Assembly: GCF_023016285.1 (NCBI RefSeq)
Contig: NZ_CP095413.1
Span: 5,160,501 to 5,224,500, forward strand
Length of the DNA: 64,000 nt
Source of the DNA: Muricauda sp. SCSIO 64092
GTDB taxonomy: Bacteria; Bacteroidota; Bacteroidia; Flavobacteriales; Flavobacteriaceae
Direction: 5' to 3'
Position numbers and translations under genes: made by a program. This document shows positions 1-64,000 of the stretch, piece after piece; positions within the stretch are counted from its first letter, which is position 1; each line of letters begins with the position of its first letter. Below the pieces are notes generated by a model, which was not told the DNA's origin, searched no databases, and saw nothing but the letters and a program-made list of their open reading frames with translations.

Positions 1-1149
1 AATATCGCCATTATAGTGGATGACCAAAGGCCACAGCGACCTTATTGGACGACCGGGGCATGCCTGCGAACCTCCCTAAAAGTCATGAGTGAAAACTTCT
101 TTAGGGTTAGACCGTGGTTTGAACCTGGTCCCTGGGGAGGTACTTGGATCAAGGAAAACTTTCAACAATTAAGTCAGGAAGTTCCCAATTACGCTTGGTC
201 TTTTGAGTTGATCACACCGGAAAATGGATTGCTATTGGAAGACCAGGGGAAGGTGATGGAAGTTTCCTTTGACTTTTTGATGTATCAGGATTTTGAAAAT
301 GTACTTGGGGATGCGGCCCCATACTTTGGATATGAATTTCCTATCAGGTTTGATTACCTCGATACTTTTGATGGAGGGAATCTTTCCATCCAGGTGCACT
401 CCCAACAGGACTATTTTGTTGGGGAATTTGGGGAAAACTTCACCCAGGATGAATGCTATTATATTCTTGATGCGAAGGACGATGCCAAAGTTTATCTGGG
501 TTTTAAGGAAGGGGTTGACGCTAAGAAGTTCAAGGGCGAATTGCAAAAAAGCCAACAACATGCCACCGCTGTGGAAGTGGACCACTATGTGCACGCCCTA
601 ACGGCAAAAAAGCACGATTTATTCTTGATCCCCAGTGGCACGATCCATGGTTCCGGAAAGAACAATCTTGTATTGGAAATTAGCGCGACCCCTTATATTT
701 TTACCTTTAAACTATACGATTGGTTGCGGCTGGATTTGGATGGAAAACCCAGGCCCATCAATATAGAAAGGGGTTTTGAAAATTTGGATTTCACCCGAAC
801 GGAATCGGTAATTGAAAAGGATTTCATTGCCAAGCCTACGGTGCTCAACCAAGGGAAGAACTGGAAAATAGTCCATTTGCCCACGCACAAACAACATTTT
901 TACGAGGTACACAGGTATGAATTTGAGGACGCACTGGAGGTAGCTACGGACAATCAGTGCCATGTGCTTATGGTTGTGGAAGGCGAATCCGTTAGGCTAA
1001 CGACCAAGGAGGGAGTACAACAACGTTTCAATTTTGCGGAAACCTTTGTCATTCCCGCTGCCTGTGAATCCTATACATTGACCAATGAGGGGGAATCGCT
1101 TTGTAAAGTGGTCAAAGCCTTCGTGGACATAGAAAAAATCCGGTTTTGA
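1..1149 (+). CDS. Class I mannose-6-phosphate isomerase family protein, 5' end outside window
   Basis: Likely interconverts mannose 6-phosphate and fructose 6-phosphate in the cytoplasm. The reading frame is open back to base 1, so the start probably lies upstream; the GTG at 16 is only the first start-like codon. Class I features are visible: WFEPGPWGGTWI near bases 115-155, the metal-binding QVHSQQ near 390-410, and PSGTIHG near 630-650. From about base 850 to the end a second cupin-like part follows, which fits the family. Bacteroidota often carry longer versions with an extra N-terminal domain; that part cannot be seen here. The next gene is a GH38 alpha-mannosidase, so the pair probably releases mannose from glycans and feeds it into glycolysis. 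Family assignment is firm; the exact substrate is inferred. Confidence 0.85.
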   Translation, partial: NIAIIVDDQRPQRPYWTTGACLRTSLKVMSENFFRVRPWFEPGPWGGTWIKENFQQLSQEVPNYAWSFELITPENGLLLEDQGKVMEVSFDFLMYQDFENVLGDAAPYFGYEFPIRFDYLDTFDGGNLSIQVHSQQDYFVGEFGENFTQDECYYILDAKDDAKVYLGFKEGVDAKKFKGELQKSQQHATAVEVDHYVHALTAKKHDLFLIPSGTIHGSGKNNLVLEISATPYIFTFKLYDWLRLDLDGKPRPINIERGFENLDFTRTESVIEKDFIAKPTVLNQGKNWKIVHLPTHKQHFYEVHRYEFEDALEVATDNQCHVLMVVEGESVRLTTKEGVQQRFNFAETFVIPAACESYTLTNEGESLCKVVKAFVDIEKIRF

Positions 1150-1181
1150 AAATCAACAATAACAACATAAAACACTTTGGA

Positions 1182-4100
1182 ATGGAAAGGGATAGCTCTA
1201 ATTTAAAAGGATGGGGGGTCGTGGTATTGGCCTTGGCCGTAAGTGGTTTGGGGATGGCCCAAAAGCGATATTTTGCTGGATATCAAAAGTCCCTGGCGGG
1301 CCAAAATTTTGCCTACCATTCGCCAAACTCCTCCAATGATGAATGCTTATTGGTCCGGGCGGATAAAAACTTCGATCCCTTGGAATGGGAGACGGAAAAA
1401 ATTCCGGTTGATTATAACCAAAAAACGATTTCCTTTATCTGGCTCTACGCCCTTAGCGTGCGCCCGGATGGAAAGACCTTCAAATTATCGGTACAGGGAG
1501 AAGAGTTGCTCTCGTTTTCAAACCCCAGCAATAATGATGCGGAAGTCATTGAGATCAACGGAACGAACAAAAGCAAACTTTTGTTTCGGAAAACGATGGA
1601 AGACCGGCACGGCGATCAAATGGGATATGCCATTCTTACGCTGCCCACAAAAACAATAAAAAAGGGAGAACCCATCACTATTAAAGTTAGCCCTTCAGAT
1701 GCGCAGAGCGTTGCTTGGTATATGACCTATAAGGTGGAATTAAATGATAAGTTTTCTGTATTTCAGTTAAATACGGTAAGCAAAGAGAAAGGTCGTTTGT
1801 ACAATACTATCCGTTTTAACATTGTCCATCTTGGAGATCCCTCAAATGTTGATGTGACGCTAAATGGGGAACAAAAACGGTTTTCACTGAAACCTGGTTT
1901 AAATGAATTGGATTTTTTGGTGCCAAAAGTTGAGCAAGAAACCACAATGGTGGCAAAGATTACAAGAGAGGGTAGAACGGAGGAAAAAGTCATCAATTTA
2001 AAACCGGTGAAGGAATGGACCGTTCATTTGGTACAACATAGTCACACAGATATTGGATATACCCGGCAACAATCAGAAATTTTAGCGGAACATCTAAGAT
2101 ATATTGATGATGCCCTTGATTTTTGTGACCAGACGGATGATTATCCGGATAATGCAAAGTTTAGGTGGACTTGTGAAGCGGCATGGACGGTAAGGGAGTA
2201 CTTAAATAGCCGTCCCCCACAACAAATTGAGCGATTGCTACAGCGTATCCGTGAGGGTAGGATAGAGGTCACCGGCATGTTCTTCAACTTCTCCGAAATT
2301 GTGGATGAAACCGCCTTGGCCATTCAAATGCAGACCTTAAACCAATTTAAGGAACAGGGGATCGATGTTACTACGGCCATGCAGAACGATGTGAACGGTA
2401 TTGGTTGGTGCATGATTGATTTCTACCATAATACGGGGGTTAAATACCTTACCATGGGACAGCACGGGCATCGGGCACATGTGCCTTTTGATAAACCTAC
2501 CTCTTTTTGGTGGGAGTCCCCCTCGGGGAAAAAACTACTTGCCTTTAGAAGTGAACACTATATGCATGGAAATGCATTGGCACTTACTTCCGGAAATATG
2601 GACGTCTTTCGGAACAATCTGTCCGAATATCTGATTGATTTGGAATCCAAGGACTATCCTTTGAATCGAATGGCCCTTCAGTTTTCCGGATACCTCACGG
2701 ACAATTCACCACCATCCACAAAAGCCTGTGACATTGTGAAGGAATGGAACGAGAAATACGAATGGCCCAAACTTAAACTTTCGTTGGACAGTGAATTTAT
2801 GGTGTATCTGGAGCAGAACCATGGAGAACAATTGGACCGTAGAAAAGTGGCTTGGCCGGATTGGTGGACGGACGGATTTGGTTCTTCCATGCATGAAACC
2901 AAAACCGCTAGAAATACCCATACCAATATGATTGCCACTATGGGATTGATGACCATGGCACAGGCCTCAGGAGCTAAAATACCTGAGGAAATGATGGATG
3001 ATGTGCGTGAATGCTATGATAATTTACTTTTCTATGATGAGCACACCTTTGGAGCGGATGAAAGCATTTCCAATCCTACCAGTGAAAATATCATAAATCA
3101 GTGGCATCAAAAGTTGTCCTATGTCTGGTCTGCCAATCAGCAATCCAATTTACTTCGGGAAAAAGCCATAGGTCTGATTCAGCCCTATGGTAAAAAATCA
3201 AAGGAACCTACGGTAATGGTCTACAATACCATGAACTGGAAGCGGTCCGGAACGGTTGAAGTGTACATTGATCATGATAAATTACCATTGGATCGCGAAG
3301 CCCAAATTGTGGACAAAGATGGAAACAAAGTACCGGCTCAGTTATTAAAAAGTAGAAGCGATGGAAGTTATTGGTCCTTATGGGTAAAGGATGTTCCTGC
3401 ATTGGGGTATTCCACTTATAAAATTCTGGTAAGTAATCGTCCGCTCATGACTAAAACACAGGATTTGAAGAGGGCCAACCTTTTTGAAAATGCACATTAT
3501 AGGGTAGTGGTAGACCCTTCCCAAAACGGAATTACCTCCCTTTACGATAAGGAGCTCCAAAAAGAATTGATTGATGAAAATAGTACCTATAAACTGGGCA
3601 CCTTGATTTACGAATTATTGGAAGACCGTCGGGAAATGGAAAGGCTGACCAATCAATTACGGGATACGGTATACAAGCCGCTAAACAAGGAAGTCCTGTC
3701 CTTATCGAATGTAAAGATTACCGGGGCGAAAAATGGTAGTATCTGGAAAAGTCTCTTTTTGAATGGTAAAATTCCACAGTGTGCGGATGAAAACGGATTG
3801 GACATTGAGTTACGATTGTATCACCACACCAAAAAGATGGAACTGCTCTATAGGATGAACAAACTGGAAAACACGGATGCAGAAGGTGTTTTCATTGCAT
3901 TTCCTTTTTCTTCCGAGGAACAGGGGAAATTATTATTTGAGGTACAGGGAGGCGTGGTTTATCCTGGAGTAAACCAGTTGGAGGGCACGGCCTCCGATTG
4001 GAATACCATTCAAAACTTTGCGTCCGTTAAAAGCAAAAATGCGCAGGTAGTATTCTGCAGTGGAGATGTTCCATTGGTGCATTTTGGAGGCATCAATACC

Positions 4101-4607
4101 GGGAGATATTACTACAAAAGACAACCCCCGAACAGTCATATCTACTCATGGGTATTGAACAATTACTGGGTGACCAATTTTAGGGCAAGCCAGAAAGGGG
4201 AATTGACATGGAAGTATCAAATTACATCCTCAAGGGACAATTCCATCTCCTTTGCCGCTCGATTTGGAATAGAAAATCGCGTACCTATGATTGCGAGGGC
4301 TTATTCGGGAAGTACGGAAAAATCATCCGTGCCAATGGCCAGTTCCATTCTCGATTTGAACTCGCCCAAGAATCTTTTATTGGTCAATTCCAGACCTTCC
4401 AATACGGGCAAGGAGATACTATTACACCTGCGCGAAACCGAAGGGGACCATGCCGTATTGGATATTACCAAAATCCTTGGCAATACCAACATTACCGCGG
4501 TAAAGGAGGTGAATGGCCTTGGAGAGACCATTCGCGAACTGGATAGCCCGTTACTAATTGAGCATTTTGAGACAAAATTCATTTTATTGGAGCTAAAACC
4601 CCAGTAA
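1182..4607 (+). CDS. Secreted GH38 family alpha-mannosidase
   Basis: Predicted exported alpha-mannosidase of about 1141 residues, a normal size for GH38. The N-terminus carries a signal peptide (GVVVLALAVSGLGMAQ). GH38 hallmarks follow: HSHTDIGYT near residues 286-294 (metal-binding His and Asp) and QNDVNGIGW near 400, where the Asp is the expected nucleophile. The C-terminal half fits the family's beta-sandwich domains. I prefer ATG 1182 over TTG 1146, which overlaps the previous gene, because it places a standard signal peptide right at the N-terminus. The gap to the isomerase gene is short and both lie on the same strand, which suggests a mannan or N-glycan utilisation operon continuing from the left. 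Linkage specificity cannot be read from the sequence. Confidence 0.93.
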   Translation: MERDSSNLKGWGVVVLALAVSGLGMAQKRYFAGYQKSLAGQNFAYHSPNSSNDECLLVRADKNFDPLEWETEKIPVDYNQKTISFIWLYALSVRPDGKTFKLSVQGEELLSFSNPSNNDAEVIEINGTNKSKLLFRKTMEDRHGDQMGYAILTLPTKTIKKGEPITIKVSPSDAQSVAWYMTYKVELNDKFSVFQLNTVSKEKGRLYNTIRFNIVHLGDPSNVDVTLNGEQKRFSLKPGLNELDFLVPKVEQETTMVAKITREGRTEEKVINLKPVKEWTVHLVQHSHTDIGYTRQQSEILAEHLRYIDDALDFCDQTDDYPDNAKFRWTCEAAWTVREYLNSRPPQQIERLLQRIREGRIEVTGMFFNFSEIVDETALAIQMQTLNQFKEQGIDVTTAMQNDVNGIGWCMIDFYHNTGVKYLTMGQHGHRAHVPFDKPTSFWWESPSGKKLLAFRSEHYMHGNALALTSGNMDVFRNNLSEYLIDLESKDYPLNRMALQFSGYLTDNSPPSTKACDIVKEWNEKYEWPKLKLSLDSEFMVYLEQNHGEQLDRRKVAWPDWWTDGFGSSMHETKTARNTHTNMIATMGLMTMAQASGAKIPEEMMDDVRECYDNLLFYDEHTFGADESISNPTSENIINQWHQKLSYVWSANQQSNLLREKAIGLIQPYGKKSKEPTVMVYNTMNWKRSGTVEVYIDHDKLPLDREAQIVDKDGNKVPAQLLKSRSDGSYWSLWVKDVPALGYSTYKILVSNRPLMTKTQDLKRANLFENAHYRVVVDPSQNGITSLYDKELQKELIDENSTYKLGTLIYELLEDRREMERLTNQLRDTVYKPLNKEVLSLSNVKITGAKNGSIWKSLFLNGKIPQCADENGLDIELRLYHHTKKMELLYRMNKLENTDAEGVFIAFPFSSEEQGKLLFEVQGGVVYPGVNQLEGTASDWNTIQNFASVKSKNAQVVFCSGDVPLVHFGGINTGRYYYKRQPPNSHIYSWVLNNYWVTNFRASQKGELTWKYQITSSRDNSISFAARFGIENRVPMIARAYSGSTEKSSVPMASSILDLNSPKNLLLVNSRPSNTGKEILLHLRETEGDHAVLDITKILGNTNITAVKEVNGLGETIRELDSPLLIEHFETKFILLELKPQ

Positions 4608-4927
4608 GCCCTTTGTACATTACAGGTCAACACTGTAGTATTTTGTATGGGGAGTAAGGATTGGACCGGTAGGCTGTCCTTACTTCCCTGTTCCAGAACC
4701 ATTTGATCAAAAAATGGAATAGGGGACAAATGGTCAACCGCATGAAATAGAAGGAAAACCCCAGAAAATATAAGGTCAACCTGCAATCGTTTTCCTTTGG
4801 GAATCTGTATATTTATGAGATACTTAATTTAGTATGCCAGCTTCTTCCCCCGAGGCAAGGAATGACCCATTTCCGGGTATTCCCTTTAGTTCTCCCATGA
4901 AATAGTTACTTCATAAAATTCAACGAT
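4608..4927. other. Intergenic region, no gene seen
   Basis: A 320-bp gap between the mannosidase and a small lipoprotein gene. An imperfect hairpin (GGGAGTAAGGA at 4650-4660 with TCCTTACTTCCC at 4677-4688) lies just after the mannosidase but has no T-run, so I do not call it a terminator. No convincing coding remnant or promoter was found. Confidence 0.4.
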
Positions 4928-5287
4928 ATGAAAACGGAAGTTTTTAGGTGTTCCTTGTTCATTTTTATTTTGTTGGGAACGTTTTTGCTCAATTCCTGTT
5001 ATTCGGTTCGCCTGCGGAGCGTTGAAGGAACCCCTGAGCCGGCATTTCCCATGGTTAGGGATGATTATTATCGAACGATGCAGGTAATCGAATTGGATAC
5101 TGTGATCACTATTGGGGCTTTGGACAAGGATTTTACGTATTTGATCAAAAGATCGGACCTATGCCCCAGTGGCAAACTCCATACGGTTGAATACCGCAAT
5201 ACCTTCGGGGCCGTTTTGTTGAGCGGTATTACGTTTGGCCGCAAACGCAAGGTAAAGATCAAATATGTGTGCATGAAATCCAATTAA
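4928..5287 (+). CDS. Small lipoprotein with a Bor-like C-terminal pattern
   Basis: A 119-residue predicted lipoprotein: a hydrophobic N-terminus ends in the lipobox LLNSC, with Cys near residue 24. After processing about 95 residues remain. They contain two further Cys, one in LCPSGK and one in the closing KYVC segment, around a SGITFGRKRK stretch. The spacing (Cys, about 20 residues, a TFG motif, then a late Cys) resembles the Bor/Iss lipoprotein family of phage lambda and enterobacteria. The similarity is weak and is my inference. The gene lies 12 bp upstream of an FAD oxidoreductase gene and may share its transcript. Function unknown. Confidence 0.6.
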   Translation: MKTEVFRCSLFIFILLGTFLLNSCYSVRLRSVEGTPEPAFPMVRDDYYRTMQVIELDTVITIGALDKDFTYLIKRSDLCPSGKLHTVEYRNTFGAVLLSGITFGRKRKVKIKYVCMKSN

Positions 5288-5299
5288 AAAGAGAAAGTT

Positions 5300-6922
5300 A
5301 TGGCCAGAACAACCAAATTATCACTGGACGAGTGGGATACGTTACACAATAATGGACCCTGGGACCTAAAGTTCCTTTATAAGACCAAATTGGAAGCCTC
5401 TAGCCTTATGCCCTCCAATTTGGATCGCTATAATGACGCGGCCCGGGAAATTCAAAAGCTTTTAAAAGAGGCGAAAAACAAAAACGAAGGATTTAGGGCC
5501 TATGGTTCCGCCTGGTCCCTGTCGCATATTGCGCACCAAAAGGACAGAATGCATTTTAATGCCCATATGAACGAATATTTTTCGTTTAAAGATCAAGACC
5601 TCCATCACCTCTCGGGCTACGATGCGGATGACATTTTTATGTTTCAATGCGGTAACGTGATCAAGGAGATATCGGAAAAACTTGCAGGTCATGGCAAATC
5701 CCTAAAATCCTCTGGGGCCAGTAATGGCCAAACCATAGCGGGATGCATTTCCACGGGTGTGCACGGATCGGGAATTAAGGTGGGTTCAGTTCAGGATTAT
5801 GTCGTAGGATTGAATTTGATTGTTGGTCCAAATCCAGGTGACATTGTTTATCTGGAAAGGCATAGCAAACCGGTTTTAAACGACGTATTTGTACAAAAGA
5901 TAAGGTCCAGGGTAATTCGGAACGATGGGCTTTTTAACGCGGCCCTGGTAGGTTTGGGCTCCTTTGGATTTATCCACGGCGTTGTTATTGAAAGTCAAAA
6001 TTTGTTTTTGTTGAAGCGTTATGTAAAGTCCATTAAAAAGGAGTTGGCCCTTGAATTGGCGGAATCGTTGAACTTTGAAAACTTTACGGAAATACCGGAA
6101 GAAATGGTTGGTGGAAAAGGGAGGGAACCGTACCACTATAAAGTATTTATCAATCAATATCAAAAGGATGATAGTGACTATATCGTAGAATTGATGTACA
6201 AAAAAGACTTTAAACTCAACTATCCCGATCCTTTTCCAGTAATCAAAAAATCCATTTATCGCGATTTGATCCAGGTAGCGGTTTCCCTTGGGGCCCAGTT
6301 TACCGGTTTGATTCCAAAATTTGTAAATGCCTTGGAATCCACCATACTGCCCAAAGTTGATGAGGTTTCAATAGGTACTTTGGCCGAAACCTTTTGGGAT
6401 GCACCCTATCAAGGCCCCGCCTTTGCCATTTCCTTTGGGGTGCCTCAAGACCTTTCGGCAAAAACATTGGAAATTCTTTCCGAGATAGCCAGAAAGAAAA
6501 GAACCCCCGGGATTTTTGCCATGCGGTTTATAAAAAAATCCGAGGCAACCCTCTCCTTCGCGCGTTTTGACAAAACCTGTATGATTGAAATTGATGGGGT
6601 GCTTTGGAATGAGAAAAAGAACCTGGGCTCCCTTAATGGCCTCAGTAGGGAAATGATGGTCGCCCTGCACAAAAACAACATCCCGTTTACCATTCATTGG
6701 GGTAAAAATGCGGACTGGGCCTTTGTTGGCAATGATTGGCAGGCTTCTTCCTTGGCGGACTATATGTATGGGGAAGATGCCAAAAAATGGAGGGAGTACC
6801 GCTCATCATTATTAGCTCCCGATATGCAAAAACTGTTCTCCAATCGATTTTTAAAGGAATGTGGACTCGACCGTAGTGAATCCGTTCAAAACCCTTCGGA
6901 TTTGGTAGCCTCCTTGGTATAA
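5300..6922 (+). CDS. FAD-binding oxidoreductase, sugar-lactone oxidase-like
   Basis: A 540-residue flavoprotein of the PCMH (vanillyl-alcohol oxidase) superfamily. The FAD-binding half is seen in FRAYGSAWSLS near residue 65 and in SSGASNGQTIAGCISTGVHG near 136-155, the pyrophosphate-binding loop typical of aldono-lactone and sugar oxidases. The C-terminal half has HWGKNADWAF near 470, like the C-terminal FAD/substrate region of D-arabinono-1,4-lactone oxidases. No signal peptide is present, so it is probably cytoplasmic. It lies 12 bp after the small lipoprotein gene. The reaction is likely oxidation of a sugar, lactone or alcohol with oxygen or another acceptor; the substrate is not determined. 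Confidence 0.8.
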   Translation: MARTTKLSLDEWDTLHNNGPWDLKFLYKTKLEASSLMPSNLDRYNDAAREIQKLLKEAKNKNEGFRAYGSAWSLSHIAHQKDRMHFNAHMNEYFSFKDQDLHHLSGYDADDIFMFQCGNVIKEISEKLAGHGKSLKSSGASNGQTIAGCISTGVHGSGIKVGSVQDYVVGLNLIVGPNPGDIVYLERHSKPVLNDVFVQKIRSRVIRNDGLFNAALVGLGSFGFIHGVVIESQNLFLLKRYVKSIKKELALELAESLNFENFTEIPEEMVGGKGREPYHYKVFINQYQKDDSDYIVELMYKKDFKLNYPDPFPVIKKSIYRDLIQVAVSLGAQFTGLIPKFVNALESTILPKVDEVSIGTLAETFWDAPYQGPAFAISFGVPQDLSAKTLEILSEIARKKRTPGIFAMRFIKKSEATLSFARFDKTCMIEIDGVLWNEKKNLGSLNGLSREMMVALHKNNIPFTIHWGKNADWAFVGNDWQASSLADYMYGEDAKKWREYRSSLLAPDMQKLFSNRFLKECGLDRSESVQNPSDLVASLV

Positions 6923-7042
6923 ATCGAACATACAAAAAGCGGGAAAGTATAGGGTGGTTTCCTTTTTTGGAGGTGACCGGCACCGGTAAATGGAATACGC
7001 AAACGTAAGGGGGTTACGAATTGCACGACCGAGATCGATGTA

Positions 7043-7225
7043 ATGACGGGAATCATTCAAACTCCATCCAAAACAGCCGTCCTTAATTTTACGCTTTCCC
7101 CCAAGGAAACAAAAATTGAAGTCCGTTCAGATGTGTTCAATCTGTTCAATACCGTAAATTTGAGTGGTTTCAACACTAATGCCACACAAAGCAACCAAAT
7201 ACACAAGGGGAGATTAAACGGATGA
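7043..7225 (+). pseudogene. Probable C-terminal remnant of a TonB-dependent receptor
   Basis: The last 60 codons of an otherwise missing gene. The frame reads on upstream only to a TGA at 6974. The product contains LNFTLSPKETKIEVRSDVFN followed by LFNTVNLSGFNTNA. This matches the final strands of Oar-like TonB-dependent receptors, where an arginine-rich strand is followed by FNLFN and N-rich residues. No plug or barrel sequence precedes it, so I read it as a deletion remnant. Its TGA overlaps the ATG of the nucleoside hydrolase gene (ATGA at 7222-7225), the usual layout of translationally coupled genes. Alternative: a chance short reading frame, although the barrel-strand pattern argues against that. 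Confidence 0.5.
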
Positions 7226-8160
7226 TACTAAAGAAATCAAAAAGGGCAATACTCCTTCTGATACTTGTGTTGACCTCGACTGAATTTGTAGCGCAAAATG
7301 CCACTGCAAAGCAGGCATTGATCATAGATGCGGACACGGCCAATGAGGTGGACGATCTTTTTGCACTTGTACGGGCCATAGGGGCACCGGAATTCGATTT
7401 GTTGGGGATTACTTCGGCCCAGTTCCACACCTCTCCCTTGGCCAGCGACAGTACCGTGGCCGAAAGCCAACGTATCAACGAGGAAATCGTGCGCTTGCTT
7501 GGCAGAAAGGACATTCCTTTGCCATTGGGGAGCAACGGACCCTTGACAAAGGCAGACCAACCCCAACCCTCCGAAGCGGCAAGCTTTATCATTACGAAAG
7601 CACATCAAATGCAAGAGGGTAAAAAGTTGCAATTGGTGATTTTAGGTTCCTGCACCAATGTGGCGTCGGCCATTTTACTGGATTCCACCATCGTCCCAAA
7701 AATACAGGTACATTATCTTGGTTTTTGGCACGATACGGATACCAACACCTATAATAAGGAAGAGTTTAATTCTGGTAATGACGTTATCGCGGTCAATGTC
7801 CTTTTGGATTATCCTACATTGGACCTAAGTGTGATGACAGCGACTACCAGCCAACATCTGGTCTTTACCAAACAAACAGTGGACCAAAGACTTAAAGGAA
7901 AAGGAGGAATTGCGGATTACCTGGTCAATCGGTGGGAGACGTACCAGCGATGGTGGACAAAGGAAGATCCCCTGAAAAAGGAATGGATCATGTGGGACGT
8001 GGCCATTATCCAGGCTTTGGCACATCCTGAATGGACTACAACGAAAGAATTCCTTACCCCAACTGAGAATACCCAAAGACACATCAAAATCCATACGGCC
8101 ATAGCGGTCGAAAAGATGGAAGCCGATTTTTGGCGGCATTTGGACACCCTTTTAAACTGA
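7222..8160 (+). CDS. Exported inosine/uridine-type nucleoside hydrolase
   Basis: A 312-residue nucleoside hydrolase that splits nucleosides into base and ribose. An N-terminal signal peptide (residues about 1-25, LLLILVLTSTEFVAQ) points to periplasmic export. The metal-binding loop reads IIDADTANEVDDLFAL near residues 34-49, a known variant of the DTDPGxDD loop. A later GSCTNVAS segment near 141 fits the family's substrate-pocket region. The start overlaps the TGA of a receptor remnant by 4 bp. The next gene, 6 bp away, encodes an MTR-kinase-like enzyme, so a nucleoside salvage pair is likely. Substrate range (purine or pyrimidine) is not resolved. Confidence 0.85.
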   Translation: MILKKSKRAILLLILVLTSTEFVAQNATAKQALIIDADTANEVDDLFALVRAIGAPEFDLLGITSAQFHTSPLASDSTVAESQRINEEIVRLLGRKDIPLPLGSNGPLTKADQPQPSEAASFIITKAHQMQEGKKLQLVILGSCTNVASAILLDSTIVPKIQVHYLGFWHDTDTNTYNKEEFNSGNDVIAVNVLLDYPTLDLSVMTATTSQHLVFTKQTVDQRLKGKGGIADYLVNRWETYQRWWTKEDPLKKEWIMWDVAIIQALAHPEWTTTKEFLTPTENTQRHIKIHTAIAVEKMEADFWRHLDTLLN

Positions 8161-8166
8161 TTTACC

Positions 8167-9138
8167 ATGCAACTCACAACAGCTATCGATATTGCCCTTT
8201 TTACCGATTTTCTAAGTGAAAAAGGGATGTTGAACCCAAATGAAAAAATAGAAAAGGTCGAAATACCCGGAGAAGGAAATATGAATGTTGTACTTCGGGT
8301 GATTACGGGACATCGTTCGTTTATCGCCAAACAATCAAGGCCTTTTGTTCAAAAATATCAGAACATTCCCGCCCCAATAGACCGCATTGGTGTAGAGCAT
8401 AGCTTCTATAAAACGGTTCAGGGTTCCGGTATCGATGCCCACCTACCAGGATTGCTGGGCTTTCTTCCCGAGCATTACATGCTGTTTCTGGAGGATTTGG
8501 GGCAAAGTGAGGACATGTCCTTCATTTACAGAAAAAGGAGTATTTCCGATATCCATTTTAATCAATTGGTCTCCATTGCCAAAGGAATACATTCAAGTCC
8601 CATTACGGTGGATTATCCCAAAAATCTGGAACTACGGAAATTGAACCATCAACATATTTTTGTACTGCCGTTTTTGGAAGATAACGGTTTTTCCCTGGAC
8701 GGTATCCAAGTAGGTCTGGACGCCCTGTCCCTTCCTTTCAAAACAGCTAAGGCCCTCAAGGAAAAAGTGGAGGAGTTGGGCGTTTTATACCTCACTACGG
8801 ATGGGGTGCTTCTTCATGGGGATTACTATCCAGGTAGCTGGATGGCAAAAGCAGATGATGTATATGTCCTGGATCCCGAATTTAGTTACCAAGGTCCCCT
8901 TGAATTTGATTTGGGGGTTCTCGTGGCCCATCTTTGCATGGCCATAGGGGATACCGGTTTTTTTGATAAGGTGATTGGACGCTATGACGGACGGCCCAAT
9001 GTTCAATTGGTCCGTGAGTTCGCCGGAATTGAAATTATTAGGCGTTTGATAGGTTTGGCACAACTGCCCCTCGATCGAACAATTGGGGAAAAGGAACAAT
9101 TGCTCCATTTAGCTGAAAGGTGGGTTAGGGGCAATTGA
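8167..9138 (+). CDS. APH-fold kinase resembling 5-methylthioribose kinase
   Basis: A 323-residue cytoplasmic phosphotransferase with an aminoglycoside-kinase fold. The glycine-rich loop GEGNMNVVLRV lies near residues 36-46, followed by the ATP-binding Lys in SFIAKQS. The catalytic loop HGDYYPGSW is near 217-225, and LDPEFSYQGPLEFDLG near 236 replaces the usual DFG region. HGD...GS plus DPEF is the arrangement of 5-methylthioribose kinases rather than of antibiotic kinases. It sits 6 bp behind a nucleoside hydrolase gene, so a plausible role is phosphorylating a pentose or thio-pentose released by that enzyme. No other methionine-salvage genes are visible, so true MTR kinase function is uncertain. 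Confidence 0.75.
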   Translation: MQLTTAIDIALFTDFLSEKGMLNPNEKIEKVEIPGEGNMNVVLRVITGHRSFIAKQSRPFVQKYQNIPAPIDRIGVEHSFYKTVQGSGIDAHLPGLLGFLPEHYMLFLEDLGQSEDMSFIYRKRSISDIHFNQLVSIAKGIHSSPITVDYPKNLELRKLNHQHIFVLPFLEDNGFSLDGIQVGLDALSLPFKTAKALKEKVEELGVLYLTTDGVLLHGDYYPGSWMAKADDVYVLDPEFSYQGPLEFDLGVLVAHLCMAIGDTGFFDKVIGRYDGRPNVQLVREFAGIEIIRRLIGLAQLPLDRTIGEKEQLLHLAERWVRGN

Positions 9139-9434
9139 ACAGAAACGGTCAAGAACAGCTAGCCGATGCGAACGGAAGACGAAATAAAAGTATTGTCCAA
9201 CAAAATGCTCAATTCGTTACTGTTGGATTAACGGAACAAAACAGGATACGGAAATACACTATGAACTCATTTAGACTTTTTCAAATGGCTAAAAAATTGT
9301 TCTTTTGTACCCATTTTCCGTCTTTTTTTCCTTCCGTAGCCCAACTATGCAACTCAAAAAAGCCAAAAAAGAGGCACAAAAACCCTAATTTTCGCTTCAT
9401 TCCAAAAAGTCTAAATGAGTTCCATAAAAAATAA
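9139..9434. other. Intergenic region
   Basis: About 296 bp. A 99-codon frame crosses it (9135-9434) but its lysine- and asparagine-rich content is not convincing as a protein. A 21-codon frame starts at ATG 9166. Nothing else is supported. Confidence 0.3.
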
Positions 9435-10574
9435 ATGAAACATAAATTTGTAAAATTCTTAAGGCGAATGTTACTGGGAATCGGAATAGGTATTGGACTT
9501 GTGGTAACTACAATACTACTGTTTGTTGGTTTAAGCCCCCAATTTGGAGGAAAGGCTACTGAAGCGCAAAAGGCTACATACGAACTATCGGATAACTACA
9601 GGGACGGGAGGTTTGTAAATAGTAATGCCGTGCAACTGGATATGAGCTTTGGGGATATGTTAAAAAGCATAGTCGGCTTTTTAAGATCGCAACCCAATAC
9701 CACCCCCAGGGAAAACCTTCCCGTACGGAAAATGGACTCCATGGCCATCGCTAGTTATCAGGGGGAAGCACGATTGTTTTGGTTTGGGCACTCGGCTTTT
9801 CTGCTACAGATGAACAACAGGAATATCCTTATCGACCCCATGTTCGGAGAAGTTCCGGCCCCACATCCCTTGCTTGGGGGGAAGCGGTTTAGTAAAGAAC
9901 TGCCCATTGAGGTCGATAAAATTCCTGAAATAGATGCCGTACTCCTCTCCCATGATCACTACGATCATTTGGATTACGGTACCATCCAAAAACTAAAGCA
10001 TAAGGTCAACATGTTCTATACCCCCCTGGGGGTGGGCGTCCATTTACAAAAATGGGGGATAGCCAAAAAACAGATTGTCGAATTGGATTGGTGGGAGGAA
10101 AACCGTTTAGGGGAATTGCGATTGGTATGTACGCCAGCACAACATTTTTCAGGTCGAGGAATTTCGGACAGGACAAAAACTTTATGGAGTTCATGGGTAA
10201 TCCAGTCGGATAATGAAAATATCTTCTTTAGTGGGGATAGTGGTTATGCCGATCATTTTAAGGAAATCGGCACCAAATATGGACCATTTGATTTTGCCAT
10301 GATAGAGTGTGGACAGTACAATGAAATGTGGCCCGATATCCATATGTTTCCCGAGGAAACAGCACAAGCGGGACTCGATGTGGGAGCCAAAAAAATAATG
10401 CCCATCCATTGGGGAGCGTTCAAACTGGCCATGCATACGTGGACAGATCCCATAGAACGGGTCACCAAAAAGGCAAAGGAACTCAATGTGGCCCTAGTGG
10501 CGCCCACTATAGGAGAGCCCATCGTTGTAAAAGAAAGGGGTGCCATCAAAGAGCAATGGTGGAATACCTTTTAG
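9435..10574 (+). CDS. MBL-fold metal-dependent hydrolase, NAPE-PLD/UlaG-like
   Basis: A 379-residue metallo-beta-lactamase-fold hydrolase anchored by one N-terminal membrane segment (MLLGIGIGIGLVVTTILLFV, residues about 12-31). The metal site HxHxDH is clear as SHDHYDHLDYG near residues 173-183. Further ligands are expected at HFSGRG near 236, at FSGDSGY near 266-272, and at the C-terminal PIHWGAF near 318-324. The order of motifs fits the branch containing N-acyl-phosphatidylethanolamine phospholipase D and UlaG-like lactonases; Bacteroidota members are mostly unstudied. It stands alone between two gaps of about 260-300 bp. The active site probably faces the periplasm if the N-terminus is an uncleaved anchor. 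Confidence 0.85.
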   Translation: MKHKFVKFLRRMLLGIGIGIGLVVTTILLFVGLSPQFGGKATEAQKATYELSDNYRDGRFVNSNAVQLDMSFGDMLKSIVGFLRSQPNTTPRENLPVRKMDSMAIASYQGEARLFWFGHSAFLLQMNNRNILIDPMFGEVPAPHPLLGGKRFSKELPIEVDKIPEIDAVLLSHDHYDHLDYGTIQKLKHKVNMFYTPLGVGVHLQKWGIAKKQIVELDWWEENRLGELRLVCTPAQHFSGRGISDRTKTLWSSWVIQSDNENIFFSGDSGYADHFKEIGTKYGPFDFAMIECGQYNEMWPDIHMFPEETAQAGLDVGAKKIMPIHWGAFKLAMHTWTDPIERVTKKAKELNVALVAPTIGEPIVVKERGAIKEQWWNTF

Positions 10575-10866
10575 ACCCTATCTCCAGTTTTTAGATAAGC
10601 AATCCTGGGCATCGCACCGACTTTGGCAGGAACATCTTAACCGTTGATTGCAAGCGTCTAGGACCTATTCATTCTGCATAAAACATGTCCATGGATAGAC
10701 ACCCCATTCCAAGATAAAATCAACGGGTGCCCTGAAATTTAAGGGGTGTGGAGAATATACAACAATTCATGGGCGATTTATATGGGAAAATGTCATGTTT
10801 TTAAAACAATGAAACGGGTATTTTTAGTAAATTTTAGTGCATTATAACTCCTTAACTCTCCAACAG

Positions 10867-12969
10867 ATGAAAATATATGACGAAAAACACATTAAAAATG
10901 TAGTGTTTGTGGGTGCCCACGGCTGTGGCATGACCACATTATCTGAGACTATGCTTTTTGAAGCAGGACTTCTGAACAGAAGGGGAACCGTGGAAAACAA
11001 AAATACGGTCTCCGATTATCATACCATTGAACATGAAAGGGGCACCACCGTATTTGCAACACCACTACATACCGAGTGGCGCAACTATAAGATAAACATC
11101 ATAGATACCCCCGGACTTGATGATTTTGTAGGGGAAATTATGTCTTCAATTCGGGTGGCTGATACCGTGGTTACCATTATCAATGCAAGGAACGGCGTTG
11201 AGATTGGTACCGAAATCATATGGAACTATGTGGACACCTACCAAAAACCCACACTTTTTGTCATCAATCAGATAGACCATCCGAAGGCCAATTTTGAGGA
11301 CAGTTTCAATGATATCAAAGCTTTGGTGGGCAATAGTGCGGTTAAGGTACAGTACCCGTTACAGTTGGATGGCGCCCAGTGCATCATTGATGTCCTTAAA
11401 ATGAAAATGTACAAATTCCCTCCTCAGGGAGGCAAGCCTGAAAAACACCCTATTCCGGATGACCAAAAGGAATTGGCGGACCAATTGCACAACGAATTGG
11501 TTGAAAAAGCTGCAGAAAACGATGAGGATTTGATGGAACTTTTCTTTGAGAAGGGGACGTTAAATGAGGATGAAATGCGGCAGGGTATCAAAGCGGGGAT
11601 GCTTAACCACGAGGTGTTTCCAGTGTTCTGTGTATCGGCCCTACAGGATATGGGCAGTGGCCGACTAATGGGCTTTATTGATAATGTGACGCCCGCTGCG
11701 GCAGATTTAAAACCGGAACAAAGTGTGGAGGGATTGAGTATTCCCCCCAAGGCAGACGCCCCAACCACCTTGTTCGTGTTCAAAACCGTTAATTTGCCCA
11801 ATGTGGGCCAATTGACCTTCTTCAAAGTAAAATCAGGTACGGTTACGGTCAATGATAAGCTGATCAATTCCAGAACGGAGGAAACCGAAGTGTTGAACCA
11901 GTTGTTCATTATGGATGGTAAAAAGCGTGAACCGGTATCCAAACTGGTCGTAGGTGATATTGGGGCCACCCTAAAGCTAAAAGGTACGGAGACCAATGAC
12001 ACCTTGCATCAAGAAGGGCACAAAATGACCATTAAACCGATCAAGTATCCGCAGTCAAGATTGACCAAGGCGGTTTCGGCAGTATCACAGCATGAGGAAG
12101 AAAAACTAACCGAGGCCTTGCGGAAAATCCAAAGCCAGGATCCGACGGTTGTAGTGAGCTATTCCAATGAATTAAAGCAACAACTGGTTGGTTGTCAAGG
12201 TGAATTGCATTTGGCCACGGTCAAATGGATCTTGGAAAACACCTACGGGGTACAACCAAAATTTGAACAGCCTAAAATTGCCTATCGCGAAACCATAAAA
12301 CGTTCCGCCAGGGCAAGTTATCGCCATAAAAAACAATCAGGAGGTGCAGGGCAGTTTGCCGAGGTGCATTTAAAGATAGAACCATGGCATGAGGGTATGC
12401 CCGAACCGGAAGGATTCAATATCCGTGGAAAGGAAGAAGTGGATTTGCCCTGGGGAGGCAAACTGGTCTTTTACAATTGTATTGTAGGAGGTGTGATCGA
12501 CCTGAGATATTTACCGTCCATCAAGAAAGGAATTTTGGAGGTTATGGAATCCGGCCCATTGACTGGCTCCTATGTTCGGGATGTTCGTGTGTTGGTATAT
12601 GATGGAAAGATGCATTCCGTGGATTCAAACGATATTGCCTTTAAGATTGCCGGGGCACATGCCTTTAAAGAAGCGTTTTTAAACGCAAAACCCCAATTAA
12701 TGGAACCCTTACGGGAACTTACGGTTAGGGTGCCCGAAGAAATGCTGGGCAATGTGATGACCGATCTACAGTCGCGCAGATCGGTGATTTTAGGTTTTGA
12801 TACCGTGGAACAGTATCAGATTTTGAAGTGTACCACTCCGGAAGCGGAACTTGGGGGCTATTCCACCAACTTACGTTCCCTAACGCAAGGTAAGGCAACC
12901 TTCACTTCTGAATTTGCATCCTTTGAATCCGTTCCTGAAAACGTACAAAAAGAGCTGATCAAAGCGTAA
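10867..12969 (+). CDS. EF-G-like translational GTPase paralog with altered G1 and G4 motifs
   Basis: A 700-residue protein with full EF-G architecture: GTPase domain, domain II (about 290-390), and domains III-V to the end, ending in the usual domain V region (LGFDTVEQYQILKC). I choose ATG 10867, which opens directly with a beta-strand and the P-loop, over GTG 10837. The P-loop reads GAHGCGMTT (residues 16-24), with Met22 where GxxxxGKT has its invariant Lys. The G4 motif reads NQID (134-137) instead of NKxD, while G3 DTPG (80-83) is kept. Nucleotide binding or hydrolysis may therefore be altered. Such secondary EF-G proteins in Bacteroidota are thought to act in ribosome-related stress or recycling roles; this one may differ. 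A strong terminator follows. Confidence 0.88.
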   Translation: MKIYDEKHIKNVVFVGAHGCGMTTLSETMLFEAGLLNRRGTVENKNTVSDYHTIEHERGTTVFATPLHTEWRNYKINIIDTPGLDDFVGEIMSSIRVADTVVTIINARNGVEIGTEIIWNYVDTYQKPTLFVINQIDHPKANFEDSFNDIKALVGNSAVKVQYPLQLDGAQCIIDVLKMKMYKFPPQGGKPEKHPIPDDQKELADQLHNELVEKAAENDEDLMELFFEKGTLNEDEMRQGIKAGMLNHEVFPVFCVSALQDMGSGRLMGFIDNVTPAAADLKPEQSVEGLSIPPKADAPTTLFVFKTVNLPNVGQLTFFKVKSGTVTVNDKLINSRTEETEVLNQLFIMDGKKREPVSKLVVGDIGATLKLKGTETNDTLHQEGHKMTIKPIKYPQSRLTKAVSAVSQHEEEKLTEALRKIQSQDPTVVVSYSNELKQQLVGCQGELHLATVKWILENTYGVQPKFEQPKIAYRETIKRSARASYRHKKQSGGAGQFAEVHLKIEPWHEGMPEPEGFNIRGKEEVDLPWGGKLVFYNCIVGGVIDLRYLPSIKKGILEVMESGPLTGSYVRDVRVLVYDGKMHSVDSNDIAFKIAGAHAFKEAFLNAKPQLMEPLRELTVRVPEEMLGNVMTDLQSRRSVILGFDTVEQYQILKCTTPEAELGGYSTNLRSLTQGKATFTSEFASFESVPENVQKELIKA

Positions 12970-12977
12970 ACTATATT

Positions 12978-13021
12978 ACGGCAGTAACCATAAGAATTAC
13001 ATGGTTGCTGCCGTATTTTTT
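12978..13021 (+). terminator. Rho-independent terminator of the EF-G-like gene
   Basis: A 14-bp stem, ACGGCAGTAACCAT (12978-12991) with ATGGTTGCTGCCGT (13001-13014), has one G-U pair and a 9-nt loop. A T-run (13016-13021) follows. It begins 9 bp after the stop codon. Confidence 0.85.
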
Positions 13022-13424
13022 GGGTATCGGAGCAGACGACAATTGCACCAATTTAGGGAGCTACCATGAACTTGGCGTTCTTTCAGCAAGGATTGGGACG
13101 ACCTTACACTTGGTATGCCATTAAACTTCATTTGCAATCTGCTATGGTAAGTAATCTGCTACCAATTGTAATGAATAGCGATTGTCCGATTTAACACCTT
13201 GAACGTCCTAAGGGAATCATCATTTGTTTGGTACGGGAACGGTCTATTCCATTTTTCTGGTGGCCAACCAAAAACGGCTGTTGAATGGCATAATTGTTGG
13301 TAACTAAGTAAAGGATACCAGGGGTGGACGAAGCTTTGTACACTGCTCTGAAATCCAGATTTCATAAATGACCAATGTGAGTTCAAACCAAATTTTTACT
13401 ATTAATTAATCAAAAAAGTGCGTA
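13022..13424. other. Intergenic region, no gene seen
   Basis: About 400 bp between the terminator and the prohibitin-like gene. A minus-strand frame at 13159-13386 has low-complexity, Trp/His/Ser-rich content and no family pattern, so I do not call it. The promoter of the next gene must lie here, but no clear TAnnTTTG box was found. Confidence 0.35.
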
Positions 13425-14204
13425 ATGAGAGATGTATTTATGTTAAGCATTGCAGCTATGCTATTGTTTTCAAGCTGTGCAGTTATTCGACCGGGTGAAG
13501 CTGGGGTAAAGCAGACCTTGGGGAAGTTTGACGATCAGGTGGCCACCGAGGGCACCGTTTTTTTTAATCCCTTTACAAGTAAGGTGATTAAGGAATCAAC
13601 ACAAACGAATAACATTAAACTTATTTTGACCCTCCCCAGTAAGGAAGGGCTTAGTGTAGAATCGGAAATTTCAATTTTATACCGATTGCAACGAGAGAAG
13701 ATTCCCAGTGTCCTACAAAATCTAGGGCGCGATTACGAATCCATAATTACCAGTGTGTTCCGTTCCGCCTCTTCCGATGTCTGTGCAAAATTCTATGCCA
13801 AGGACATGCACTCAGGGATGCGTTCCAATATCGAGGAAGAAATCAAAGTAAAAATGAATGAAAATCTGAAAAAGCAAGCTGATGGGATTGAATTGATTGC
13901 CGTTTTGATGAAAAGCATCCAATTGCCCCCAGGGTTGGCAAATTCCATTGAGCGAAAACTGCAGGCAGAACAGGACGCCATGCGTATGGAATTTGTAATC
14001 CAACAGGCCAAGCTTGAGGCGAACCGTAAAATTATTGATGCTGAAGGGGAACGCGATGCACAGAAAATCCTTTCCGAGGGTTTGACCGAAGAAATCATCA
14101 AGATCAGGAGCATTGAAGCATTCAATAGGCTTTCGACCTCACCAAACACCAAAATCATCCTTACGGATGGCAAGACCCCCATGCTCATCGATGCCAACGA
14201 ATAA
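13425..14204 (+). CDS. Prohibitin/SPFH-family lipoprotein
   Basis: A 259-residue SPFH (band 7) protein. The N-terminus is a lipoprotein signal with lipobox FSSC (Cys near residue 18), not the more usual transmembrane anchor. The SPFH core follows (IRPGEAGVKQTLGKF to about residue 170), then a charged coiled-coil stretch (ERKLQAEQDAMRMEFVIQQ, about 175-215) with AEGERDAQKI, the typical prohibitin signature. It ends in a short tail, ILTDGKTPMLID. Family members form large ring- or cage-like assemblies that organise membranes and proteases; here the assembly would sit on the periplasmic side of a membrane. Monocistronic, with its own terminator. Confidence 0.85.
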   Translation: MRDVFMLSIAAMLLFSSCAVIRPGEAGVKQTLGKFDDQVATEGTVFFNPFTSKVIKESTQTNNIKLILTLPSKEGLSVESEISILYRLQREKIPSVLQNLGRDYESIITSVFRSASSDVCAKFYAKDMHSGMRSNIEEEIKVKMNENLKKQADGIELIAVLMKSIQLPPGLANSIERKLQAEQDAMRMEFVIQQAKLEANRKIIDAEGERDAQKILSEGLTEEIIKIRSIEAFNRLSTSPNTKIILTDGKTPMLIDANE

Positions 14205-14230
14205 GGCAAGGGAAGGCATAATGATAGGAA

Positions 14231-14258
14231 AGGCATGAAATCAATTTCATGCCTTTTT
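14231..14258 (+). terminator. Rho-independent terminator of the prohibitin-like gene
   Basis: Stem AGGCATGAAA (14231-14240) pairs with TTTCATGCCT (14245-14254) around a 4-nt loop, followed by a T-run to 14258. It lies 26 bp after the stop codon of the prohibitin-like gene. Confidence 0.8.
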
Positions 14259-14364
14259 AGTTGATGGCCATTCCATCCAATAACTTTTTCTGACGGAATT
14301 ATCATTTAAACAAGATGTACGGGTGTCTTGGTGTTATTTAGCCGAGGATTTCAAATACGTTGTT

Positions 14365-15480
14365 ATGTTTAAAAAATATCGAATCCTTAAATGGATATCC
14401 CTCGTTTTAGGTAGTCTCATTGTCGTCATTGTTTCTTTTGGATTTTGGTTCAGAAGTTTAATTCCCCCTGGGGACATCACTATTGAATCCACTACAATTG
14501 AAGACTTACCGTATTTATCGGACAACGTTATCCCAATGAGGGGTAAAATACTGGCCGTGGTAACAAGTACGGATGTCATGGGCAATAGTGGAAAAGGTAC
14601 AGGTTATGAATTATCGGAACTGGCGCGCGCCTATTATACCTTTACGGCAAATGGTTTTGAAGTGGATATTGCGAGTCCAAAAGGAGGGAAGCCACCCGTA
14701 GTAATTGATGATGAAGATATGGGAGCCTATGATTTTGCATTTTTAAATGATTCCATCGCACAGTACAAAACAAGCAATACGCTCAAAATAGAAGATTGTA
14801 TTGGCGAACCGTATAAGGCCATTTTTTTCGTTGGAGGAAAAGGGGCGATGTTCGACTTTCCAAATAACGAGGCAATTCAACATATTGTAAAGGATTATTA
14901 TGAAAGCAATAAAGTCATTGGTGCCGTTTGCCATGGTCCTGCCGCTTTGGTCAATGTAACGTTATCCAATGGACGTCCACTTCTGGAAAATAAGGAAGTG
15001 ACTGGATTTACAAATCGGGAGGAACTACTTTTAATATCCGATGCCCGGAAAATATTTCCCTTTTTATTACAGGACAAGATGATGGAGAAGGGTGCCCATT
15101 TTAAGGAAGGTGCCATGTACTTGGAAAAAATTGGCCATGATGGTAATTTACTTACGGGACAAAACCCATGGTCGACCTGGAGTGTTGCTGAACAAATGAT
15201 CATACAATTGGGCCATGAACCAAAACATAGGGAGATTACCGATGTAGAAAATGCGGTAAAGGTGTTATTGGCCTACAAAACCCATGGGAAACAGGAAGCA
15301 AAAAAAATGATCGGGGCCATGCTACTGAACGGGAACAAGCCCGTAAATAGGGTTTTAATTGCGAAACATGGTATAATTTCAGCGATGCAGGGTAAACTAG
15401 GTGATTTTTCAAATATGATGTCCCTAGTAGCTTTTGCGAAGAAATGTGAATCCAAAAGAAAGGACATAGCACTAAATTAG
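14365..15480 (+). CDS. Membrane-anchored DJ-1/PfpI (type 1 glutamine amidotransferase-like) protein
   Basis: A 371-residue protein with one N-terminal membrane helix (WISLVLGSLIVVIVSFGFWF, about 9-28) and a DJ-1/PfpI domain. The nucleophile elbow is GAVCHGPAAL, with Cys near residue 188, preceded by FFVGGKGAMFDFP with the expected Gly-rich turn. After the domain comes an unusual C-terminal extension of about 90 residues (from EITDVENAVKVLLAY). Relatives are glyoxalase III, chaperone or protease-like enzymes that act on aldehydes or damaged proteins. I start at ATG 14365 rather than GTG 14323 because the positively charged FKKYRILK then directly precedes the helix. An AraC-type regulator gene follows by 15 bp and may control or accompany it. 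Confidence 0.8.
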   Translation: MFKKYRILKWISLVLGSLIVVIVSFGFWFRSLIPPGDITIESTTIEDLPYLSDNVIPMRGKILAVVTSTDVMGNSGKGTGYELSELARAYYTFTANGFEVDIASPKGGKPPVVIDDEDMGAYDFAFLNDSIAQYKTSNTLKIEDCIGEPYKAIFFVGGKGAMFDFPNNEAIQHIVKDYYESNKVIGAVCHGPAALVNVTLSNGRPLLENKEVTGFTNREELLLISDARKIFPFLLQDKMMEKGAHFKEGAMYLEKIGHDGNLLTGQNPWSTWSVAEQMIIQLGHEPKHREITDVENAVKVLLAYKTHGKQEAKKMIGAMLLNGNKPVNRVLIAKHGIISAMQGKLGDFSNMMSLVAFAKKCESKRKDIALN

Positions 15481-15495
15481 CAGAAAAATAGTGGG

Positions 15496-16551
15496 TTGGG
15501 TTTTTTGGATATATTTCTCATCATTTTAGCCAGTGCAGGACTTTTACATGGGGTAACATTTGCCGCCTACCTGTTTTTTTTCAAAAAGAAAAGAATGGTA
15601 GCCAACTATCTATTGGCCCTTATCCTTGTTTTCATGGCCTTTCGGATAGGTAAATCCGTCCTATTGTATTTTGGTAATGATCTGGAACCTGTCTTCATTT
15701 TTGTAGGATTGACTTTTCTATTGTTGATAGGTCCCTTATTGCGGTGGTACGTTGCTGGAATGACCACTCCAAATTATAAACTGCCACGTTACTATTTTGT
15801 GGCACTGATCCCATTTACAGCATTGTTTTTTTCCAGCTTTTTTGTCACCAGAAATTGGTTTGAGAGCAATACCCAAGAGGTTCTTATTGTATTTGCCAGC
15901 CTTCTTGTTTTTATCTATTTGCATTTTGCCTTTTACATTTTTAGTGCCCATAGGGTATTGCAAAAAATTAAAAAAAGCTACCCTAAAGCACTGCGTACAA
16001 AATCCCAGAATGCAATTATTGCCTGGTTGAATCTAGTTGTGGTCGGTTTTGTCCTGATATGGGTATCTTATTTTTTAAATATCATAGAAGATACCGTTCC
16101 CTATATTATAGGACCAATCATCTATTCCGTAGTAGTCTATTTTTTAAGCTTTAAGGCTTTTCAACTTAAAGCAACCGATATGGATGGAAGTGTTTTTAAA
16201 AAGAATGATGATACACAGTTATTTGCCCAGATCGTCAAATTGATTTTAGACGAAAAACGACATCTGGAACCCAACGTGTCCCTGGCAAGTATAAGTAAGT
16301 CCGTTCACAAAACCACCCAGAAAACCTCCGAGGTCATTAACCAATACGCAAAACAAAACTTCAATGATTTTATAAATTATTACAGAATTCAGGAGGCAAA
16401 AGAAAGGCTTAAGGGGGAGGATGGCAAAGACCTTACTATATCTGCCATTGCTTTTGATTCAGGGTTTAGCAGTTTGTCGTCCTTCAATAGCGCCTTTAAA
16501 AAGTTTGAAGGTATGACCCCTTCTGGTTACAGGAAAGCTAATACGGTATGA
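15496..16551 (+). CDS. AraC-family regulator with N-terminal membrane domain
   Basis: A 351-residue protein: six or seven hydrophobic segments fill residues 1 to about 225, then a C-terminal AraC-type DNA-binding domain (about 245-350) ends with FDSGFSSLSSFNSAFKKFEG and MTPSGYRK. Such membrane-embedded AraC regulators are common in Flavobacteriia and probably sense a signal at the membrane; the signal is unknown. The only start in this frame at a suitable place is TTG 15496, 15 bp after the DJ-1/PfpI gene, so translation may be coupled. The start assignment is weaker than the family assignment. Confidence 0.82.
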   Translation: MGFLDIFLIILASAGLLHGVTFAAYLFFFKKKRMVANYLLALILVFMAFRIGKSVLLYFGNDLEPVFIFVGLTFLLLIGPLLRWYVAGMTTPNYKLPRYYFVALIPFTALFFSSFFVTRNWFESNTQEVLIVFASLLVFIYLHFAFYIFSAHRVLQKIKKSYPKALRTKSQNAIIAWLNLVVVGFVLIWVSYFLNIIEDTVPYIIGPIIYSVVVYFLSFKAFQLKATDMDGSVFKKNDDTQLFAQIVKLILDEKRHLEPNVSLASISKSVHKTTQKTSEVINQYAKQNFNDFINYYRIQEAKERLKGEDGKDLTISAIAFDSGFSSLSSFNSAFKKFEGMTPSGYRKANTV

Positions 16552-16751
16552 ATTCGTTTGGAACCAACCGCTTGGAGAAATGATCATAAGGTTTGTTGAA
16601 ATGTTGATCTTTTTTAACAATGATCCCTGGATTTTTGTGTTTAGTTGAGAAGGCCTGGATTAAAAAAAGTACAGAACAAAGCGCTAAAATCAATGTCTTT
16701 GAGTACTTTCCTTCCTGCAAAATGACCTAGACAGCCATATAAAAATATCAC

Positions 16752-17600
16752 ATGAGATTTGAACCGGACCATTTAATTGGAGTAAGAACAAGGGATGACC
16801 TAGTTCACACAGCAAAAGAAAACAATATTCCAATTGCCAAAACACTGGACAAATTAAAGTATGAAGTTGAACTAAGAAAATTACAGTCCGAATTTGTAAA
16901 TCTTCAGAAATGGATTGCCGAAAAGAAAATGAGGGTCGCCATTGTTTTCGAAGGAAGGGATGCTGCGGGAAAAGGTGGGTCGATCAAACGATTTAAAGAA
17001 CATTTGAATCCAAGAACATCTAGGGTGGTGGCCTTGACCAAACCCACTGAAGTCGAAAAAGGACAATGGTATTTTAGGCGATACATCAAAGTGCTACCAA
17101 ATCCAGGGGAAATTGTTTTTTTTGATAGAAGTTGGTACAATCGTGCGGTTGTTGAACCAGTTATGGGCTTTTGTACAAAAAAGCAATATGATCAGTTCAT
17201 GGTTCAAGTCTCGGAGTTTGAACATTTACTTTACGAGGATAATTTGAAAATCATCAAGTTTTGGTTTTCCATTTCTAAAGAAGAACAGAAGAAAAGGTTT
17301 GATGCCCGTTTAAGTAACCCTCTTAAACGTTGGAAATTTAGCCCTGTTGATATGAAGGGGCAAGAGTTATGGGATAGCTATACGCACTATAAAGAACAAA
17401 TGTTCAGTAAAACCCACACCAATTTTAGCCCTTGGATCATTGTAAAAACAAACAATAAAAAACAAGCTCGATTGGAAAGTATGCGGTATGTATTATCGCA
17501 ATTTGATTATGATGAAAAGGGGGACTCAAACATTTCCCTTTTACCGGATCCAAATGTAATTATGAAATATCATAGAAGTGCTGTTCAAATAGATATTTAA
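16752..17600 (+). CDS. ppk2: Polyphosphate kinase 2 (PPK2), first of a tandem pair
   Basis: A 282-residue single-domain PPK2 that transfers phosphate between inorganic polyphosphate and nucleotides. Walker A is FEGRDAAGKGGSIKRF near residues 65-80, and the Walker B/lid region FFDRSWYNRAVVEPVMGFC lies near 123-141, both diagnostic. The C-terminal segment PLKRWKFSPVD near 192 is also a family feature. No signal peptide, so cytoplasmic. The downstream gene, 3 bp away, is a second PPK2, which suggests co-translation. Class I type enzymes usually prefer polyphosphate-driven ADP to ATP synthesis; the direction and nucleotide cannot be read from sequence alone. Confidence 0.95.
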   Translation: MRFEPDHLIGVRTRDDLVHTAKENNIPIAKTLDKLKYEVELRKLQSEFVNLQKWIAEKKMRVAIVFEGRDAAGKGGSIKRFKEHLNPRTSRVVALTKPTEVEKGQWYFRRYIKVLPNPGEIVFFDRSWYNRAVVEPVMGFCTKKQYDQFMVQVSEFEHLLYEDNLKIIKFWFSISKEEQKKRFDARLSNPLKRWKFSPVDMKGQELWDSYTHYKEQMFSKTHTNFSPWIIVKTNNKKQARLESMRYVLSQFDYDEKGDSNISLLPDPNVIMKYHRSAVQIDI

Positions 17601-17603
17601 GAC

Positions 17604-18377
17604 ATGAAGAATAGAGCATATACGGAAGAAGAAATAGAACTGCTTAATTCAAAGATAGGTTTGCATACGCTTTTTAAGAATAAAAAAGTCAAAATGGACA
17701 AAGTCCTTGAAGAAGTTAAATATCTGACCGAGGTAAGAAAGCAGCAGGAAAAACTGATAAAACTTCAAAATTGGGTCATACAAAACGATAAGAAAGTAGT
17801 AATTCTTTTCGAGGGGAGGGACGCCGCAGGTAAAGGTGGGGCAATAAGACGAATCACGGAATATATTAACCCAAGGCACTTTAGAACGGTGGCTTTGAAC
17901 ATTCCTTCGGAGGATGAAAAAAGGCAATGGTTTTTCCAACGGTATATCAATCAATTGCCCAAACCTGGAGAAATGGTATTTTTTGATAGAAGTTGGTACA
18001 ACAGGGCAGTGGTGGAACCAGTTAACGGTTTTTGTACCGAAAAGGAATATAGGGTTTTCATGTCCCAGGTCAATGATTTTGAAAAGATGCTTGTACAGTC
18101 AGATACGTATCTGATCAAATTGTATTTTTCAATCACTAAAAAAGAGCAAGCCCATAGATTCATGGAAATAAAGAATAATCCCCTGAAACGTTGGAAGATA
18201 ACCCCAGTTGATGAAAAAGCGCAGGCTTTGTGGGACGATTATACCTTTTATAAAACCAAAATGTTTGAAGCTACAAACACAGAAACCGCACCTTGGTTAA
18301 TTATTGATGCAAACAAAAAATCAAATGCCAGATTGAAAGCAATTTCACATATTCTTACGGTCATACCGTATGAGTAA
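17604..18377 (+). CDS. ppk2: Polyphosphate kinase 2 (PPK2), second of a tandem pair
   Basis: A 257-residue PPK2 paralog of the preceding gene. Walker A FEGRDAAGKGGAIRRI lies near residues 68-83, FFDRSWYNRAVVEPVNGFC near 125-143, and PLKRWKITPVDEKAQ near 193. The N-terminal region differs clearly from the first copy and the C-terminal tail is shorter. Divergence outside the motifs indicates an old duplication and possibly different nucleotide preference (for example AMP or GDP). It ends about 115 bp before a convergent minus-strand gene. Start ATG 17604 follows the upstream stop by 3 bp. Confidence 0.94.
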   Translation: MKNRAYTEEEIELLNSKIGLHTLFKNKKVKMDKVLEEVKYLTEVRKQQEKLIKLQNWVIQNDKKVVILFEGRDAAGKGGAIRRITEYINPRHFRTVALNIPSEDEKRQWFFQRYINQLPKPGEMVFFDRSWYNRAVVEPVNGFCTEKEYRVFMSQVNDFEKMLVQSDTYLIKLYFSITKKEQAHRFMEIKNNPLKRWKITPVDEKAQALWDDYTFYKTKMFEATNTETAPWLIIDANKKSNARLKAISHILTVIPYE

Positions 18378-18491
18378 TGGCTCAAATGGCACAATGTTTT
18401 TTGTTTAACAGTAAAATATGTGAGGTCTACAGGCCTATTTTATCTGCATCTTGCCTTAGGCTGGTATCGATATGCAGTATTTTCATCGTCC

Positions 18492-18956
18492 TTAATTTTT
18501 AATGTTTCGTAAGCTGGGTTGGCCCAACCCTTGAATGGTCCGGTCCGCGGATAACCGGCCCCCGCCAAGTACCATCAGGGCAGTACAGATACTTAGGACC
18601 AATAAATGGTACTCATAGCCTTCCATGCCCGCGTCATACTGTCCGTTCCAGTTCATTTGGAATCCAATGGCACCGTGTACGGTGACGATCATTCCAACGA
18701 AAAGGCCGAACATGGCCATGGCATTGATTCGGGTTGCAAACCCAAGGATGAGCATCACCGATCCCGTAGTCTCAATAAAGGCAGTGGCATAGGCCACAAT
18801 TGCCGGAAGTCCCATATATTCAGTAATAAAGCCTTCAAACCCGGCAAAACCGCTTCCCAGTTTTGTGGTCCCATGGATAAGGATGATGATTCCCAGGGCC
18901 ACTCGTAAAATAAGTGAGGCCCAATTATTGTCTGTGTTGAATACGAGGTTTTTCAT
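18492..18956 (-). CDS. DoxX family membrane protein
   Basis: A 154-residue protein with four hydrophobic helices and the DoxX pattern: LRVALGIIILIHGTTKLGSG near residues 17-36 and MGLPAIVAYATAFIETTGSV near 48-67. Family members are quinone- or thiosulfate-related membrane proteins of mostly unclear role, often induced under oxidative or sulfur stress. It lies downstream of a predicted outer-membrane protein gene and an AraC regulator gene on the same strand, with gaps of about 65-80 bp, so it may belong to their regulon. Confidence 0.85.
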   Translation of the reverse strand: MKNLVFNTDNNWASLILRVALGIIILIHGTTKLGSGFAGFEGFITEYMGLPAIVAYATAFIETTGSVMLILGFATRINAMAMFGLFVGMIVTVHGAIGFQMNWNGQYDAGMEGYEYHLLVLSICTALMVLGGGRLSADRTIQGLGQPSLRNIKN

Positions 18957-19022
18957 ATTGGAATTTTTATAGTTTTTACTTTTTTAATGGTACACCGGAT
19001 TCCCCTGTTTTAGTGTTATGGG

Positions 19023-19640
19023 TCAGAATTCAAGGCGTACAAAAATCCCTGGATCGGCCTCAAAGTCCCCATCGTTACCAAACTGGTAGGTAGTAAGCCC
19101 CAGTCCAAACTGCAATGTTTTCATACTAAGGCCGACCCTTAGGCGCTGGAACGAAAAAAGGTGCCCATTGCCATCAAAATTTGTTGAGTTCTGGAATTGA
19201 CCAAAGAAGCCCAGCTTTTGGTTCAAAGGAAATCGGTATTGGGTCAGGAGGTACCACTCATAAAGCGGCGCATCGCGGACCTCGCTCGTAATATTGGTCG
19301 TGATTAGGAACCCTTCTCCCGCCTTGTTCCATTGGATACCTGCCAGGGCGCTGGTGCGACCATCAAAAACGCGCCCGCCCAGGACAGGTCCAAAACCCTT
19401 CCAGGCATCATAGCCCAAAACGGTGTAGGAAACGAATTCCGCCGTTTCGCTATCGTAATCGATAACGGCATCGTTTAAACTGAATATGGTGAATTTGTAG
19501 TCTTCGGTAAGTGGTTTGAAAAACCATGCTTCAATAATCATCCCATCGGTATCGGAAAAGGTCTCGATAGTGGTTTGGGCCTGGTTTTTCGTAACCATGG
19601 CTACAAGCAATAGTACAAAGATAAAAGGGTGACGCTTCAT
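19023..19640 (-). CDS. Predicted outer-membrane beta-barrel protein, unknown family
   Basis: A 205-residue protein with a Sec signal peptide (FIFVLLLVAMVTKNQAQ, residues about 6-22). The mature part is made of alternating hydrophobic/polar strands with many Gly, Tyr and Phe residues, and it ends in an aromatic residue (VRLEF). These are features of small outer-membrane barrels, perhaps eight-stranded. I do not recognise the family. It is preceded on the same strand by an AraC regulator gene and followed by a DoxX gene. A TAnnTTTG box lies 20 bp upstream of the start, so it can be transcribed separately from the AraC gene. Confidence 0.6.
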   Translation of the reverse strand: MKRHPFIFVLLLVAMVTKNQAQTTIETFSDTDGMIIEAWFFKPLTEDYKFTIFSLNDAVIDYDSETAEFVSYTVLGYDAWKGFGPVLGGRVFDGRTSALAGIQWNKAGEGFLITTNITSEVRDAPLYEWYLLTQYRFPLNQKLGFFGQFQNSTNFDGNGHLFSFQRLRVGLSMKTLQFGLGLTTYQFGNDGDFEADPGIFVRLEF

Positions 19641-19660
19641 GGCGTTTTAATTTGTCACCC

Positions 19661-19668
19661 CAAAAGTA
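19661..19668 (-). promoter_or_regulatory. Bacteroidota -7 box TACTTTTG upstream of the beta-barrel gene
   Basis: Read on the minus strand, TACTTTTG matches the Bacteroidota -7 consensus TAnnTTTG and lies 20 bp before the ATG at 19640. The -33 element is not clear. The same box in the same setting occurs before the AraC-Ogt gene at 32098-32105. Confidence 0.5.
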
Positions 19669-19720
19669 GGTTGCGGTAAACCGCTTTTTTATATCATTTA
19701 ATGGGTAAAAAGGGTAAATA

Positions 19721-20608
19721 TTAAGGTAGTTTGCGATAAGTTCCGGGCGTAATGCCCGTATTTTTCTTGAAGTATTTGTTGAAATTGGTCGCTTCCGTAA
19801 AACCCAGGGATTCCGCAATCGTCCCGATTGGACTATCCGTCTGCTTTAAAAGGCTCTTGGCTTTCAGGATTACGTATTCTTGGAGGATACTGATGGCCGT
19901 CTTGCCGGTGACTTTCTTTACGGCTTCCGAAAGATAGGGGGTACTAATATGCAGTTGTTCCGCAAAATGGGGAATTTTTTGGTCGTATCGGGCCTGATCC
20001 TTCAAAAGGACCTCAAACCGAAAGGCAATTTCCTGGATTCTACTGGCAAATCCCAAATTTGCCGGGGTCTGGAACAATCCCTTTATCTTCTCCAGGATAA
20101 TGGTCAAATAGGATGCTAAGATGGTTTCATGTCCTTTTTGTTCCGCATTATTGTACTCCAAAAGTAATGTATGCATCAAATCAACAATGGTGGTTTGTTG
20201 TTCGTCGTCCAAAAAGAGCATTGGCGCAGTATGCAAGTTGAGAAAGGGATAGGTTTTGTAAAAATCAATTTTATCCAGGGTAGCGCCCAGAAGTTGGGGC
20301 CTGAAAAGGATCATATAGCCCAATGAATCCTTGTGGAAACGGTAAAGCGTCCAGGAAGTGATCTGATAAGGGGGCGTAAAGGAAATGGAGGCTTGAATGG
20401 AATTGAACCGGGATGCCCCTATGGTGATGTCCGCATCATGCCCAATACCGAAGGTCAATTCAAAAAAATCCTGTTGGTAGGGGCCAAAGGCCAGGGGTTT
20501 GTCCTCAAAATAATCCTCAATCCGGAAAATATGGATATTCCCATTGTTGGGTTTTGAATGGATGCCCCAATCCAAAAGAAGGTCCCGTATGTTATGGTAG
20601 ATTTTCAA
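19721..20608 (-). CDS. AraC-family transcriptional regulator
   Basis: A 295-residue regulator. The N-terminal part (about 1-180) looks like a cupin-type sensing domain, and the C-terminal AraC domain (about 195-295) has the two helix-turn-helix units, including FAEQLHISTPYLSEAVKKVT and AESLGFTEATNFNKYFKKNT, ending ITPGTYRKLP. It is the first gene of a minus-strand group with the beta-barrel and DoxX genes, which it probably controls. The effector is unknown. Confidence 0.88.
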   Translation of the reverse strand: MKIYHNIRDLLLDWGIHSKPNNGNIHIFRIEDYFEDKPLAFGPYQQDFFELTFGIGHDADITIGASRFNSIQASISFTPPYQITSWTLYRFHKDSLGYMILFRPQLLGATLDKIDFYKTYPFLNLHTAPMLFLDDEQQTTIVDLMHTLLLEYNNAEQKGHETILASYLTIILEKIKGLFQTPANLGFASRIQEIAFRFEVLLKDQARYDQKIPHFAEQLHISTPYLSEAVKKVTGKTAISILQEYVILKAKSLLKQTDSPIGTIAESLGFTEATNFNKYFKKNTGITPGTYRKLP

Positions 20609-20875
20609 AAAGGTGTGGACCCTATCACGGACCCATTTACAATAATCACTATCCCTAAAGATAATCCTTATTTGAAGGTGGTAAAAACTTTAGTGCGATC
20701 GTTAGGGCTGGAATTACCCCATCACTTATTTTTTCAGTGAAGCACTTATGCATTGCTTTTTGTCCATATTCCCGCCTTGGGCTAGTTTGATTTTCTTTGT
20801 TTCAAAGTAAGATCTTATAGACTATGAAAATGAACGTAAGACACCAATTCACGGTTTAACCAAAAACTGCCCCAA

Positions 20876-21253
20876 ATGATACAAAAAATGAGTTTGGGTG
20901 CGGTAATCATTGGCTTAATGGCCAATGAAAGCATTGCCCAACATCCAGTAGATAGTGTATTTGTGGATGACAACTGGGAATACCTGGCACAATCAAAAAC
21001 GGACAAGACCATTTTTTATCCTAATGAACCCAATATGGATAATATCTTTTTCTTCAAATCGGATTCCATCTTTACGTTTGAGCCAAAAAAGGTCATTGAT
21101 ATAAGAAGGTATATTTGGAGCTGCCCATTTTATCAAACAAAGACCTATTTAAAGATATCTACCGGATTTATGAAACATTTCGATAATACAAGATTGTTCT
21201 TAAAGCAAGATAATGGGTTTGTGGAGTTAATCCCTGGCGTAGTTTTTGACTAG
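20876..21253 (+). CDS. Small exported protein of unknown function
   Basis: A 125-residue protein starting at ATG 20876, or at the internal ATG 20888, with a short signal peptide (SLGAVIIGLMANESIAQ) ending before HPVDSV. The mature 100 residues have mixed charge, several Phe and Tyr, and one Cys (WSCPFYQ). No known domain is recognised. It stands alone between a divergent AraC gene and a convergent large gene. The coding call rests on the signal peptide and codon use. Confidence 0.5.
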   Translation: MIQKMSLGAVIIGLMANESIAQHPVDSVFVDDNWEYLAQSKTDKTIFYPNEPNMDNIFFFKSDSIFTFEPKKVIDIRRYIWSCPFYQTKTYLKISTGFMKHFDNTRLFLKQDNGFVELIPGVVFD

Positions 21254-21436
21254 ACCATGGATTTGTTGAATACGTAAAGGCTGGGATAGTGGGTGCCGAT
21301 ATAAAATGTAAACATTCCCAACCGAAGTATAAGCTTCCGATAAACGAAATGCCGTTGACGACAAAATCTTGGGGAATTAAAACGCATACCGCTATCTTAA
21401 TTCCCTAAAGTTTTGTTTTTCCGGCGTACAAAAACT

Positions 21437-22882
21437 TTATTGACAACCGCCATACTCATCAACAATGGTTTTTAGATTTTCGAAATTGCTTAAATCAAAT
21501 TCCTGGTTTTTCAGATCATTGGAAAGTGATTTACAATTGTCGACAAATCCGGCCAGTGCATTGGATACTTTTTCATTCTCGCGATTATCGATCATAAACC
21601 CTAATTTTTTATCGGCGAATTTTAAGACCAATGTATTGGGTTCACCGGGTTTGGAGAGTACACTGTGGTCTGAATTGGTATACGCCACTTCGTAGAAATA
21701 CGAATTGTCAAAACCAAGGTTCGCTGCATTTGAAAACTTTTTCATAGCGTTTCCTTTGGTCTTCATACCGTGGAATACCTTTTCCTTACCTTCATGAGTT
21801 GCACCAAATACAATATTGTTTCTTGCGGCAAAACGCTTGGTACGTAGTCGTCCTTTTTCGTTTTTGTATTTGATACTTACGAACTTCCCGAATTTGTCTA
21901 TGGAATTCATATCATAGAGGTCGCTTTCTTGCTGGGAGGGGTCCAACTGCAATTTTTCAAAAACGGCATAGATGGTCCCTTCATAGGTGGTACCGTCTTC
22001 GTCAATAACATAGCCGGGGACCCCATAAAGATTAACACTGTTTTCTTTGGCAACCTTTACTTTTTCGTTGTGCAGGCTTTTTTTATAGGCAGTCGCTTCA
22101 CGGCCAAGTTTGTAATCCCTTCCCAATAGTTCCTCCACAAAAACTTGTGCGAACGATCTTGAAAAACGTCCGGTCATCATGGTCTTGGAACCATAATCGA
22201 ACTCAAAATCCTCATCGGTGAAGGTCTTGGCCTTTACGGTAGTGCAGGTAGCACATCCCGTAGCGGTGCCAATAGTGATTCCATCCAGATCGGTAACGGT
22301 ATAGGTATTGGTTCCATGGGTCACGCGCCCCATAATCCTGGTACCGGTCGCCCCTCCAAGAACAATGGTCCCATCATCCTTTACAAAGGGTTTATAACGC
22401 CCAACTTTTGCCTGGCGTTCCATTTGGTCATTTTTGGCCTCCATTACCGTTTTTGCATACTTGTCACTCAATACTTCCCGTTCCGTTGCAAAAAACGCAG
22501 CAACGGTCCCGCTATCAATGCCTTCTGTGGTAATCAGTCCATACTTGGCACTTAAGAGTTTAACGATCAATTTGGTCTGGTTCAAGGATGTCATTAAGAT
22601 TTCATAAGGAATCTCTGTTTTTTCGCCATTGGCCGAAGTCAGTTCCAACCACTGAAACCCTTCGATATTAGAGGCCGACATACCTTTAAACACAACATCA
22701 AATGCCTTTTCCCCGGACATGGTGGAGAAAAGAAAGTTGTCCCGCAATTCGGTATTGACTTTGGCAACCTCCTTTCCATCGAACGTAATGACTTCTTTTT
22801 TGATTTTGATTTTTTGTGCATTGGTCCATAGGGGAACAGTAGTCAATGCAATTAAAATGAGTTGTTTAAAGGTTAGGTTCAT
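21437..22882 (-). CDS. Exported protein of unknown function
   Basis: A 481-residue protein with a signal peptide (TFKQLILIALTTVPLWTNAQ, residues about 3-22). I use ATG 22882 rather than the TTG two codons upstream. The mature sequence is rich in Lys, Asp and Gly, with a GTRIMGRVTHGTNTYTVTD stretch near residue 180 that contains beta-strand-like repeats. A CATC pair follows near 210, and one more Cys sits near the C-terminus (EYGGCQ). I do not recognise the family. It is monocistronic, and the 410-bp gap upstream must hold its promoter. A periplasmic or surface location is inferred from the signal peptide alone. Confidence 0.65.
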   Translation of the reverse strand: MNLTFKQLILIALTTVPLWTNAQKIKIKKEVITFDGKEVAKVNTELRDNFLFSTMSGEKAFDVVFKGMSASNIEGFQWLELTSANGEKTEIPYEILMTSLNQTKLIVKLLSAKYGLITTEGIDSGTVAAFFATEREVLSDKYAKTVMEAKNDQMERQAKVGRYKPFVKDDGTIVLGGATGTRIMGRVTHGTNTYTVTDLDGITIGTATGCATCTTVKAKTFTDEDFEFDYGSKTMMTGRFSRSFAQVFVEELLGRDYKLGREATAYKKSLHNEKVKVAKENSVNLYGVPGYVIDEDGTTYEGTIYAVFEKLQLDPSQQESDLYDMNSIDKFGKFVSIKYKNEKGRLRTKRFAARNNIVFGATHEGKEKVFHGMKTKGNAMKKFSNAANLGFDNSYFYEVAYTNSDHSVLSKPGEPNTLVLKFADKKLGFMIDNRENEKVSNALAGFVDNCKSLSNDLKNQEFDLSNFENLKTIVDEYGGCQ

Positions 22883-22888
22883 GATCAA

Positions 22889-23298
22889 GGTGGGGATTAG
22901 TTATCAATAGGCTGTTAGGATTGGTTTTCAAGGGAATCTTGACATTAATAATAGTGTACAATTCTCCCTGGATTAATTCAAAACGAACTAACCCTGGTTT
23001 TGGTATGTTAAAATGAAGTTTTGTAAGTAGACATGAAATTGACGATTACCAACCAACCCAACAGCGTGTGATTGGTTTCCCACAAATAACCAATGAAAAA
23101 GGATTTACATGACCTTACAAAAGGAGGAAAGTGCTTTATGCTTGGAACGGATGGTGGCGGTTTTCCGCTGCCTGGTAAGGGTCAAAAGTGGACTTTTGAC
23201 AATTCAACGGGCCGTAACGATGGTTCAGCAAAAAAACCTTCCCGACAATCGATTGAAAATTGATTTTTGACCTGTGTTAAACCATAAACCAAACCACA
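22889..23298. other. Intergenic region with one possible small ORF
   Basis: A gap of about 410 bp between divergent genes, expected to hold both promoters. The only coding candidate is the 56-codon frame 23093-23263, listed separately. Confidence 0.35.
23093..23263 (+). CDS. Possible small protein, 56 residues
   Basis: Starts at ATG 23093 and encodes a Gly/Lys-rich peptide with KGGKCFMLGTDGGGF near residues 10-24 and a basic C-terminal half. No signal peptide or membrane segment. The codon pattern looks plausible, but there is no recognised relative. It lies 35 bp upstream of the ABA4-like gene, so it could equally be leader sequence. Confidence 0.3.
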   Translation: MKKDLHDLTKGGKCFMLGTDGGGFPLPGKGQKWTFDNSTGRNDGSAKKPSRQSIEN

Positions 23299-23721
23299 AT
23301 GACAACAGCAGAAGTTTTTTCAATAGCCAATACCATGGCAATGCCTATGTGGCTTTTGATGATCATACTTCCCAAATGGAAGGTGACCCGATTTTTAATT
23401 GATTATAAGTTGGTACCCATTCTACTATCCCTTTTTTACGTGTACTACATGACGGTACACATCCAGACCGGTGAAGGCTTGGATTTTGGGAGTTTATCCT
23501 CCGTGATGTCCTTGTTTACTTTGGAAAATGCCGTAATGGCGGGTTGGGTCCATTATTTGGCTTTTGATCTTTTAGTGGGGATGTGGATGTTGAACCAAAA
23601 CCAAAAATTGGGTATCCACCAGCTATTGATGGTCCCTTGTCTTTTGGCCACCTTTATGCTCGGACCTGTAGGCTTTTTGCTCTTTATGCTGATAAGAACG
23701 TTAAAAATTTCCAGATCATGA
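23299..23721 (+). CDS. ABA4-like (DUF4281) membrane protein
   Basis: A 140-residue protein with four membrane helices and the ABA4-like pattern: AMPMWLLMIILP near residues 14-25 and ENAVMAGWVHYLAFDLLVGM near 76-95. In plants ABA4 is needed for neoxanthin synthesis; bacterial relatives are uncharacterised. It opens a four-gene plus-strand operon: its TGA overlaps the ATG of the next membrane protein gene (ATGA at 23718), and a LytS-type kinase and LytTR regulator follow. A carotenoid link is possible, since flavobacteria are pigmented, but it is not shown here. Confidence 0.8.
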   Translation: MTTAEVFSIANTMAMPMWLLMIILPKWKVTRFLIDYKLVPILLSLFYVYYMTVHIQTGEGLDFGSLSSVMSLFTLENAVMAGWVHYLAFDLLVGMWMLNQNQKLGIHQLLMVPCLLATFMLGPVGFLLFMLIRTLKISRS

Positions 23722-24518
23722 GGCACCTAAAATATGTATTGCAAACCGTTAGGAGGGAAAGCCCCATTTTGTATGGAATCGCTATGTTTCATTTTATGCT
23801 TGTTGCCTTATGTTTTGTAGGGTGGATGGTGGACGATCGTATGCTGACCGGTCTCAATATTTGGGTCAAACCAATGAAATTTTCACTTTCGGGGGGCATC
23901 TATGTGCTCACTTCGGGATTTTTGATTACCCTTTATCCCTTTTCCAGAAGAAAGAAGAACATCGTCAATAACATCATTTCCTGGACCATGGCATTGGAAA
24001 TCTGTATTGTGGTCTTTCAGGCGGCCCGTGGAGTGCGGTCGCACTACAATCAATCCAGTTTGTTCGATGGCATTCTATTTGGCAGTATGGGTGTTCTTAT
24101 CAGTATCATTGTGCTCACCATGGTGTTTTTTATTGTAGAGACCATAAGGCTAAGGCTAAACACCTCCAGACCGGTGCAGTGGGGCATCCTATTGGGCTGG
24201 CTTGTGGTATTGTTTGGAAGTTGGGTAGGAGGGCAAATGATTGGTCAAATGTCCCATAATGTCGGTGTTCCCGATGGGGGCGAGGGGTTACCCTTGATCA
24301 ATTGGAGTACCATTGCCGGTGATTTGCGTGTTGCCCATTTTTTTGGATTGCACGGCATTCAAATTATTCCTTTATTCGCAGTACTGCTTACCAAGAAATG
24401 GAGCGGCCCTAAGCTGGCTAAAAACCTGGGCGTCCTGTTTTTTGGACTATTGTATGCCGCATGGATCGGATTTACCTTTTATCAAGCAAAACAGGGAATG
24501 CCTTTGATAAGGCTATAA
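23718..24518 (+). CDS. Multi-pass membrane protein of unknown function
   Basis: A 266-residue protein with about seven hydrophobic helices. I start at ATG 23718, which overlaps the stop codon of the ABA4-like gene by 4 bp, rather than further upstream inside that gene. Conserved-looking polar segments sit between helices: KPMKFSLSGG near residue 53, a cluster with RGVRSHYNQS near 99, and VAHFFGLHGIQIIPLF near 206, with two His that could bind metal or heme. I do not recognise a named family. The operon position suggests that it works with the ABA4-like protein and responds to the LytS/LytTR pair. Confidence 0.75.
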   Translation: MRHLKYVLQTVRRESPILYGIAMFHFMLVALCFVGWMVDDRMLTGLNIWVKPMKFSLSGGIYVLTSGFLITLYPFSRRKKNIVNNIISWTMALEICIVVFQAARGVRSHYNQSSLFDGILFGSMGVLISIIVLTMVFFIVETIRLRLNTSRPVQWGILLGWLVVLFGSWVGGQMIGQMSHNVGVPDGGEGLPLINWSTIAGDLRVAHFFGLHGIQIIPLFAVLLTKKWSGPKLAKNLGVLFFGLLYAAWIGFTFYQAKQGMPLIRL

Positions 24519-24530
24519 ACCATTTGGGGT

Positions 24531-25619
24531 ATGGGGCTTTTCAATAAGGCGAAACGCATCAAATATTTGGGGTTCAACGATGTCTGGTTCATGTTGGTGG
24601 GCATTGTTTTGCTCAGTTTTGTGGCCGATTTCATTATTTCCCGGGGTTCGTTCAGTCGTCTACCCTTTGTTGAGGCCACTATCAATTGGAGCGTTTCCTT
24701 ACTGTTTTCCACGGTCAATTGGTTGGTAATGCGCACCATTTTAATAGCACTGCGCAAAAAGTATCCCAGTTTAAGGAGCAACAAAAAGCGCATTCCATTA
24801 TTTTTTCTGTCCATTGTCATTACGGTGTTGTGTGTGGATTATATTGGGAATATCCTACTGGGGTATATTTTTGATCAAAGTTATAATCACCCACTTCGAT
24901 CCAAGATCGTACTTCCCGTAATTTTGATCAGTACCATGACCATGGCCATTTACGAAGCGCTATACTACTACATTCGCTTAAAGGAGTCCATACGGGAAGA
25001 GGAGCAGGCCAAGCGCGCCATTGTACAGGCACAATTGGATACCCTTCGCAATCAGGCGCAGCCCCACTTTTTTTTCAACACGTTAAATACGCTACGCGAT
25101 ATTATTGACCAAAATACCAGGGAGGAAGCCAAGGAATTTGTGAATCGATTGTCCGAAGTGTATCGTTTCATTCTGGAATCGGGCAATGCAAACCTAATTG
25201 CGTTACGGGAAGAGTTAAAATTTGCCAAGGCCTATGTCCACATACAGAAAGAACGATTTGGCGATAATCTCACGGTAGATTGGAAGGTATCCAAAAATGA
25301 CAACGACTGGTTGATCATCCCCATGAGCCTTCAACTCCTATTGGAAAATGCGGTCAAACACAACGTCATCTCCAAAGCAAAACCCTTGCATGTGGACGTA
25401 GCCGTTGAAAATGGACAGTTGGTGGTCCGTAACAGGCTACAACCTAAAACCACCCAATTGCCCACCACAAAACTGGGCCTAAAAAATATAGAACGGCGGT
25501 ATGCGCTGATTTCGGATAAACAAGTGGTCATCACTACGGATAATGGGCATTTTAGGGTGAAATTACCCTTACTGACCATAGCCGACCAAAAACATTCGTA
25601 TGCAGATACTCATCATTGA
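24531..25619 (+). CDS. LytS/YehU-family sensor histidine kinase
   Basis: A 362-residue membrane kinase. Four hydrophobic segments lie in residues about 15-155, followed by the His_kinase domain. The H-box is NQAQPHFFFNTLNTL near 177-191, with the phospho-acceptor His, and the N-box LQLLLENAVKHN is near 265-276. A Gly-poor C-terminal ATPase part ends with TTKLGLKNIERRY. It overlaps the LytTR regulator gene by 20 bp, the standard paired arrangement. The signal is unknown; the upstream membrane genes may provide or respond to it. Confidence 0.9.
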   Translation: MGLFNKAKRIKYLGFNDVWFMLVGIVLLSFVADFIISRGSFSRLPFVEATINWSVSLLFSTVNWLVMRTILIALRKKYPSLRSNKKRIPLFFLSIVITVLCVDYIGNILLGYIFDQSYNHPLRSKIVLPVILISTMTMAIYEALYYYIRLKESIREEEQAKRAIVQAQLDTLRNQAQPHFFFNTLNTLRDIIDQNTREEAKEFVNRLSEVYRFILESGNANLIALREELKFAKAYVHIQKERFGDNLTVDWKVSKNDNDWLIIPMSLQLLLENAVKHNVISKAKPLHVDVAVENGQLVVRNRLQPKTTQLPTTKLGLKNIERRYALISDKQVVITTDNGHFRVKLPLLTIADQKHSYADTHH

Positions 25620-26352
25620 AGACGAAGCCCGGGCAGCCAATCAATTGCAACGCCTGTTGCAAACTTTGGAATTTGAATATAGGTTATTGGGTATCCTGGA
25701 CACGGTTGAGGAAAGTGTGGATTGGTTTCAAAACAACCAGGACCCTGATTTGGTGTTCATGGACATTCAACTGGCAGATGGGCTAAGCTTTGAAATATTC
25801 CAAAACGTACGGTTGCAATGCCCGATCATATTTACCACCGCTTTTGACCAGTATGCCATACGCGCTTTTAAGGTGAACAGTGTTGACTATCTTTTAAAGC
25901 CCGTTCAACTGGAGGATTTGCAACACGCATTGGAAAAATTTAATCGTTCCAAACAACGGCTTACGCTAAACCCTGAAACCCTTCAACGTTTTTTGGACGA
26001 CATGCAGACCACAGAGCGGCGAGAAGGTATTTTGGTAAAAGAAGGGAATGGTTTTGTACAATTGCGCATTTCGGATCTGTTGTATGTATACTCCGAAGAC
26101 AGCATCACATTTGGGGTCACTGGGGACAAACGGGTCATCATAGATGAAACCCTGGACCAGCTTTATCCGTCATTGGACCCGAACCAATTCTATCGAATTA
26201 ATCGCAGCCAGATTGTAGCAAAATTGGCCATTGTAAAAATTGGGAAATACTTTAATCACCGTTTGAAATTGACCCTAACAAAAGCCAGGGACATGGAATT
26301 TATTGTAAGCCGGCCAAAGACCAACGATTTTAAAAGCTGGATGAATCGATAA
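25600..26352 (+). CDS. LytTR-family response regulator
   Basis: A 250-residue two-domain regulator. The receiver domain (about 1-120) has the acidic pocket IIEDEAR, the phospho-acceptor Asp in DLVFMDIQLADG near residue 55, and the conserved Lys in LLKPVQLEDL near 102. The C-terminal LytTR DNA-binding domain (about 145-245) contains LLYVYSEDSITF and FYRINRSQIV. It partners the kinase encoded just upstream with a 20-bp overlap. Targets probably include its own operon. Confidence 0.93.
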   Translation: MQILIIEDEARAANQLQRLLQTLEFEYRLLGILDTVEESVDWFQNNQDPDLVFMDIQLADGLSFEIFQNVRLQCPIIFTTAFDQYAIRAFKVNSVDYLLKPVQLEDLQHALEKFNRSKQRLTLNPETLQRFLDDMQTTERREGILVKEGNGFVQLRISDLLYVYSEDSITFGVTGDKRVIIDETLDQLYPSLDPNQFYRINRSQIVAKLAIVKIGKYFNHRLKLTLTKARDMEFIVSRPKTNDFKSWMNR

Positions 26353-26712
26353 GATGCCCCAGTCACCATGCTGGGATAACAAGTGGGCCGTTGTGCTTAA
26401 AGATTCTTCGTTTAGCGTTTTCCAGTAAAACCACATTTTGTAAGAAAAAAAGGTATGCTTTTGATAGTGGTAACCCAATTGTGTAGGTAAATGGGCATGA
26501 AATGGTATAAAACCCATAGAAAGAATAAGGTTTTTGTGTAGTTGATTTTACCGGACAATTGTTATTTTCAAAGACCTCAATATCCGAACCGGCCTTAGTT
26601 TACATCCCCCACAAATTACATGTGCCAATGGGCGTCAATGAATAACCAGGGTACCTATACTTTGGGGATTCTACAGCATATATCGGATGGATTAATTTTT
26701 AACACTTTTGTC
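26353..26712. other. Intergenic region, no gene seen
   Basis: About 360 bp between the LytTR regulator and the CBS membrane protein gene. Reading frames on both strands here look like chance frames. The promoter of the four-gene unit that follows should lie here; no exact TAnnTTTG box was picked out. Confidence 0.35.
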
Positions 26713-27450
26713 ATGGAAAATAAAAAATGGTACCAATTGGGCGAGGCTGCCAATAGAAACAGACTGGCCACTATAATAATCTGGTTCACTTTTGTGGCTA
26801 TCATTGTACTGGCACTCTTGTACTATCTCCTATCCAAAAAGGGTGCTGATACCATGGGGGACATCTTTGACACATTGATTCCTTTGTTCGCCACCTGGGT
26901 CGGGACCGTACTGGCGTTTTATTTCGGAAAGGAGAATTTTGATATTGCCACCAAACGCTACAATAAATTGATTGATAAACTAAGCCCGGATGTTTTGGAT
27001 GACATCAATGTCACCCAGATCATGATTTCCAAACAGACCATGGTCTACAAAGATTTAATGGAAGTACAAGGGAAAAAAGTACAGGAAATCATAGACTTCC
27101 TTTCGGAGGTAAAAAAATCAAGGCTTCCCATCCTTGATAATGACAAAATTAAATATGTGATCCATAAAGCCACCTTTCTGGACGCACTGAATGAATTGGG
27201 AAATACGGTTCCTGCAGCCAACTATGATTTCAAAGCGTTTATCTCCAATGCAAAATACCAAAAATTGGCCAGCAGCTTTTTAACATTTGACGAAGCTGTA
27301 ATACTGGAGAAAATTCGATTGGCGCTGACCAAAGACCCAAGTGTGAAGGATGTGTTTATTATTGATAAAAATAAAAGCGTGGTAGGTTGGTTGACCGATA
27401 CCTTGATTCTGAGGTATCTTTCTGGGGGAAACGAAGCCTTGGATTCCTAA
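26713..27450 (+). CDS. Membrane protein with two helices and a CBS-pair-like cytoplasmic domain
   Basis: A 245-residue protein starting at ATG 26713; an upstream GTG-type extension to 26620 has no membrane or domain logic. Two membrane helices are seen: LATIIIWFTFVAIIVLALLY (about 18-37) and a second at about 52-72 ending FYFG. The remaining 170 residues resemble a pair of CBS repeats: one with SRLPILDNDKIKYVIH, and one with VKDVFIIDKNKSVVGWLTD near the C-terminus. CBS pairs bind adenine nucleotides and act as sensors. It is the first of four closely spaced genes with a GH46-like enzyme and two paralogous unknowns. The nucleotide-sensing role is inferred from the repeats. Confidence 0.65.
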   Translation: MENKKWYQLGEAANRNRLATIIIWFTFVAIIVLALLYYLLSKKGADTMGDIFDTLIPLFATWVGTVLAFYFGKENFDIATKRYNKLIDKLSPDVLDDINVTQIMISKQTMVYKDLMEVQGKKVQEIIDFLSEVKKSRLPILDNDKIKYVIHKATFLDALNELGNTVPAANYDFKAFISNAKYQKLASSFLTFDEAVILEKIRLALTKDPSVKDVFIIDKNKSVVGWLTDTLILRYLSGGNEALDS

Positions 27451-27544
27451 AGCGGTTGCAGTGATTGTTTTCAAATTTCATATTACCCGCCCAATATTGG
27501 TGGCCAAATTACCTGGGATGGAGCAATAATTATATAGTCTGGAA

Positions 27545-28249
27545 GTGGATAAGAAAAAAAAGATAATACAGGTTTTAAATGTTTTTGAGACTGGGGTGGC
27601 CGAAGGAAAATATCATTTGATTTCCGTTTACCAAGACGGACCGATTGATAAAAACACGGGACGTAACATTTATCAAATCACCTATGGTAGAAGCCAAACC
27701 ACCGAATTTGGGAACTTAAAGCGCCTTATTGAGGTATACATGGAAATGGATGGGAAGTTTTCAAATTCTTTCCAAAACTACGTGAATAGAATTGGCCGGA
27801 GGCCATCTTTAAGAAAGAACAAGGAATTTATCAAGCTACTTAAACGGGCCGCTTTGGAGGACGTGGTAATGAAAAATGCCCAAGATGTCTTTTTTGATCG
27901 CTATTATTACAAACCCGCCCATGCATGGTTTACGGGACATGGTTTCACACTTCCGTTGAGCTTACTGGTCATTTATGACAGCTTTATACATTCTGGACGG
28001 ATCTTGGGAAAATTGAGGCAAAGATTTGCGGAAGTACCCCCGGTAGAAGGAGGGGATGAAAAAAAATGGATCACCAACTATGTCAATGCAAGACACGATT
28101 GGTTATTGTCATTTCAATATCATTCCAATCCAAAGCGAAGGGTATTGGCAAAAACCGTCTATAGGACGCAGTGTTTTAAAGATTTAATAGCGGCAAATAA
28201 CTGGGAACTGGAAGGTACTATAAACGCCAATGGCGTGCTTATTCCATGA
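27545..28249 (+). CDS. GH46 chitosanase-like glycoside hydrolase without signal peptide
   Basis: A 234-residue protein starting at GTG 27545. It resembles GH46 chitosanases: a Glu in VLNVFETG (Glu15), an Asp in VYQDGPID (Asp31), and the motif ITYGRSQTTEFGNL at residues 45-58 that is common in bacterial chitosanase-like proteins. The rest of the chain is helical, with HGFTLPLSLLVIYDSFIHSG near 138-157 fitting the family's second lobe. Secreted chitosanases have signal peptides; this protein has none, so it would stay in the cytoplasm or leave by another route. It lies between a CBS membrane protein gene and two paralogous unknown genes. The natural substrate could be a GlcN/GlcNAc polymer such as peptidoglycan. 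Confidence 0.65.
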   Translation: MDKKKKIIQVLNVFETGVAEGKYHLISVYQDGPIDKNTGRNIYQITYGRSQTTEFGNLKRLIEVYMEMDGKFSNSFQNYVNRIGRRPSLRKNKEFIKLLKRAALEDVVMKNAQDVFFDRYYYKPAHAWFTGHGFTLPLSLLVIYDSFIHSGRILGKLRQRFAEVPPVEGGDEKKWITNYVNARHDWLLSFQYHSNPKRRVLAKTVYRTQCFKDLIAANNWELEGTINANGVLIP

Positions 28250-28295
28250 ACCATACTCAAATAGGTATTGCAATAATTTAATTTTTACGAACTAT

Positions 28296-29117
28296 ATGGC
28301 AACAAAATGGCAATCACTGGAAGAAGTAAATGTCCAATTGCTGGATACTGCGCTCAAGACCAGGGTGAACGAACTAAAGAGTGAAAGTGTCAATCTTTCC
28401 GATCCCGACATTAAGCTTTCGGAGTTTAGGGTGTATCAAAAACAGGTTAACCGAAATGTTTCCTCCTCAATCAGCGTAGCGCCTTATTTTAAGGGGGATG
28501 GGGAGTACGATGATTTGGAATTCCGTTATTTTGCCGGTGCTTTTTCCGATCGGCATCGGTTTACAAAGGGAACTGATACTTCGATCATTGCCGAACGTTT
28601 TGGCCTGGGCATCCAAATAGACCTTAAGGTAACCCAGATAAAAAGTGCCATCAATTTGGGGTTTGGTATGATTGCCGCAGCTGTGGAAATGGGCCTGGCG
28701 GAAGCCAATTATTCCTATAAAATATATGCATTGCCCTCGGGAGAATTCCATGATACCTTGCCTAAGGTTGGAAGATTCAACCAACAATCCATTAAACAGT
28801 TTCAAAAGCTTGTGAACAAGCTTAAGGAATTGTATTCCAAAAGCTTAACCAATTTGGAACTGTCCGCTATTGGGGTTTTAACATCGGATTCCATTAAAGA
28901 GGACGGAACGGAAAATGCCCCATCGTATTACTTTGCTGCCAGACGGATCATTGAAGCAATGTCCTTAAGGGATGCCATAAAGTTGTCCAGAAGGCGATCG
29001 GAACCCTATAATGAAGACGCTATCCAATATCTCTACGGCAGATGTGGCATTACCGGTTTAGAGGAAAAACCCATAAGCAGTAATATTTCCAAAGCAAAGA
29101 AAATAATCCTTGAATAA
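28296..29117 (+). CDS. Unknown protein, paralog of the next gene product
   Basis: A 273-residue soluble protein starting at ATG 28296, with no signal peptide and no recognised domain. Residues about 55-160 align with the product of the next gene at nearly the same positions. SSSIS at 56-60 matches SSKLEI at 55-60. GLGIQIDL (103-110) matches GYGLRIKI (102-109), and GMIAAAVEMGLAEA (124-137) matches GAVSAAAQLGYADA (123-136). The shared region looks like beta-strands followed by an Ala-rich helix. Its C-terminal half (about 165-273) is helical and differs from the paralog. The gene is 46 bp behind the GH46-like gene and 12 bp before the paralog, so operon membership is likely. Confidence 0.7.
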   Translation: MATKWQSLEEVNVQLLDTALKTRVNELKSESVNLSDPDIKLSEFRVYQKQVNRNVSSSISVAPYFKGDGEYDDLEFRYFAGAFSDRHRFTKGTDTSIIAERFGLGIQIDLKVTQIKSAINLGFGMIAAAVEMGLAEANYSYKIYALPSGEFHDTLPKVGRFNQQSIKQFQKLVNKLKELYSKSLTNLELSAIGVLTSDSIKEDGTENAPSYYFAARRIIEAMSLRDAIKLSRRRSEPYNEDAIQYLYGRCGITGLEEKPISSNISKAKKIILE

Positions 29118-29129
29118 ACTATCTGGAAA

Positions 29130-29954
29130 ATGGCATTAATCAATATTCCTGTAAATCCTTCATTAAATGAGAAAGGGGAATTTGCAACACTGGACAACTT
29201 TCTTTCCACACCCTTAAAACCGGTCCCGTTTAAAAACGCTGATAAGGCAAGAAATGAATTTGGACAAGAATACAAATTTAACCTGTCCACTTCCTCCAAG
29301 TTGGAGATTGCCGCAATTGGAGGCATCGAAAACAACCATAACACTACGGTATTTATTCATGATTCCATAATATACAGGCTTGCAAGGAGCAAGGATACCG
29401 ACCCTAAAAACATTATCAAGGGAACATGGTGGGGGTACGGTCTTCGTATAAAAATAATGGTCAAGAATACGCAATTTGGTGTCGATATCAACTGGGGCGC
29501 AGTTTCCGCTGCCGCCCAATTGGGATATGCCGATGCAGAATTTGAAATTGCAGGTATTGGAATTACAAATTCCGATATCTTTAAATTATTGCCATCCCCC
29601 ACAGATTTAAATCTGGACAGTTATGGTGAGGTTTTGGAAATAGGAAATTCAATTCGAAATTATCTTGGTAGTGCAGACCCTACGGGAGTTGAATATAAAC
29701 CTTTGAGAATTGAGGTTGATGAATCTTCCATTCTCGCCATTGATCCCATTGAAAATGACCGGCACTTGATTTTTACCTATCAAAAGGTGAATCAGAGAAA
29801 ACGCATACGTGACATACGGAAGGAAGCCATTGAAAAAGGACTTAACCCTGATTTGGTCAAGACGTACTACAACGAGGTTTTTCAAATTTCGGATGAGGAC
29901 AAAAAACCCTCAACTTCAGATAGGAGGGAAGCAAAGGCATGGCTTGATCGCTAA
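29130..29954 (+). CDS. Unknown protein, paralog of the preceding gene product
   Basis: A 274-residue soluble protein with no signal peptide. It shares a core of about 100 residues with the preceding protein: SSKLEI at 55-60, GYGLRIKI at 102-109 and GAVSAAAQLGYADA at 123-136. The N-terminal 50 residues and the C-terminus (a basic, charged helix with YQKVNQRKRIRDIRKEAIEK near 218-237) are different. It is the last gene of the four-gene unit; a convergent Ada-like gene ends 127 bp further on. The equal length and register of the pair suggest a heteromeric partner of the first paralog. No family is recognised. Confidence 0.7.
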   Translation: MALINIPVNPSLNEKGEFATLDNFLSTPLKPVPFKNADKARNEFGQEYKFNLSTSSKLEIAAIGGIENNHNTTVFIHDSIIYRLARSKDTDPKNIIKGTWWGYGLRIKIMVKNTQFGVDINWGAVSAAAQLGYADAEFEIAGIGITNSDIFKLLPSPTDLNLDSYGEVLEIGNSIRNYLGSADPTGVEYKPLRIEVDESSILAIDPIENDRHLIFTYQKVNQRKRIRDIRKEAIEKGLNPDLVKTYYNEVFQISDEDKKPSTSDRREAKAWLDR

Positions 29955-30080
29955 AGGGATGGATGGTCAATGGTCACATTCGCATGGCTATTTGATGATA
30001 TCTAAGAATGTTTCAGAAAAAAGACCCCTATGAAGCTATGGAATCGTCCCTAATGGATTATTGAAATTCCACATTCCATA

Positions 30081-30419
30081 CTATTTTTGTTTTGATTTAA
30101 TGTAAGTTCTATCTAAGAAAATTACGTCATTTTGAGTGTTTTTGCGATAGCAAAAGTGTATCGAAAAAAGAGTAATTTTCTTATGTCGAACCCACTTTAA
30201 ATATGCCAGCCGCATACAATGTCCACAAGGGCGATACCCTAAATTTTGGGCTTCCGTTTCATCCTTAAAGAATACCCTGTTCTGTTTTTTCATTCGTTTC
30301 CCGGAACCACAGTTCAGTCGGCCATAAATCTTGAGTTTTTTGTTTCCGCCGAAGGTCACGCTGCCATCCTTTATTTTTTGGCGAAGCGCTTCTGGGGATA
30401 GATGGGTATGGGACCACAT
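30081..30419 (-). CDS. Stand-alone Ada-type metal-binding domain protein
   Basis: A 112-residue protein resembling the N-terminal zinc domain of Ada. IYGRLNCGSGKRMKKQNRVF lies at residues 31-50 (Cys37), with GYRPCGHCMR at 61-70 (Cys65 and Cys68). Classical Ada has four Cys; here only three are at the expected places, so a fourth ligand may be another residue, as is common in short flavobacterial versions. Residues 80-102 are encoded by a MITE-like repeat (30115-30182), so the native end was probably near residue 78. Its ATG overlaps the stop of the 2OG-oxygenase gene (TGATG), implying coupling in an alkylation-repair operon. Confidence 0.7.
   Translation of the reverse strand: MWSHTHLSPEALRQKIKDGSVTFGGNKKLKIYGRLNCGSGKRMKKQNRVFFKDETEAQNLGYRPCGHCMRLAYLKWVRHKKITLFSIHFCYRKNTQNDVIFLDRTYIKSKQK
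30115..30182. repeat. MITE-like element, copy A (68 bp, 11-bp terminal inverted repeats)
   Basis: Ends are perfect inverted repeats: AAGAAAATTAC (30115-30125) and GTAATTTTCTT (30172-30182). An inner stem TTTTGC/GCAAAA lies in the middle. A second copy lies at 32786-32877 in the opposite orientation. Copy A overlaps the 3' end of the Ada-like gene and supplies its last codons. Confidence 0.7.
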
Positions 30420-31138
30420 CAGCTTTTGGCGTCATGGAATATGATCCCCAGGGCATATCTTTCCCCACTTTTTAGTTCACTCACGCCATGCCGCATCTTG
30501 GCCCGATAATAGCCCCTAGTTCCGAGGACAGGTCTAAAATTGGTGGCGAAGACCACCATATCGCCCTTTTGTGGATTGAGCACCGTGGCTTTTGACTGTG
30601 CCCTGGGCACCTGTTGGGTAAGTACGAATTCACCCCCAGTGAAATCGATGTCGGGCGCGGTCAGATTGAAAACGGCCTGAATGGGAAAATAATGATTGCC
30701 ATAAAGGTCCTGGTGCAAAGTGTTGAATCCCCCTATGCCATATTTTAGCAATAGGGGCGTGGCCTCTTTTTGCCCATTTTCATGGCATCGTTGCCGCAGC
30801 CTTTCATGTGCTTCCGGGTATCTGACGTCAATTTTCAGGGCTTGCATCCATGCATTGGCGATTTTGGTCAGTGGCGTGTACAGTGCTTCCCGCAGTTGTT
30901 GGATTATAGTGGGGAGCGGATAGGTAAAATATTTGTACTCCCCCTTTCCAAAACGGTGGCGTTCCATGACCACCTTTTTTCGAAACAGATCATCCTGATC
31001 ATAGCGTTCGGTTATGTCGCTGCATTGCGCTTCTGTCAGCACATTGGGCACCAGGGCATAACCCTTGGTGTGCAATGCTTCCACAATGGCATTCCAGTCA
31101 AGGGCCAGGATGCTGTTTTCAACAGTCTCAGCTTTCAT
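30419..31138 (-). CDS. 2OG-Fe(II) dioxygenase
   Basis: A 239-residue non-heme iron dioxygenase. The iron-binding facial triad is visible as HQD (His142, Asp144) and His217 in KMRHGVSEL. Arg227 in SGERYAL is the likely 2-oxoglutarate anchor, and TGGEFVLTQQ near 167-176 fits the jelly-roll core. It lies between an AraC-Ogt gene upstream and a stand-alone Ada-type domain gene downstream, with the stop overlapping the next start. In this setting an oxidative demethylation role like that of AlkB is attractive. The sequence is not a plain AlkB, and related proteins are annotated as prolyl-hydroxylase-like, so the substrate is inferred from context only. Confidence 0.8.
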   Translation of the reverse strand: MKAETVENSILALDWNAIVEALHTKGYALVPNVLTEAQCSDITERYDQDDLFRKKVVMERHRFGKGEYKYFTYPLPTIIQQLREALYTPLTKIANAWMQALKIDVRYPEAHERLRQRCHENGQKEATPLLLKYGIGGFNTLHQDLYGNHYFPIQAVFNLTAPDIDFTGGEFVLTQQVPRAQSKATVLNPQKGDMVVFATNFRPVLGTRGYYRAKMRHGVSELKSGERYALGIIFHDAKS

Positions 31139-31245
31139 GTTACTTGTATTTTATGGGTAAAGGGGTCCTATTCGGGCCTTTTAGGCAAATCCCTGAATTA
31201 CGCCCTTCAGTTTTAAGATTTAGCTAACTAATGGATGACCTTGAT

Positions 31246-32079
31246 TTACCGGACGGCCTCCCAACCGATCATCGCCGTTTTTCGGGTACTGCCCCAGGCA
31301 TAGCCCCCAATGGTTCCGGATGCCTTGATCACACGGTGACAGGGAATCAAGTAAGCCACCGGATTGTTGCCTATGGCGGTGCCTACTGCCCTTGAAGCCT
31401 TGGGCGCATTAATGCGTTTGGCAATGGCCCCATAGGTGGTCAACTGTCCATGCGGTATTTTCAACAGGGCCTCCCAAACCTTTAATTGAAAAGGGGTGGC
31501 ATTTAAGTGAAGCTTGATCTGGTTGAGTTTACTCCAGTCGTTCTGAAATATGAACAGTGCATCCTGTTGTAAAGTATCGACCACCTGCCGATAGGTGGCA
31601 TTGGCAAAACGTGTTTTGAGTTCCCGCATGGCTTTTTCCTCATCGTTGCTAAATGCCATATGGCATATCCCTTTTGGTGTGGAGGCGACAATAAGATTGC
31701 CGAACGGACTTTCGGCAAAGCTAAAATTGATGGAAAGGTTTTCCCCTGCATTTTTATACTCCCCAGGGGTCATGCCCTCAATATTGATAAAAAGGTCATG
31801 CAACCTGCCCGTTCCCGAAAGTCCCGTTTCATGTGCCACATCAAACAAAGTGGCCTGCTGTTCCTTTAACAATTGCTTGGCATACGCCACGCTAATATGC
31901 TGCATGAACTTTTTTGGACTCACGCCCGCCCATTCACTGAACAAGCGTTGAAAATGGTACGGACTCAGATGTACACTTTCGGCAATGGCGTTCAAAGAAG
32001 GCTGCTCCTTAAAGTTTTTCCGGATATAGCGGATGGCCGCGGCCACTCGATCGTAATTTAATTGCTGTTGCGTATTCAT
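31246..32079 (-). CDS. AraC-Ogt fusion: alkylation-responsive regulator and methylated-DNA methyltransferase
   Basis: A 277-residue Ada-like protein lacking the N-terminal zinc domain. Residues 1-110 form an AraC DNA-binding domain (LNAIAESVHLSPYHFQRLF, then EGMTPGEYKN). Residues about 115-277 form O6-alkylguanine-DNA alkyltransferase with the active-site Cys247 in IPCHRVIKASG and the helix-turn-helix ASRAVGTAIGNNP. It transfers methyl groups from O6-methylguanine to itself and probably controls its operon. The missing Ada zinc domain is encoded two genes downstream as a separate protein. I use ATG 32079, preceded by a TAnnTTTG box; an upstream extension to 32100 would overlap that box. Confidence 0.9.
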   Translation of the reverse strand: MNTQQQLNYDRVAAAIRYIRKNFKEQPSLNAIAESVHLSPYHFQRLFSEWAGVSPKKFMQHISVAYAKQLLKEQQATLFDVAHETGLSGTGRLHDLFINIEGMTPGEYKNAGENLSINFSFAESPFGNLIVASTPKGICHMAFSNDEEKAMRELKTRFANATYRQVVDTLQQDALFIFQNDWSKLNQIKLHLNATPFQLKVWEALLKIPHGQLTTYGAIAKRINAPKASRAVGTAIGNNPVAYLIPCHRVIKASGTIGGYAWGSTRKTAMIGWEAVR

Positions 32080-32097
32080 GTGTTTTAAATTTACAAC

Positions 32098-32105
32098 CAA
32101 AAGTA
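32098..32105 (-). promoter_or_regulatory. Bacteroidota -7 box TACTTTTG of the AraC-Ogt operon
   Basis: On the minus strand TACTTTTG fits TAnnTTTG and lies 18 bp before ATG 32079. It is a candidate promoter for the alkylation-repair operon. A -33 element is not sharp; a T-run about 20 bp further upstream is a possibility. Confidence 0.5.
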
Positions 32106-32201
32106 GGAGATGGGCAAGCCGCTAAAAACCCGATTCTTGCGCACTTGTGTCAACCTTTTGAAAAAGCACTTTCTTGGGCAATTCAAAAAGTATGGATAAG
32201 T

Positions 32202-32435
32202 TCAGTTTTCTTCCCTTAGGAAATCGCTGATCAACCTTATAGCGGATACAACGTTCTGCACCTCCCTACGTTCAAAAGTATCTTCCTCCAAATAGAAAAG
32301 CATCTCGATTCCCCGATCCAGATATTTCGCCAATTTTTCTGGCGAACCATGACTTTCCTTAATTCGTTCCAATAAACAAGCGCTTTGTCTGTTACCGAAG
32401 GCTTTTAAATACTTTTCATCCCTTATTTTCGTCAT
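32202..32435 (-). CDS. Small protein, possibly a chimera with an XRE-type N-terminus
   Basis: A 77-residue protein starting at ATG 32435. The first 16 residues (MTKIRDEKYLKAFGNR) look like the start of XRE-family regulators in flavobacteria. The rest (SPEKLAKYLDRGIEMLFYLE and a Glu-rich helical end) has no such similarity and resembles small four-helix-type accessory proteins. On the opposite strand, starting about 58 bp away, lies the C-terminal part of an XRE domain (32493-32681). An inversion or local rearrangement could have split one regulator. Alternatively this is an intact unknown protein. Confidence 0.45.
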   Translation of the reverse strand: MTKIRDEKYLKAFGNRQSACLLERIKESHGSPEKLAKYLDRGIEMLFYLEEDTFERREVQNVVSAIRLISDFLREEN

Positions 32436-32492
32436 GAAACTAAAGTCGCAAGTATTGTCCAGACTTATAGTCCTATATATCGGTCTAAATAA

Positions 32493-32681
32493 GGTTTTAA
32501 AAAAAGAGACAAATTCAGAACTCAAAAGAATAGCTCCACCTATGACCTTTCCTATGAATCAAACGTCTCCCGAAGCCAAATAAACGCCATAGAAAGAGGA
32601 GACATCAATACGACCGTATGTACGCTAAAGGCCATAGCCGATGCATTGGGATTAAAAATGAAAGATTTGGTCGATTTCTGA
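32493..32681 (+). pseudogene. XRE-family helix-turn-helix remnant lacking a start
   Basis: An open frame without any start codon at its head; a TAA lies just upstream at 32490. It encodes LSYESNVSRSQINAIERGDI followed by NTTVCTLKAIADALGLKMKD and LVDF, a clear XRE-family C-terminal half (helices 2-5 of the Cro/C1 fold). The expected N-terminal 25 residues are missing or scrambled. It therefore appears to be a broken regulator next to repeats and the small minus-strand gene at 32202-32435. Confidence 0.65.
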
Positions 32682-32785
32682 AGTAACGCGAGTTTCGATA
32701 TAGTTTTTTATCAATCAAAATCCGTCAAATTGAGTGGTTTTTCGTAATGAAATGAAGAAAAATTGTATCGAAATTAGGATTTTGC

Positions 32786-32877
32786 AAGAAAATTACTTGC
32801 CTGCCCTGCAGCCGGCAGGCAGGTTTTTCGATACATTTTTGCTAGCGCAAAAACACTCAAAATGACGTAATTTTCTT
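32786..32877. repeat. MITE-like element, copy B (92 bp, opposite orientation to copy A)
   Basis: Has the same terminal inverted repeats as copy A: AAGAAAATTAC (32786-32796) and GTAATTTTCTT (32867-32877). The interior matches the reverse complement of copy A (TTTTTGCTAGCGCAAAAA, then CACTCAAAATGAC). A GC-rich palindrome, TGCCTGCC (32798-32805) with GGCAGGCA (32814-32821), is inserted near one end. Confidence 0.7.
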
Positions 32878-32903
32878 ATACCGAGTCAAAACAGTTTTTA
32901 CCG

Positions 32904-32977
32904 ATAAGGGCTATTATTTACTCGTATAATTACCGGGCAAGTAGTTGCAATTCGTTAACTTCAAATTAGAAAAGATT
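32904..32977 (+). repeat. 74-bp direct repeat, left copy
   Basis: This 74-bp block recurs at 34106-34179 with two mismatches. The two copies bracket a pair of genes (33065-34090) and are 1202 bp apart, start to start. Both begin ATAAGGGCTATTATTTACTC and contain GTAGTTGCAATTCGTTAACT. Confidence 0.9.
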
Positions 32978-33040
32978 AACATACTGTTGTGTGTAATGTA
33001 TTGAAATACACTTTTTGAGATAAAATTTTCGTTTTGAAAT

Positions 33041-33059
33041 TATATTTGTGCTAACTTTG
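33041..33059 (+). promoter_or_regulatory. Two overlapping-range -7 boxes before the cassette genes
   Basis: TATATTTG (33041-33048) and TAACTTTG (33052-33059) both match TAnnTTTG. The second ends only 5 bp before ATG 33065, which would give a leaderless or nearly leaderless mRNA; the first would give a leader of about 10 nt. Confidence 0.45.
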
Positions 33060-33064
33060 AGTAT

Positions 33065-33289
33065 ATGGCAAGCAAAAGAACTCATACGGACAAAAGAAAG
33101 ATTACTTTTTGGAAGTCAGACCCACCTCTGACCAGTAAAAGGGTGAGTATTATTTTAAGTAATCGAAAAGATTCAGAAAAACTTGCCAAAGCAGTACGTG
33201 CATTAAGGCATGACGGTAAGGCTTCTTTTAAATTATCAGTTGAAACAGAAAGGAAAATAGAAGAGGCCGAAAAACTACAAAGCGCATAA
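33065..33289 (+). CDS. Small basic protein of unknown function, cassette gene 1
   Basis: A 74-residue, highly charged protein (Lys, Arg and Glu rich), with no membrane segment. The middle part (RVSIILSNRKDSEKLAKAVR) could form a strand-helix unit. It ends directly before the ATG of the next gene (stop 33289, start 33290), so the two are probably translated together. Both lie between 74-bp direct repeats. Possibly an adaptor, antitoxin-like or DNA-binding protein; nothing shows this directly. Confidence 0.55.
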   Translation: MASKRTHTDKRKITFWKSDPPLTSKRVSIILSNRKDSEKLAKAVRALRHDGKASFKLSVETERKIEEAEKLQSA

Positions 33290-34090
33290 ATGAATATTGC
33301 GTTATCCACGCTAGTTTTATTCTTTTTCTTAATTCCTGGAATTGTATTTAGAAGGTTTTATTACTCAGAAGAATTTTCTCGGGAATATTTCAGGGAGACA
33401 TTCTTTGCAGTTTTCATCGCTACAATTCTGCCCAGTTTATTTTTTCAAATCTTATGGTTTTACCTTGTCAAACTGTTTGGTGAAAATGTTGACTTATTTG
33501 TTTTTGGAGACATTGTTTCCGCCAAGCCCAGCAGAGCATCCTTCATCAACATTGAACAAAATGCAGTTAAAATTCTGATTTACAACGCAACGATGTTTAT
33601 TACAGCCGGATTTACTGGATTTCTAACCAAACAAATCGTAAGGAATCAAAAATGGGATAGGACTCGCAAGTTTTTTAGATTTCAAAATTCATGGCACTAT
33701 ATTCTAAAAGGGGAGTTCTTTGATTTTCCAAGGGCAGATATAACATTAGAAAGGGATACTGTCGAGGATATTGAATTTGTCTTTGTAGACGCAGTTATTG
33801 AAATCAATAATGCATCCTACATTTACGATGGAATTTTAGTTGACTACGAATTAAGTCAAGACGGAGGCTTGGATACGATAAGCTTAACTAACGCGCAAAG
33901 AAGAAATCTAAAAGATGACGCTGAAGTATCTGACGAGGGAAAAACAAAAGAAAACCTTTCAAATTATTATCCAATTGATGGACATATTCTTGTTCTGAAA
34001 TACAGCGAAATAAAAAATTTAAATTTTACGTATTATACTTTGGAATTTGTTCTGGAAAATGAAGAATTTATCCCAAGGATAGTTGAGTAA
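33290..34090 (+). CDS. Membrane-anchored protein of unknown function, cassette gene 2
   Basis: A 266-residue protein with three hydrophobic segments: about 3-20 (LSTLVLFFFLIPGIVFRRF), about 36-60, and about 98-118. A cytoplasmic part of about 140 residues follows, with strands such as VDAVIEINNASYIYDGILVD and a charged linker. The layout resembles DUF6338-type membrane proteins, which have a short N-terminal membrane region and a beta-rich tail; this is tentative. The gene is fused end-to-start with the small basic gene upstream, and both sit in a repeat-flanked cassette. The AT-rich, direct-repeat setting suggests acquisition as a unit. Confidence 0.6.
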   Translation: MNIALSTLVLFFFLIPGIVFRRFYYSEEFSREYFRETFFAVFIATILPSLFFQILWFYLVKLFGENVDLFVFGDIVSAKPSRASFINIEQNAVKILIYNATMFITAGFTGFLTKQIVRNQKWDRTRKFFRFQNSWHYILKGEFFDFPRADITLERDTVEDIEFVFVDAVIEINNASYIYDGILVDYELSQDGGLDTISLTNAQRRNLKDDAEVSDEGKTKENLSNYYPIDGHILVLKYSEIKNLNFTYYTLEFVLENEEFIPRIVE

Positions 34091-34105
34091 AAAACACCAC
34101 GCGCA

Positions 34106-34179
34106 ATAAGGGCTATTATTTACTCGTATAATTGCCGGGCAAGTAGTTGCAATTCGTTAACTTCAAATTAGAAACGATT
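34106..34179 (+). repeat. 74-bp direct repeat, right copy
   Basis: Matches 32904-32977 with two mismatches, in the same orientation, and starts 15 bp after the stop of the cassette's second gene. Confidence 0.9.
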
Positions 34180-34222
34180 CACGGCTGGATTCCTGCCTGC
34201 CGTCAACCCAAAAGATAGCAAC

Positions 34223-34600
34223 ATGAAAAACTATATCGATGGCTTTGTGCTTCCAGTTCCCAGCATCCATTTGGACGAATACAAAAAGGTGGCTAAAAAA
34301 GTAGCTGAGATTTGGAAAGAATACGGGGCGTTGGCGTACTTTGAATTTGTTGGTGACGATTTATTTTTGGAAGGCACCAAGTCCTTTATCGAAAGCGTAG
34401 CGGCAAAAGATGATGAGGAAATTGTATTTGGTTGGGTGGTGTTTCCTTCCAAAGCGGTACGCGACCTGGCCAACAAAAAGGTTCCCCTGGACCCAAGAAT
34501 GACAACCTTGGTTGCCCCATTGACCGACCCTAAAAAGCTAATATTTGATGGCAGTAGAATGGTATATGGAGGGTTTCGATCCCTTGTGGCATCCGAATGA
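34223..34600 (+). CDS. DUF1428 family protein
   Basis: A 125-residue cytoplasmic protein with the DUF1428 pattern: YIDGFVLPVPSIHLDEYKKV at residues 3-22, VVFPSKAVRDLANKK near 72-86, and PKKLIFDGSRMVYGGF near 103-118. The fold is a ferredoxin-like dimeric alpha/beta barrel; function is unknown. It stands alone, just after the direct repeat. Confidence 0.9.
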   Translation: MKNYIDGFVLPVPSIHLDEYKKVAKKVAEIWKEYGALAYFEFVGDDLFLEGTKSFIESVAAKDDEEIVFGWVVFPSKAVRDLANKKVPLDPRMTTLVAPLTDPKKLIFDGSRMVYGGFRSLVASE

Positions 34601-34613
34601 ACGGTCCGATCCT

Positions 34614-35840
34614 ATGCGTACATTATTCCTCAGTATCCTTTTTTTATTCGTTACCCTTATTGACGTATCTGCTCAAATAGCTGTTGAAGGGAAGGTCTAT
34701 TTTGACCAAAAACCAATGCCCAATGTCACGGTATTTCTCAATAACACTACGGTGGGAACCATTACAAACAGCGATGGGGAGTTCAAGCTTCATATGCCCG
34801 ATGGAGTTTATGAATTGGTCATTTCCCACATAGGCTTTAAAACCGTAAAATATGATTTGGACACCTCAACGTATACCGATTCCCTTTTTTTCCCACTTTC
34901 CGAGGAAAAGCTGGCTTTGGATGAAGTGGTTGTAGTGGGGCGGCAGAATGATGAGGAATGGAACCATAACTTTGCTGTTTTTGTTAAGGAATTTCTGGGG
35001 ACCAGTGAATTTTCAACTTCCTGTACCATTCTTAACCCTAATGTGTTGTTTTTTGAATTTGATCCGGAAAAAAATAGCCTTACTGCACAGGCCACGAAGA
35101 CCCTGCGAATCAAAAATGAAGCCCTGGGCTATGAAATACGCTATGATCTGGAACATTTTTCAATAGAAAATAAGCTTACAACATATGCTGGGTATGCCTA
35201 TTTCAAGGAATTATCAGGGCGAAAAAACAAACATAGGAAATGGGAAAAAAATAGATTGCGGGCGTATAAAGGTTCCCAACTACATTTTTACAGAAGTGTG
35301 CGCAACCATACGGCCCAGGAAGAAGGGTTTGTCATCCATCAGTTTGCAAGAAAGAAGAATCCGAAAAGACCAACTGAGGAGGAATTGACAAAAGCACGAA
35401 AAATAGTGGCGTCATCCAATGTCAGGGTAAACATTTCAAAAAAAATAGGTCCCCCCAAAAACGCACTGGATTCTGCCGTACTTACGTTAAACAAAGCAAG
35501 GCTCCCAAAATATGTGGATTACTTGTACAAGTCGGATTTGGCTTCATCGGATATAGTTCAGGAAATGGATGCCAAAACCTATCTAAAGTTTGATGATAAT
35601 TTGAGGATCACCTACCTCCATGAAAAGGAAGAAGAGGGCTATATTTTAAGAAACCCCTTTAGCAAGCCCCGAAAGGCACTGCCGCAAACTTCGAACATCA
35701 TTCCACTGGCCGATAAAATTTTGATCTACAATGAAGGTATTTTGGCAGAACCCTTGAATGTACTTTATGAAGAATACTGGTCCTATGAAAAATTCGCACA
35801 TGCCTTACCTTTGGACTATGAACCGGAACTTCAGGAATAG
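34614..35840 (+). CDS. Exported carboxypeptidase-regulatory-like domain protein
   Basis: A 408-residue protein with a signal peptide (MRTLFLSILFLFVTLIDVSA, residues 1-20). I use ATG 34614 because it gives this signal; upstream starts overlap the DUF1428 gene. A CarboxypepD_reg-like beta-sandwich follows (VEGKVYFDQKPMPNVTVFL to about residue 95, with HIGFKTVKYDL). It then continues with about 300 residues of Lys/Glu-rich sequence without barrel or plug. This domain is usual in TonB receptors, but stand-alone versions of this size occur in Bacteroidota with unknown roles. Surface or periplasmic location inferred. Confidence 0.75.
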   Translation: MRTLFLSILFLFVTLIDVSAQIAVEGKVYFDQKPMPNVTVFLNNTTVGTITNSDGEFKLHMPDGVYELVISHIGFKTVKYDLDTSTYTDSLFFPLSEEKLALDEVVVVGRQNDEEWNHNFAVFVKEFLGTSEFSTSCTILNPNVLFFEFDPEKNSLTAQATKTLRIKNEALGYEIRYDLEHFSIENKLTTYAGYAYFKELSGRKNKHRKWEKNRLRAYKGSQLHFYRSVRNHTAQEEGFVIHQFARKKNPKRPTEEELTKARKIVASSNVRVNISKKIGPPKNALDSAVLTLNKARLPKYVDYLYKSDLASSDIVQEMDAKTYLKFDDNLRITYLHEKEEEGYILRNPFSKPRKALPQTSNIIPLADKILIYNEGILAEPLNVLYEEYWSYEKFAHALPLDYEPELQE

Positions 35841-35910
35841 CAAGGGTTACCATATTATAGATATTCTGTATTACCTGGTGCTGTGTTGTATGTAATTTAA
35901 CTAAACCAAA

Positions 35911-36291
35911 ATGCAAGAATCGAAAAGAATGATTTTTTTAAAATCGTATCTTAAGTTATACGGAGTCGAAAGAATTGAATTGATTAACGAGACAGTTGAT
36001 TCCATAAGCGGAATTGCAATTTATGATGAAAGTGACCCTGAGGAACGACAAGAATTTATTTGGCACAAAACTGAACATGGTGTTCCTTCACCCGAATTGA
36101 ATATGCTGATTGAAAAAATTGTGAAGGAAAAATGGCATAGGGGAGATAAAATTGTAAAAGATATTGAGGAAATTGAGTTTAAACAATTTGATAGGGAAAC
36201 CAAAAGGAGATTGGAATTTGAACTATTTAATGTTGAAATTAGAATGGTGGACGACGGGGAGGAAACGGCATCTTATTGGGTACATTACTGA
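35911..36291 (+). CDS. Small soluble protein of unknown function
   Basis: A 126-residue acidic protein rich in Glu, Lys and Ile, with no signal or membrane segment. Segments LYGVERIELINETVDSIS near residues 16-33 and KIVKDIEEIEFKQFDRETKR near 80-99 suggest an alpha/beta fold. No family is recognised. The upstream sequence has the AT-rich look of other orphan accessory genes in this region. Codon use and length support a real gene. Confidence 0.5.
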   Translation: MQESKRMIFLKSYLKLYGVERIELINETVDSISGIAIYDESDPEERQEFIWHKTEHGVPSPELNMLIEKIVKEKWHRGDKIVKDIEEIEFKQFDRETKRRLEFELFNVEIRMVDDGEETASYWVHY

Positions 36292-36362
36292 TTAGAAAAA
36301 TGAATGTAAAAAACAGCTACATAGGCTTTTCCGTGCCATAGATCAGGACGAACGTTACGAAA

Positions 36363-36929
36363 ATGAACCCCATAGTGACCAAATATTTTAGGCATAGAAA
36401 GGAGTGGAGAAAGTGGCTCGAAGAAAATTTTGAGACCAGGGATGATATTTGGTTGGAATATCCCTTAAAAAAGACCGGGAAGCAACGCATAGTGTACAAT
36501 GACGCCGTTGAAGAAGCACTCTGTTTTGGATGGATCGATAGTACCGTTAAATCACTGAACAAAGAGACCACCATTCAGCGATTTTGTAGGAGAAGGAAGC
36601 AATCGTCTTTTTCACAACCCAACATAGAACGCTTGAAATGGCTCTTTGAAAACAACTTGATCCACAGTTCAATTACAAAGGAAGTAGCGGAAATAATTGA
36701 ACAAGAATTCGTTTTTCCGGAAGATATCATAGCGCAGTTAAAACAGGATCAAACGGTGTGGGAGCATTATCAAAATTTCTCAGCGCCCTATAAACGAATT
36801 AGAATTGCCTATATTGATAGTGCAAGGAAAAGAGGCGATGAATTTACCAAACGCTTGAACAACTTTATGGAAAGGACAAAAGAGAACAAGAAGATCAAAG
36901 GGTTTGGTGGAATCGATAAATACTATTAA
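36363..36929 (+). CDS. YdeI/OmpD-associated family protein
   Basis: A 188-residue cytoplasmic protein. The conserved start (FRHRKEWRKWLEENF) is followed by IWLEYPLKKTGK and YNDAVEEALCFGWIDSTVKS (residues about 47-66), the hallmark of YdeI-type proteins. The C-terminal KRIRIAYIDSARKRGDE near 146-162 fits the family's substrate or nucleic-acid region. Relatives are linked to stress and cationic peptide resistance in other bacteria, but the biochemical role is unknown. Monocistronic. Confidence 0.9.
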   Translation: MNPIVTKYFRHRKEWRKWLEENFETRDDIWLEYPLKKTGKQRIVYNDAVEEALCFGWIDSTVKSLNKETTIQRFCRRRKQSSFSQPNIERLKWLFENNLIHSSITKEVAEIIEQEFVFPEDIIAQLKQDQTVWEHYQNFSAPYKRIRIAYIDSARKRGDEFTKRLNNFMERTKENKKIKGFGGIDKYY

Positions 36930-36965
36930 GATAAATAACAAGCACTACTAAGCTCAGGGTTGATA

Positions 36966-36995
36966 TTGGTGCGAAAATGAACTATATTGCACCAA
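36966..36995 (+). promoter_or_regulatory. Inverted repeat before parDE, candidate operator
   Basis: TTGGTGC (36966-36972) and GCACCAA (36989-36995) form a perfect 7-bp inverted repeat with a 16-bp spacer that ends 1 bp before the ParD start codon. ParD antitoxins repress their own promoters through such sites, so this is a plausible autoregulatory operator. Confidence 0.45.
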
Positions 36996-36996
36996 A

Positions 36997-37248
36997 ATGT
37001 ATTGCGTGGAAACGGTTCGAAAATCTATCACTTTTACAAATCAACAGGACAATTGGATAAAACTGAGGGTTCAAAATGGTGACTTCACCAATGACAGTGA
37101 GTATATCCGTGATTTGGTCAGACAGGACCAACAGCAACATATGAAGCTGGTTGAACTCAAAAATGCGATAGACGAAGGATTACAAAGTGGGAAAAGTTCA
37201 TTGAAGATCAGTGATATCATTGAACAAGTGGATAATGGCAAATTATAA
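36997..37248 (+). CDS. parD: ParD-type antitoxin
   Basis: An 83-residue ribbon-helix-helix antitoxin. The N-terminal strand KSITFTNQQDNWIKLRV (about 9-25) and FTNDSEYIRDLVRQDQQ (about 30-46) are typical ParD sequence; the C-terminal part (GLQSGKSSLKISDIIEQ) binds the toxin. It overlaps the ParE gene by 14 bp. Start ATG 36997 is directly preceded by an inverted repeat that could be its operator. The first eight residues (MYCVETVR) are atypical, so translation might begin slightly later. Confidence 0.88.
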   Translation: MYCVETVRKSITFTNQQDNWIKLRVQNGDFTNDSEYIRDLVRQDQQQHMKLVELKNAIDEGLQSGKSSLKISDIIEQVDNGKL

Positions 37249-37528
37249 TTTATCCACCAGGGCCCAATATGATGTAGTAGGCATTTATAAATATGGCATC
37301 AAATACTTTGGTCGATTGCAGGCAGCCAGTTACTTATTGGAACTGGAGAATTTTCTGATCGAACTTTCCCAAAGGCCGGAACTGGCCAAAGATGCTTCCT
37401 CCATTTCCAATGCCTTAGAATTTTACAATTTTAAGGCGCACGTTATTTTTTATGAGTTCGATGCTGAAAATGAAATATATGTGGTAAGGGTTTTGGGCAA
37501 ACGGATGAATTTTGTGGAACACCTATAA
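37235..37528 (+). CDS. parE: ParE/RelE-superfamily toxin
   Basis: A 97-residue toxin of the ParE/RelE fold, starting at ATG 37235 inside the antitoxin gene. The pattern includes YNLSTRAQYDVVGIYKYGIK (residues 3-22), ISNALEFYNFKAHVIFYEFD near 55-74, and the closing VVRVLGKRMNFVEHL. Family members poison DNA gyrase or cleave ribosome-bound mRNA; ParE-type gyrase poisoning is the usual outcome for ParD partners. The 14-bp overlap with parD fits coupled synthesis of the pair. Confidence 0.88.
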   Translation: MANYNLSTRAQYDVVGIYKYGIKYFGRLQAASYLLELENFLIELSQRPELAKDASSISNALEFYNFKAHVIFYEFDAENEIYVVRVLGKRMNFVEHL

Positions 37529-37546
37529 AGTTCAAATACACAATCA

Positions 37547-38131
37547 ATGAAAAATGCCTTTCTTATACTGTTACTTTTGTGCTTCCTAACCGGGTGCAAC
37601 CATCAGAAACCAACCCATCAAGAGACCGTCACTGCCTATTACAACGCCTTTGATTCGGGGGATTATACGGCAATAAGGGCATTGATCCATGATACCCTTA
37701 CCGTTACTGCCGGAGATTATGTCACCCCATATACCCATGAAAGTTTTTATACGTTTTTTAAGTGGGATTCCATATTCAAAACCTCCTATACCATAGTTGA
37801 ATTAGAGGAAAAAAGTGATCATATCATGGCCACCGTGGCCTCCAAGTCCTTGCGTTATGCGTTTTTAAAAAACAACCCGCTGACCTGCCGGTTTACGATC
37901 ACTTTTAATTCCGGTAAGATTTCGAGAATTGAATCCGGGGAATGCCCGGGTGCCGATTGGAGCATTTGGGAAAAGGAAAGGGATTCCTTGGTGGGTTGGA
38001 TTAAAAAGAACCACCCCGACCTGGATGGTTTTATCTATGATATGACCATGGATGGGGCAATACACTATCTTAAGGCGATTGAATTGTATAAGATGGACAA
38101 AACTGTTTTTCAACAACCCCAAATACACTGA
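37547..38131 (+). CDS. Lipoprotein with SnoaL/NTF2-like domain
   Basis: A 194-residue predicted lipoprotein: a hydrophobic N-terminus and lipobox LTGC (Cys17). Residues about 25-125 follow the NTF2-like pattern (ETVTAYYNAFDSGDYTAIR and a later Phe-rich strand), then a C-terminal helical part. NTF2-like domains bind small ligands or act as scaffolds; enzymatic function is not shown. It starts 18 bp after the parE stop, but is likely independent of the toxin-antitoxin system. Confidence 0.65.
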   Translation: MKNAFLILLLLCFLTGCNHQKPTHQETVTAYYNAFDSGDYTAIRALIHDTLTVTAGDYVTPYTHESFYTFFKWDSIFKTSYTIVELEEKSDHIMATVASKSLRYAFLKNNPLTCRFTITFNSGKISRIESGECPGADWSIWEKERDSLVGWIKKNHPDLDGFIYDMTMDGAIHYLKAIELYKMDKTVFQQPQIH

Positions 38132-38171
38132 TTTGATCGGCCTTCTACCTTGGACTTTGATCGCTACACCT

Positions 38172-38723
38172 ATGGGAATGCGTTCAGCTAAATTTCTAAT
38201 TGGTATTTTATTACTTTTTACAGGTTGTGAATGTGAGCAGGATAGTCTTGAGGATTTTGATGGTATTGGTGGTATTTCATTTGAGATTGATGGTTCTCGA
38301 CCGGATTCCATCTTTAGAAAGCGATTGGTTCGCTTCCAGGACAATCCCGATTCCGGAAACTTACTCTTTCAGATAAGTTATGATGGTGCCGTAGATGGGG
38401 AAAGTGTTTTTATAGGACTGGACATCGCACCTGTAAATCAAGATGAATTCCAAGGGAAGACCTTTGAATTGACTGAATTTGATACGGAACGCTGGACTAC
38501 CGCCGAAGGTAGCCTTAGAAGAAAAAGTACGCGTTTTACCACTACGGATATGCATCGGGGTGAGGTGACGATTTTATTTTTTGATTCTGTGGAAGGCATA
38601 GTGTCTGGAACATTCTGGTTTGATGCCGAGGATTTTGAAGGTAATATGGTCCAAGTTCGGGATGGTTTCTTTGATGTTACCTATAACACAGGAAATTCTT
38701 CATCCGAAATGCTAAATAAGTAA
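38172..38723 (+). CDS. Small lipoprotein of unknown function
   Basis: A 183-residue lipoprotein with lipobox LFTGC (Cys near residue 19), starting at ATG 38172 or 38178. The mature part is acidic, with beta-strand character (GNLLFQISYDG, SVFIGLDIAPV, EVTILFFDSVEGIVSGTFWF). This is similar to the beta-sandwich lipoproteins frequent in Flavobacteriia. No catalytic motif is seen. It follows the SnoaL-like lipoprotein gene by 40 bp on the same strand, and both may be surface proteins expressed together. Confidence 0.6.
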   Translation: MGMRSAKFLIGILLLFTGCECEQDSLEDFDGIGGISFEIDGSRPDSIFRKRLVRFQDNPDSGNLLFQISYDGAVDGESVFIGLDIAPVNQDEFQGKTFELTEFDTERWTTAEGSLRRKSTRFTTTDMHRGEVTILFFDSVEGIVSGTFWFDAEDFEGNMVQVRDGFFDVTYNTGNSSSEMLNK

Positions 38724-38753
38724 TGCCATGACGTTTAAAAAACAATATCACCT

Positions 38754-39278
38754 ATGAAGCTTGCTGTAATTTCCGATATCCACGATAACATTTGGAACCT
38801 TCAAAAAGCCTTGACCATGCCTCAGCTGCAGGCTACGGAAGCCATGCTCTGTTGTGGTGACCTTTGTTCCCCGTTTATCATACATCTATTGGGTAAGGCA
38901 TATACCAAACCCATTCATATGGTTTTGGGCAATAACGATGGGGATGTTGCGGCAATCATAGGCAATTCCATGAAGTATTCCAATGTTCATATTCATGGGG
39001 AATATTTTAAAAGTACCTTGGGTGGCCGTACCCTAGCGATGAACCACTATCCGAACAAAGCCAGGGCAATTGCCAATAATGGTGGATTCGATATTGTGTG
39101 CTATGGACATAACCATACTATGGTAAACGATGAAATGGTGGATAATACCCTGTTGATCAATCCCGGGGCCATTATGGGGTACCATGGAGGGGATTTAAGG
39201 GATATCACTGCAACATGGTTGCTACTGGACACGGCGCAATTAAAAGCGGAAGTGTATCGCATCCAAACAGCTTACTAA
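38754..39278 (+). CDS. YfcE/MJ0936-type metallophosphoesterase
   Basis: A 174-residue calcineurin-like phosphoesterase. Motifs in order: SDIHDN (residues 7-12), CCGDLCSP near 35-42, GNNDGD near 63-68, a conserved His in MNHYPNK near 97-103, and YGHNHTM near 117-123. These supply the dinuclear metal site. Small members of this group hydrolyse phosphodiesters or act as DUF24-type phosphatases; the substrate is unknown. Cytoplasmic, apparently monocistronic. Confidence 0.9.
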   Translation: MKLAVISDIHDNIWNLQKALTMPQLQATEAMLCCGDLCSPFIIHLLGKAYTKPIHMVLGNNDGDVAAIIGNSMKYSNVHIHGEYFKSTLGGRTLAMNHYPNKARAIANNGGFDIVCYGHNHTMVNDEMVDNTLLINPGAIMGYHGGDLRDITATWLLLDTAQLKAEVYRIQTAY

Positions 39279-39327
39279 CTTTTGAAATCGGTTACCAAGG
39301 TTTAAATAAAGGATTTAATAAAGATGT

Positions 39328-39501
39328 ATGGATAAAAAACAACAGAATGCCCCAAAGACGGGTTTGATTATAGGTGTGTGCGGTTTTATTGCTGGGATTT
39401 TTTTAATTTTTTCCAATCAGATCATCATTGGTATTGCGGGTTCATTCGCCAGTGCAGGAATAGCCATTAAGGGTTATATGGATTTAAAAAAGTTGAAATA
39501 A
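39328..39501 (+). CDS. 57-residue two-helix membrane protein
   Basis: A short gene from ATG 39328 to TAA 39501. The peptide has a charged start (MDKKQQNAPK), two hydrophobic segments (GLIIGVCGFIAGIFLIFS and QIIIGIAGSFASAGIAIKG), and a basic end (DLKKLK). It lies directly before another small gene (39505) and an AATAAACGAT motif spans its stop codon, as at neighbouring genes. It looks like a genuine hairpin-type membrane protein of unknown function. Confidence 0.6.
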   Translation: MDKKQQNAPKTGLIIGVCGFIAGIFLIFSNQIIIGIAGSFASAGIAIKGYMDLKKLK

Positions 39502-39504
39502 ACG

Positions 39505-39846
39505 ATGGATCAGGAAATCCTTGTTTTACAAGCTTCCCCCAGGATTGAAATAGTGTTCTATGAACACGTATTTAAGGTGGGAAAATCAGGTGCGGTATTA
39601 ATTGATGAAACCGAATATGCCCAATTAAAAAGTGTTAGGTTTATAAAGGGTAGAATACCATGGATTACTGGAATATTAACAGCCGTGCTTGATTTGATAA
39701 TTGGACATGGCGTTGGTCACTGGAAAAGGGGCAGGGGACAACTGGAATTGGTTACCAATACTCAGACTTATTCCATAGCACTTGTAAACTATGACAGGGG
39801 ACAAACCCCAATTGCCGTGAATATGTTGAAAGAAAAGTCTCAATAA
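39505..39846 (+). CDS. Small protein of unknown function, middle of a three-gene group
   Basis: A 113-residue protein. One moderately hydrophobic segment (PWITGILTAVLDLIIGHGVG, residues about 52-71) sits between beta-like stretches (RIEIVFYEHVFKVGKSGA). This resembles a split PH-like or membrane-facing domain. It starts 3 bp after the 57-residue membrane protein gene, and the next gene starts 12 bp downstream. No family is recognised. Confidence 0.55.
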   Translation: MDQEILVLQASPRIEIVFYEHVFKVGKSGAVLIDETEYAQLKSVRFIKGRIPWITGILTAVLDLIIGHGVGHWKRGRGQLELVTNTQTYSIALVNYDRGQTPIAVNMLKEKSQ

Positions 39847-39858
39847 ACGATTCCTCCA

Positions 39859-40377
39859 ATGCGCAAATACCATTCTTCTTCGAGATTTTACATTACAGAT
39901 TCGGTGATATCAGTTGTAATGATAATCGGTTTTGGTTTTATTGGGGCAACTGCAACTGAAAATATCGCTGCTCAAATAAGTGTAGTAATGGTGACTACTC
40001 TCATTTCACTTTGGTTTGTTATTCGCACTCGGGACAGGGTAATCGATGTTGAATTCAAAGAGCAATTCATGGTTGTCAATCACATCTTTAAAAGTACTAA
40101 AGCAAGGATTCAATATGAGGACATTGTGGCACTGGAATTCATATCGGTCCATAGGAGGCCCACAATAAATAAGATCAAATTCCACTTTATGGGGAAAATA
40201 GAATCGATAAGATTCAGAACGGTGGCCTATGGGCCCGAGTTCATTGACTTTGTAAAATGGCTCAAATCCAAAAATGATAATATAAAGGTATCAGTTCATC
40301 CCCCAGATGATTACATGAATCATAGGCTTCAAGAGGAGTATGGATTCAACTATAGAAAAGTTCCCAAAATTGATTGA
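39859..40377 (+). CDS. Two-helix membrane protein with a PH-like C-terminus
   Basis: A 172-residue protein. Two membrane helices (VISVVMIIGFGFIGATA and AQISVVMVTTLISLWFVI, about 15-55) are followed by a beta-rich soluble part (VNHIFKSTKARIQYEDIVAL and KIKFHFMGKIESIRFRTVAY), in the arrangement of bacterial PH-like membrane proteins. Last of three tight genes (39328-40377), which together may form a small membrane complex. Function unknown. Confidence 0.55.
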   Translation: MRKYHSSSRFYITDSVISVVMIIGFGFIGATATENIAAQISVVMVTTLISLWFVIRTRDRVIDVEFKEQFMVVNHIFKSTKARIQYEDIVALEFISVHRRPTINKIKFHFMGKIESIRFRTVAYGPEFIDFVKWLKSKNDNIKVSVHPPDDYMNHRLQEEYGFNYRKVPKID

Positions 40378-40462
40378 TGAAAACTAAAGCTATTCAATTT
40401 TAAAGTTCAAATAAACGATTGGCAAATGCACAATCAACCCCTTCCAATTTATCTTAACTTCT

Positions 40463-40867
40463 TTATTTCGTGAATGCGTCAATGACCTGTTGCCCGACTT
40501 GATAGCCTACTTCCAATCCCACTTGATTATCGGTACGGAAATGCACCCCTCCTTCAAAGCGGGATTCCGAACACTCTTTCGCGAGCTCGTGAAACAACGG
40601 TTCATCCCTGGGAAACAGGTAAGCCAGCACTTTGGCAATGGATCCAGCGACGGTGGTATGTCCAGCGGGATAACCCGGAAAATTGGGGGTGTCGATCAAA
40701 ATGGGTTGGAAAGAAGGATCGTACTGAAAAGGTCGGATGCCCCAGTAATGGTATTTCCCATCCCAGGCGGCAATAATACCGTCGAAGCATGCCGTGTGAA
40801 AAACTGCATTCGCAAAGGCAGCCTCCAGGGAATCCAGGTTATATTCCAGAATCTTACGTTCGATTAG
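40463..40867 (-). pseudogene. C-terminal remnant of a vanadium-haloperoxidase/PAP2-type protein
   Basis: An open frame of 135 codons on the minus strand, closed upstream by TGA (40868-40870). It encodes DGIIAAWDGKYHYWGIRPF, then FPGYPAGHTTVAGSIAKVLA and ECSESRFEGGVHFRTDNQVG. These are the two C-terminal metal/phosphate-binding motifs of vanadium-dependent haloperoxidase-like PAP2 proteins (PSGH-like PAGHTT and the GxHF-D element). The N-terminal two thirds, with the first KxxxxxxRP-type motif, are absent, so it is truncated and presumably not functional as such. It lies just downstream of the TonB receptor gene on the same strand. Confidence 0.75.
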
Positions 40868-40935
40868 TCAATCCCAGATCGGTTCGCTTTTCCACTTCCA
40901 GGTGGGCAAGCAAGAGGGTGAACCTGTACTGACTC

Positions 40936-43584
40936 CTAAAAATAAAAACGCATTAAGAAATTGGGAGTAAACCCCAAGGTCAACTGCTCCAATTGATCAA
41001 TTTCCTGTAGTCCGGTCTCAGGATTTTCATCAACACGGTAAAATACCGAGAGGGGTACTTGGCGCGAATAGATATTTTGTAGGGCTACCCCCAAGGTTCC
41101 TCGATGACTTTTTCGGGAAGACCATTTAAATTGGTACTGCGCGGAAACATCCAGACGATGGTAATTGGGAAGACGTTGACTATTGATAGCGCCAAATTCA
41201 ATATCGCCCTCAACGGAATTGAACCCAGATACCGGAGTAAAAGGGGCACCTGTCCTGAAATTCCATCCCATTGAAAAGCGCCAGTTTCCCTTTTCATAAG
41301 TGTTTGAAAGGGTTACATTATGGGTGATGTCGTTATTTCCAGGAAACGCACCATTGGCCAACTCATCAAAGCGATAGTCCACTGAATTATAGGTGTATCC
41401 CAGCCAAATACGATAATTCGCCCATTGTTTTTTGATCAAAAGATCCACACCAAGAACATCACTGGTACCTTGTGAATATTCTTCGGAAGCGCTGGTGAAC
41501 CCATTGGTAAAAGAGGTAAGTCCCGCAATCCTTTTCAAATAGCCGTCCAAATCAATGGTCCACCCTTTGGAGTCCAACAAAATCCCTGCAGAAAACTGCT
41601 CACTCTCCAACAATGGAAATTCATCGTTGTCGGTCAATGTCCATATGCCACTTTGAAGGCGCAAGCGCGTATCATCAAATTCCACCAATTGGCTAACGGT
41701 CTGGAATCTTTTTTCCCCGGTCAGCTTGAGTCGTATGGACTTACCTATGGGGTATTCGATATTTGCCCGAGGTTCAACATACCATCCATTTACTATGGAA
41801 AATGTGGTTGCACGAAGCCCAAGGCTGATAAAACCCTTGTTTTTTGTTCTACAGTAATAGGTGGCATACCATGAATTGGAGTTGTTTTTTCGGTCCGAGA
41901 CTTCATTGAAATCACGTTCATCAGCAGATTCGACGCCTTCTTCGTCATTGTCATCGGGCGCTATGTCTTCCATTCCCAATTCGTCACGAAAGAGCTGATA
42001 GAAAACTTCGTTCCTCGAGATTTGATACCCCAGTTTTAGTGTATTCCCTTTGTTGAAATCATAAGCGAAGTTCACATCGAGTCCATAATCGGTCACTGAA
42101 TTTCTCCGTAGGTTTTCCTCGGTCAAATCCTGTCCATCGAAAAACTGATTTCGATACCGACTATCGTAATAGGAATAATATCCACTAATGCCGTGATGCC
42201 ATTTATGGGCCTTTACGCCCCTCCAATTAAAGCTCAAACCTTGGTTTTCGGTGGTCAGGGCATCTTGGGATTGATTCTCATCATCAAGCAGGCGAAAGTC
42301 AAGATCGTTATTGGTGAGCAGTCCGCTCACATAGATACTGTCGTTTTCGGAAGGCTTTACTATAAGCTTTAGATTTGCATCATAAAAAGAAAAGATTTCC
42401 TCACCATCAACCAGGGTTTCCCCATCCTCTTCACTGTCAATCACCTGACCCGTGGCATCACTCACCACTATAGTATTCTGAAAAACCTTTTCAGAAATAG
42501 CGTCAAAGGTAGGAGTGCCCAATCCTTCAATATCCGAATAGGAGCGCCGGCCCGAAAGGACCAAACCTACGGATTCGCTCAACCTGGTCTTGACAAAAGC
42601 GTCTGCCTGGGTGCCATTGACCCCCAAGCCTGCAGTTGTTTTTTGAGGCACTTGGGTTTCTCCTTGGATATCGATCACCCCGGATATGCGGTCGCCATAT
42701 TCAGCACTGGCGCCTCCCTTAAAAATGGTGGCCCCAGTCGTGATATTGGGATTGAATATAGAAATCATACCAAAGAAATGACCCGTATTGTACATTTTAA
42801 TCCCGTCATATAAAATAAGGTTTTGGTCGGCTGACCCCCCTCTGATCTGAATATCGGAAACGGTTTCGTTTATGCTCGTGATTCCCGGCACCCATTGTGA
42901 AGATTGAAAAATATCCGATTCGACCAGGCCGGGCAATAAGCCTTGTTGGCTTGGATTTAGGGCCAAAGACCCATCTGTATTTTTGTCGATACCTTGTATG
43001 AGATAGGACTTTACCACCACCTCCCTGAGGGATTCGGCCCTGGGATTCAAAAAGAAATTCGTACAACTGTTTTTGTTAAAGTCCGAAGGAAATAACAATT
43101 CACTGGTATACCCAATATATTGTAACAACACTCCCTTGGTCAGGTTTTCATTTTCTATGGCGAAATACCCGTTTTCGTTAGAAGTAAACCCCTTGGTGGT
43201 CCCTTTGATGATAATAGTGGCATAGGGGAGGGCTTTCTTGGTAATCCTATCGAACAAATAGCCGCAAACCGAAATACGATTGTTGGGCACGCTGACGATA
43301 ACCTGGTTTTCCCCAATACGCTCAAAGCTGAGCAAGGTAGTCTTGCCCAAAAAAGTGAGCAGGTCATCAACTTTGATGGATTTGGCTTTTTTCGTAATGG
43401 ATTTATCGGCTACGAGTTCATCCGAAAACGAAAAGAGCAATCCCGTCTTTTGTTCCAAATCCTGCAATACCAATTTCAGCGGGGTATCCCGATATGCTAC
43501 TTGGACGGTCTGCTGAGCGGAGACCGTGAGTAAGGAAAATAACGAGAAAAATAAGGAAAGAAGCTTATTGCCGTTCGTGAACAT
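40936..43584 (-). CDS. TonB-dependent receptor with N-terminal STN signalling domain
   Basis: About 882 residues from ATG 43584, which gives the signal peptide KLLSLFFSLFSLLTVSAQQ. Order of domains: STN (about 25-95), CarboxypepD_reg-like (ALPYATIIIKGTTKGFTSN near 120-138), plug (DIQIRGGSADQNLILYDGIK near 245-264), and the barrel to the C-terminal LMRFYF. An Asp/Glu-rich loop near residue 560 probably faces outside. The STN domain passes a substrate signal to the FecR-type anti-sigma factor encoded upstream, with which this gene overlaps by 20 bp. The ligand is unknown: iron chelate or glycan are both possible, and no SusD partner is present. Confidence 0.92.
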   Translation of the reverse strand: MFTNGNKLLSLFFSLFSLLTVSAQQTVQVAYRDTPLKLVLQDLEQKTGLLFSFSDELVADKSITKKAKSIKVDDLLTFLGKTTLLSFERIGENQVIVSVPNNRISVCGYLFDRITKKALPYATIIIKGTTKGFTSNENGYFAIENENLTKGVLLQYIGYTSELLFPSDFNKNSCTNFFLNPRAESLREVVVKSYLIQGIDKNTDGSLALNPSQQGLLPGLVESDIFQSSQWVPGITSINETVSDIQIRGGSADQNLILYDGIKMYNTGHFFGMISIFNPNITTGATIFKGGASAEYGDRISGVIDIQGETQVPQKTTAGLGVNGTQADAFVKTRLSESVGLVLSGRRSYSDIEGLGTPTFDAISEKVFQNTIVVSDATGQVIDSEEDGETLVDGEEIFSFYDANLKLIVKPSENDSIYVSGLLTNNDLDFRLLDDENQSQDALTTENQGLSFNWRGVKAHKWHHGISGYYSYYDSRYRNQFFDGQDLTEENLRRNSVTDYGLDVNFAYDFNKGNTLKLGYQISRNEVFYQLFRDELGMEDIAPDDNDEEGVESADERDFNEVSDRKNNSNSWYATYYCRTKNKGFISLGLRATTFSIVNGWYVEPRANIEYPIGKSIRLKLTGEKRFQTVSQLVEFDDTRLRLQSGIWTLTDNDEFPLLESEQFSAGILLDSKGWTIDLDGYLKRIAGLTSFTNGFTSASEEYSQGTSDVLGVDLLIKKQWANYRIWLGYTYNSVDYRFDELANGAFPGNNDITHNVTLSNTYEKGNWRFSMGWNFRTGAPFTPVSGFNSVEGDIEFGAINSQRLPNYHRLDVSAQYQFKWSSRKSHRGTLGVALQNIYSRQVPLSVFYRVDENPETGLQEIDQLEQLTLGFTPNFLMRFYF

Positions 43585-44485
43585 GTAAAAAAACGGTTTT
43601 TTTGTCCTTACTGAGTTCATAGGTAATACCCATGGGAACGAAAACGGATTTAAGGGCAATTTCCAGATCATCGTGTACAAAGGTTCCCGTGAAATGGCCT
43701 TGAATCATCCCAGGCGTAAAATCAAACGAGATGTCATAGTAGGTGCCCAATTCTTTCATAACGATTGGAAGTTCGGTATTGGAAAAACGACTCATACCGT
43801 TTTGCCACAACGGACGGGTATCCCCATGCTTAAATTCCAACAAAATCTTCCCTTTTAACTGAACGGCATCTCCAGCACTTAAGTACGCTTCTTGTTGCTC
43901 GATATCATTTTCATATCGCACTTCTCCTTCATAACAGTACAATTCAAAGGACGAGGGCCTCGCCTTGACATTGAATTCTGTGCCAAGTACGTTAATGGTG
44001 CCAGATTCGGTATTGACACTGAAGCCTTCACCTTTGGTCACTTTAAAGAAGCCCTCTCCGTTCAGGCTTACTACTTTATTGTCCATCCAAAAGAAACGCC
44101 TATGGGATAATTTCGATTGTGCATTTAGACTTACTTTTGTGCCATCCGGTAAAGCAACCGTTATTTTTTCCCCTACAGTGGTAGTGTAGGTCACTTTGCT
44201 GAAAAAGAGACCAAAAAGCACCAAGATTGACGCCGCAATTCCTACGGCATAGTAGAACCCCCTTAATCGGATGACTTTGACGGGTTTTTGATTTTCAATT
44301 TCCTTCCAGGTGCGTTCACGAAGTGCCTCTTTATCAAAATCAGGCTTCTTGAAAGCCTTTAATCCCTTCGCCAGGCGCTGATATTCTTCATATTCAGATG
44401 ATGCCTCAAACTCCGTACGCTCAGCTTCGGTCAACTCTCCGGAGAGCCAACGGGCCATTATGGTATCATCTTTTTCCTCAAACAT
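43565..44485 (-). CDS. FecR-family anti-sigma factor
   Basis: A 306-residue inner-membrane protein with one helix (YYAVGIAASILVLFGLFFS, about 78-96). The N-terminal cytoplasmic part starts DTIMARWLSGELTEAERTEF and binds the sigma factor. The periplasmic FecR domain follows (VALPDGTKVSLNAQSKLSHR near 118-137, GEGFFKVTKGEGFSVNTESG near 150-169). It should relay the signal from the STN domain of the receptor encoded next. The genes are in the standard order: sigma factor, anti-sigma factor, receptor. Confidence 0.93.
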   Translation of the reverse strand: MFEEKDDTIMARWLSGELTEAERTEFEASSEYEEYQRLAKGLKAFKKPDFDKEALRERTWKEIENQKPVKVIRLRGFYYAVGIAASILVLFGLFFSKVTYTTTVGEKITVALPDGTKVSLNAQSKLSHRRFFWMDNKVVSLNGEGFFKVTKGEGFSVNTESGTINVLGTEFNVKARPSSFELYCYEGEVRYENDIEQQEAYLSAGDAVQLKGKILLEFKHGDTRPLWQNGMSRFSNTELPIVMKELGTYYDISFDFTPGMIQGHFTGTFVHDDLEIALKSVFVPMGITYELSKDKKTVFLHVHERQ

Positions 44486-44541
44486 AATTTTGTTGCATCT
44501 ATCTAGGGAACAGGCTGTTCTTTTTTTACCCTACCCCCATA

Positions 44542-45054
44542 TTAAATAGTTTTCATGGTCTTCCGCAGTTTCACCAATGCTTTGTGCATCCGTTTTTCCA
44601 CTGCCTTTTGGGACACCCCCAAAAACCCGGCAATTTCCTTATAGGTCATTTGGTCCATTCGGTTCAACAAAAAAACCTCCCGTTGTCCTTCGGGCAAATC
44701 TGCTATGGCATTTTGCAATCGCTCCAGAAACTCTTTTTCCTCCAATTGAAATTCAGGGGTTTCCGTATTCAGGCCTTGCGTTGACTGCTTGGCATATTTC
44801 AACACCACCTTTTGGTGGTCCACTTGATTGTAAAATGCATTTTTGGCCACTTTAAAAAGAAAACCCCTGGCTTTCCCAAATAAAATCTTTTTGCAATTGT
44901 TCCACAATTTGATAAAAGCATCCTGCACCAAATCCTCCGCCTGTTGTAAGTCACCGCACTGATAGTAAAGGTAATTCCGAAGGGACTCCGAGTTCAAATC
45001 GAACAGTTCATTAAAAACCCTTTTGTCACAAACAGACTTTTCGCTTTGGTTCAT
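44542..45054 (-). CDS. FecI-like ECF sigma-70 factor
   Basis: A 170-residue extracytoplasmic function sigma factor. Region 2 contains QAEDLVQDAFIKLWNNCKKI (about 34-53), and region 4 contains GQREVFLLNRMDQMTYKEIA and GFLGVSQKAVEKRMHKALVK (about 121-160). It is first in the sigma/anti-sigma/TonB receptor operon and probably activates it. The gap of 56 bp to the FecR gene is short enough for co-transcription. Confidence 0.93.
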   Translation of the reverse strand: MNQSEKSVCDKRVFNELFDLNSESLRNYLYYQCGDLQQAEDLVQDAFIKLWNNCKKILFGKARGFLFKVAKNAFYNQVDHQKVVLKYAKQSTQGLNTETPEFQLEEKEFLERLQNAIADLPEGQREVFLLNRMDQMTYKEIAGFLGVSQKAVEKRMHKALVKLRKTMKTI

Positions 45055-45132
45055 GAAAAGATTTTTTTGTTAGGGGGGTGGGGTGAATTCAAAGTATCCT
45101 GTTCTACTATCAAAACTAAAAAAATCTTGGTA

Positions 45133-46709
45133 ATGAATGTCCCAAAGCAATTTAAGTTCATCCTTGTTGGGTTAAGTCTAATGGCGTTGTTTTCCGTATT
45201 GTACAAAACCAATTTGTTGTCCAAACATGAAAATTCCTTTAAGGCCGATGAAAGCTACCACATTACCTATCGGTTTTTTTTAAGACTGATTCGGGGAGCA
45301 CTTTTATCAAAGCCTATTTGCCAAAGAACAATGTCCGACAACAAATTAAGGGGCAGAAGAACATGCTGCCCAGGCATATACAGTTTACAACACTGGCCGA
45401 GGGTCCGAACCTTAGGGGCCACTGGTTGACCGAAGTTGAAAATACCTATGAAAGTGTTAGCTATTCCTTTTTGTTCAGGGGCAAGGGCCAAATTTTCGGA
45501 TTGCCCCAAAACTTTAAACCCTATCCAAGTGGAATGGAATCCTATTTGGTCGCCACCAAGAACATTCAGGCTACAGCATCACAAATTAAGCAGTTGGCAA
45601 GAAATTTAAAGCAGGGCACCTCTTCGGACCGGGAAACCATTCAAGCATTATTCAACTATGTTCACCATATTCCCTCCGCGCCCATCATTACACTCACGGA
45701 TGCACTGAGTGCCTTGGAGCGTAATGAGGCTTCCTGCAACGGCAAAAGTCGTTTATTGGTAGCGTTGGCCAGAAGTTTGGGATATCCGGCCCGCATTAAG
45801 GGAGGTATTATCTTAAAGGAATCGAATAAACGCACTTCCCATGCCTGGACGGAGCTTTTCATCAATGGCGTTTGGGTCCCTTTTGATGCCCTGAACGGAC
45901 ATTTTGCCTATTTGCCTGCCAATTACCTCGAGCTGTACCAAGGGGATGCTTTTTTAATTACCCACAGCCCAGGGATACAATTCGATTATTCCTATGAAAT
46001 CAACAGACAGGAATCCTTACCAATGCTTAACGAGGAAGCTGAAGAGGTGAAAAAAGTGACGACGTTCTCCTTATGGGGTTTGGTCAAAAACAAATCCATT
46101 TCAAAAAAGAACCTGTTTTTATTACTGATGCTTCCCCTGGGAGGTTTGATGGTTGCCCTGCTTCGGAATATTGTGGGCATACGTACGTTTGGAGTGTTCC
46201 TGCCTGTTTTAATTGCCTTTTCCTTATTGGAAACAGGTCTTGTCACCGGGATGGCGCTATTTCTTTTTTTGATTCTATTTGTTGGGTTCATTACCCGTCC
46301 TTTTGATGCTTTAGGGTTGCTCCATACCCCAAAATTGGTCATTTCATTGACCCTTATGGTCCTGGTTATGGCCTTGGGAAATTACTTGGGCATTTCCTCT
46401 GGAATTGCCTGGTTGAGTTCCTTAACACTTTTCCCTACCATCATCTTGACCATATCAGCGGAACGGTTTTCAAAATTGATCGTGGAGGACGGATTTCAAA
46501 AAGCGACCGGCACCTTGGTACAGACCCTATTAGCGGTAGGTATTTGTTTTTTGCTCTTTTCAATAAAAGGATTGGATGCCATTCTGATCCTGTTCCCGGA
46601 ACTTTTGTTGTTGGTCATCAGTGCTTGCATGGTATTGGGTCGGTATGTGGGCCTTAGATGGACCGAGCTTTTAAGATTTAAACCCTTATTAAATTCCAAA
46701 ATCGCCTAG
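45133..46709 (+). CDS. Transglutaminase-like domain fused to 7TM protein (UUP1-type), frameshifted at a T8 tract
   Basis: Two frames make one protein: ATG 45133 encodes KFILVGLSLMALFSVLY (a membrane helix) up to YHITYRFF, and a second frame continues with KTDSGSTFIKAYLPKNN to 46709. They meet at eight T (45274-45281); one more or two fewer T would restore one reading frame. A transglutaminase-like domain (EASCNGKSRLLVALARSLGY, Cys codon at 45735; SHAWTEL, His codon at 45840; PFDALNG, Asp codon at 45885) is followed by seven helices (about 46100-46680). Pfam describes such fusions as inactive transglutaminases, but here a Cys-His-Asp set is present. ATP-grasp ligase and barrel genes follow closely. 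Known relatives form peptide-ligase gene clusters. Confidence 0.8.
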
Positions 46710-46711
46710 CT

Positions 46712-47596
46712 ATGTTAAAGAAGATATTCCAGATCAACAACCCCAAGGGGGTGATTGGCCTCAATCGTCGCAATATTGAATTTATATACCCACATAATCA
46801 ACGCAAACACTATGCGATGGCAGATGATAAGGTGAAGACCAAGATGATTCTGCACAAAAACCATATTGCCTGTGCCCGCACCTATGCGGTCATTGAGCGT
46901 ATCAGCCAAATCAAGGCCATATGGGCAAGCTTGCAGTGCCAAGAAACTTTGGTTCTTAAACCGGCAAAAGGCTGTGGGGGCGGGGGCATCAAAATCCTAA
47001 GGAAGAACAAGGATGGTCAATGGCAGAGTAGTGGTAGGACCTTGACCGATTCGCAGATATTCCATCATATCACAAGTATTATTTCCGGCTTATTTTCCAT
47101 GGCTTCCAACGATGTGTGTTTGATTGAGGAGTGTATTGTGCCACATCCGTTTTTTGCTGAGATATATGATAGGGGAGTGCCTGATTTCAGAATCATTACG
47201 CTAAAAGAAGAGCCTTTAATGGCCATGCTTCGCATGCCCACTTCTAAATCCGACGGAAAGGCCAATCTGCATCAAAAGGGTGTAGGTATTGGGGTTGACA
47301 TGAAAAACGGCACCTTGACAAAAGTATATAACGGCAAATCGTATTCAGATCACCATCCGGATAATATAACCCAGGTGCATGGAAAAAGAATCCCTTACTG
47401 GTTTACCATGTTGCAACTCGCCAAAAAAACGGCCAAGGCCTTTCCCCTGGAGTATCTGGGTATCGATCTGGTCATTGATAAGGTCAAAGGACCCCAAATC
47501 ATGGAAGTCAACGTGCGCCCTGGTTTAGGAATTCAGCTGGTCAATCAATGTGGATTACAATCGGCATCACAAAAAACCTATAAAATAAAGTTATGA
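46712..47596 (+). CDS. RimK-like ATP-grasp ligase (alpha-L-glutamate ligase-like)
   Basis: A 294-residue ATP-grasp enzyme that joins a carboxylate to an amine using ATP. The nucleotide site is seen in LVLKPAKGCGGGGIKIL near residues 81-97, LIEECIVPHPFF near 138-149, and the metal/catalytic segment IMEVNVRPGLGIQLVN near 266-281. No signal peptide, so cytoplasmic. It starts 2 bp after the 7TM-transglutaminase gene and overlaps the next gene by 4 bp. In proteobacterial relatives this ligase is also linked to the 7TM protein, and a role in adding amino acids to a peptide or protein is proposed. Confidence 0.88.
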   Translation: MLKKIFQINNPKGVIGLNRRNIEFIYPHNQRKHYAMADDKVKTKMILHKNHIACARTYAVIERISQIKAIWASLQCQETLVLKPAKGCGGGGIKILRKNKDGQWQSSGRTLTDSQIFHHITSIISGLFSMASNDVCLIEECIVPHPFFAEIYDRGVPDFRIITLKEEPLMAMLRMPTSKSDGKANLHQKGVGIGVDMKNGTLTKVYNGKSYSDHHPDNITQVHGKRIPYWFTMLQLAKKTAKAFPLEYLGIDLVIDKVKGPQIMEVNVRPGLGIQLVNQCGLQSASQKTYKIKL

Positions 47597-48711
47597 AAAA
47601 TGCAATTTCACTCATTCTGGTGCTGGCAAGTACCTTATGTTTCCCCCAAGAACGACATCGTTTTGAAGCAGGTAGCCAAACCGGCTACGAATACAACTAT
47701 TTTAAGGGCCCCGACCAATTATTGGTCAATGGTTCCCTTTTAAATGAAGATGATCTGATTGCCAGTAGCGGTTATCTGGATGTCTTCTTTGATTATGATT
47801 ACCGTTACAAGTGGAAGGGGCATCGTTTTCGTGCTTCGGTGACTCCCTTTGCCCGCATATTTCAGGAAAACAGTTCGGATAGTTATTGGAGTTTGGATGT
47901 AGCGATGAAATACGACTACAAGCTGTCCAAGAAAACGAAGCTTTTGGGTGAGGTCAATTTTCAGCGAATGAACCGAGAGGGATTGGACGGCGCACAGGAT
48001 ATTCTGGTGAACCCTTTGGGGTATAGCAATTACGGGGGCTCCGCAGGGATTGCCTTCGAGCCGCTACAAAAGAACAAAACAACGGTGGAGGGCTTTTATA
48101 ACTTCAAGAATTTTGATGCGTATGGCATTCGCGACCTTCAATTTAATGCATATGGGCTGCGATTGGCCACCAAGCAGGAATTTAGGCCTGGACGTTATGA
48201 ACATGCCTTTGGCTTTACCGCTTATTATAAAAAGAGGTTATATGACACGTTCAATGCGGAAGATACCCCACAAAATGGGCAGCGTAATTGGGACTATGCC
48301 AAGATTATGGCCTTTTATGAACTGCCCTTGGGCGGCAATCTGGAGCTTGAACCGCAAATGACCTATTATGGGCGCTTTGACCGACTCGAAAATCGGTCTG
48401 GTTTTAATCAATATGGTCCGGGATTGCGTTTACGCTTTGCTAACGACAAGACAAAGATCAGTGCAACGATCAAGCATTTTATACGGAACTATAGTGTTAT
48501 TACTGCACCAGGGGCAGAAGGGGAGAGGCTACAATACAAATACACCGATATGTTCCTACGGTTTGAACATCAACTGCCCATAAAGGGGTTGTTGTTTACA
48601 GGTACGACTTACAGCCGTTTTCGGGAGACCAATACCGTTGATCTGGCCTCACGATCGTTTCGGGGCTATACCAACCAATACGCTGGAGTTGGGTTGCTAT
48701 GGCAATTGTGA
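47593..48711 (+). CDS. Predicted outer-membrane beta-barrel protein of the ligase/7TM locus
   Basis: A 372-residue protein with a signal peptide (AISLILVLASTLCFPQ, about 4-19). The mature chain is made of Tyr/Phe/Arg-rich alternating strands (FDYDYRYKWKGHRFRASVTP, then QPLIKHFIRNY-like stretches) ending in GVGLLWQL, typical for outer-membrane barrels of 12-16 strands. ATGA overlap with the ATP-grasp gene indicates coupled translation. The genes thus span cytoplasm, inner membrane and outer membrane, which suggests synthesis and export of a modified peptide or tag. No specific barrel family is recognised. Confidence 0.7.
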   Translation: MKNAISLILVLASTLCFPQERHRFEAGSQTGYEYNYFKGPDQLLVNGSLLNEDDLIASSGYLDVFFDYDYRYKWKGHRFRASVTPFARIFQENSSDSYWSLDVAMKYDYKLSKKTKLLGEVNFQRMNREGLDGAQDILVNPLGYSNYGGSAGIAFEPLQKNKTTVEGFYNFKNFDAYGIRDLQFNAYGLRLATKQEFRPGRYEHAFGFTAYYKKRLYDTFNAEDTPQNGQRNWDYAKIMAFYELPLGGNLELEPQMTYYGRFDRLENRSGFNQYGPGLRLRFANDKTKISATIKHFIRNYSVITAPGAEGERLQYKYTDMFLRFEHQLPIKGLLFTGTTYSRFRETNTVDLASRSFRGYTNQYAGVGLLWQL

Positions 48712-48763
48712 TGTTTTCAGCGTACCTAAATTCCTCACTTTTGTCAAGGGTTGATACCTGCTT

Positions 48764-49675
48764 TCAATTTAGGGATTGCCTAAAGGCAAAGGGTGAAATA
48801 TTCGTCTTGCTCTTGAACAATTTGGAAAATGACGTTGCGTGTTCAAAACCCAGTTCAAAGGCAATCTCACTTACATTGAGTTCCGTGGTGGACAATTTTT
48901 CCTTGGCAATCGCTATTAATTTATTGTGGATGTGCTGTTGGGTGCTCTGCCCACTCACCGCCTTCAATAATGCGCTCAGGTAGTTAGGGGAAAGATTCAG
49001 GTGCTCAGCAATCTCCGCAACTGTCGGGATTCCCTTAAAAAGCGTGTTTTCTTCCTTAAAATGACCGTTTAATACCTCCTCCAGTTTTGCCAGAACTTGG
49101 TGATTGGTTTTTTTACGGGTAAGGAATTGTCGTTCGTAAAAGCGTTCCGCATAATTGAGCAGCAACTCCATTTGGGAAACAATGATATTTTCACTGAACT
49201 TGTCCATATTGGATTGGTACTCCCTTTGGATGTTTCGCAACAGATCATCGATTATTCTTTCCTCTTTTTCGGAAAGAAAAAGCGCCTCATTAACAGCATA
49301 GCCGAAGAAATCATAGTTCTTGATGGTCTTTGCCAGGGAAGTGCCCCAAAAAAAATCTGGATGGACAAGCAGGAGCCAACCGGATGCCTCGGTCTTTATA
49401 TTTTGGTCGACTTCCAGGGTAAGAACCTGTTGGGGAGCGACAAATGTCAATACCCCCTCGTTAAAATCATATACCTGTTGTCCATAATTGAACTTAGTGC
49501 TTACGTTTCGTTTGAGGCCAATGGAATAAAACTCCTGCACCCATTTAATTTGATGGTCCTCGACCGGATAAGCCACCTTTCCATAGTCCACCAAGCTGAT
49601 CAATGGATGTTCCGGCATAGGTACATTGCCATATTGGTGAAACTCGCTTATGGTTTTGAATCGGTACATATTCAT
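48764..49675 (-). CDS. AraC-family transcriptional regulator (module 1)
   Basis: A 303-residue regulator. N-terminal cupin-like sensing part (about 1-180, with MPEHPLISLVDYGKV near 19-33), C-terminal AraC domain (about 200-303: AEIAEHLNLSPNYLSALLKA, then ELGFEHATSFSKLFKSKTN and ISPFAFRQSLN). It is paralogous along its whole length to the regulator at 50660-51565. It lies 33 bp downstream of an SDR gene on the same strand, so the SDR gene and this regulator may be one transcript. Confidence 0.9.
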   Translation of the reverse strand: MNMYRFKTISEFHQYGNVPMPEHPLISLVDYGKVAYPVEDHQIKWVQEFYSIGLKRNVSTKFNYGQQVYDFNEGVLTFVAPQQVLTLEVDQNIKTEASGWLLLVHPDFFWGTSLAKTIKNYDFFGYAVNEALFLSEKEERIIDDLLRNIQREYQSNMDKFSENIIVSQMELLLNYAERFYERQFLTRKKTNHQVLAKLEEVLNGHFKEENTLFKGIPTVAEIAEHLNLSPNYLSALLKAVSGQSTQQHIHNKLIAIAKEKLSTTELNVSEIAFELGFEHATSFSKLFKSKTNISPFAFRQSLN

Positions 49676-49707
49676 ATTTTGCGGTGATGGACCACGGGAA
49701 TAAAGTT

Positions 49708-50547
49708 CTAAAAACCCGTTGACGTACCCAAAACCTTGTTGTTCTCCATAGCTTTTTGAATGGCTTCTATTTTCATGCCGGCATATTGATAGGCATCTTC
49801 TCCCATAAAGAAATGTACGGGAGGGTTTTCCTGTTCACTCAAATGCATCAATACTTCTGCTGCCTTTTCAGGATCGTTGGGCTGGTTTCCATCTATATCG
49901 TTCAAATGGGCCTGTTCCATGTCGCGAGCAGCTTTGTACGTGTCGATGGGATTCGATGGTGTCTTTACCGAGCCCTTGGACAAAAAACTGGTCCTGAAAT
50001 AACCGGGGTATACCAAAGTGGTGTGTACACCAAACGGTTTCATTTCCTCGGAAAGAGCCTCCGTTAGGCCCGCCACCGCAAACTTTGTGGAGCAATAGAC
50101 ACCGAAACCTGCAAAGTTCCCCACATAACCTCCTATGGACGAAATGTTAAAAATATGTCCTGATTGCTGTGCTCTCAGAAAAGGTGCCACATTACGAATC
50201 ACGTTCAGGGCACCGAACACATTTACATCATAGTTGTTCCTTGCTTCCCGGTCCGTCAGTTCCTCCAATGTCCCGATCTGACTGTAGCCGGCATTGTTGA
50301 CCACAACATCTATTGTCCCAAAATGAGCTATAGCCTCCTCGATGGACTGTTTGACACTGGTATTCTGAACCAGGTCCATTGCCATCGGCAAGAAATCTTC
50401 ATTTTTCTTACCTACGCTTTCAATTAATGCCTGCTTGTTTCTGGAAGTAGCTGCAACCCAGTATCCACTGTCCAAAAGTTTTTTGACCAAGTGTAACCCC
50501 AGGCCCTGGGATGCCCCGGTGACGAACCATACTTTTTTTGAATCCAT
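49708..50547 (-). CDS. Short-chain dehydrogenase/reductase
   Basis: A 279-residue NAD(P)-dependent oxidoreductase. The nucleotide-binding TGASQGLG is at residues about 11-18, NNAG near 87-90, and the active site Ser of NISSIGG near 138-144 with YCSTK near 157-161. The C-terminal region resembles the classical SDRs related to ketoacyl-type reductases. Cytoplasmic, no signal peptide. It lies between two paralogous AraC regulators and near an NmrA-type gene, so it may be induced under the same conditions. Substrate unknown. Confidence 0.92.
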   Translation of the reverse strand: MDSKKVWFVTGASQGLGLHLVKKLLDSGYWVAATSRNKQALIESVGKKNEDFLPMAMDLVQNTSVKQSIEEAIAHFGTIDVVVNNAGYSQIGTLEELTDREARNNYDVNVFGALNVIRNVAPFLRAQQSGHIFNISSIGGYVGNFAGFGVYCSTKFAVAGLTEALSEEMKPFGVHTTLVYPGYFRTSFLSKGSVKTPSNPIDTYKAARDMEQAHLNDIDGNQPNDPEKAAEVLMHLSEQENPPVHFFMGEDAYQYAGMKIEAIQKAMENNKVLGTSTGF

Positions 50548-50659
50548 ATTGTATTAAAGTTTAAAAATTACATCACAAAGATTATCGATTCCGGTGATCA
50601 AAATCTTTCCAAATCCTGGAAATGGATAGTCAAATCTACTTTGGGATGTATACCAACGG

Positions 50660-51565
50660 TCAATTGAAGGATTGCCTAAACTCGGAAGGAGTGAGGTTGG
50701 TTTTTGATTTAAAGAACTTACTGAACGACTGTGGATAATCAAATCCCAACTGGAATGCGATTTCACTGATAGAGGATTCCCTTATGGCCAATTTTTCCTT
50801 GGCCTGCTCTATGAGCTTGTCCTGTATATGTTGTTGGGTGCTTTTTCCGGTCAGCACTTTTAACAGACTGCTCAAATAATTTGGGGAGACGTTCAAGGAA
50901 CCTGAAATGTCCAGAACCGTGGGCAAACCCTTGCTGGCCAAGTCTCCCTTGTTGAAATGATTACTCAGAATTTTTTCCAAGCGGACCAGGATTTGATGGT
51001 TTTCCTTTTCCCGCGTTAGGAATTGGCGATGGTAGAACCTATTGGCATAGTTCAGCAAGGTCTCAATACGTGAGATGATGACCGGTTTACTGAAATTATC
51101 AATGTTTGAGCGGCATTCTTCCCGGATGCCCCGTAATACCCCTACTATGGTTTCCTCCTCTTTTTCGGACAGATGGAGTGCCTCGTTCACCGCATACCCA
51201 AAGTATTCAAATTGCTTGATTTTGGATGATAGTTGCGTGTCCCAAAAGAGGTCGGGATGTATGAGCAAAAGCCACCCCGAATGGGTCAGGTCCCTTGTTC
51301 CTCGAATGGAATACACTTGGTTCGGCGCAATGAAAAACATACTGCCCTTGTCAAAATCATACTCCCGCTGCCCATAGACCAAGGTACCACTCGCATTTTT
51401 TTTCAGTGCGATGGAATAAAAGTCCTGTACGATATGCTCGGGCTCATCATCCCTGAGCTTGTTGATCTCCTCAATACGGAAGACACTGATCAATGGATGC
51501 GACGGTCCGGGAAGTCCCCGAAAGTTATGGTATTGGCCAATAGTTTTTATGCTATACGGTTGCAT
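50660..51565 (-). CDS. AraC-family transcriptional regulator (module 2)
   Basis: A 301-residue AraC regulator similar to that at 48764-49675: GPSHPLISVFRIEEI near residues 20-34 matches MPEHPLISLVDYGKV, and QDFYSIALKKNASG near 47-60 matches QEFYSIGLKRNVST. The C-terminal domain reads GSLNVSPNYLSSLLKVLTGK, then LGFDYPQSFSKFFKSKTNLT. The gene follows the NmrA-type gene by 8 bp, so the pair is probably one operon. This suggests that an AraC/oxidoreductase module was duplicated and diverged. Confidence 0.9.
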   Translation of the reverse strand: MQPYSIKTIGQYHNFRGLPGPSHPLISVFRIEEINKLRDDEPEHIVQDFYSIALKKNASGTLVYGQREYDFDKGSMFFIAPNQVYSIRGTRDLTHSGWLLLIHPDLFWDTQLSSKIKQFEYFGYAVNEALHLSEKEEETIVGVLRGIREECRSNIDNFSKPVIISRIETLLNYANRFYHRQFLTREKENHQILVRLEKILSNHFNKGDLASKGLPTVLDISGSLNVSPNYLSSLLKVLTGKSTQQHIQDKLIEQAKEKLAIRESSISEIAFQLGFDYPQSFSKFFKSKTNLTPSEFRQSFN

Positions 51566-51573
51566 GGTACCTC

Positions 51574-52473
51574 TTATTTTTGATGGTAGACCACCGCGAA
51601 CTCTTGGGCAAAATCCTTCATTTTGACACTGCCAAAGATATGGGGCCTGTGCAAGTTATAATCTTCATACAATAATCCACTGCGGATGGCAGCATACATT
51701 TCCACCATTCCCTGGGCAATTGCCGGTTGCATTCCCGCACTTTCCAGACTTTGCAACAACTGCCCATCCGTAATCATTACCCATTTTAGGTTTGGCTTGC
51801 CAACGGCTGCGCCCAATATGCCCGCCAATTCACCATAGGTCAACTCTTCACTGGCAATGTAACGAACCTTTCTTCCAGATGATACGACATTGATTTCTTC
51901 GGCAGTGCAAGCGGCGATATCCATAGGGGAAACCCATGCATTGACGTTATCTTCTTCCAGATTGCTTCCCATAATCCCATGTTCCTTTATCAAAGGCACG
52001 AACTGGAATAAGTTGTAATAGATCTCCGTAGGTCTTATATGGGTGACTGCCACGTCTTCGGGTAAACGGTCCAGGCGTTGCTCTACATGATAGGTACCTT
52101 TCAATATACCATTACCCTCATTCAAATGCGCACCTATACTACTGAGATTGACCACACGCTTGACATCGCTTTTTCGAACGGCTTCCGCAAAACTATTTCC
52201 AAGTTCTTTGAAATAGGCGGGCAAATTAAGGTCATGATCAAAATAATTCGCTGGAGGAGTCAACGTATATACCACATCCGCTCCTGTAAAACTGGAAGCC
52301 AAGAAATCGATATCCTGTAGTTTTCCAATGGCCGCCACTGCCCCCAATTCCGCTATTTCATTTCTTCTTGCAGGCGTACTGCTAATTACGGTAACATGAT
52401 GTCCTTCTTTAATCAGTATTTGGGCCAAAGGTGTCCCAATTCGCCCCAAAGACCCTGTAAGTGTAATTTTCAT
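51574..52473 (-). CDS. NmrA-family NAD(P)-binding protein
   Basis: A 299-residue atypical SDR. The N-terminal Rossmann motif LTGSLGRIGTPLAQ (about 4-17), the later TPPANYFDHD and VNLSSIGAHL near 110-119, and the C-terminal EELTYGELAGILGAAVGKP are typical of NmrA-like proteins. These act as redox sensors or quinone/ether-type reductases. The usual YxxxK is not clear, so a sensor role is also possible. It is upstream of the AraC gene at 50660 and probably shares its promoter. Confidence 0.88.
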   Translation of the reverse strand: MKITLTGSLGRIGTPLAQILIKEGHHVTVISSTPARRNEIAELGAVAAIGKLQDIDFLASSFTGADVVYTLTPPANYFDHDLNLPAYFKELGNSFAEAVRKSDVKRVVNLSSIGAHLNEGNGILKGTYHVEQRLDRLPEDVAVTHIRPTEIYYNLFQFVPLIKEHGIMGSNLEEDNVNAWVSPMDIAACTAEEINVVSSGRKVRYIASEELTYGELAGILGAAVGKPNLKWVMITDGQLLQSLESAGMQPAIAQGMVEMYAAIRSGLLYEDYNLHRPHIFGSVKMKDFAQEFAVVYHQK

Positions 52474-52727
52474 GTGCTTTTGTTTTTAATACGTACAAAG
52501 TTCGGTTTGGGAAAGGAGTTTTATGTGCCGAAATATACGTTCATTGTGTTCAAATATTGGTTTTTGTATTCTTAGTGCAGGGAAGGATCGTAAAATACGC
52601 CATTGTTCAAAAAAGGGCCCTTTTAGGGAACTTTTGAAATAATCAATCCGTGTGCAATACTTCCAAAAAGTTTATTTCATCGTACGAATTAATTCATTTA
52701 ATTTATGACATAAAATAAACTATTGTC

Positions 52728-52895
52728 ATGGTTTTAAATATGCTAGGGTCACTACATCAGAACAAAAACCCTTCAAAAAATAATCTAATGGACAACAAAA
52801 AGAAAAAAAACTGGAGGGCCTTCGCCATCGGAATTTTGGTAGGGGTTATTTTATACCAATTGCTATTCAATGTGATTATTCCAAATCTGTTTTAA
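52728..52895 (+). CDS. 55-residue single-helix membrane protein
   Basis: A short gene from ATG 52728 (or ATG 52788) to TAA 52895. A basic N-terminal half (KNPSKNNLMDNKKKKNWRAF) is followed by one hydrophobic segment (IGILVGVILYQLLFNVII). It precedes the DUF6090-like gene by 40 bp and the 17-bp linker AGTTCAAATAAACGATT occupies the gap. Probably real; function unknown. Confidence 0.5.
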   Translation: MVLNMLGSLHQNKNPSKNNLMDNKKKKNWRAFAIGILVGVILYQLLFNVIIPNLF

Positions 52896-52935
52896 AACCG
52901 ATAGTTCAAATAAACGATTAGTAGGAATCAAAAAA

Positions 52936-53589
52936 ATGGAAAGAAATAATCTTAAATACACCCTACGGGAAATACTTATTGTAATAATTGGAATAACGAT
53001 TGCCTTTAGCATGAACAAATGTTCCGATAATATCAAGAACAAACGTTTGCTTAAGGAATACATGAAGAACATTAGGAGCGATATCGCCATGGACAAGGAG
53101 CAGTTGGCAAAGAACAGTTTGGCAATTGAGACTAAAATTACAATCTGCAATCAAATGATACAGTTGTTGAATGCTGAATCCGAAGAAAACCTGGAGCTTT
53201 TGGGTATGGCCTTTGAGGTATTAAAGTATGAGTCATTCAATCCAGAGAATATCACCTACAGAACCTTGATCAATTCAGGGGATTTAAAGTTGCTTGATGA
53301 TTTTGAGCTCAAAACTGCCATCCAGCGCCATTATGCAAATTATGAAACTGTTCAGGACATTTATCTGAAGCATCGAAGCTTGATTCGGGACTATTTGGGA
53401 AACTATATGATAAACTATGCCGACTATGATAAGTTCGCCAAGGGTGAGCTTCCCTTTCTGGATCGGTCAAGACTAAAGAATATCATCCGGGCGTTGCTAA
53501 CGACTTTGAATGAAAAAAAAGAGGCCGCACAAATTGGCATGGATAGCTGTGAAGCGCTTTTGTTGGTTCTGGAGCAGTCCTTGGATTAA
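52936..53589 (+). CDS. DUF6090-like membrane-anchored protein
   Basis: A 217-residue protein with one N-terminal helix (LREILIVIIGITIAFSMNKC, about 10-29) followed by a helical, charged C-terminal part (ITYRTLINSGDLKLLDDFEL near 114-133). This layout, with a RE-[LIV]-helix-N start, matches DUF6090-type proteins of Bacteroidota, whose function is unknown. It may be anchored in the inner membrane facing the periplasm. The linker repeat AGTTCAAATAAACGATT is directly upstream. Confidence 0.65.
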   Translation: MERNNLKYTLREILIVIIGITIAFSMNKCSDNIKNKRLLKEYMKNIRSDIAMDKEQLAKNSLAIETKITICNQMIQLLNAESEENLELLGMAFEVLKYESFNPENITYRTLINSGDLKLLDDFELKTAIQRHYANYETVQDIYLKHRSLIRDYLGNYMINYADYDKFAKGELPFLDRSRLKNIIRALLTTLNEKKEAAQIGMDSCEALLLVLEQSLD

Positions 53590-53715
53590 AGGGGAAATCA
53601 GTACAAAGTATATACTTTACGCACGTAATTTTTGTGTAACCCAAGTAATTCGGCCCTGATCATTATCATGTTCAAAACCAGGATTATACTCTATATTTGA
53701 TGTAAAACGATACAA

Positions 53716-54297
53716 ATGAAAACGGTGGAACACACCTCAAAAGCGTTACCATATATTGGGTTTTTAATTCTTTTATTTTTCTCCGTTGCCAATGCACAAT
53801 CGCAGGACCAATTACGGGAAAATGTGATTTATTGGCACATCAAAGCCGTTCTCCCTGAAGCCAAATTGTTGGACATCAAGGCAATTGATGCAACTGGTAC
53901 CTATCACGATGTAAAGGCCATACAAGACTCCTATGACACTAGCCTATTAAGTGTCAAAGCTTTGGTGAACGGACAGACCATACCCATAAAAATGATCGTA
54001 ACCAAAAACGATACGTATTATCCTGTCAAAGCCATTGCTAATGACGGTACGATACTTGACGTGAAGGCGATTGGTGAAGAAGGGGAAATACTTGATGTTA
54101 AGGGAGTGAGTAGAATGGGTAATTTAATAGAAGTAAGGGCAATAGACAAGGCGCAAAGGCAGCATGATGTGATTTCCATTTCTCCACAAAAAGGCGTGAA
54201 CCATGTTAAAGGGCTAAAAATGTTTAATGACGAAGTAGAGGCGGTCATCCATGGTATAAAAATATTTGCCCACGTAAAATCGCTTAAACAGTATTGA
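53716..54297 (+). CDS. Exported protein with tandem VKAI repeats, unknown function
   Basis: A 193-residue protein with a signal peptide (LPYIGFLILLFFSVANAQS, residues about 11-29). The mature region repeats a short strand motif: LLDIKAIDATG, YHDVKAIQDS, LLSVKALVNG, YYPVKAIANDG, ILDVKAIGEEG, ILDVKGVSRMG and LIEVRAIDKAQ, at about 12-22 residue intervals. This fits a beta-solenoid or beta-sheet ladder. The gene resembles uncharacterised flavobacterial families such as DUF7486; that name is from memory and needs checking. Single-gene unit. Confidence 0.65.
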   Translation: MKTVEHTSKALPYIGFLILLFFSVANAQSQDQLRENVIYWHIKAVLPEAKLLDIKAIDATGTYHDVKAIQDSYDTSLLSVKALVNGQTIPIKMIVTKNDTYYPVKAIANDGTILDVKAIGEEGEILDVKGVSRMGNLIEVRAIDKAQRQHDVISISPQKGVNHVKGLKMFNDEVEAVIHGIKIFAHVKSLKQY

Positions 54298-54603
54298 CGG
54301 TTTTGTAAGGTCTTCGTTTGCTAATACATACGTGGCGCATAAAATCATTCGTAGGGGAGGGAAAAGGGTACGGAATGGGAAGCCCTGCTATTTGTCCTTT
54401 ACATCATCCATATATCTCTTCATGACCAAGTGTGCTTTAAAAAGCAATGGTATACTTGCCAACCCAATACTTTATTTTGATAATTAACGTTACATTTTAT
54501 GTAACTTTGAAATCATAACGTGTCTGTGATAATGTTAGGGGTGAACATAAATTTGTACAACACGTGCCAATAAACGCTCTTCACCAATTTAATATGGAAA
54601 ATT
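54298..54603. other. Intergenic region with a candidate promoter
   Basis: About 306 bp upstream of the PQQ-type dehydrogenase gene. It holds the promoter box at 54502-54509; no coding remnant was seen. Confidence 0.4.
54502..54509 (+). promoter_or_regulatory. Bacteroidota -7 box TAACTTTG upstream of the sugar dehydrogenase gene
   Basis: TAACTTTG matches TAnnTTTG. A TTTTG at 54475-54479 lies 22 bp upstream, as a possible -33 element. The expected start site lies about 85 nt before ATG 54604. Confidence 0.5.
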
Positions 54604-56142
54604 ATGGCCCCGACCACCTCAAATCAGTTTGCTGAAATAACTTTTAAATTTAAGGATACCTACAAATGGTTGAAAACAACAACCAAATTGATATTGTTGT
54701 TGCTTTTGTCCATACTGTTGAGCTGTAACAGTTCTATGGATCCCGAGCCTCCCGAAGAAGAAGTAATTGATCCCGAAGAAGAAGAAGTAATTGATCCCGG
54801 CAATGAAACCGTTGATTTGGCAAGAGCAGCGCTCAATTATCGAAATCACTGTGGAGGCTGTCATGGACAAAACCTGAGTTCATTTGTAGAACGGGAATGG
54901 ACCTATGGCAATTCTTCCGAAGAAGTGGTGCAATCCATAACCAATGGATATACCAACAATGGTATGCCCGCATACGGGGCTACTTTTAGTGAACTGGAAA
55001 TCCAGGAATTGACCGAATATATACTTTCCGAAATTGACGGGAAAACGCAAGCCATGTTGGAGGAGGAAAACCCTGATTTATCCGGATTGATTTCATCAGA
55101 TGACCTTACTTTTCGATTGGAGACCCTAACGGATGAAATTCCCGGCATTCCTTGGGGGATGGCACAATTACCCAATGGTGAAATTTTGGTAACCGAGCGC
55201 GGGGGAAGGTTGTTCTTGGTGCGGAATGAGGGACAGTTGGCAGAAGTTACCAATCTTCCAGCTATTGTTTCCGAAGGGCAAGGTGGGCTATTGGATGTGA
55301 TCATACACCCTGATTTTGAAAACAATTCTTTTGTTTATCTGTCCTATTCCAGGGCCAATCCCAATGATTCATCGGAATTGACCACTGCTGTGGCAAGGGG
55401 TGTACTCAATGGAAACAGCCTGAGCCAAGTGGAGATTATCTTTACGGCACTTCCCTATGTGGATAGCGGTACACACTTTGGCTCCAGATTGGTGTTTGAT
55501 ACTGATGGATACTTGTACGTTTCCGTGGGCGATCGCGGACGAAGGGACACCTACCCGCAGGCATTGGATAATGCCATCGGGAAAATACATCGGATTCATG
55601 ACGATGGTCGAATTCCTACGGACAACCCATTTTATAATACGCCCGGAGCGATCAATTCAATTTTCACCTATGGCACACGTAACCCTCAAGGAATGAGTCT
55701 GCATCCAGAAACCGGAGCGGTTTGGGAAGGCGAACATGGACCCCGTGGCGGCGATGAAATCAATCTTTTGGAAGCAGGGGACAACAACGGATGGCCCATC
55801 ATATCATACGGTATCAATTATGATGGAACCACTTTTACGGATTTAACCGAATTGGATGGAATGGAACAGCCCGTACATTACTGGACCCCTTCCATTGCGC
55901 CTTGTGGAATGACATTTGTCTCCGGCGATTTTTATGGAAATTGGAAAAATGATCTTTTCGTCGGCTCCCTTAAATTCGAATACCTCCATCGTTTAAAAAT
56001 GAACGGCAACGAGGTTGTTGGCCATGAAACGCTATTGGATGGTATAGGCAGGGTACGTGACGCACAAATGGGTAGGGACGGCTATCTTTATATTGTAGTA
56101 GAGGGCCCTGGCCGACTTATACGCCTTGTACCTGAGCAATAA
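54604..56142 (+). CDS. PQQ-dependent sugar dehydrogenase-type lipoprotein with cytochrome c domain
   Basis: A 512-residue exported redox enzyme. A membrane segment and lipobox LLSC (Cys near residue 41) are followed by an acidic linker with two repeats of PEEEVID. Then comes a cytochrome c domain with heme motif CGGCHG (near 84-89). The rest is a beta-propeller of the soluble glucose dehydrogenase/GSDH type (GIPWGMAQLPNGEILVTERG near 182-201, GTRNPQGMSLHPETG near 358-372, GEHGPRGGDE near 377-386). It probably oxidises sugars or alcohols with electrons passing to heme. The PQQ cofactor is inferred from the family. The unusually long N-terminus (about 25 residues before the helix) makes ATG 54604 uncertain. 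Confidence 0.88.
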   Translation: MAPTTSNQFAEITFKFKDTYKWLKTTTKLILLLLLSILLSCNSSMDPEPPEEEVIDPEEEEVIDPGNETVDLARAALNYRNHCGGCHGQNLSSFVEREWTYGNSSEEVVQSITNGYTNNGMPAYGATFSELEIQELTEYILSEIDGKTQAMLEEENPDLSGLISSDDLTFRLETLTDEIPGIPWGMAQLPNGEILVTERGGRLFLVRNEGQLAEVTNLPAIVSEGQGGLLDVIIHPDFENNSFVYLSYSRANPNDSSELTTAVARGVLNGNSLSQVEIIFTALPYVDSGTHFGSRLVFDTDGYLYVSVGDRGRRDTYPQALDNAIGKIHRIHDDGRIPTDNPFYNTPGAINSIFTYGTRNPQGMSLHPETGAVWEGEHGPRGGDEINLLEAGDNNGWPIISYGINYDGTTFTDLTELDGMEQPVHYWTPSIAPCGMTFVSGDFYGNWKNDLFVGSLKFEYLHRLKMNGNEVVGHETLLDGIGRVRDAQMGRDGYLYIVVEGPGRLIRLVPEQ

Positions 56143-56189
56143 TGCTGGGTTAGATGCTGTTTTAACTGCGGGTATCTAAACCCTGAAGA

Positions 56190-56486
56190 TTAAATTACAA
56201 TCTTACCGGGTCCAATTTTTTTAGGCCACTTTTCTTTTTTGCCCTGTCCCTTTTTGACAGTTCCAGAGCATCTGAGCCACCCCGACATTACCCCATCTAA
56301 GTAAGCTTGGGGAAAATTGGGGTTACTTATTGTAGCGCGATACAAGTCAATATCGTCGGACTGTCTTAACTCACAACCATTGTTATATCCTTGTTGTTGT
56401 AGATCTGCATCCGTTAATTTTGATTGTGCAGCACTAAAACCAATTGAAAAAAGTACCAAAACTATGGTTACATATAATTTCTTCAT
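56190..56486 (-). CDS. Small exported protein of unknown function
   Basis: A 98-residue protein with a signal peptide (VTIVLVLFSIGFSAAQS, about 6-22). The mature 75 residues contain two Cys (NNGCELRQS and WLRCSG) that could form a disulfide, and a Lys-rich C-terminus (KKGQGKKEKWPKK). No known family. It lies convergent to the sugar dehydrogenase gene and stands alone. Confidence 0.55.
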   Translation of the reverse strand: MKKLYVTIVLVLFSIGFSAAQSKLTDADLQQQGYNNGCELRQSDDIDLYRATISNPNFPQAYLDGVMSGWLRCSGTVKKGQGKKEKWPKKIGPGKIVI

Positions 56487-57032
56487 TTTAAATGATTTGT
56501 TAAGATACTTATGAGGAGAAGATATGAAATAATTTCCGAATTTACTTACAAAATTATAAACTACTGATGCAATACTTAAGAATTAACTGAAAAATAAATC
56601 AGAAAATACTTGTATTAATCAGTACGATAGCGGCTATAAAAATCTAAGTTTTCAAATTGACTTTATAGGGGTGCTATGGCCACATTATCGGTATCAATGA
56701 CCTCCTGGGTTACGAAGGTATTTCCATCTTTCCTGATTTTATCTTCGGCCATCGGCTAAACCCGGAAATGCAAAATGTAAGAAAATAAAGTACGGTCTCT
56801 GTTGAAGCAATCAAGTAGCGTAAGCAAAAGCGTATGAAACAGCATAAAAACCCCAGAAAGTCTAAGTTTTTTGTGTAGTGTATTTTCATGGCCAATTTCT
56901 ATATTGGAGTACTCCAAACCATTGACTTACTTTCTTCCGCTTTCTCCCCCAGAAAATACCTTTTAGTGGGTATTGAAATTAATTATCGAATAACGAAGTT
57001 TTGATAGTAATCTCTGTTTATATAGAAAAATT
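56487..57032. other. Intergenic region of about 545 bp with a possible gene remnant
   Basis: AT-rich, between divergent genes. One stretch (56669-56788) looks like the tail of a former gene and is listed separately. Nothing else is supported. Confidence 0.35.
56669..56788 (+). pseudogene. Possible C-terminal gene remnant, 39 codons
   Basis: An open frame after TAG 56666 that ends with TAA. It encodes YGHIIGINDLLGYEGISIFP and then DFIFGHRLNPEMQNVRK. The even use of hydrophobic and polar residues looks like real protein, but there is no start codon and the family is not recognised. Confidence 0.25.
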
Positions 57033-58097
57033 ATGAAAACTAAAATTTTGATGGGCTTGATGCTTCTTTTGGGTTACGTTATCCAAGGACAAATCCAAAA
57101 CAGTTTAGGCAATACAATTTTTTTTACTGATCGAGCTAAGCAGTTAAAATTTGAGACCACGGCTAATAACAAATCCAAAAGAATTGAAATCGGGGGCTCA
57201 GGGAAAATCGAAAAGCTTTTTTCAGATTATTGGAAATCTTATGAGTACTATTTTAACGATCCAGTTACAAATGAGAAAAGGGAAACTGTTTCTACCTCTC
57301 CAGGTTTGATAGGAAAACTTGCATTTGAATCAAATGAAGGACTTTTTAAAAGTGGAGGAAGGAATAAGTTTAGTGTTGAATTTGGATTTATCAAGGGTAT
57401 CGACAAAATAAATAGATACAGTCAGAGGAAGTTGGCGTACACCTTTGGAGCATCTGCAAAATATAGTTATGAAAATAGAGCTGTTCTCTATGATACAATT
57501 TCGCTTACAAAAACAAGAGATTACCCGAGCACATTTTCGCTAAATTTTCATAGCGAACTATATCCTAGATGGTCCTTAAAAGGACTTGTCATAGGACTAA
57601 CTTGGGGATATGCTTATGAGACTAACCTTTCAACACTTACTGGATTTCAAGATTTGCCCGTCCAGTTTCAAAATATAGAAATTTCTTCCTTGGGAGATGA
57701 AGATGGAAAAATAGGAGAACTAGAATATCTGAATAATTTTTACTTTGGAATTTCAACTCCCTTTTTTCCCTTTAAACAACAAGAAAATAAGCCAGGATTA
57801 TTAAATATAGGGTTGAGTAAAGTTGGGTTTGTGCCTTATCTCCGCTATACCTTTGGTGGCAGTGATATTTTTAATCCGGGTATCACCATGACTATTATTG
57901 ATGTTTCCCTTAACAAAGATGAATTTCAGGAACTATTCAAAAGTAGTTTTAATATTGGTGTAGATTGGCTACGCATTGACAATAAGTGGTCGGGACCAGT
58001 TGTATTTATTGGTGGTACTCTTTCAGCTTTGGAACTGTTTGATCATAAAAAGGAAGATATAGACGCAGAAAAAAATATTGATAGAAAAGCTTTCTAA
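57033..58097 (+). CDS. Predicted outer-membrane or exported beta-rich protein
   Basis: A 354-residue protein with a signal peptide (ILMGLMLLLGYVIQGQ, about 5-20). The mature chain has alternating strands with Tyr, Phe and Gly (YTFGASAKYSYENRAVLYD, GVDWLRIDNKWSGPVVFIGG) and a Lys/Asp-rich end, suggesting a barrel or surface protein. It lacks an aromatic C-terminal strand end (DRKAF), so the barrel call is weak. No family is recognised. Monocistronic. Confidence 0.6.
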   Translation: MKTKILMGLMLLLGYVIQGQIQNSLGNTIFFTDRAKQLKFETTANNKSKRIEIGGSGKIEKLFSDYWKSYEYYFNDPVTNEKRETVSTSPGLIGKLAFESNEGLFKSGGRNKFSVEFGFIKGIDKINRYSQRKLAYTFGASAKYSYENRAVLYDTISLTKTRDYPSTFSLNFHSELYPRWSLKGLVIGLTWGYAYETNLSTLTGFQDLPVQFQNIEISSLGDEDGKIGELEYLNNFYFGISTPFFPFKQQENKPGLLNIGLSKVGFVPYLRYTFGGSDIFNPGITMTIIDVSLNKDEFQELFKSSFNIGVDWLRIDNKWSGPVVFIGGTLSALELFDHKKEDIDAEKNIDRKAF

Positions 58098-58244
58098 TTA
58101 GATATATTGTTTCTATGTAACCTTAGCTAGTTTGAAGATTATCATGCCGGTTATAGGCCTACTTAATATTTCCTTGTAAAGGTAACGAACACTCACTGTA
58201 CAACCCGAGGTAGGAGGGTAGGGGAATGAGTGTGGAATGGGCTA

Positions 58245-59421
58245 TTAGCCCAATTGTTCCTTAGCTTCTGCAATACGCTCCTTTATTTCATATGTATTTT
58301 CATCCAATTCAAGAGCTAAATTGAATTTTTCCAAAGCCCTAGCATAATCGCCTATATCGAAATAATAAACCCCGAGGTTCATATGTGCGTAGGAATTGGT
58401 CTTTATCCAAACTCATGGATTTATCAATATCCCTAAGACCTTCTTCGGTTTTTCCCAGTTTTATTTTTGCCAAACCTCGATGATTATAGGGATAAGCATG
58501 GTTAGGTTCTAATTCAATGGCCTTATCAAAATCGATGATTGCTTTCTCATATTCTCCCATCAAATTATAGGTATAACCCCTGTTATTAATGGCCAAAGAA
58601 TTATCTGTATTGAGTTCCAATGACTTTTCATAATCTTTCAAACCTTCGGAAAAATCCTTTAGATATGATTTTGATAGCCCAGAATTATTGTAGTCGTTTG
58701 TATCAAAGTTCGCCTTGTCATTTTTTTTCTCGAATTCTTCGTTAACCAACTTGGCATTTTGATAATCATGTGCATTTAAATAAGCTGAAATTGCCAAACG
58801 ATATATGTAATCCGGTTTATGGTTGGAAGCAATAAGTTCTTTTAGTATTGTTCCAGCTTTAAAGAACTCTTTGTCGTTATATAGATTAATAGCTTCACCA
58901 TATTCTGGCGGGAGGTTTTTATATTTTATCAAATCCAATAGCAACTGACCGTCATTATAGGTAACAGTACCATCATACAATTCAATAGGTTTTCTTTTAG
59001 GAATGATGTTGGCGAAAAAATCAAAATACGTTGATATGCCGAAGAAGAACAGCAGAACCACAAAATTATCATTCAAATTGGCGAAAAACACATAATAAGT
59101 AACAACCAATGCTAATACCAAAGACATTATTGGCCCCATTAGGGTCACAAAAATCTGGTTGTTAATAGAAACTTTTTCATCATGCATTTTGCAAAGGCCA
59201 ATTTTCCAATGAAAAGGATTCTTTCTGAAAAATACTTCCAACCTTTCAATATTGATTTTGATGCTGTCCTTTGGGTCGCCATAAGAACCCAAGTATAAGG
59301 TAACTTTGCCTTCGGTCAATAACAAAGCAGGAACCCCATGGCCAAGCTCATGAACAAGTGTGGAAATTGGTCTAAGAAAAACAACAAATACTAGTAGTAG
59401 AAAAAGGTAGGTATAAAACAA
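58245..59421 (-). CDS. M50-like membrane metallopeptidase with TPR repeats, frameshifted near the C-terminus
   Basis: The intact part encodes 360 residues. Hydrophobic helices are followed by HELGHG (His24, Glu25, His28), an HExxH-type zinc motif of M50-like peptidases, and further helices near 80-140. TPR repeats follow (about 180-340, including SYLKDFSEGLKDYEKSLELN and EYEKAIIDFDKAIELEPNHA). The frame then shifts: the in-frame end after DKDQFLRTY is junk, while another frame continues AHMNLGVYYFDIGDYARALE to a TAA at 58245-58247. Skipping one A of the AAA at 58402-58404 (minus strand) would restore it. This may be a pseudogene, a recent mutation or a sequencing error. Confidence 0.65.
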
Positions 59422-59463
59422 TAATGATTGACTTTAGGTTATCGACTCAAATCTAACAAAAAC

Positions 59464-59577
59464 TTATGCTTTCACTAATTGATTTAAATAAATCTCCATC
59501 ACCGCCTCTTTAAGTTCCAATAAGGATATGACAGCTGTTTTGTCCTCAAATTGGGTATCGTTATAATGCCAAAGCAT
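59464..59577 (-). other. Possible short coding remnant, 37 codons
   Basis: Between two minus-strand genes, ATG 59577 opens a frame encoding MLWHYNDTQFEDKTAVISLL and then ELKEAVMEIYLNQLVKA. The pattern (amphipathic helix, realistic codons) suggests the end of a decayed gene. No relative is recognised, and a chance frame is possible. Confidence 0.25.
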
Positions 59578-59601
59578 CAGAATTGATTGTATCAATGGTT
59601 G

Positions 59602-60957
59602 CTACTGCCCAACCCTTAATTGACGTGCTCTGATGCTGGTGCCATTACCATCGCCAGACCATGACCCCCAAGCGGCAAATAGAACGCCATCCGGTGCGGC
59701 GGCAATGGATGGAAAGACTTGAAAGCTGTCCGTGTTGGTATTCACTTTGAACATATCCCCGTTCAGTGTGCCCGTATTCAGCAAACGTCGCCCATATATT
59801 TCATCGCTACTATCATTTGATGAAGCATCGGCTTGCCAAATGGCAACAAACCCACCTCGGTAGTCATTGACAATTCCAAGATTTTGATTTCCACTGGTAT
59901 TTTGGCTCAGTATAATTTCATCCGTCAGGGCAGTGCCATCACCGTTGTAGATTCGTGCCGCGATATCACTGGCCAAGGTTTGGGCGCTGCTACATTTCTC
60001 CGGATCTTCAAGATGTTCCCAGACAATGACAAACGTTCCATCGGCTTGTGTAGCGATATCCGGGTTTTTTTGATCACAGATTTGGCGCGTGTTAACTTGT
60101 TCTTCCATGGTCATTACTGCATTACCTTCACTGTCAAAGCGCTTAAAAACGATTGCGATTCTTTCGTTATCAATGTTTAGACTCTCCCAAACCACGATAA
60201 AACCACTGGGTACCGCTGCGATTCTAGCCGTATTTTGCCATCCATTGGTAACGGTATTGACGCGAAATTCACCGTTACTTATGTCATTGAAGTTATCATC
60301 GTAAACTCTAGCGTAGATTTCACCTGCCTGTCCATCCTGGTCTGCACTTTCCCAAATAACCATCAAGTTTCCATTACTGTGATACGCGGCATAAGCCTGA
60401 TCTTGATCGGAGTTCGTTTCTTCGTTGATTCTAAATTCGCTACCAATGGTAGTGCCAGCGCTGTCATATCTTTGGGCGTACACCCCAAAACCACTACCAT
60501 CTTGATTTTTGCTTCTCCATAAAATGATATGTGAACCATCATTGGCAACGGCAACCGTGGGTTGGCTTTGCGTCGACTCGGTTTCGGTGTTTACCACAAA
60601 TTCATCGCCCCGTTTGGATCCATCCGAATTATATCGCTGGGCAGCCACTGCAAGGCCATCGTTATCTTGCCCATCGCTTTCCCAAACCACTATGGCCTTA
60701 CCATCTGGAGCAACAGCAACTTTGGGGTAATTCTGATTCTTGTTTGTATAAGAATTGACTTGAAAGTCGTCACCAAGAAAAGAGAAAGTGTCACCACTTT
60801 CTTCCCCATTCATCGCATTATCCCCTTCATCATTGGTCGTATTATTGTTTTCATCAATCCCGTCACTATTGTTTTCATCAATCACCTCATTGGTGTCGTT
60901 GGAGCAGGAAGTGCATACAAAAACAAGGCAAAACAGTACAAAAGTTAGTCTTTTCAT
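59602..60957 (-). CDS. Surface lipoprotein with seven tandem repeats, probable beta-propeller
   Basis: A 451-residue lipoprotein: lipobox CTSC (Cys near residue 18), then an Asp/Asn-rich linker (about 20-60) of the kind that keeps proteins at the cell surface. Seven repeats of about 53 residues follow. Each has a hydrophobic strand ending in a Trp (KAIVVWESDGQD, SHIILWRSKNQD, NLMVIWESADQD, GFIVVWESLNID, TFVIVWEHLEDP, GFVAIWQADASS, VLFAAWGSWSGD) and usually a later QRY- and NT-type strand. Seven such units fit a seven-bladed propeller. No enzyme motif is seen; a binding or adhesive role is inferred. Confidence 0.75.
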   Translation of the reverse strand: MKRLTFVLFCLVFVCTSCSNDTNEVIDENNSDGIDENNNTTNDEGDNAMNGEESGDTFSFLGDDFQVNSYTNKNQNYPKVAVAPDGKAIVVWESDGQDNDGLAVAAQRYNSDGSKRGDEFVVNTETESTQSQPTVAVANDGSHIILWRSKNQDGSGFGVYAQRYDSAGTTIGSEFRINEETNSDQDQAYAAYHSNGNLMVIWESADQDGQAGEIYARVYDDNFNDISNGEFRVNTVTNGWQNTARIAAVPSGFIVVWESLNIDNERIAIVFKRFDSEGNAVMTMEEQVNTRQICDQKNPDIATQADGTFVIVWEHLEDPEKCSSAQTLASDIAARIYNGDGTALTDEIILSQNTSGNQNLGIVNDYRGGFVAIWQADASSNDSSDEIYGRRLLNTGTLNGDMFKVNTNTDSFQVFPSIAAAPDGVLFAAWGSWSGDGNGTSIRARQLRVGQ

Positions 60958-61401
60958 AGTTCTTTAACGTTAAATCTTAATGAAAACTATTCATGTCCGT
61001 GTGTCGTTCGTCGAAAAATCGAAAAGCGTGCTAAAATTCTTGCAGTTCATCGATGAATAGCACTTTGCTACATCGTATCCTTTATGTTATGCCTGCCCTG
61101 AGCGCAGTCGAAGGGTAACTTGAGCTTTGGTAAAGATTTGGTAGACCTTTTGAAGTAGGAGCGGGCTGGTGCGCTGGAAAAGTTTGTACGGTATTTCCCG
61201 AAAAATTTCTTCTCAAAAATTTCTTTTAAAAAAGGTAATGGAACACTGTTTTGCCGAACCCGCAGAGTAGGGGAGGTGAAAGTGTATGGAATGGTTACTT
61301 GTCAAAATGGACATGTCATCTTTTTTGTACAATTATTACAGGAAAATGATGTTTCTTTATGCTCCATTAAGGGAATTGATCAACTTTGATTTTTGAAGCG
61401 A
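60958..61401. other. Intergenic region with a short repeat
   Basis: About 440 bp. It contains a 26-codon frame from ATG 60980 (MKTIHVRVSFVEKSKSVLKF, then LQFIDE), perhaps the start of a decayed gene, and the 20-bp palindrome-like repeat at 61096-61115. No other gene is seen. Confidence 0.4.
61096..61115. repeat. Short dispersed repeat CCCTGAGCGCAGTCGAAGGG
   Basis: This 20-bp sequence is, from memory, a very common intergenic repeat in Bacteroidota genomes, often part of a hairpin. Only one full copy was seen here. Confidence 0.55.
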
Positions 61402-63495
61402 ATGAAATTGAAAAAGTGTTTTTATTACGTCATTCTGGTTTTAACTATTGGCTGTTCGAAAGACGATGAAAATAATATAGATCAAGGAAATATTGATAAT
61501 TTTTACAGTGGGGCAGATCGTTCGGCATCCATAAATCAACTTGAAGGAATTTGGGCAATTTTTAGTGCTGAATTCGATGGAGAACGAACTGAGGTGCCGA
61601 TAACCTATGCCGAATGTGAAAGGGATTTTTTCATTTATTCGGAAAATGGCACTTATAGAGAATATTTGTTTCAGAGTAGTGGATGCGACCCACAGATTAA
61701 TGAACTTGACTGGGAACTAAACAATGGCGTTTTAACATTTACTAATTCCCTTGGTCAATCCGATGATTTGGTAATCATAAGATTGAATGATCAAGAATTT
61801 GTTTTTAAATCCAGATTCGATGTAGATGAAGATGGGCAATTGGACGTGTTGATATTGACTGCTAAAAAATATGAACCAGAGGAAATTGATTTTGTCTCTA
61901 GTACTTTTAAAAAGAACACGGATGATGCATTTGAAAACCTGATAAATTTCACTTGGGAAGAATATAATGGGTTCAACAGCTTTGAGCGATACGAAGTATA
62001 TAGAAGTGCAGGTGAAAATTGTAGTAAGGCCAATTCAGAGCTTATCGCGACTATAACTGATGTCACAGAAAATGAATATACTGATTTGTCTCCACCTGCA
62101 GTCGAATCTTTATGTTACTATCTGAGGGTCTACACGGACAAAGGAATACTTGGAGAAAGTAATGTTTATGATATTACCCCAAGTTTTTTTATTCGTATGT
62201 CCGCTGTTTCCCAAAAGGACCCGGTAGTAACGGATAACAGTATTGAAATTTCATGGGAACCGTCAGATTCACCTTATTTCTCTCATTATGAAATTACTGT
62301 GTCAAATTATGGAGGCACAAGTGCTAATGGGGCTCAGGAATACACTCTTGCGGAAATTACCGATATAGATGAGACCAATTATATAGATAAGACTCCGCCA
62401 TATCTAGAGAATCCATTTTATACAGTTTACGCCTATAACATTTTCGGCAATAAAAGCCCCTTGAGTGATAATCAAAATATTGGTGTACGAGAAGTGAATT
62501 TTAAAAGAAAAGAAGTTATTGAATATAAAAGCATTCTTTCTTTGACTGTTGACCCTGAAGCGCCTATAGTCTATCTCTTTGGGAAACCAAGTGGAAATGG
62601 AAATACGGGAATAGATATTCGTCGATACAATTATGAACGGCAAGAAACAGAGGCCGTTTCTGATATTTCGCCGCAAAGTTCAACTTATTCAGATATCAAG
62701 TTGTTTCTTTCACAGGCAAATGGAAAGGAATTGGTAATAAAACAAGGCATAGAGCTATACTTTTATAATGCAGATACCATGGAATTTAAATATGCTATTG
62801 TGCCGGAAGGTGTAAGCGGGTTTTGGGATTTCACATATGCCCCGGAATTGGATTTATGGTTGTTCATAACAGGAAGCGAAATATTTACCTTAAAAAGGGA
62901 TAATACAAATCTTTCTCTAATTGACAGTACGCCACATTTTACCCAGCACCAAGGAAATACATTGCATAGACTTTTCATGTTAAATAATAACAGAGTATTG
63001 GTTGGCCATCCGAATGAACCAAACAGTATCGTAAAAAGTCTTGACCAGAACGGATTTATTGTCGGGTCAGAAATGGTAGATTTTGGCATCAGAGGTTTTA
63101 ATAACGAGAAAACTCTGCACAACACCAACGCAATGTACATGTTAGATACAGAGGAAAATAGACTATATAGTACTGATACTTTCCAAGTCATTGAATCATT
63201 TGAGTTTCCGGCTTTTCCATCAGGCACAAGTATAGATGGCACACAGGTCTTTGGCAGTAACAATGACCGAGATTGGCAAGTTAATTCTGAGAGTCCACAC
63301 CAAAAAGAGGCGGTAGTTTATGGTAGAAATCTGGGTCAAGCGAACAATATTCTAACCATAGGTTATCCCCATTTTATTTTTGAAGACTATAATGGCAACA
63401 TTATTAGTGTTTCAACAGGATTTAAAAAACAAACATTGAATCAAAACTATAATGACAAGGCAGATATTTTTGTAGAGCGCTTAGATACTCCATAA
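61402..63495 (+). CDS. Large surface lipoprotein with lipocalin-like and fibronectin III-like regions
   Basis: A 697-residue lipoprotein starting at ATG 61402; TTG 61393 is less likely. Lipobox TIGC (Cys near residue 18). Residues about 45-155 resemble the lipocalin-like domain common in Bacteroidota lipoproteins (LEGIWAIFSAEFDGERTEVP, then FVFKSRFDVDEDGQLDVLIL). Two FnIII-like repeats follow (about 165-365: FTWEEYNGFNSFERYEVYRS and ISWEPSDSPYFSHYEITVSN). The last 330 residues are strand-rich (VYLFGKPSGNGNTGIDIRRY) and may form another propeller. Likely a cell-surface binding protein; ligand unknown. Confidence 0.7.
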   Translation: MKLKKCFYYVILVLTIGCSKDDENNIDQGNIDNFYSGADRSASINQLEGIWAIFSAEFDGERTEVPITYAECERDFFIYSENGTYREYLFQSSGCDPQINELDWELNNGVLTFTNSLGQSDDLVIIRLNDQEFVFKSRFDVDEDGQLDVLILTAKKYEPEEIDFVSSTFKKNTDDAFENLINFTWEEYNGFNSFERYEVYRSAGENCSKANSELIATITDVTENEYTDLSPPAVESLCYYLRVYTDKGILGESNVYDITPSFFIRMSAVSQKDPVVTDNSIEISWEPSDSPYFSHYEITVSNYGGTSANGAQEYTLAEITDIDETNYIDKTPPYLENPFYTVYAYNIFGNKSPLSDNQNIGVREVNFKRKEVIEYKSILSLTVDPEAPIVYLFGKPSGNGNTGIDIRRYNYERQETEAVSDISPQSSTYSDIKLFLSQANGKELVIKQGIELYFYNADTMEFKYAIVPEGVSGFWDFTYAPELDLWLFITGSEIFTLKRDNTNLSLIDSTPHFTQHQGNTLHRLFMLNNNRVLVGHPNEPNSIVKSLDQNGFIVGSEMVDFGIRGFNNEKTLHNTNAMYMLDTEENRLYSTDTFQVIESFEFPAFPSGTSIDGTQVFGSNNDRDWQVNSESPHQKEAVVYGRNLGQANNILTIGYPHFIFEDYNGNIISVSTGFKKQTLNQNYNDKADIFVERLDTP

Positions 63496-63522
63496 GATTA
63501 AAATGGGATTAGGAATTTTTTA

Positions 63523-63711
63523 ATTGTAGAAGTACTGGTTATCCAGGGAAAGTCGCAGGTTTGGCTTGCGGAACAACTTGGAAAGAGTACAACGTCTGTT
63601 GCTGCCATATGCAATAATAAGTCTCAACCACATCTAAAGGACTTAAAAAAGATTGCTGTGATTCTTGATGTAGACATTAGAGAATTGTTAGTACCTAGGC
63701 CCTCATGGTAG
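63523..63711 (+). pseudogene. XRE-family helix-turn-helix protein without a clear start
   Basis: The open frame encodes VEVLVIQGKSQVWLAEQLGK, then STTSVAAICNNKSQPHLKDL and KKIAVILDVDIRELLV, a near-complete small XRE regulator. No ATG, GTG or TTG lies in frame at the head. ATG 63503 is in another frame, and a TAA at 63499 closes the upstream frame. A one-base change in the T-run at 63516-63521 could join ATG 63503 to the frame. So it is either a recently broken gene or uses ATT as start. It lies close to a Tn3-type remnant. Confidence 0.5.
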
Positions 63712-63756
63712 ATACGGACTTTTTCTTAAGTATTTGATTATAATATATTTAAAACA

Positions 63757-63987
63757 TTAAGCACTAATCCCTTCAATCTTAAAATCTCTAATCTTATCAA
63801 ATTCAAAAAAGCGATATTCTCCTTCCGAAAAGAGCTTTTTGAAATTATATTCACCGTATAAGTTTACATGTTGCCAAGTCATGATGGAGCTCTTCCTCAT
63901 GATTTCTATTATTTCCATTGCATCTTCTTTGGAACTACTTTTAGAAATTACATCGCTTAATTTCAGGTAATTCCAAAGCACTATTAG
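63757..63987 (-). pseudogene. C-terminal fragment of a Tn3-family transposase, truncated at the window edge
   Basis: The frame from SLIVLWNYLKLSDVISKSSS through IMTWQHVNLYGEYNFKKLFS matches the C-terminal end of Tn3-family TnpA proteins, which read like LWNTVYL...WEHINLTGDY. A stop codon (TGA at 63988-63990) interrupts this frame just upstream, and the window ends there, so only about 75 codons are visible. Either the gene is degenerate or a frameshift lies near the edge. Direction (minus) means the rest of the transposase would lie outside the window, to the right. Confidence 0.55.
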
Positions 63988-64000
63988 GCTTCATCCCAAA

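Follow-up and report, generated by a model that had tools for sequence, protein, structure and literature searches.

A glycan hydrolase without a signal peptide beside a paralogous protein pair in Muricauda: a possible non-phage lysis module

Introduction

How would a glycan hydrolase made without a signal peptide ever meet a cell wall, and what are two related, nameless proteins doing at its side? These questions are raised by four open reading frames on one strand of the 64-kb window (the whole stretch of Muricauda sp. SCSIO 64092 DNA that was analysed), which are separated by gaps of 94, 46 and 12 bp, just as the original prediction had it:

26713..27450, + strand: gene 1, membrane protein with a CBS-like domain, proposed sensor (26620 is an alternative start)
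27545..28249, + strand: gene 2, GH46-family glycan hydrolase, GTG start, no signal peptide, endolysin-like
28296..29117, + strand: gene 3, pair member one, 273 aa
29130..29954, + strand: gene 4, pair member two, 274 aa

We suggest, with a probability of roughly 0.4, that the core of this arrangement is the gene 3–gene 4 pair together with an exchangeable wall-lytic enzyme, which would serve as a self-lysis system like that of holin and endolysin, with the pair as putative hole former. The larger picture, in which a bacterium would have a programmed-lysis module of its own, not a phage's, that combines a two-part MACPF/CDC-like opener, an exchangeable endolysin and nucleotide-sensing membrane control, we regard as somewhat doubtful.

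Results

Are these genes real, and are they kept? The complete unit was found again in one of ten other genomes of the same genus (G007), where genes 1, 2, 3 and 4 have pN/pS values of 0.11, 0.13, 0.06 and 0.08, so that each behaves like a coding gene under selection. Gene 3 could begin at 28230, but the residue encoded at 28296 is the one with which six of seven aligned relatives begin. Promoter-like and terminator-like sites occur at counts within about 1 sd of those in shuffled sequence (13 against 12.0, sd 3.3; 8 against 5.5, sd 2.3), and a Bacteroidota -33/-7 promoter pattern has no match at the unit.

The enzyme is the easiest of the four to place. Gene 2 matches Pfam Glyco_hydro_46 (PF01374) at 9.8e-12, scoring 45.4 bits where the cut-off is 27, and the PDB chitosanase 7c6c at 7e-12, and its highest 19-residue mean hydropathy is 1.19, so no signal- or membrane-type hydrophobic stretch is present; the prediction of a GH46-like enzyme without a signal peptide is thus borne out. 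Two acidic residues stand out:

27587..27589, + strand: codon of gene 2 E15, proposed catalytic acid, aligned with a Glu in 7c6c whose place Ala takes in 7c6d
27635..27637, + strand: codon of gene 2 D31, proposed second catalytic residue, a role that we presume by analogy with GH46

Both are kept, as E and D respectively, in 16/16 aligned proteins and in 27/27 viral copies. Relatives of gene 2 are present in 27 viral loci, 17 of which also hold homologs of tail genes; PHROG gave no lysis-gene match, and PADLOC gave a weak partial match to PDC-S05 (0.011) and nothing else. An enzyme that is made in the cytoplasm but aimed at the wall would be in keeping with phage endolysins, and the relatives in viral contigs fit the same picture. 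We think wall glycan a more likely substrate than chitosan.

A more ordinary account would have gene 2 degrade chitosan or recycle and remodel the wall, with the pair as unrelated cytosolic binders of, say, lipids or glycans. GH46 relatives are indeed abundant (1397 proteins), and all the named ones among the 120 listed are labelled chitosanase. Ordinary glycan use sits badly, however, with three proteins, genes 2 to 4, that have no signal peptides, and with a unit that no transporter or SusCD gene adjoins in the window's ORF list as read by eye; together with the neighbouring enzymes described below, this makes it quite unlikely.

What, then, are genes 3 and 4? That they are paralogs, as had been claimed, is confirmed by 21% identity at an E value of 2e-9, and nothing in Pfam or NCBIfam matches either of them above a curated cut-off (the best match below it is that of gene 4 to NCBIfam ArgJ, 0.0066). 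PADLOC and PHROG gave no match at E up to 1, nor did PDB sequences give any, and the 17 proteins of the family in two homolog lists include none with a functional name. The highest 19-residue mean hydropathy is 1.44 for gene 3 and 0.77 for gene 4, with no signal- or membrane-type stretch. An invariant G-x-G, preceded by F, W or Y, is shared by 21 sequences. A NACHT-associated type of C-terminal domain was considered and set aside, the hints being below cut-off (SNaCT13 0.044; SesA 0.023).

Predicted structure offers more, at least for gene 3, whose model has a pLDDT of 78 and a pTM of 0.55; that of gene 4 is poor (pLDDT 47):

28296..28907, + strand: gene 3 residues 1-204, beta-rich, aligning to MACPF/CDC structures and holding the invariant G-x-G (FGLG)
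28908..29114, + strand: gene 3 residues 205-273, C-terminal domain of four helices in the model
29751..29951, + strand: gene 4 residues 208-274, C-terminal helical domain, where alone the model is confident (block means 88-95 from residue 211)

Going by their titles, we class 39 of the 50 listed VIA structure rows for gene 3 as of MACPF/CDC type, and these rows include the EaCDCL entries 9ccq, 9ccp and 8g32; in a viral structure library the type makes up two of the three top rows, at E about 0.2. Foldseek also returned eight low-probability TULIP-type rows, which lend something to the account by ordinary glycan use; TULIP rows are absent among the 50 VIA rows listed, and we rejected that fold. 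Sequence comparison gave no echo of MACPF: neither gene shows Pfam MACPF or Thiol_cytolysin even at E up to 1, their relatives show neither family, PF01289 has no match in either gene, and hhalign of the pair family against seven MACPF proteins was negative. The MACPF/CDC sequence motif Y/W-G-T/S-H-F/Y was absent by eye from the 21 sequences, where the invariant G-x-G comes nearest to it. So was YGR plus GG, the motif given in PMC7527733. Judging from the model of gene 3, the pair may have a reduced MACPF/CDC-like fold.

If they do, on whom would they act? One answer is that the pair is a leaderless two-part pore former aimed at rivals, with the wall enzyme either lysing a few producers or entering the victim through the pore. 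The structure rows of gene 3 would serve this answer equally, and it has precedents: according to PMC11169675, two-component CDC-like pairs of Bacteroidota kill related species, and according to PMC4607534, a pneumococcal CDC that has no signal peptide is genetically tied to the amidase LytA, by whose autolysis it is released. The former pairs, however, were selected by SpII signal peptides on both proteins, as that text states, and genes 3 and 4 have none; no immunity gene was recognised beside the pair; and enzymes of phage-endolysin type suggest action from inside. We consider such a toxin unlikely.

What company does the pair keep elsewhere? At five other independent loci with a pair-family gene, the gene next to it was never GH46 (5/5), so that the combination of four, which the original prediction had offered as a unit, does not hold up as a conserved system, and the separation of GH46 from the pair that the prediction itself had named as refuting it is what was seen elsewhere: outside the genus the pair occurs with other enzymes, and a relative of gene 1 is located elsewhere. 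What is conserved is the pair itself. Its genes lie 10 bp apart in Flavihumibacter; two more homolog sets hold one homolog each of genes 3 and 4 on contigs of equal size (193841 bases in one, 54744 in the other), in the former also with neighbouring locus tags; and in G1222 the two are fused in the order seen here, its N half resembling gene 3 most (1e-26) and its C half a member of the gene 4 family (3e-36).

The enzyme beside the pair is exchanged. Here it is GH46, 46 bp upstream; in L006 it is VanY, 56 bp downstream (28.1 bits against a cut-off of 25); in G636 it is Amidase_3, 28 bp upstream of a pair-family gene; and in G1222 it is a CHAP/NlpC-like protein, 17 bp downstream and below both family cut-offs. 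By raw count, then, a pair-family gene adjoins another wall-lytic-looking enzyme without a visible signal peptide at three of the five other loci, that absence having been computed for gene 2 and judged by eye for the VanY, Amidase_3 and CHAP-like neighbours. GH46 accordingly looks like one member of an exchangeable class, and families as unrelated in substrate as amidase, peptidase and glycosidase are a poor fit to ordinary glycan use. L006 also has a transpeptidase-like protein, so assigned by eye and without a Pfam match.

Some of these neighbours have phage relatives: Amidase_3 matches the endolysin phrog_435 at 6e-35, VanY the endolysin phrog_2649 at 6e-4, and the CHAP-like protein phrog_1015, a 'tail protein with lysin activity', at 0.0055. 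In viral contigs, no close relative turned up of the L006 transpeptidase-like, the L006 VanY or the L044 CHAP-like protein. The pair was sought more widely: a pattern search of viral_contigs found no relatives, plasmids gave no match to genes 3 and 4 and phage records none to gene 4, and we therefore dropped a viral or plasmid origin for it.

These searches bear as well on the idea that the proteins are payloads of a contractile injection system, a T6SS or something similar, for which signal peptides would not be needed. The viral-contig GH46 copies near tail genes speak for it, as does a GH46 relative in G901 some 5 kb from what looks by eye like a tail-sheath gene. The pattern search of viral_contigs that found no pair relatives and the phage records that gave no match to gene 4 speak against it, as do the window's ORF list, where no such machinery was seen by eye, and a pair without a visible common delivery tag. 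We hold this idea to be very unlikely.

Gene 1, finally, is the unit's sole membrane protein (highest 19-residue mean hydropathy 2.88), with a hydrophobic segment at about residues 15-45, a weaker one near 51-69 and then the CBS-like domain. Its CBS profile scores 21.7 bits, below the Pfam cut-off of 24; a relative in G028, 44% identical, scores 33.9, above it, and stands 35 bp before a Trypsin_2-Endonuclease_1 protein, a position that speaks for the proposed sensor role. PADLOC gave no match at E up to 1. Might this protein be the holin-like hole former, and the pair a regulator or chaperone of the enzyme? Its being the only membrane protein invites the thought. It has a CBS-like domain, however, and neither the Flavihumibacter genome nor that of G636, in both of which an enzyme still adjoins a pair-family gene, gave a homolog of it at E 0.01; we give the thought little chance.

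Discussion

From these observations we infer a fold, a pore and its site of action, a wall substrate, a trigger and a benefit. The two paralogs, which are cytosolic and lack export signals, would co-assemble by way of a reduced MACPF/CDC-like fold and open a large hole in the inner membrane of their own cell; the folded GH46 enzyme would pass through this hole to the peptidoglycan, and the cell would lyse. The scheme would be that of holin and endolysin, except that two bacterial proteins, and not a phage holin, would make the hole. Within the genus, the CBS-like membrane protein of gene 1 may be trigger or brake, perhaps reading an adenine-type nucleotide and so turning infection or stress into lysis. 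Of the first interpretation, the genes, the GH46-family enzyme and the unknown pair stand, as do lysis or defence as possible roles; the four genes as a conserved system do not.

If this is true, bacteria use MACPF/CDC-type proteins from within against the membrane of the cell that makes them, and have lysis cassettes of their own in which something other than a holin makes the hole. Pore-driven cell death would then have a bacterial counterpart, one with a built-in wall cutter. Bacteroidota would then have a testable self-lysis system (for anti-phage death or for release of toxin or DNA), and a family without a functional name would gain its first role.

Among the papers listed on MACPF-type or perforin-like proteins with hydrolases, endolysins, holins, immunity or conflict, on GH46 with endolysins, on CBS with trypsin and nuclease, and on pYEATS, none has a title or abstract in which such a module is described; we claim no wider absence. 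Several known systems nevertheless resemble this one in part. Phage holin–endolysin cassettes resemble it in the leaderless, putatively wall-lytic enzymes of many families beside a conserved putative membrane opener, but the partner here is a soluble-looking pair of about 270 aa without membrane segments rather than a small membrane holin, and the pattern search of viral_contigs did not yield it, nor did phage records yield gene 4. The two-component CDCL of Bacteroidota, as PMC11169675 describes them, share the adjacent paralogous genes (seen in this unit and in Flavihumibacter, and as a fusion in G1222) and the EaCDCL entries among the gene 3 rows, whereas our pair has no SpII signal, PF01289 match or YGR motif and is accompanied by wall-lytic-looking enzymes.

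The pneumococcal plyA-lytA island likewise links a leaderless pore former (putative here) to an autolysin, but according to PMC4607534 it has one CDC, of different length and architecture, as against two short proteins here whose C-terminal domain is helical and beside which the enzyme family changes from locus to locus. The gene 1 relative that precedes a trypsin-nuclease protein resembles NTP-dependent conflict systems, whose effectors include trypsin, nuclease and EAD1 and for which PMC7159879 reports lysozyme- and papain-like effector domains that may attack peptidoglycan; no NTPase, EAD1 or NucA was recognised in our unit, however, the G028 nuclease is Endonuclease_1, and neither MACPF nor CBS nor chitosanase is named in that text. 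With the GH46 chitosanases, gene 2 shares the family profile and the two acidic residues, and it departs from them in having no signal peptide and in having relatives in viral contigs.

Results

A Conserved Pair Within a Four-Gene Unit

The original prediction proposed an undescribed-looking unit of four genes, and its pieces are real: coordinates, a Pfam score, and a paralogy E value of 2e-9 (21% identity between genes 3 and 4) uphold the four genes, the gaps between them (94, 46, and 12 bp, from gene 1 to gene 4), the GH46 enzyme, and the paralogous pair.

Genes of the unit in the window
26713-27450, + strand: gene 1, membrane protein, CBS match below cut-off
27545-28249, + strand: gene 2, GH46-family enzyme, well over the Pfam cut-off
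28296-29117, + strand: gene 3, paralog of gene 4
29130-29954, + strand: gene 4, paralog of gene 3

Genes 3 and 4 match no family above any curated cut-off. The whole unit occurs again in G007, a second genome of the genus and the sole carrier among 10 other same-genus genomes, and between the two genomes all four genes show purifying selection (pN/pS 0.06-0.13). Elsewhere in the window, at 16752-18377, lies a tandem paralogous gene pair that by eye resembles polyphosphate kinase 2.

What did not hold up is the idea of the four genes as a conserved set: the pair is kept, and its neighbors are swapped. In other words, the conserved entity is the gene 3-gene 4 pair, not the four-gene unit. With the queries counted, protein searches brought the gene 3 family to 8 members and the gene 4 family to 9. 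One member of each is found on 3 contigs outside the genus (953832, 193841, and 54744 bases), where co-location is inferred from equal size in bases and, for 1 of the 3, from neighboring locus tags as well. When genomes were searched, pair-family members turned up in 2 of the 60 relatives, in 1 of 395 genomes from the class, in 6 of 397 from the family, in 3 of 395 from the phylum, in 6 of 294 from the Flavihumibacter family, and in 1 of the 5 from the genus of G1222, counts that include the query or centre genome as well as distant forms and that overlap one another.

In Flavihumibacter petaseus, 10 bp lie between the pair's two genes. In G1222, the pair is a single 550-aa protein, in the same order as in the window, with gene 3 the closest match of its N half (1e-26) and the gene 4 family that of its C half (3e-36); the single-copy forms P0140 and P0147 rank just behind for both halves. 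Because the two are fused, and adjacent, in one order, there is good evidence that their proteins function together.

Genes 3 and 4 share their central domain with a wider family (P0141-P0144 and P0149, at loci L011, L012, L013, L014, and L046), of which several N-termini look secretion- or lipoprotein-like by eye and no scanned protein is covered by a Pfam family above cut-off. P0141 has matches on Psychrobacter and Caballeronia plasmids (hits H9 and H10).

Exchangeable Neighbors

What company does the pair keep? Across six independent loci with a full-length pair-family member (the genus's two genomes counted once), the neighbors are swapped, yet mostly of one kind: at 4 of the 6, by raw count, there is an adjacent, same-strand, wall-lytic-looking enzyme with no visible signal peptide.

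Enzymes beside the pair or its relatives
Window: GH46, adjacent, same strand; Pfam above cut-off
L006 (Flavihumibacter locus): VanY, adjacent, same strand; 28.1 bits vs 25
G636: Amidase_3, adjacent, same strand; Pfam
G1222: CHAP/NlpC-like protein, adjacent, same strand; under both Pfam cut-offs
G1308: secreted-looking peptidase, beside a pair relative; SprT-like match under cut-off

PHROG places the G636 amidase (6e-35) and the L006 VanY protein (6e-4) among endolysins and gives the G1222 protein a weak match to "tail protein with lysin activity" (0.0055). Upstream of the pair at L006 are a transpeptidase-like protein, recognized by eye only, which has no Pfam match and matches a phage family of unknown function in PHROG (5e-14), and a secreted-looking GH75-like protein (25.3 vs a cut-off of 27). 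The locus of G1173, a divergent pair-family form, has no wall-lytic-looking enzyme, and by eye none adjoins five remoter forms (L022-L025 and L046); at L023, an M23-like gene lies two genes off on the opposite strand.

Two other neighbors deserve mention. About 1.3 kb past the peptidase adjoining a pair relative, L043 encodes a DUF4062-like protein (5803-7029; under cut-off) that matches the PADLOC candidate PDC-S60 at 4e-28. Downstream of the pair at L006 (13393-14613) is a prokaryotic YEATS-domain membrane protein; a search on the word pYEATS found no paper in the library covered.

Relatives of Genes 2 and 1

Bacteria that lack the pair also have plentiful relatives of gene 2 (1397 proteins in all, with 120 of them listed), and the enzyme is therefore one in wide use, unspecific to the four-gene unit. 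A family scan of viral_contigs found 27 putative viral loci with relatives at 35-51% identity, 24 of the proteins being distinct; in the stretch examined, 17 of the 27 loci have, near the relative, homologs of the three tail genes of one such locus, L065, genes that themselves match PHROG tail families. The proposed catalytic residues E15 and D31 are conserved in 27 of 27 viral copies and in all 16 bacterial proteins aligned. Gene 2 has no match in annotated phage records, and neither it nor its L065 relative matches a PHROG lysis family.

On plasmids of Rhizobium, Pararhizobium, and Microvirga (L016, L017, and L018), GH46 relatives lie near differing sets of genes, with L,D-transpeptidase (YkuD_2), caspase-like, astacin, C25, and GDSL-like proteins among them, some matches being under cut-off. 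The N-terminal extensions of these GH46 proteins and of the L017 YkuD_2 protein are alike by eye and are perhaps a common tag. In G901 (L042 1660-8943), a GH46 relative lies ~5 kb from a gene that by eye is phage tail sheath-like.

Gene 1 has 1 clear and 2 weak matches in 179 family genomes, its own aside. The clear relative (L059, in G028; 44% identity, CBS above cut-off) begins a run at 5772-8737: the TM-CBS gene, 35 bp, a 744-aa Trypsin_2-Endonuclease_1 fusion, and then another membrane protein. The protease part of the fusion matches the PADLOC RT-Protease defence model (1e-6); the protein looks like a self-directed effector, and the run is possibly a conflict system. PMC7159879 describes conflict systems of the trypsin-nuclease type that include lysozyme- and papain-like effectors, and a passage of PMC13092281 reports phage defence by a CBS-HEPN protein. 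Given that neighbor and these published systems, a nucleotide-gated death or defence role for gene 1 is plausible.

Discussion

Read most simply, the pair and its exchangeable endolysin-type enzyme would form a holin-endolysin-like module: the pair would open the inner membrane for the enzyme. This reading draws on a pair that is conserved, an enzyme that is exchangeable and endolysin-type, and signal peptides that are absent. The strongest rival takes the pair to be a leaderless toxin set free through autolysis. It has a parallel in pneumococcal Ply, released via LytA autolysis according to a passage of PMC4607534, and a further one in the Bacteroidota two-component toxins of which part of PMC11169675 tells. 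What distinguishes a holin-endolysin-like module from such a leaderless toxin is the site of the hole.
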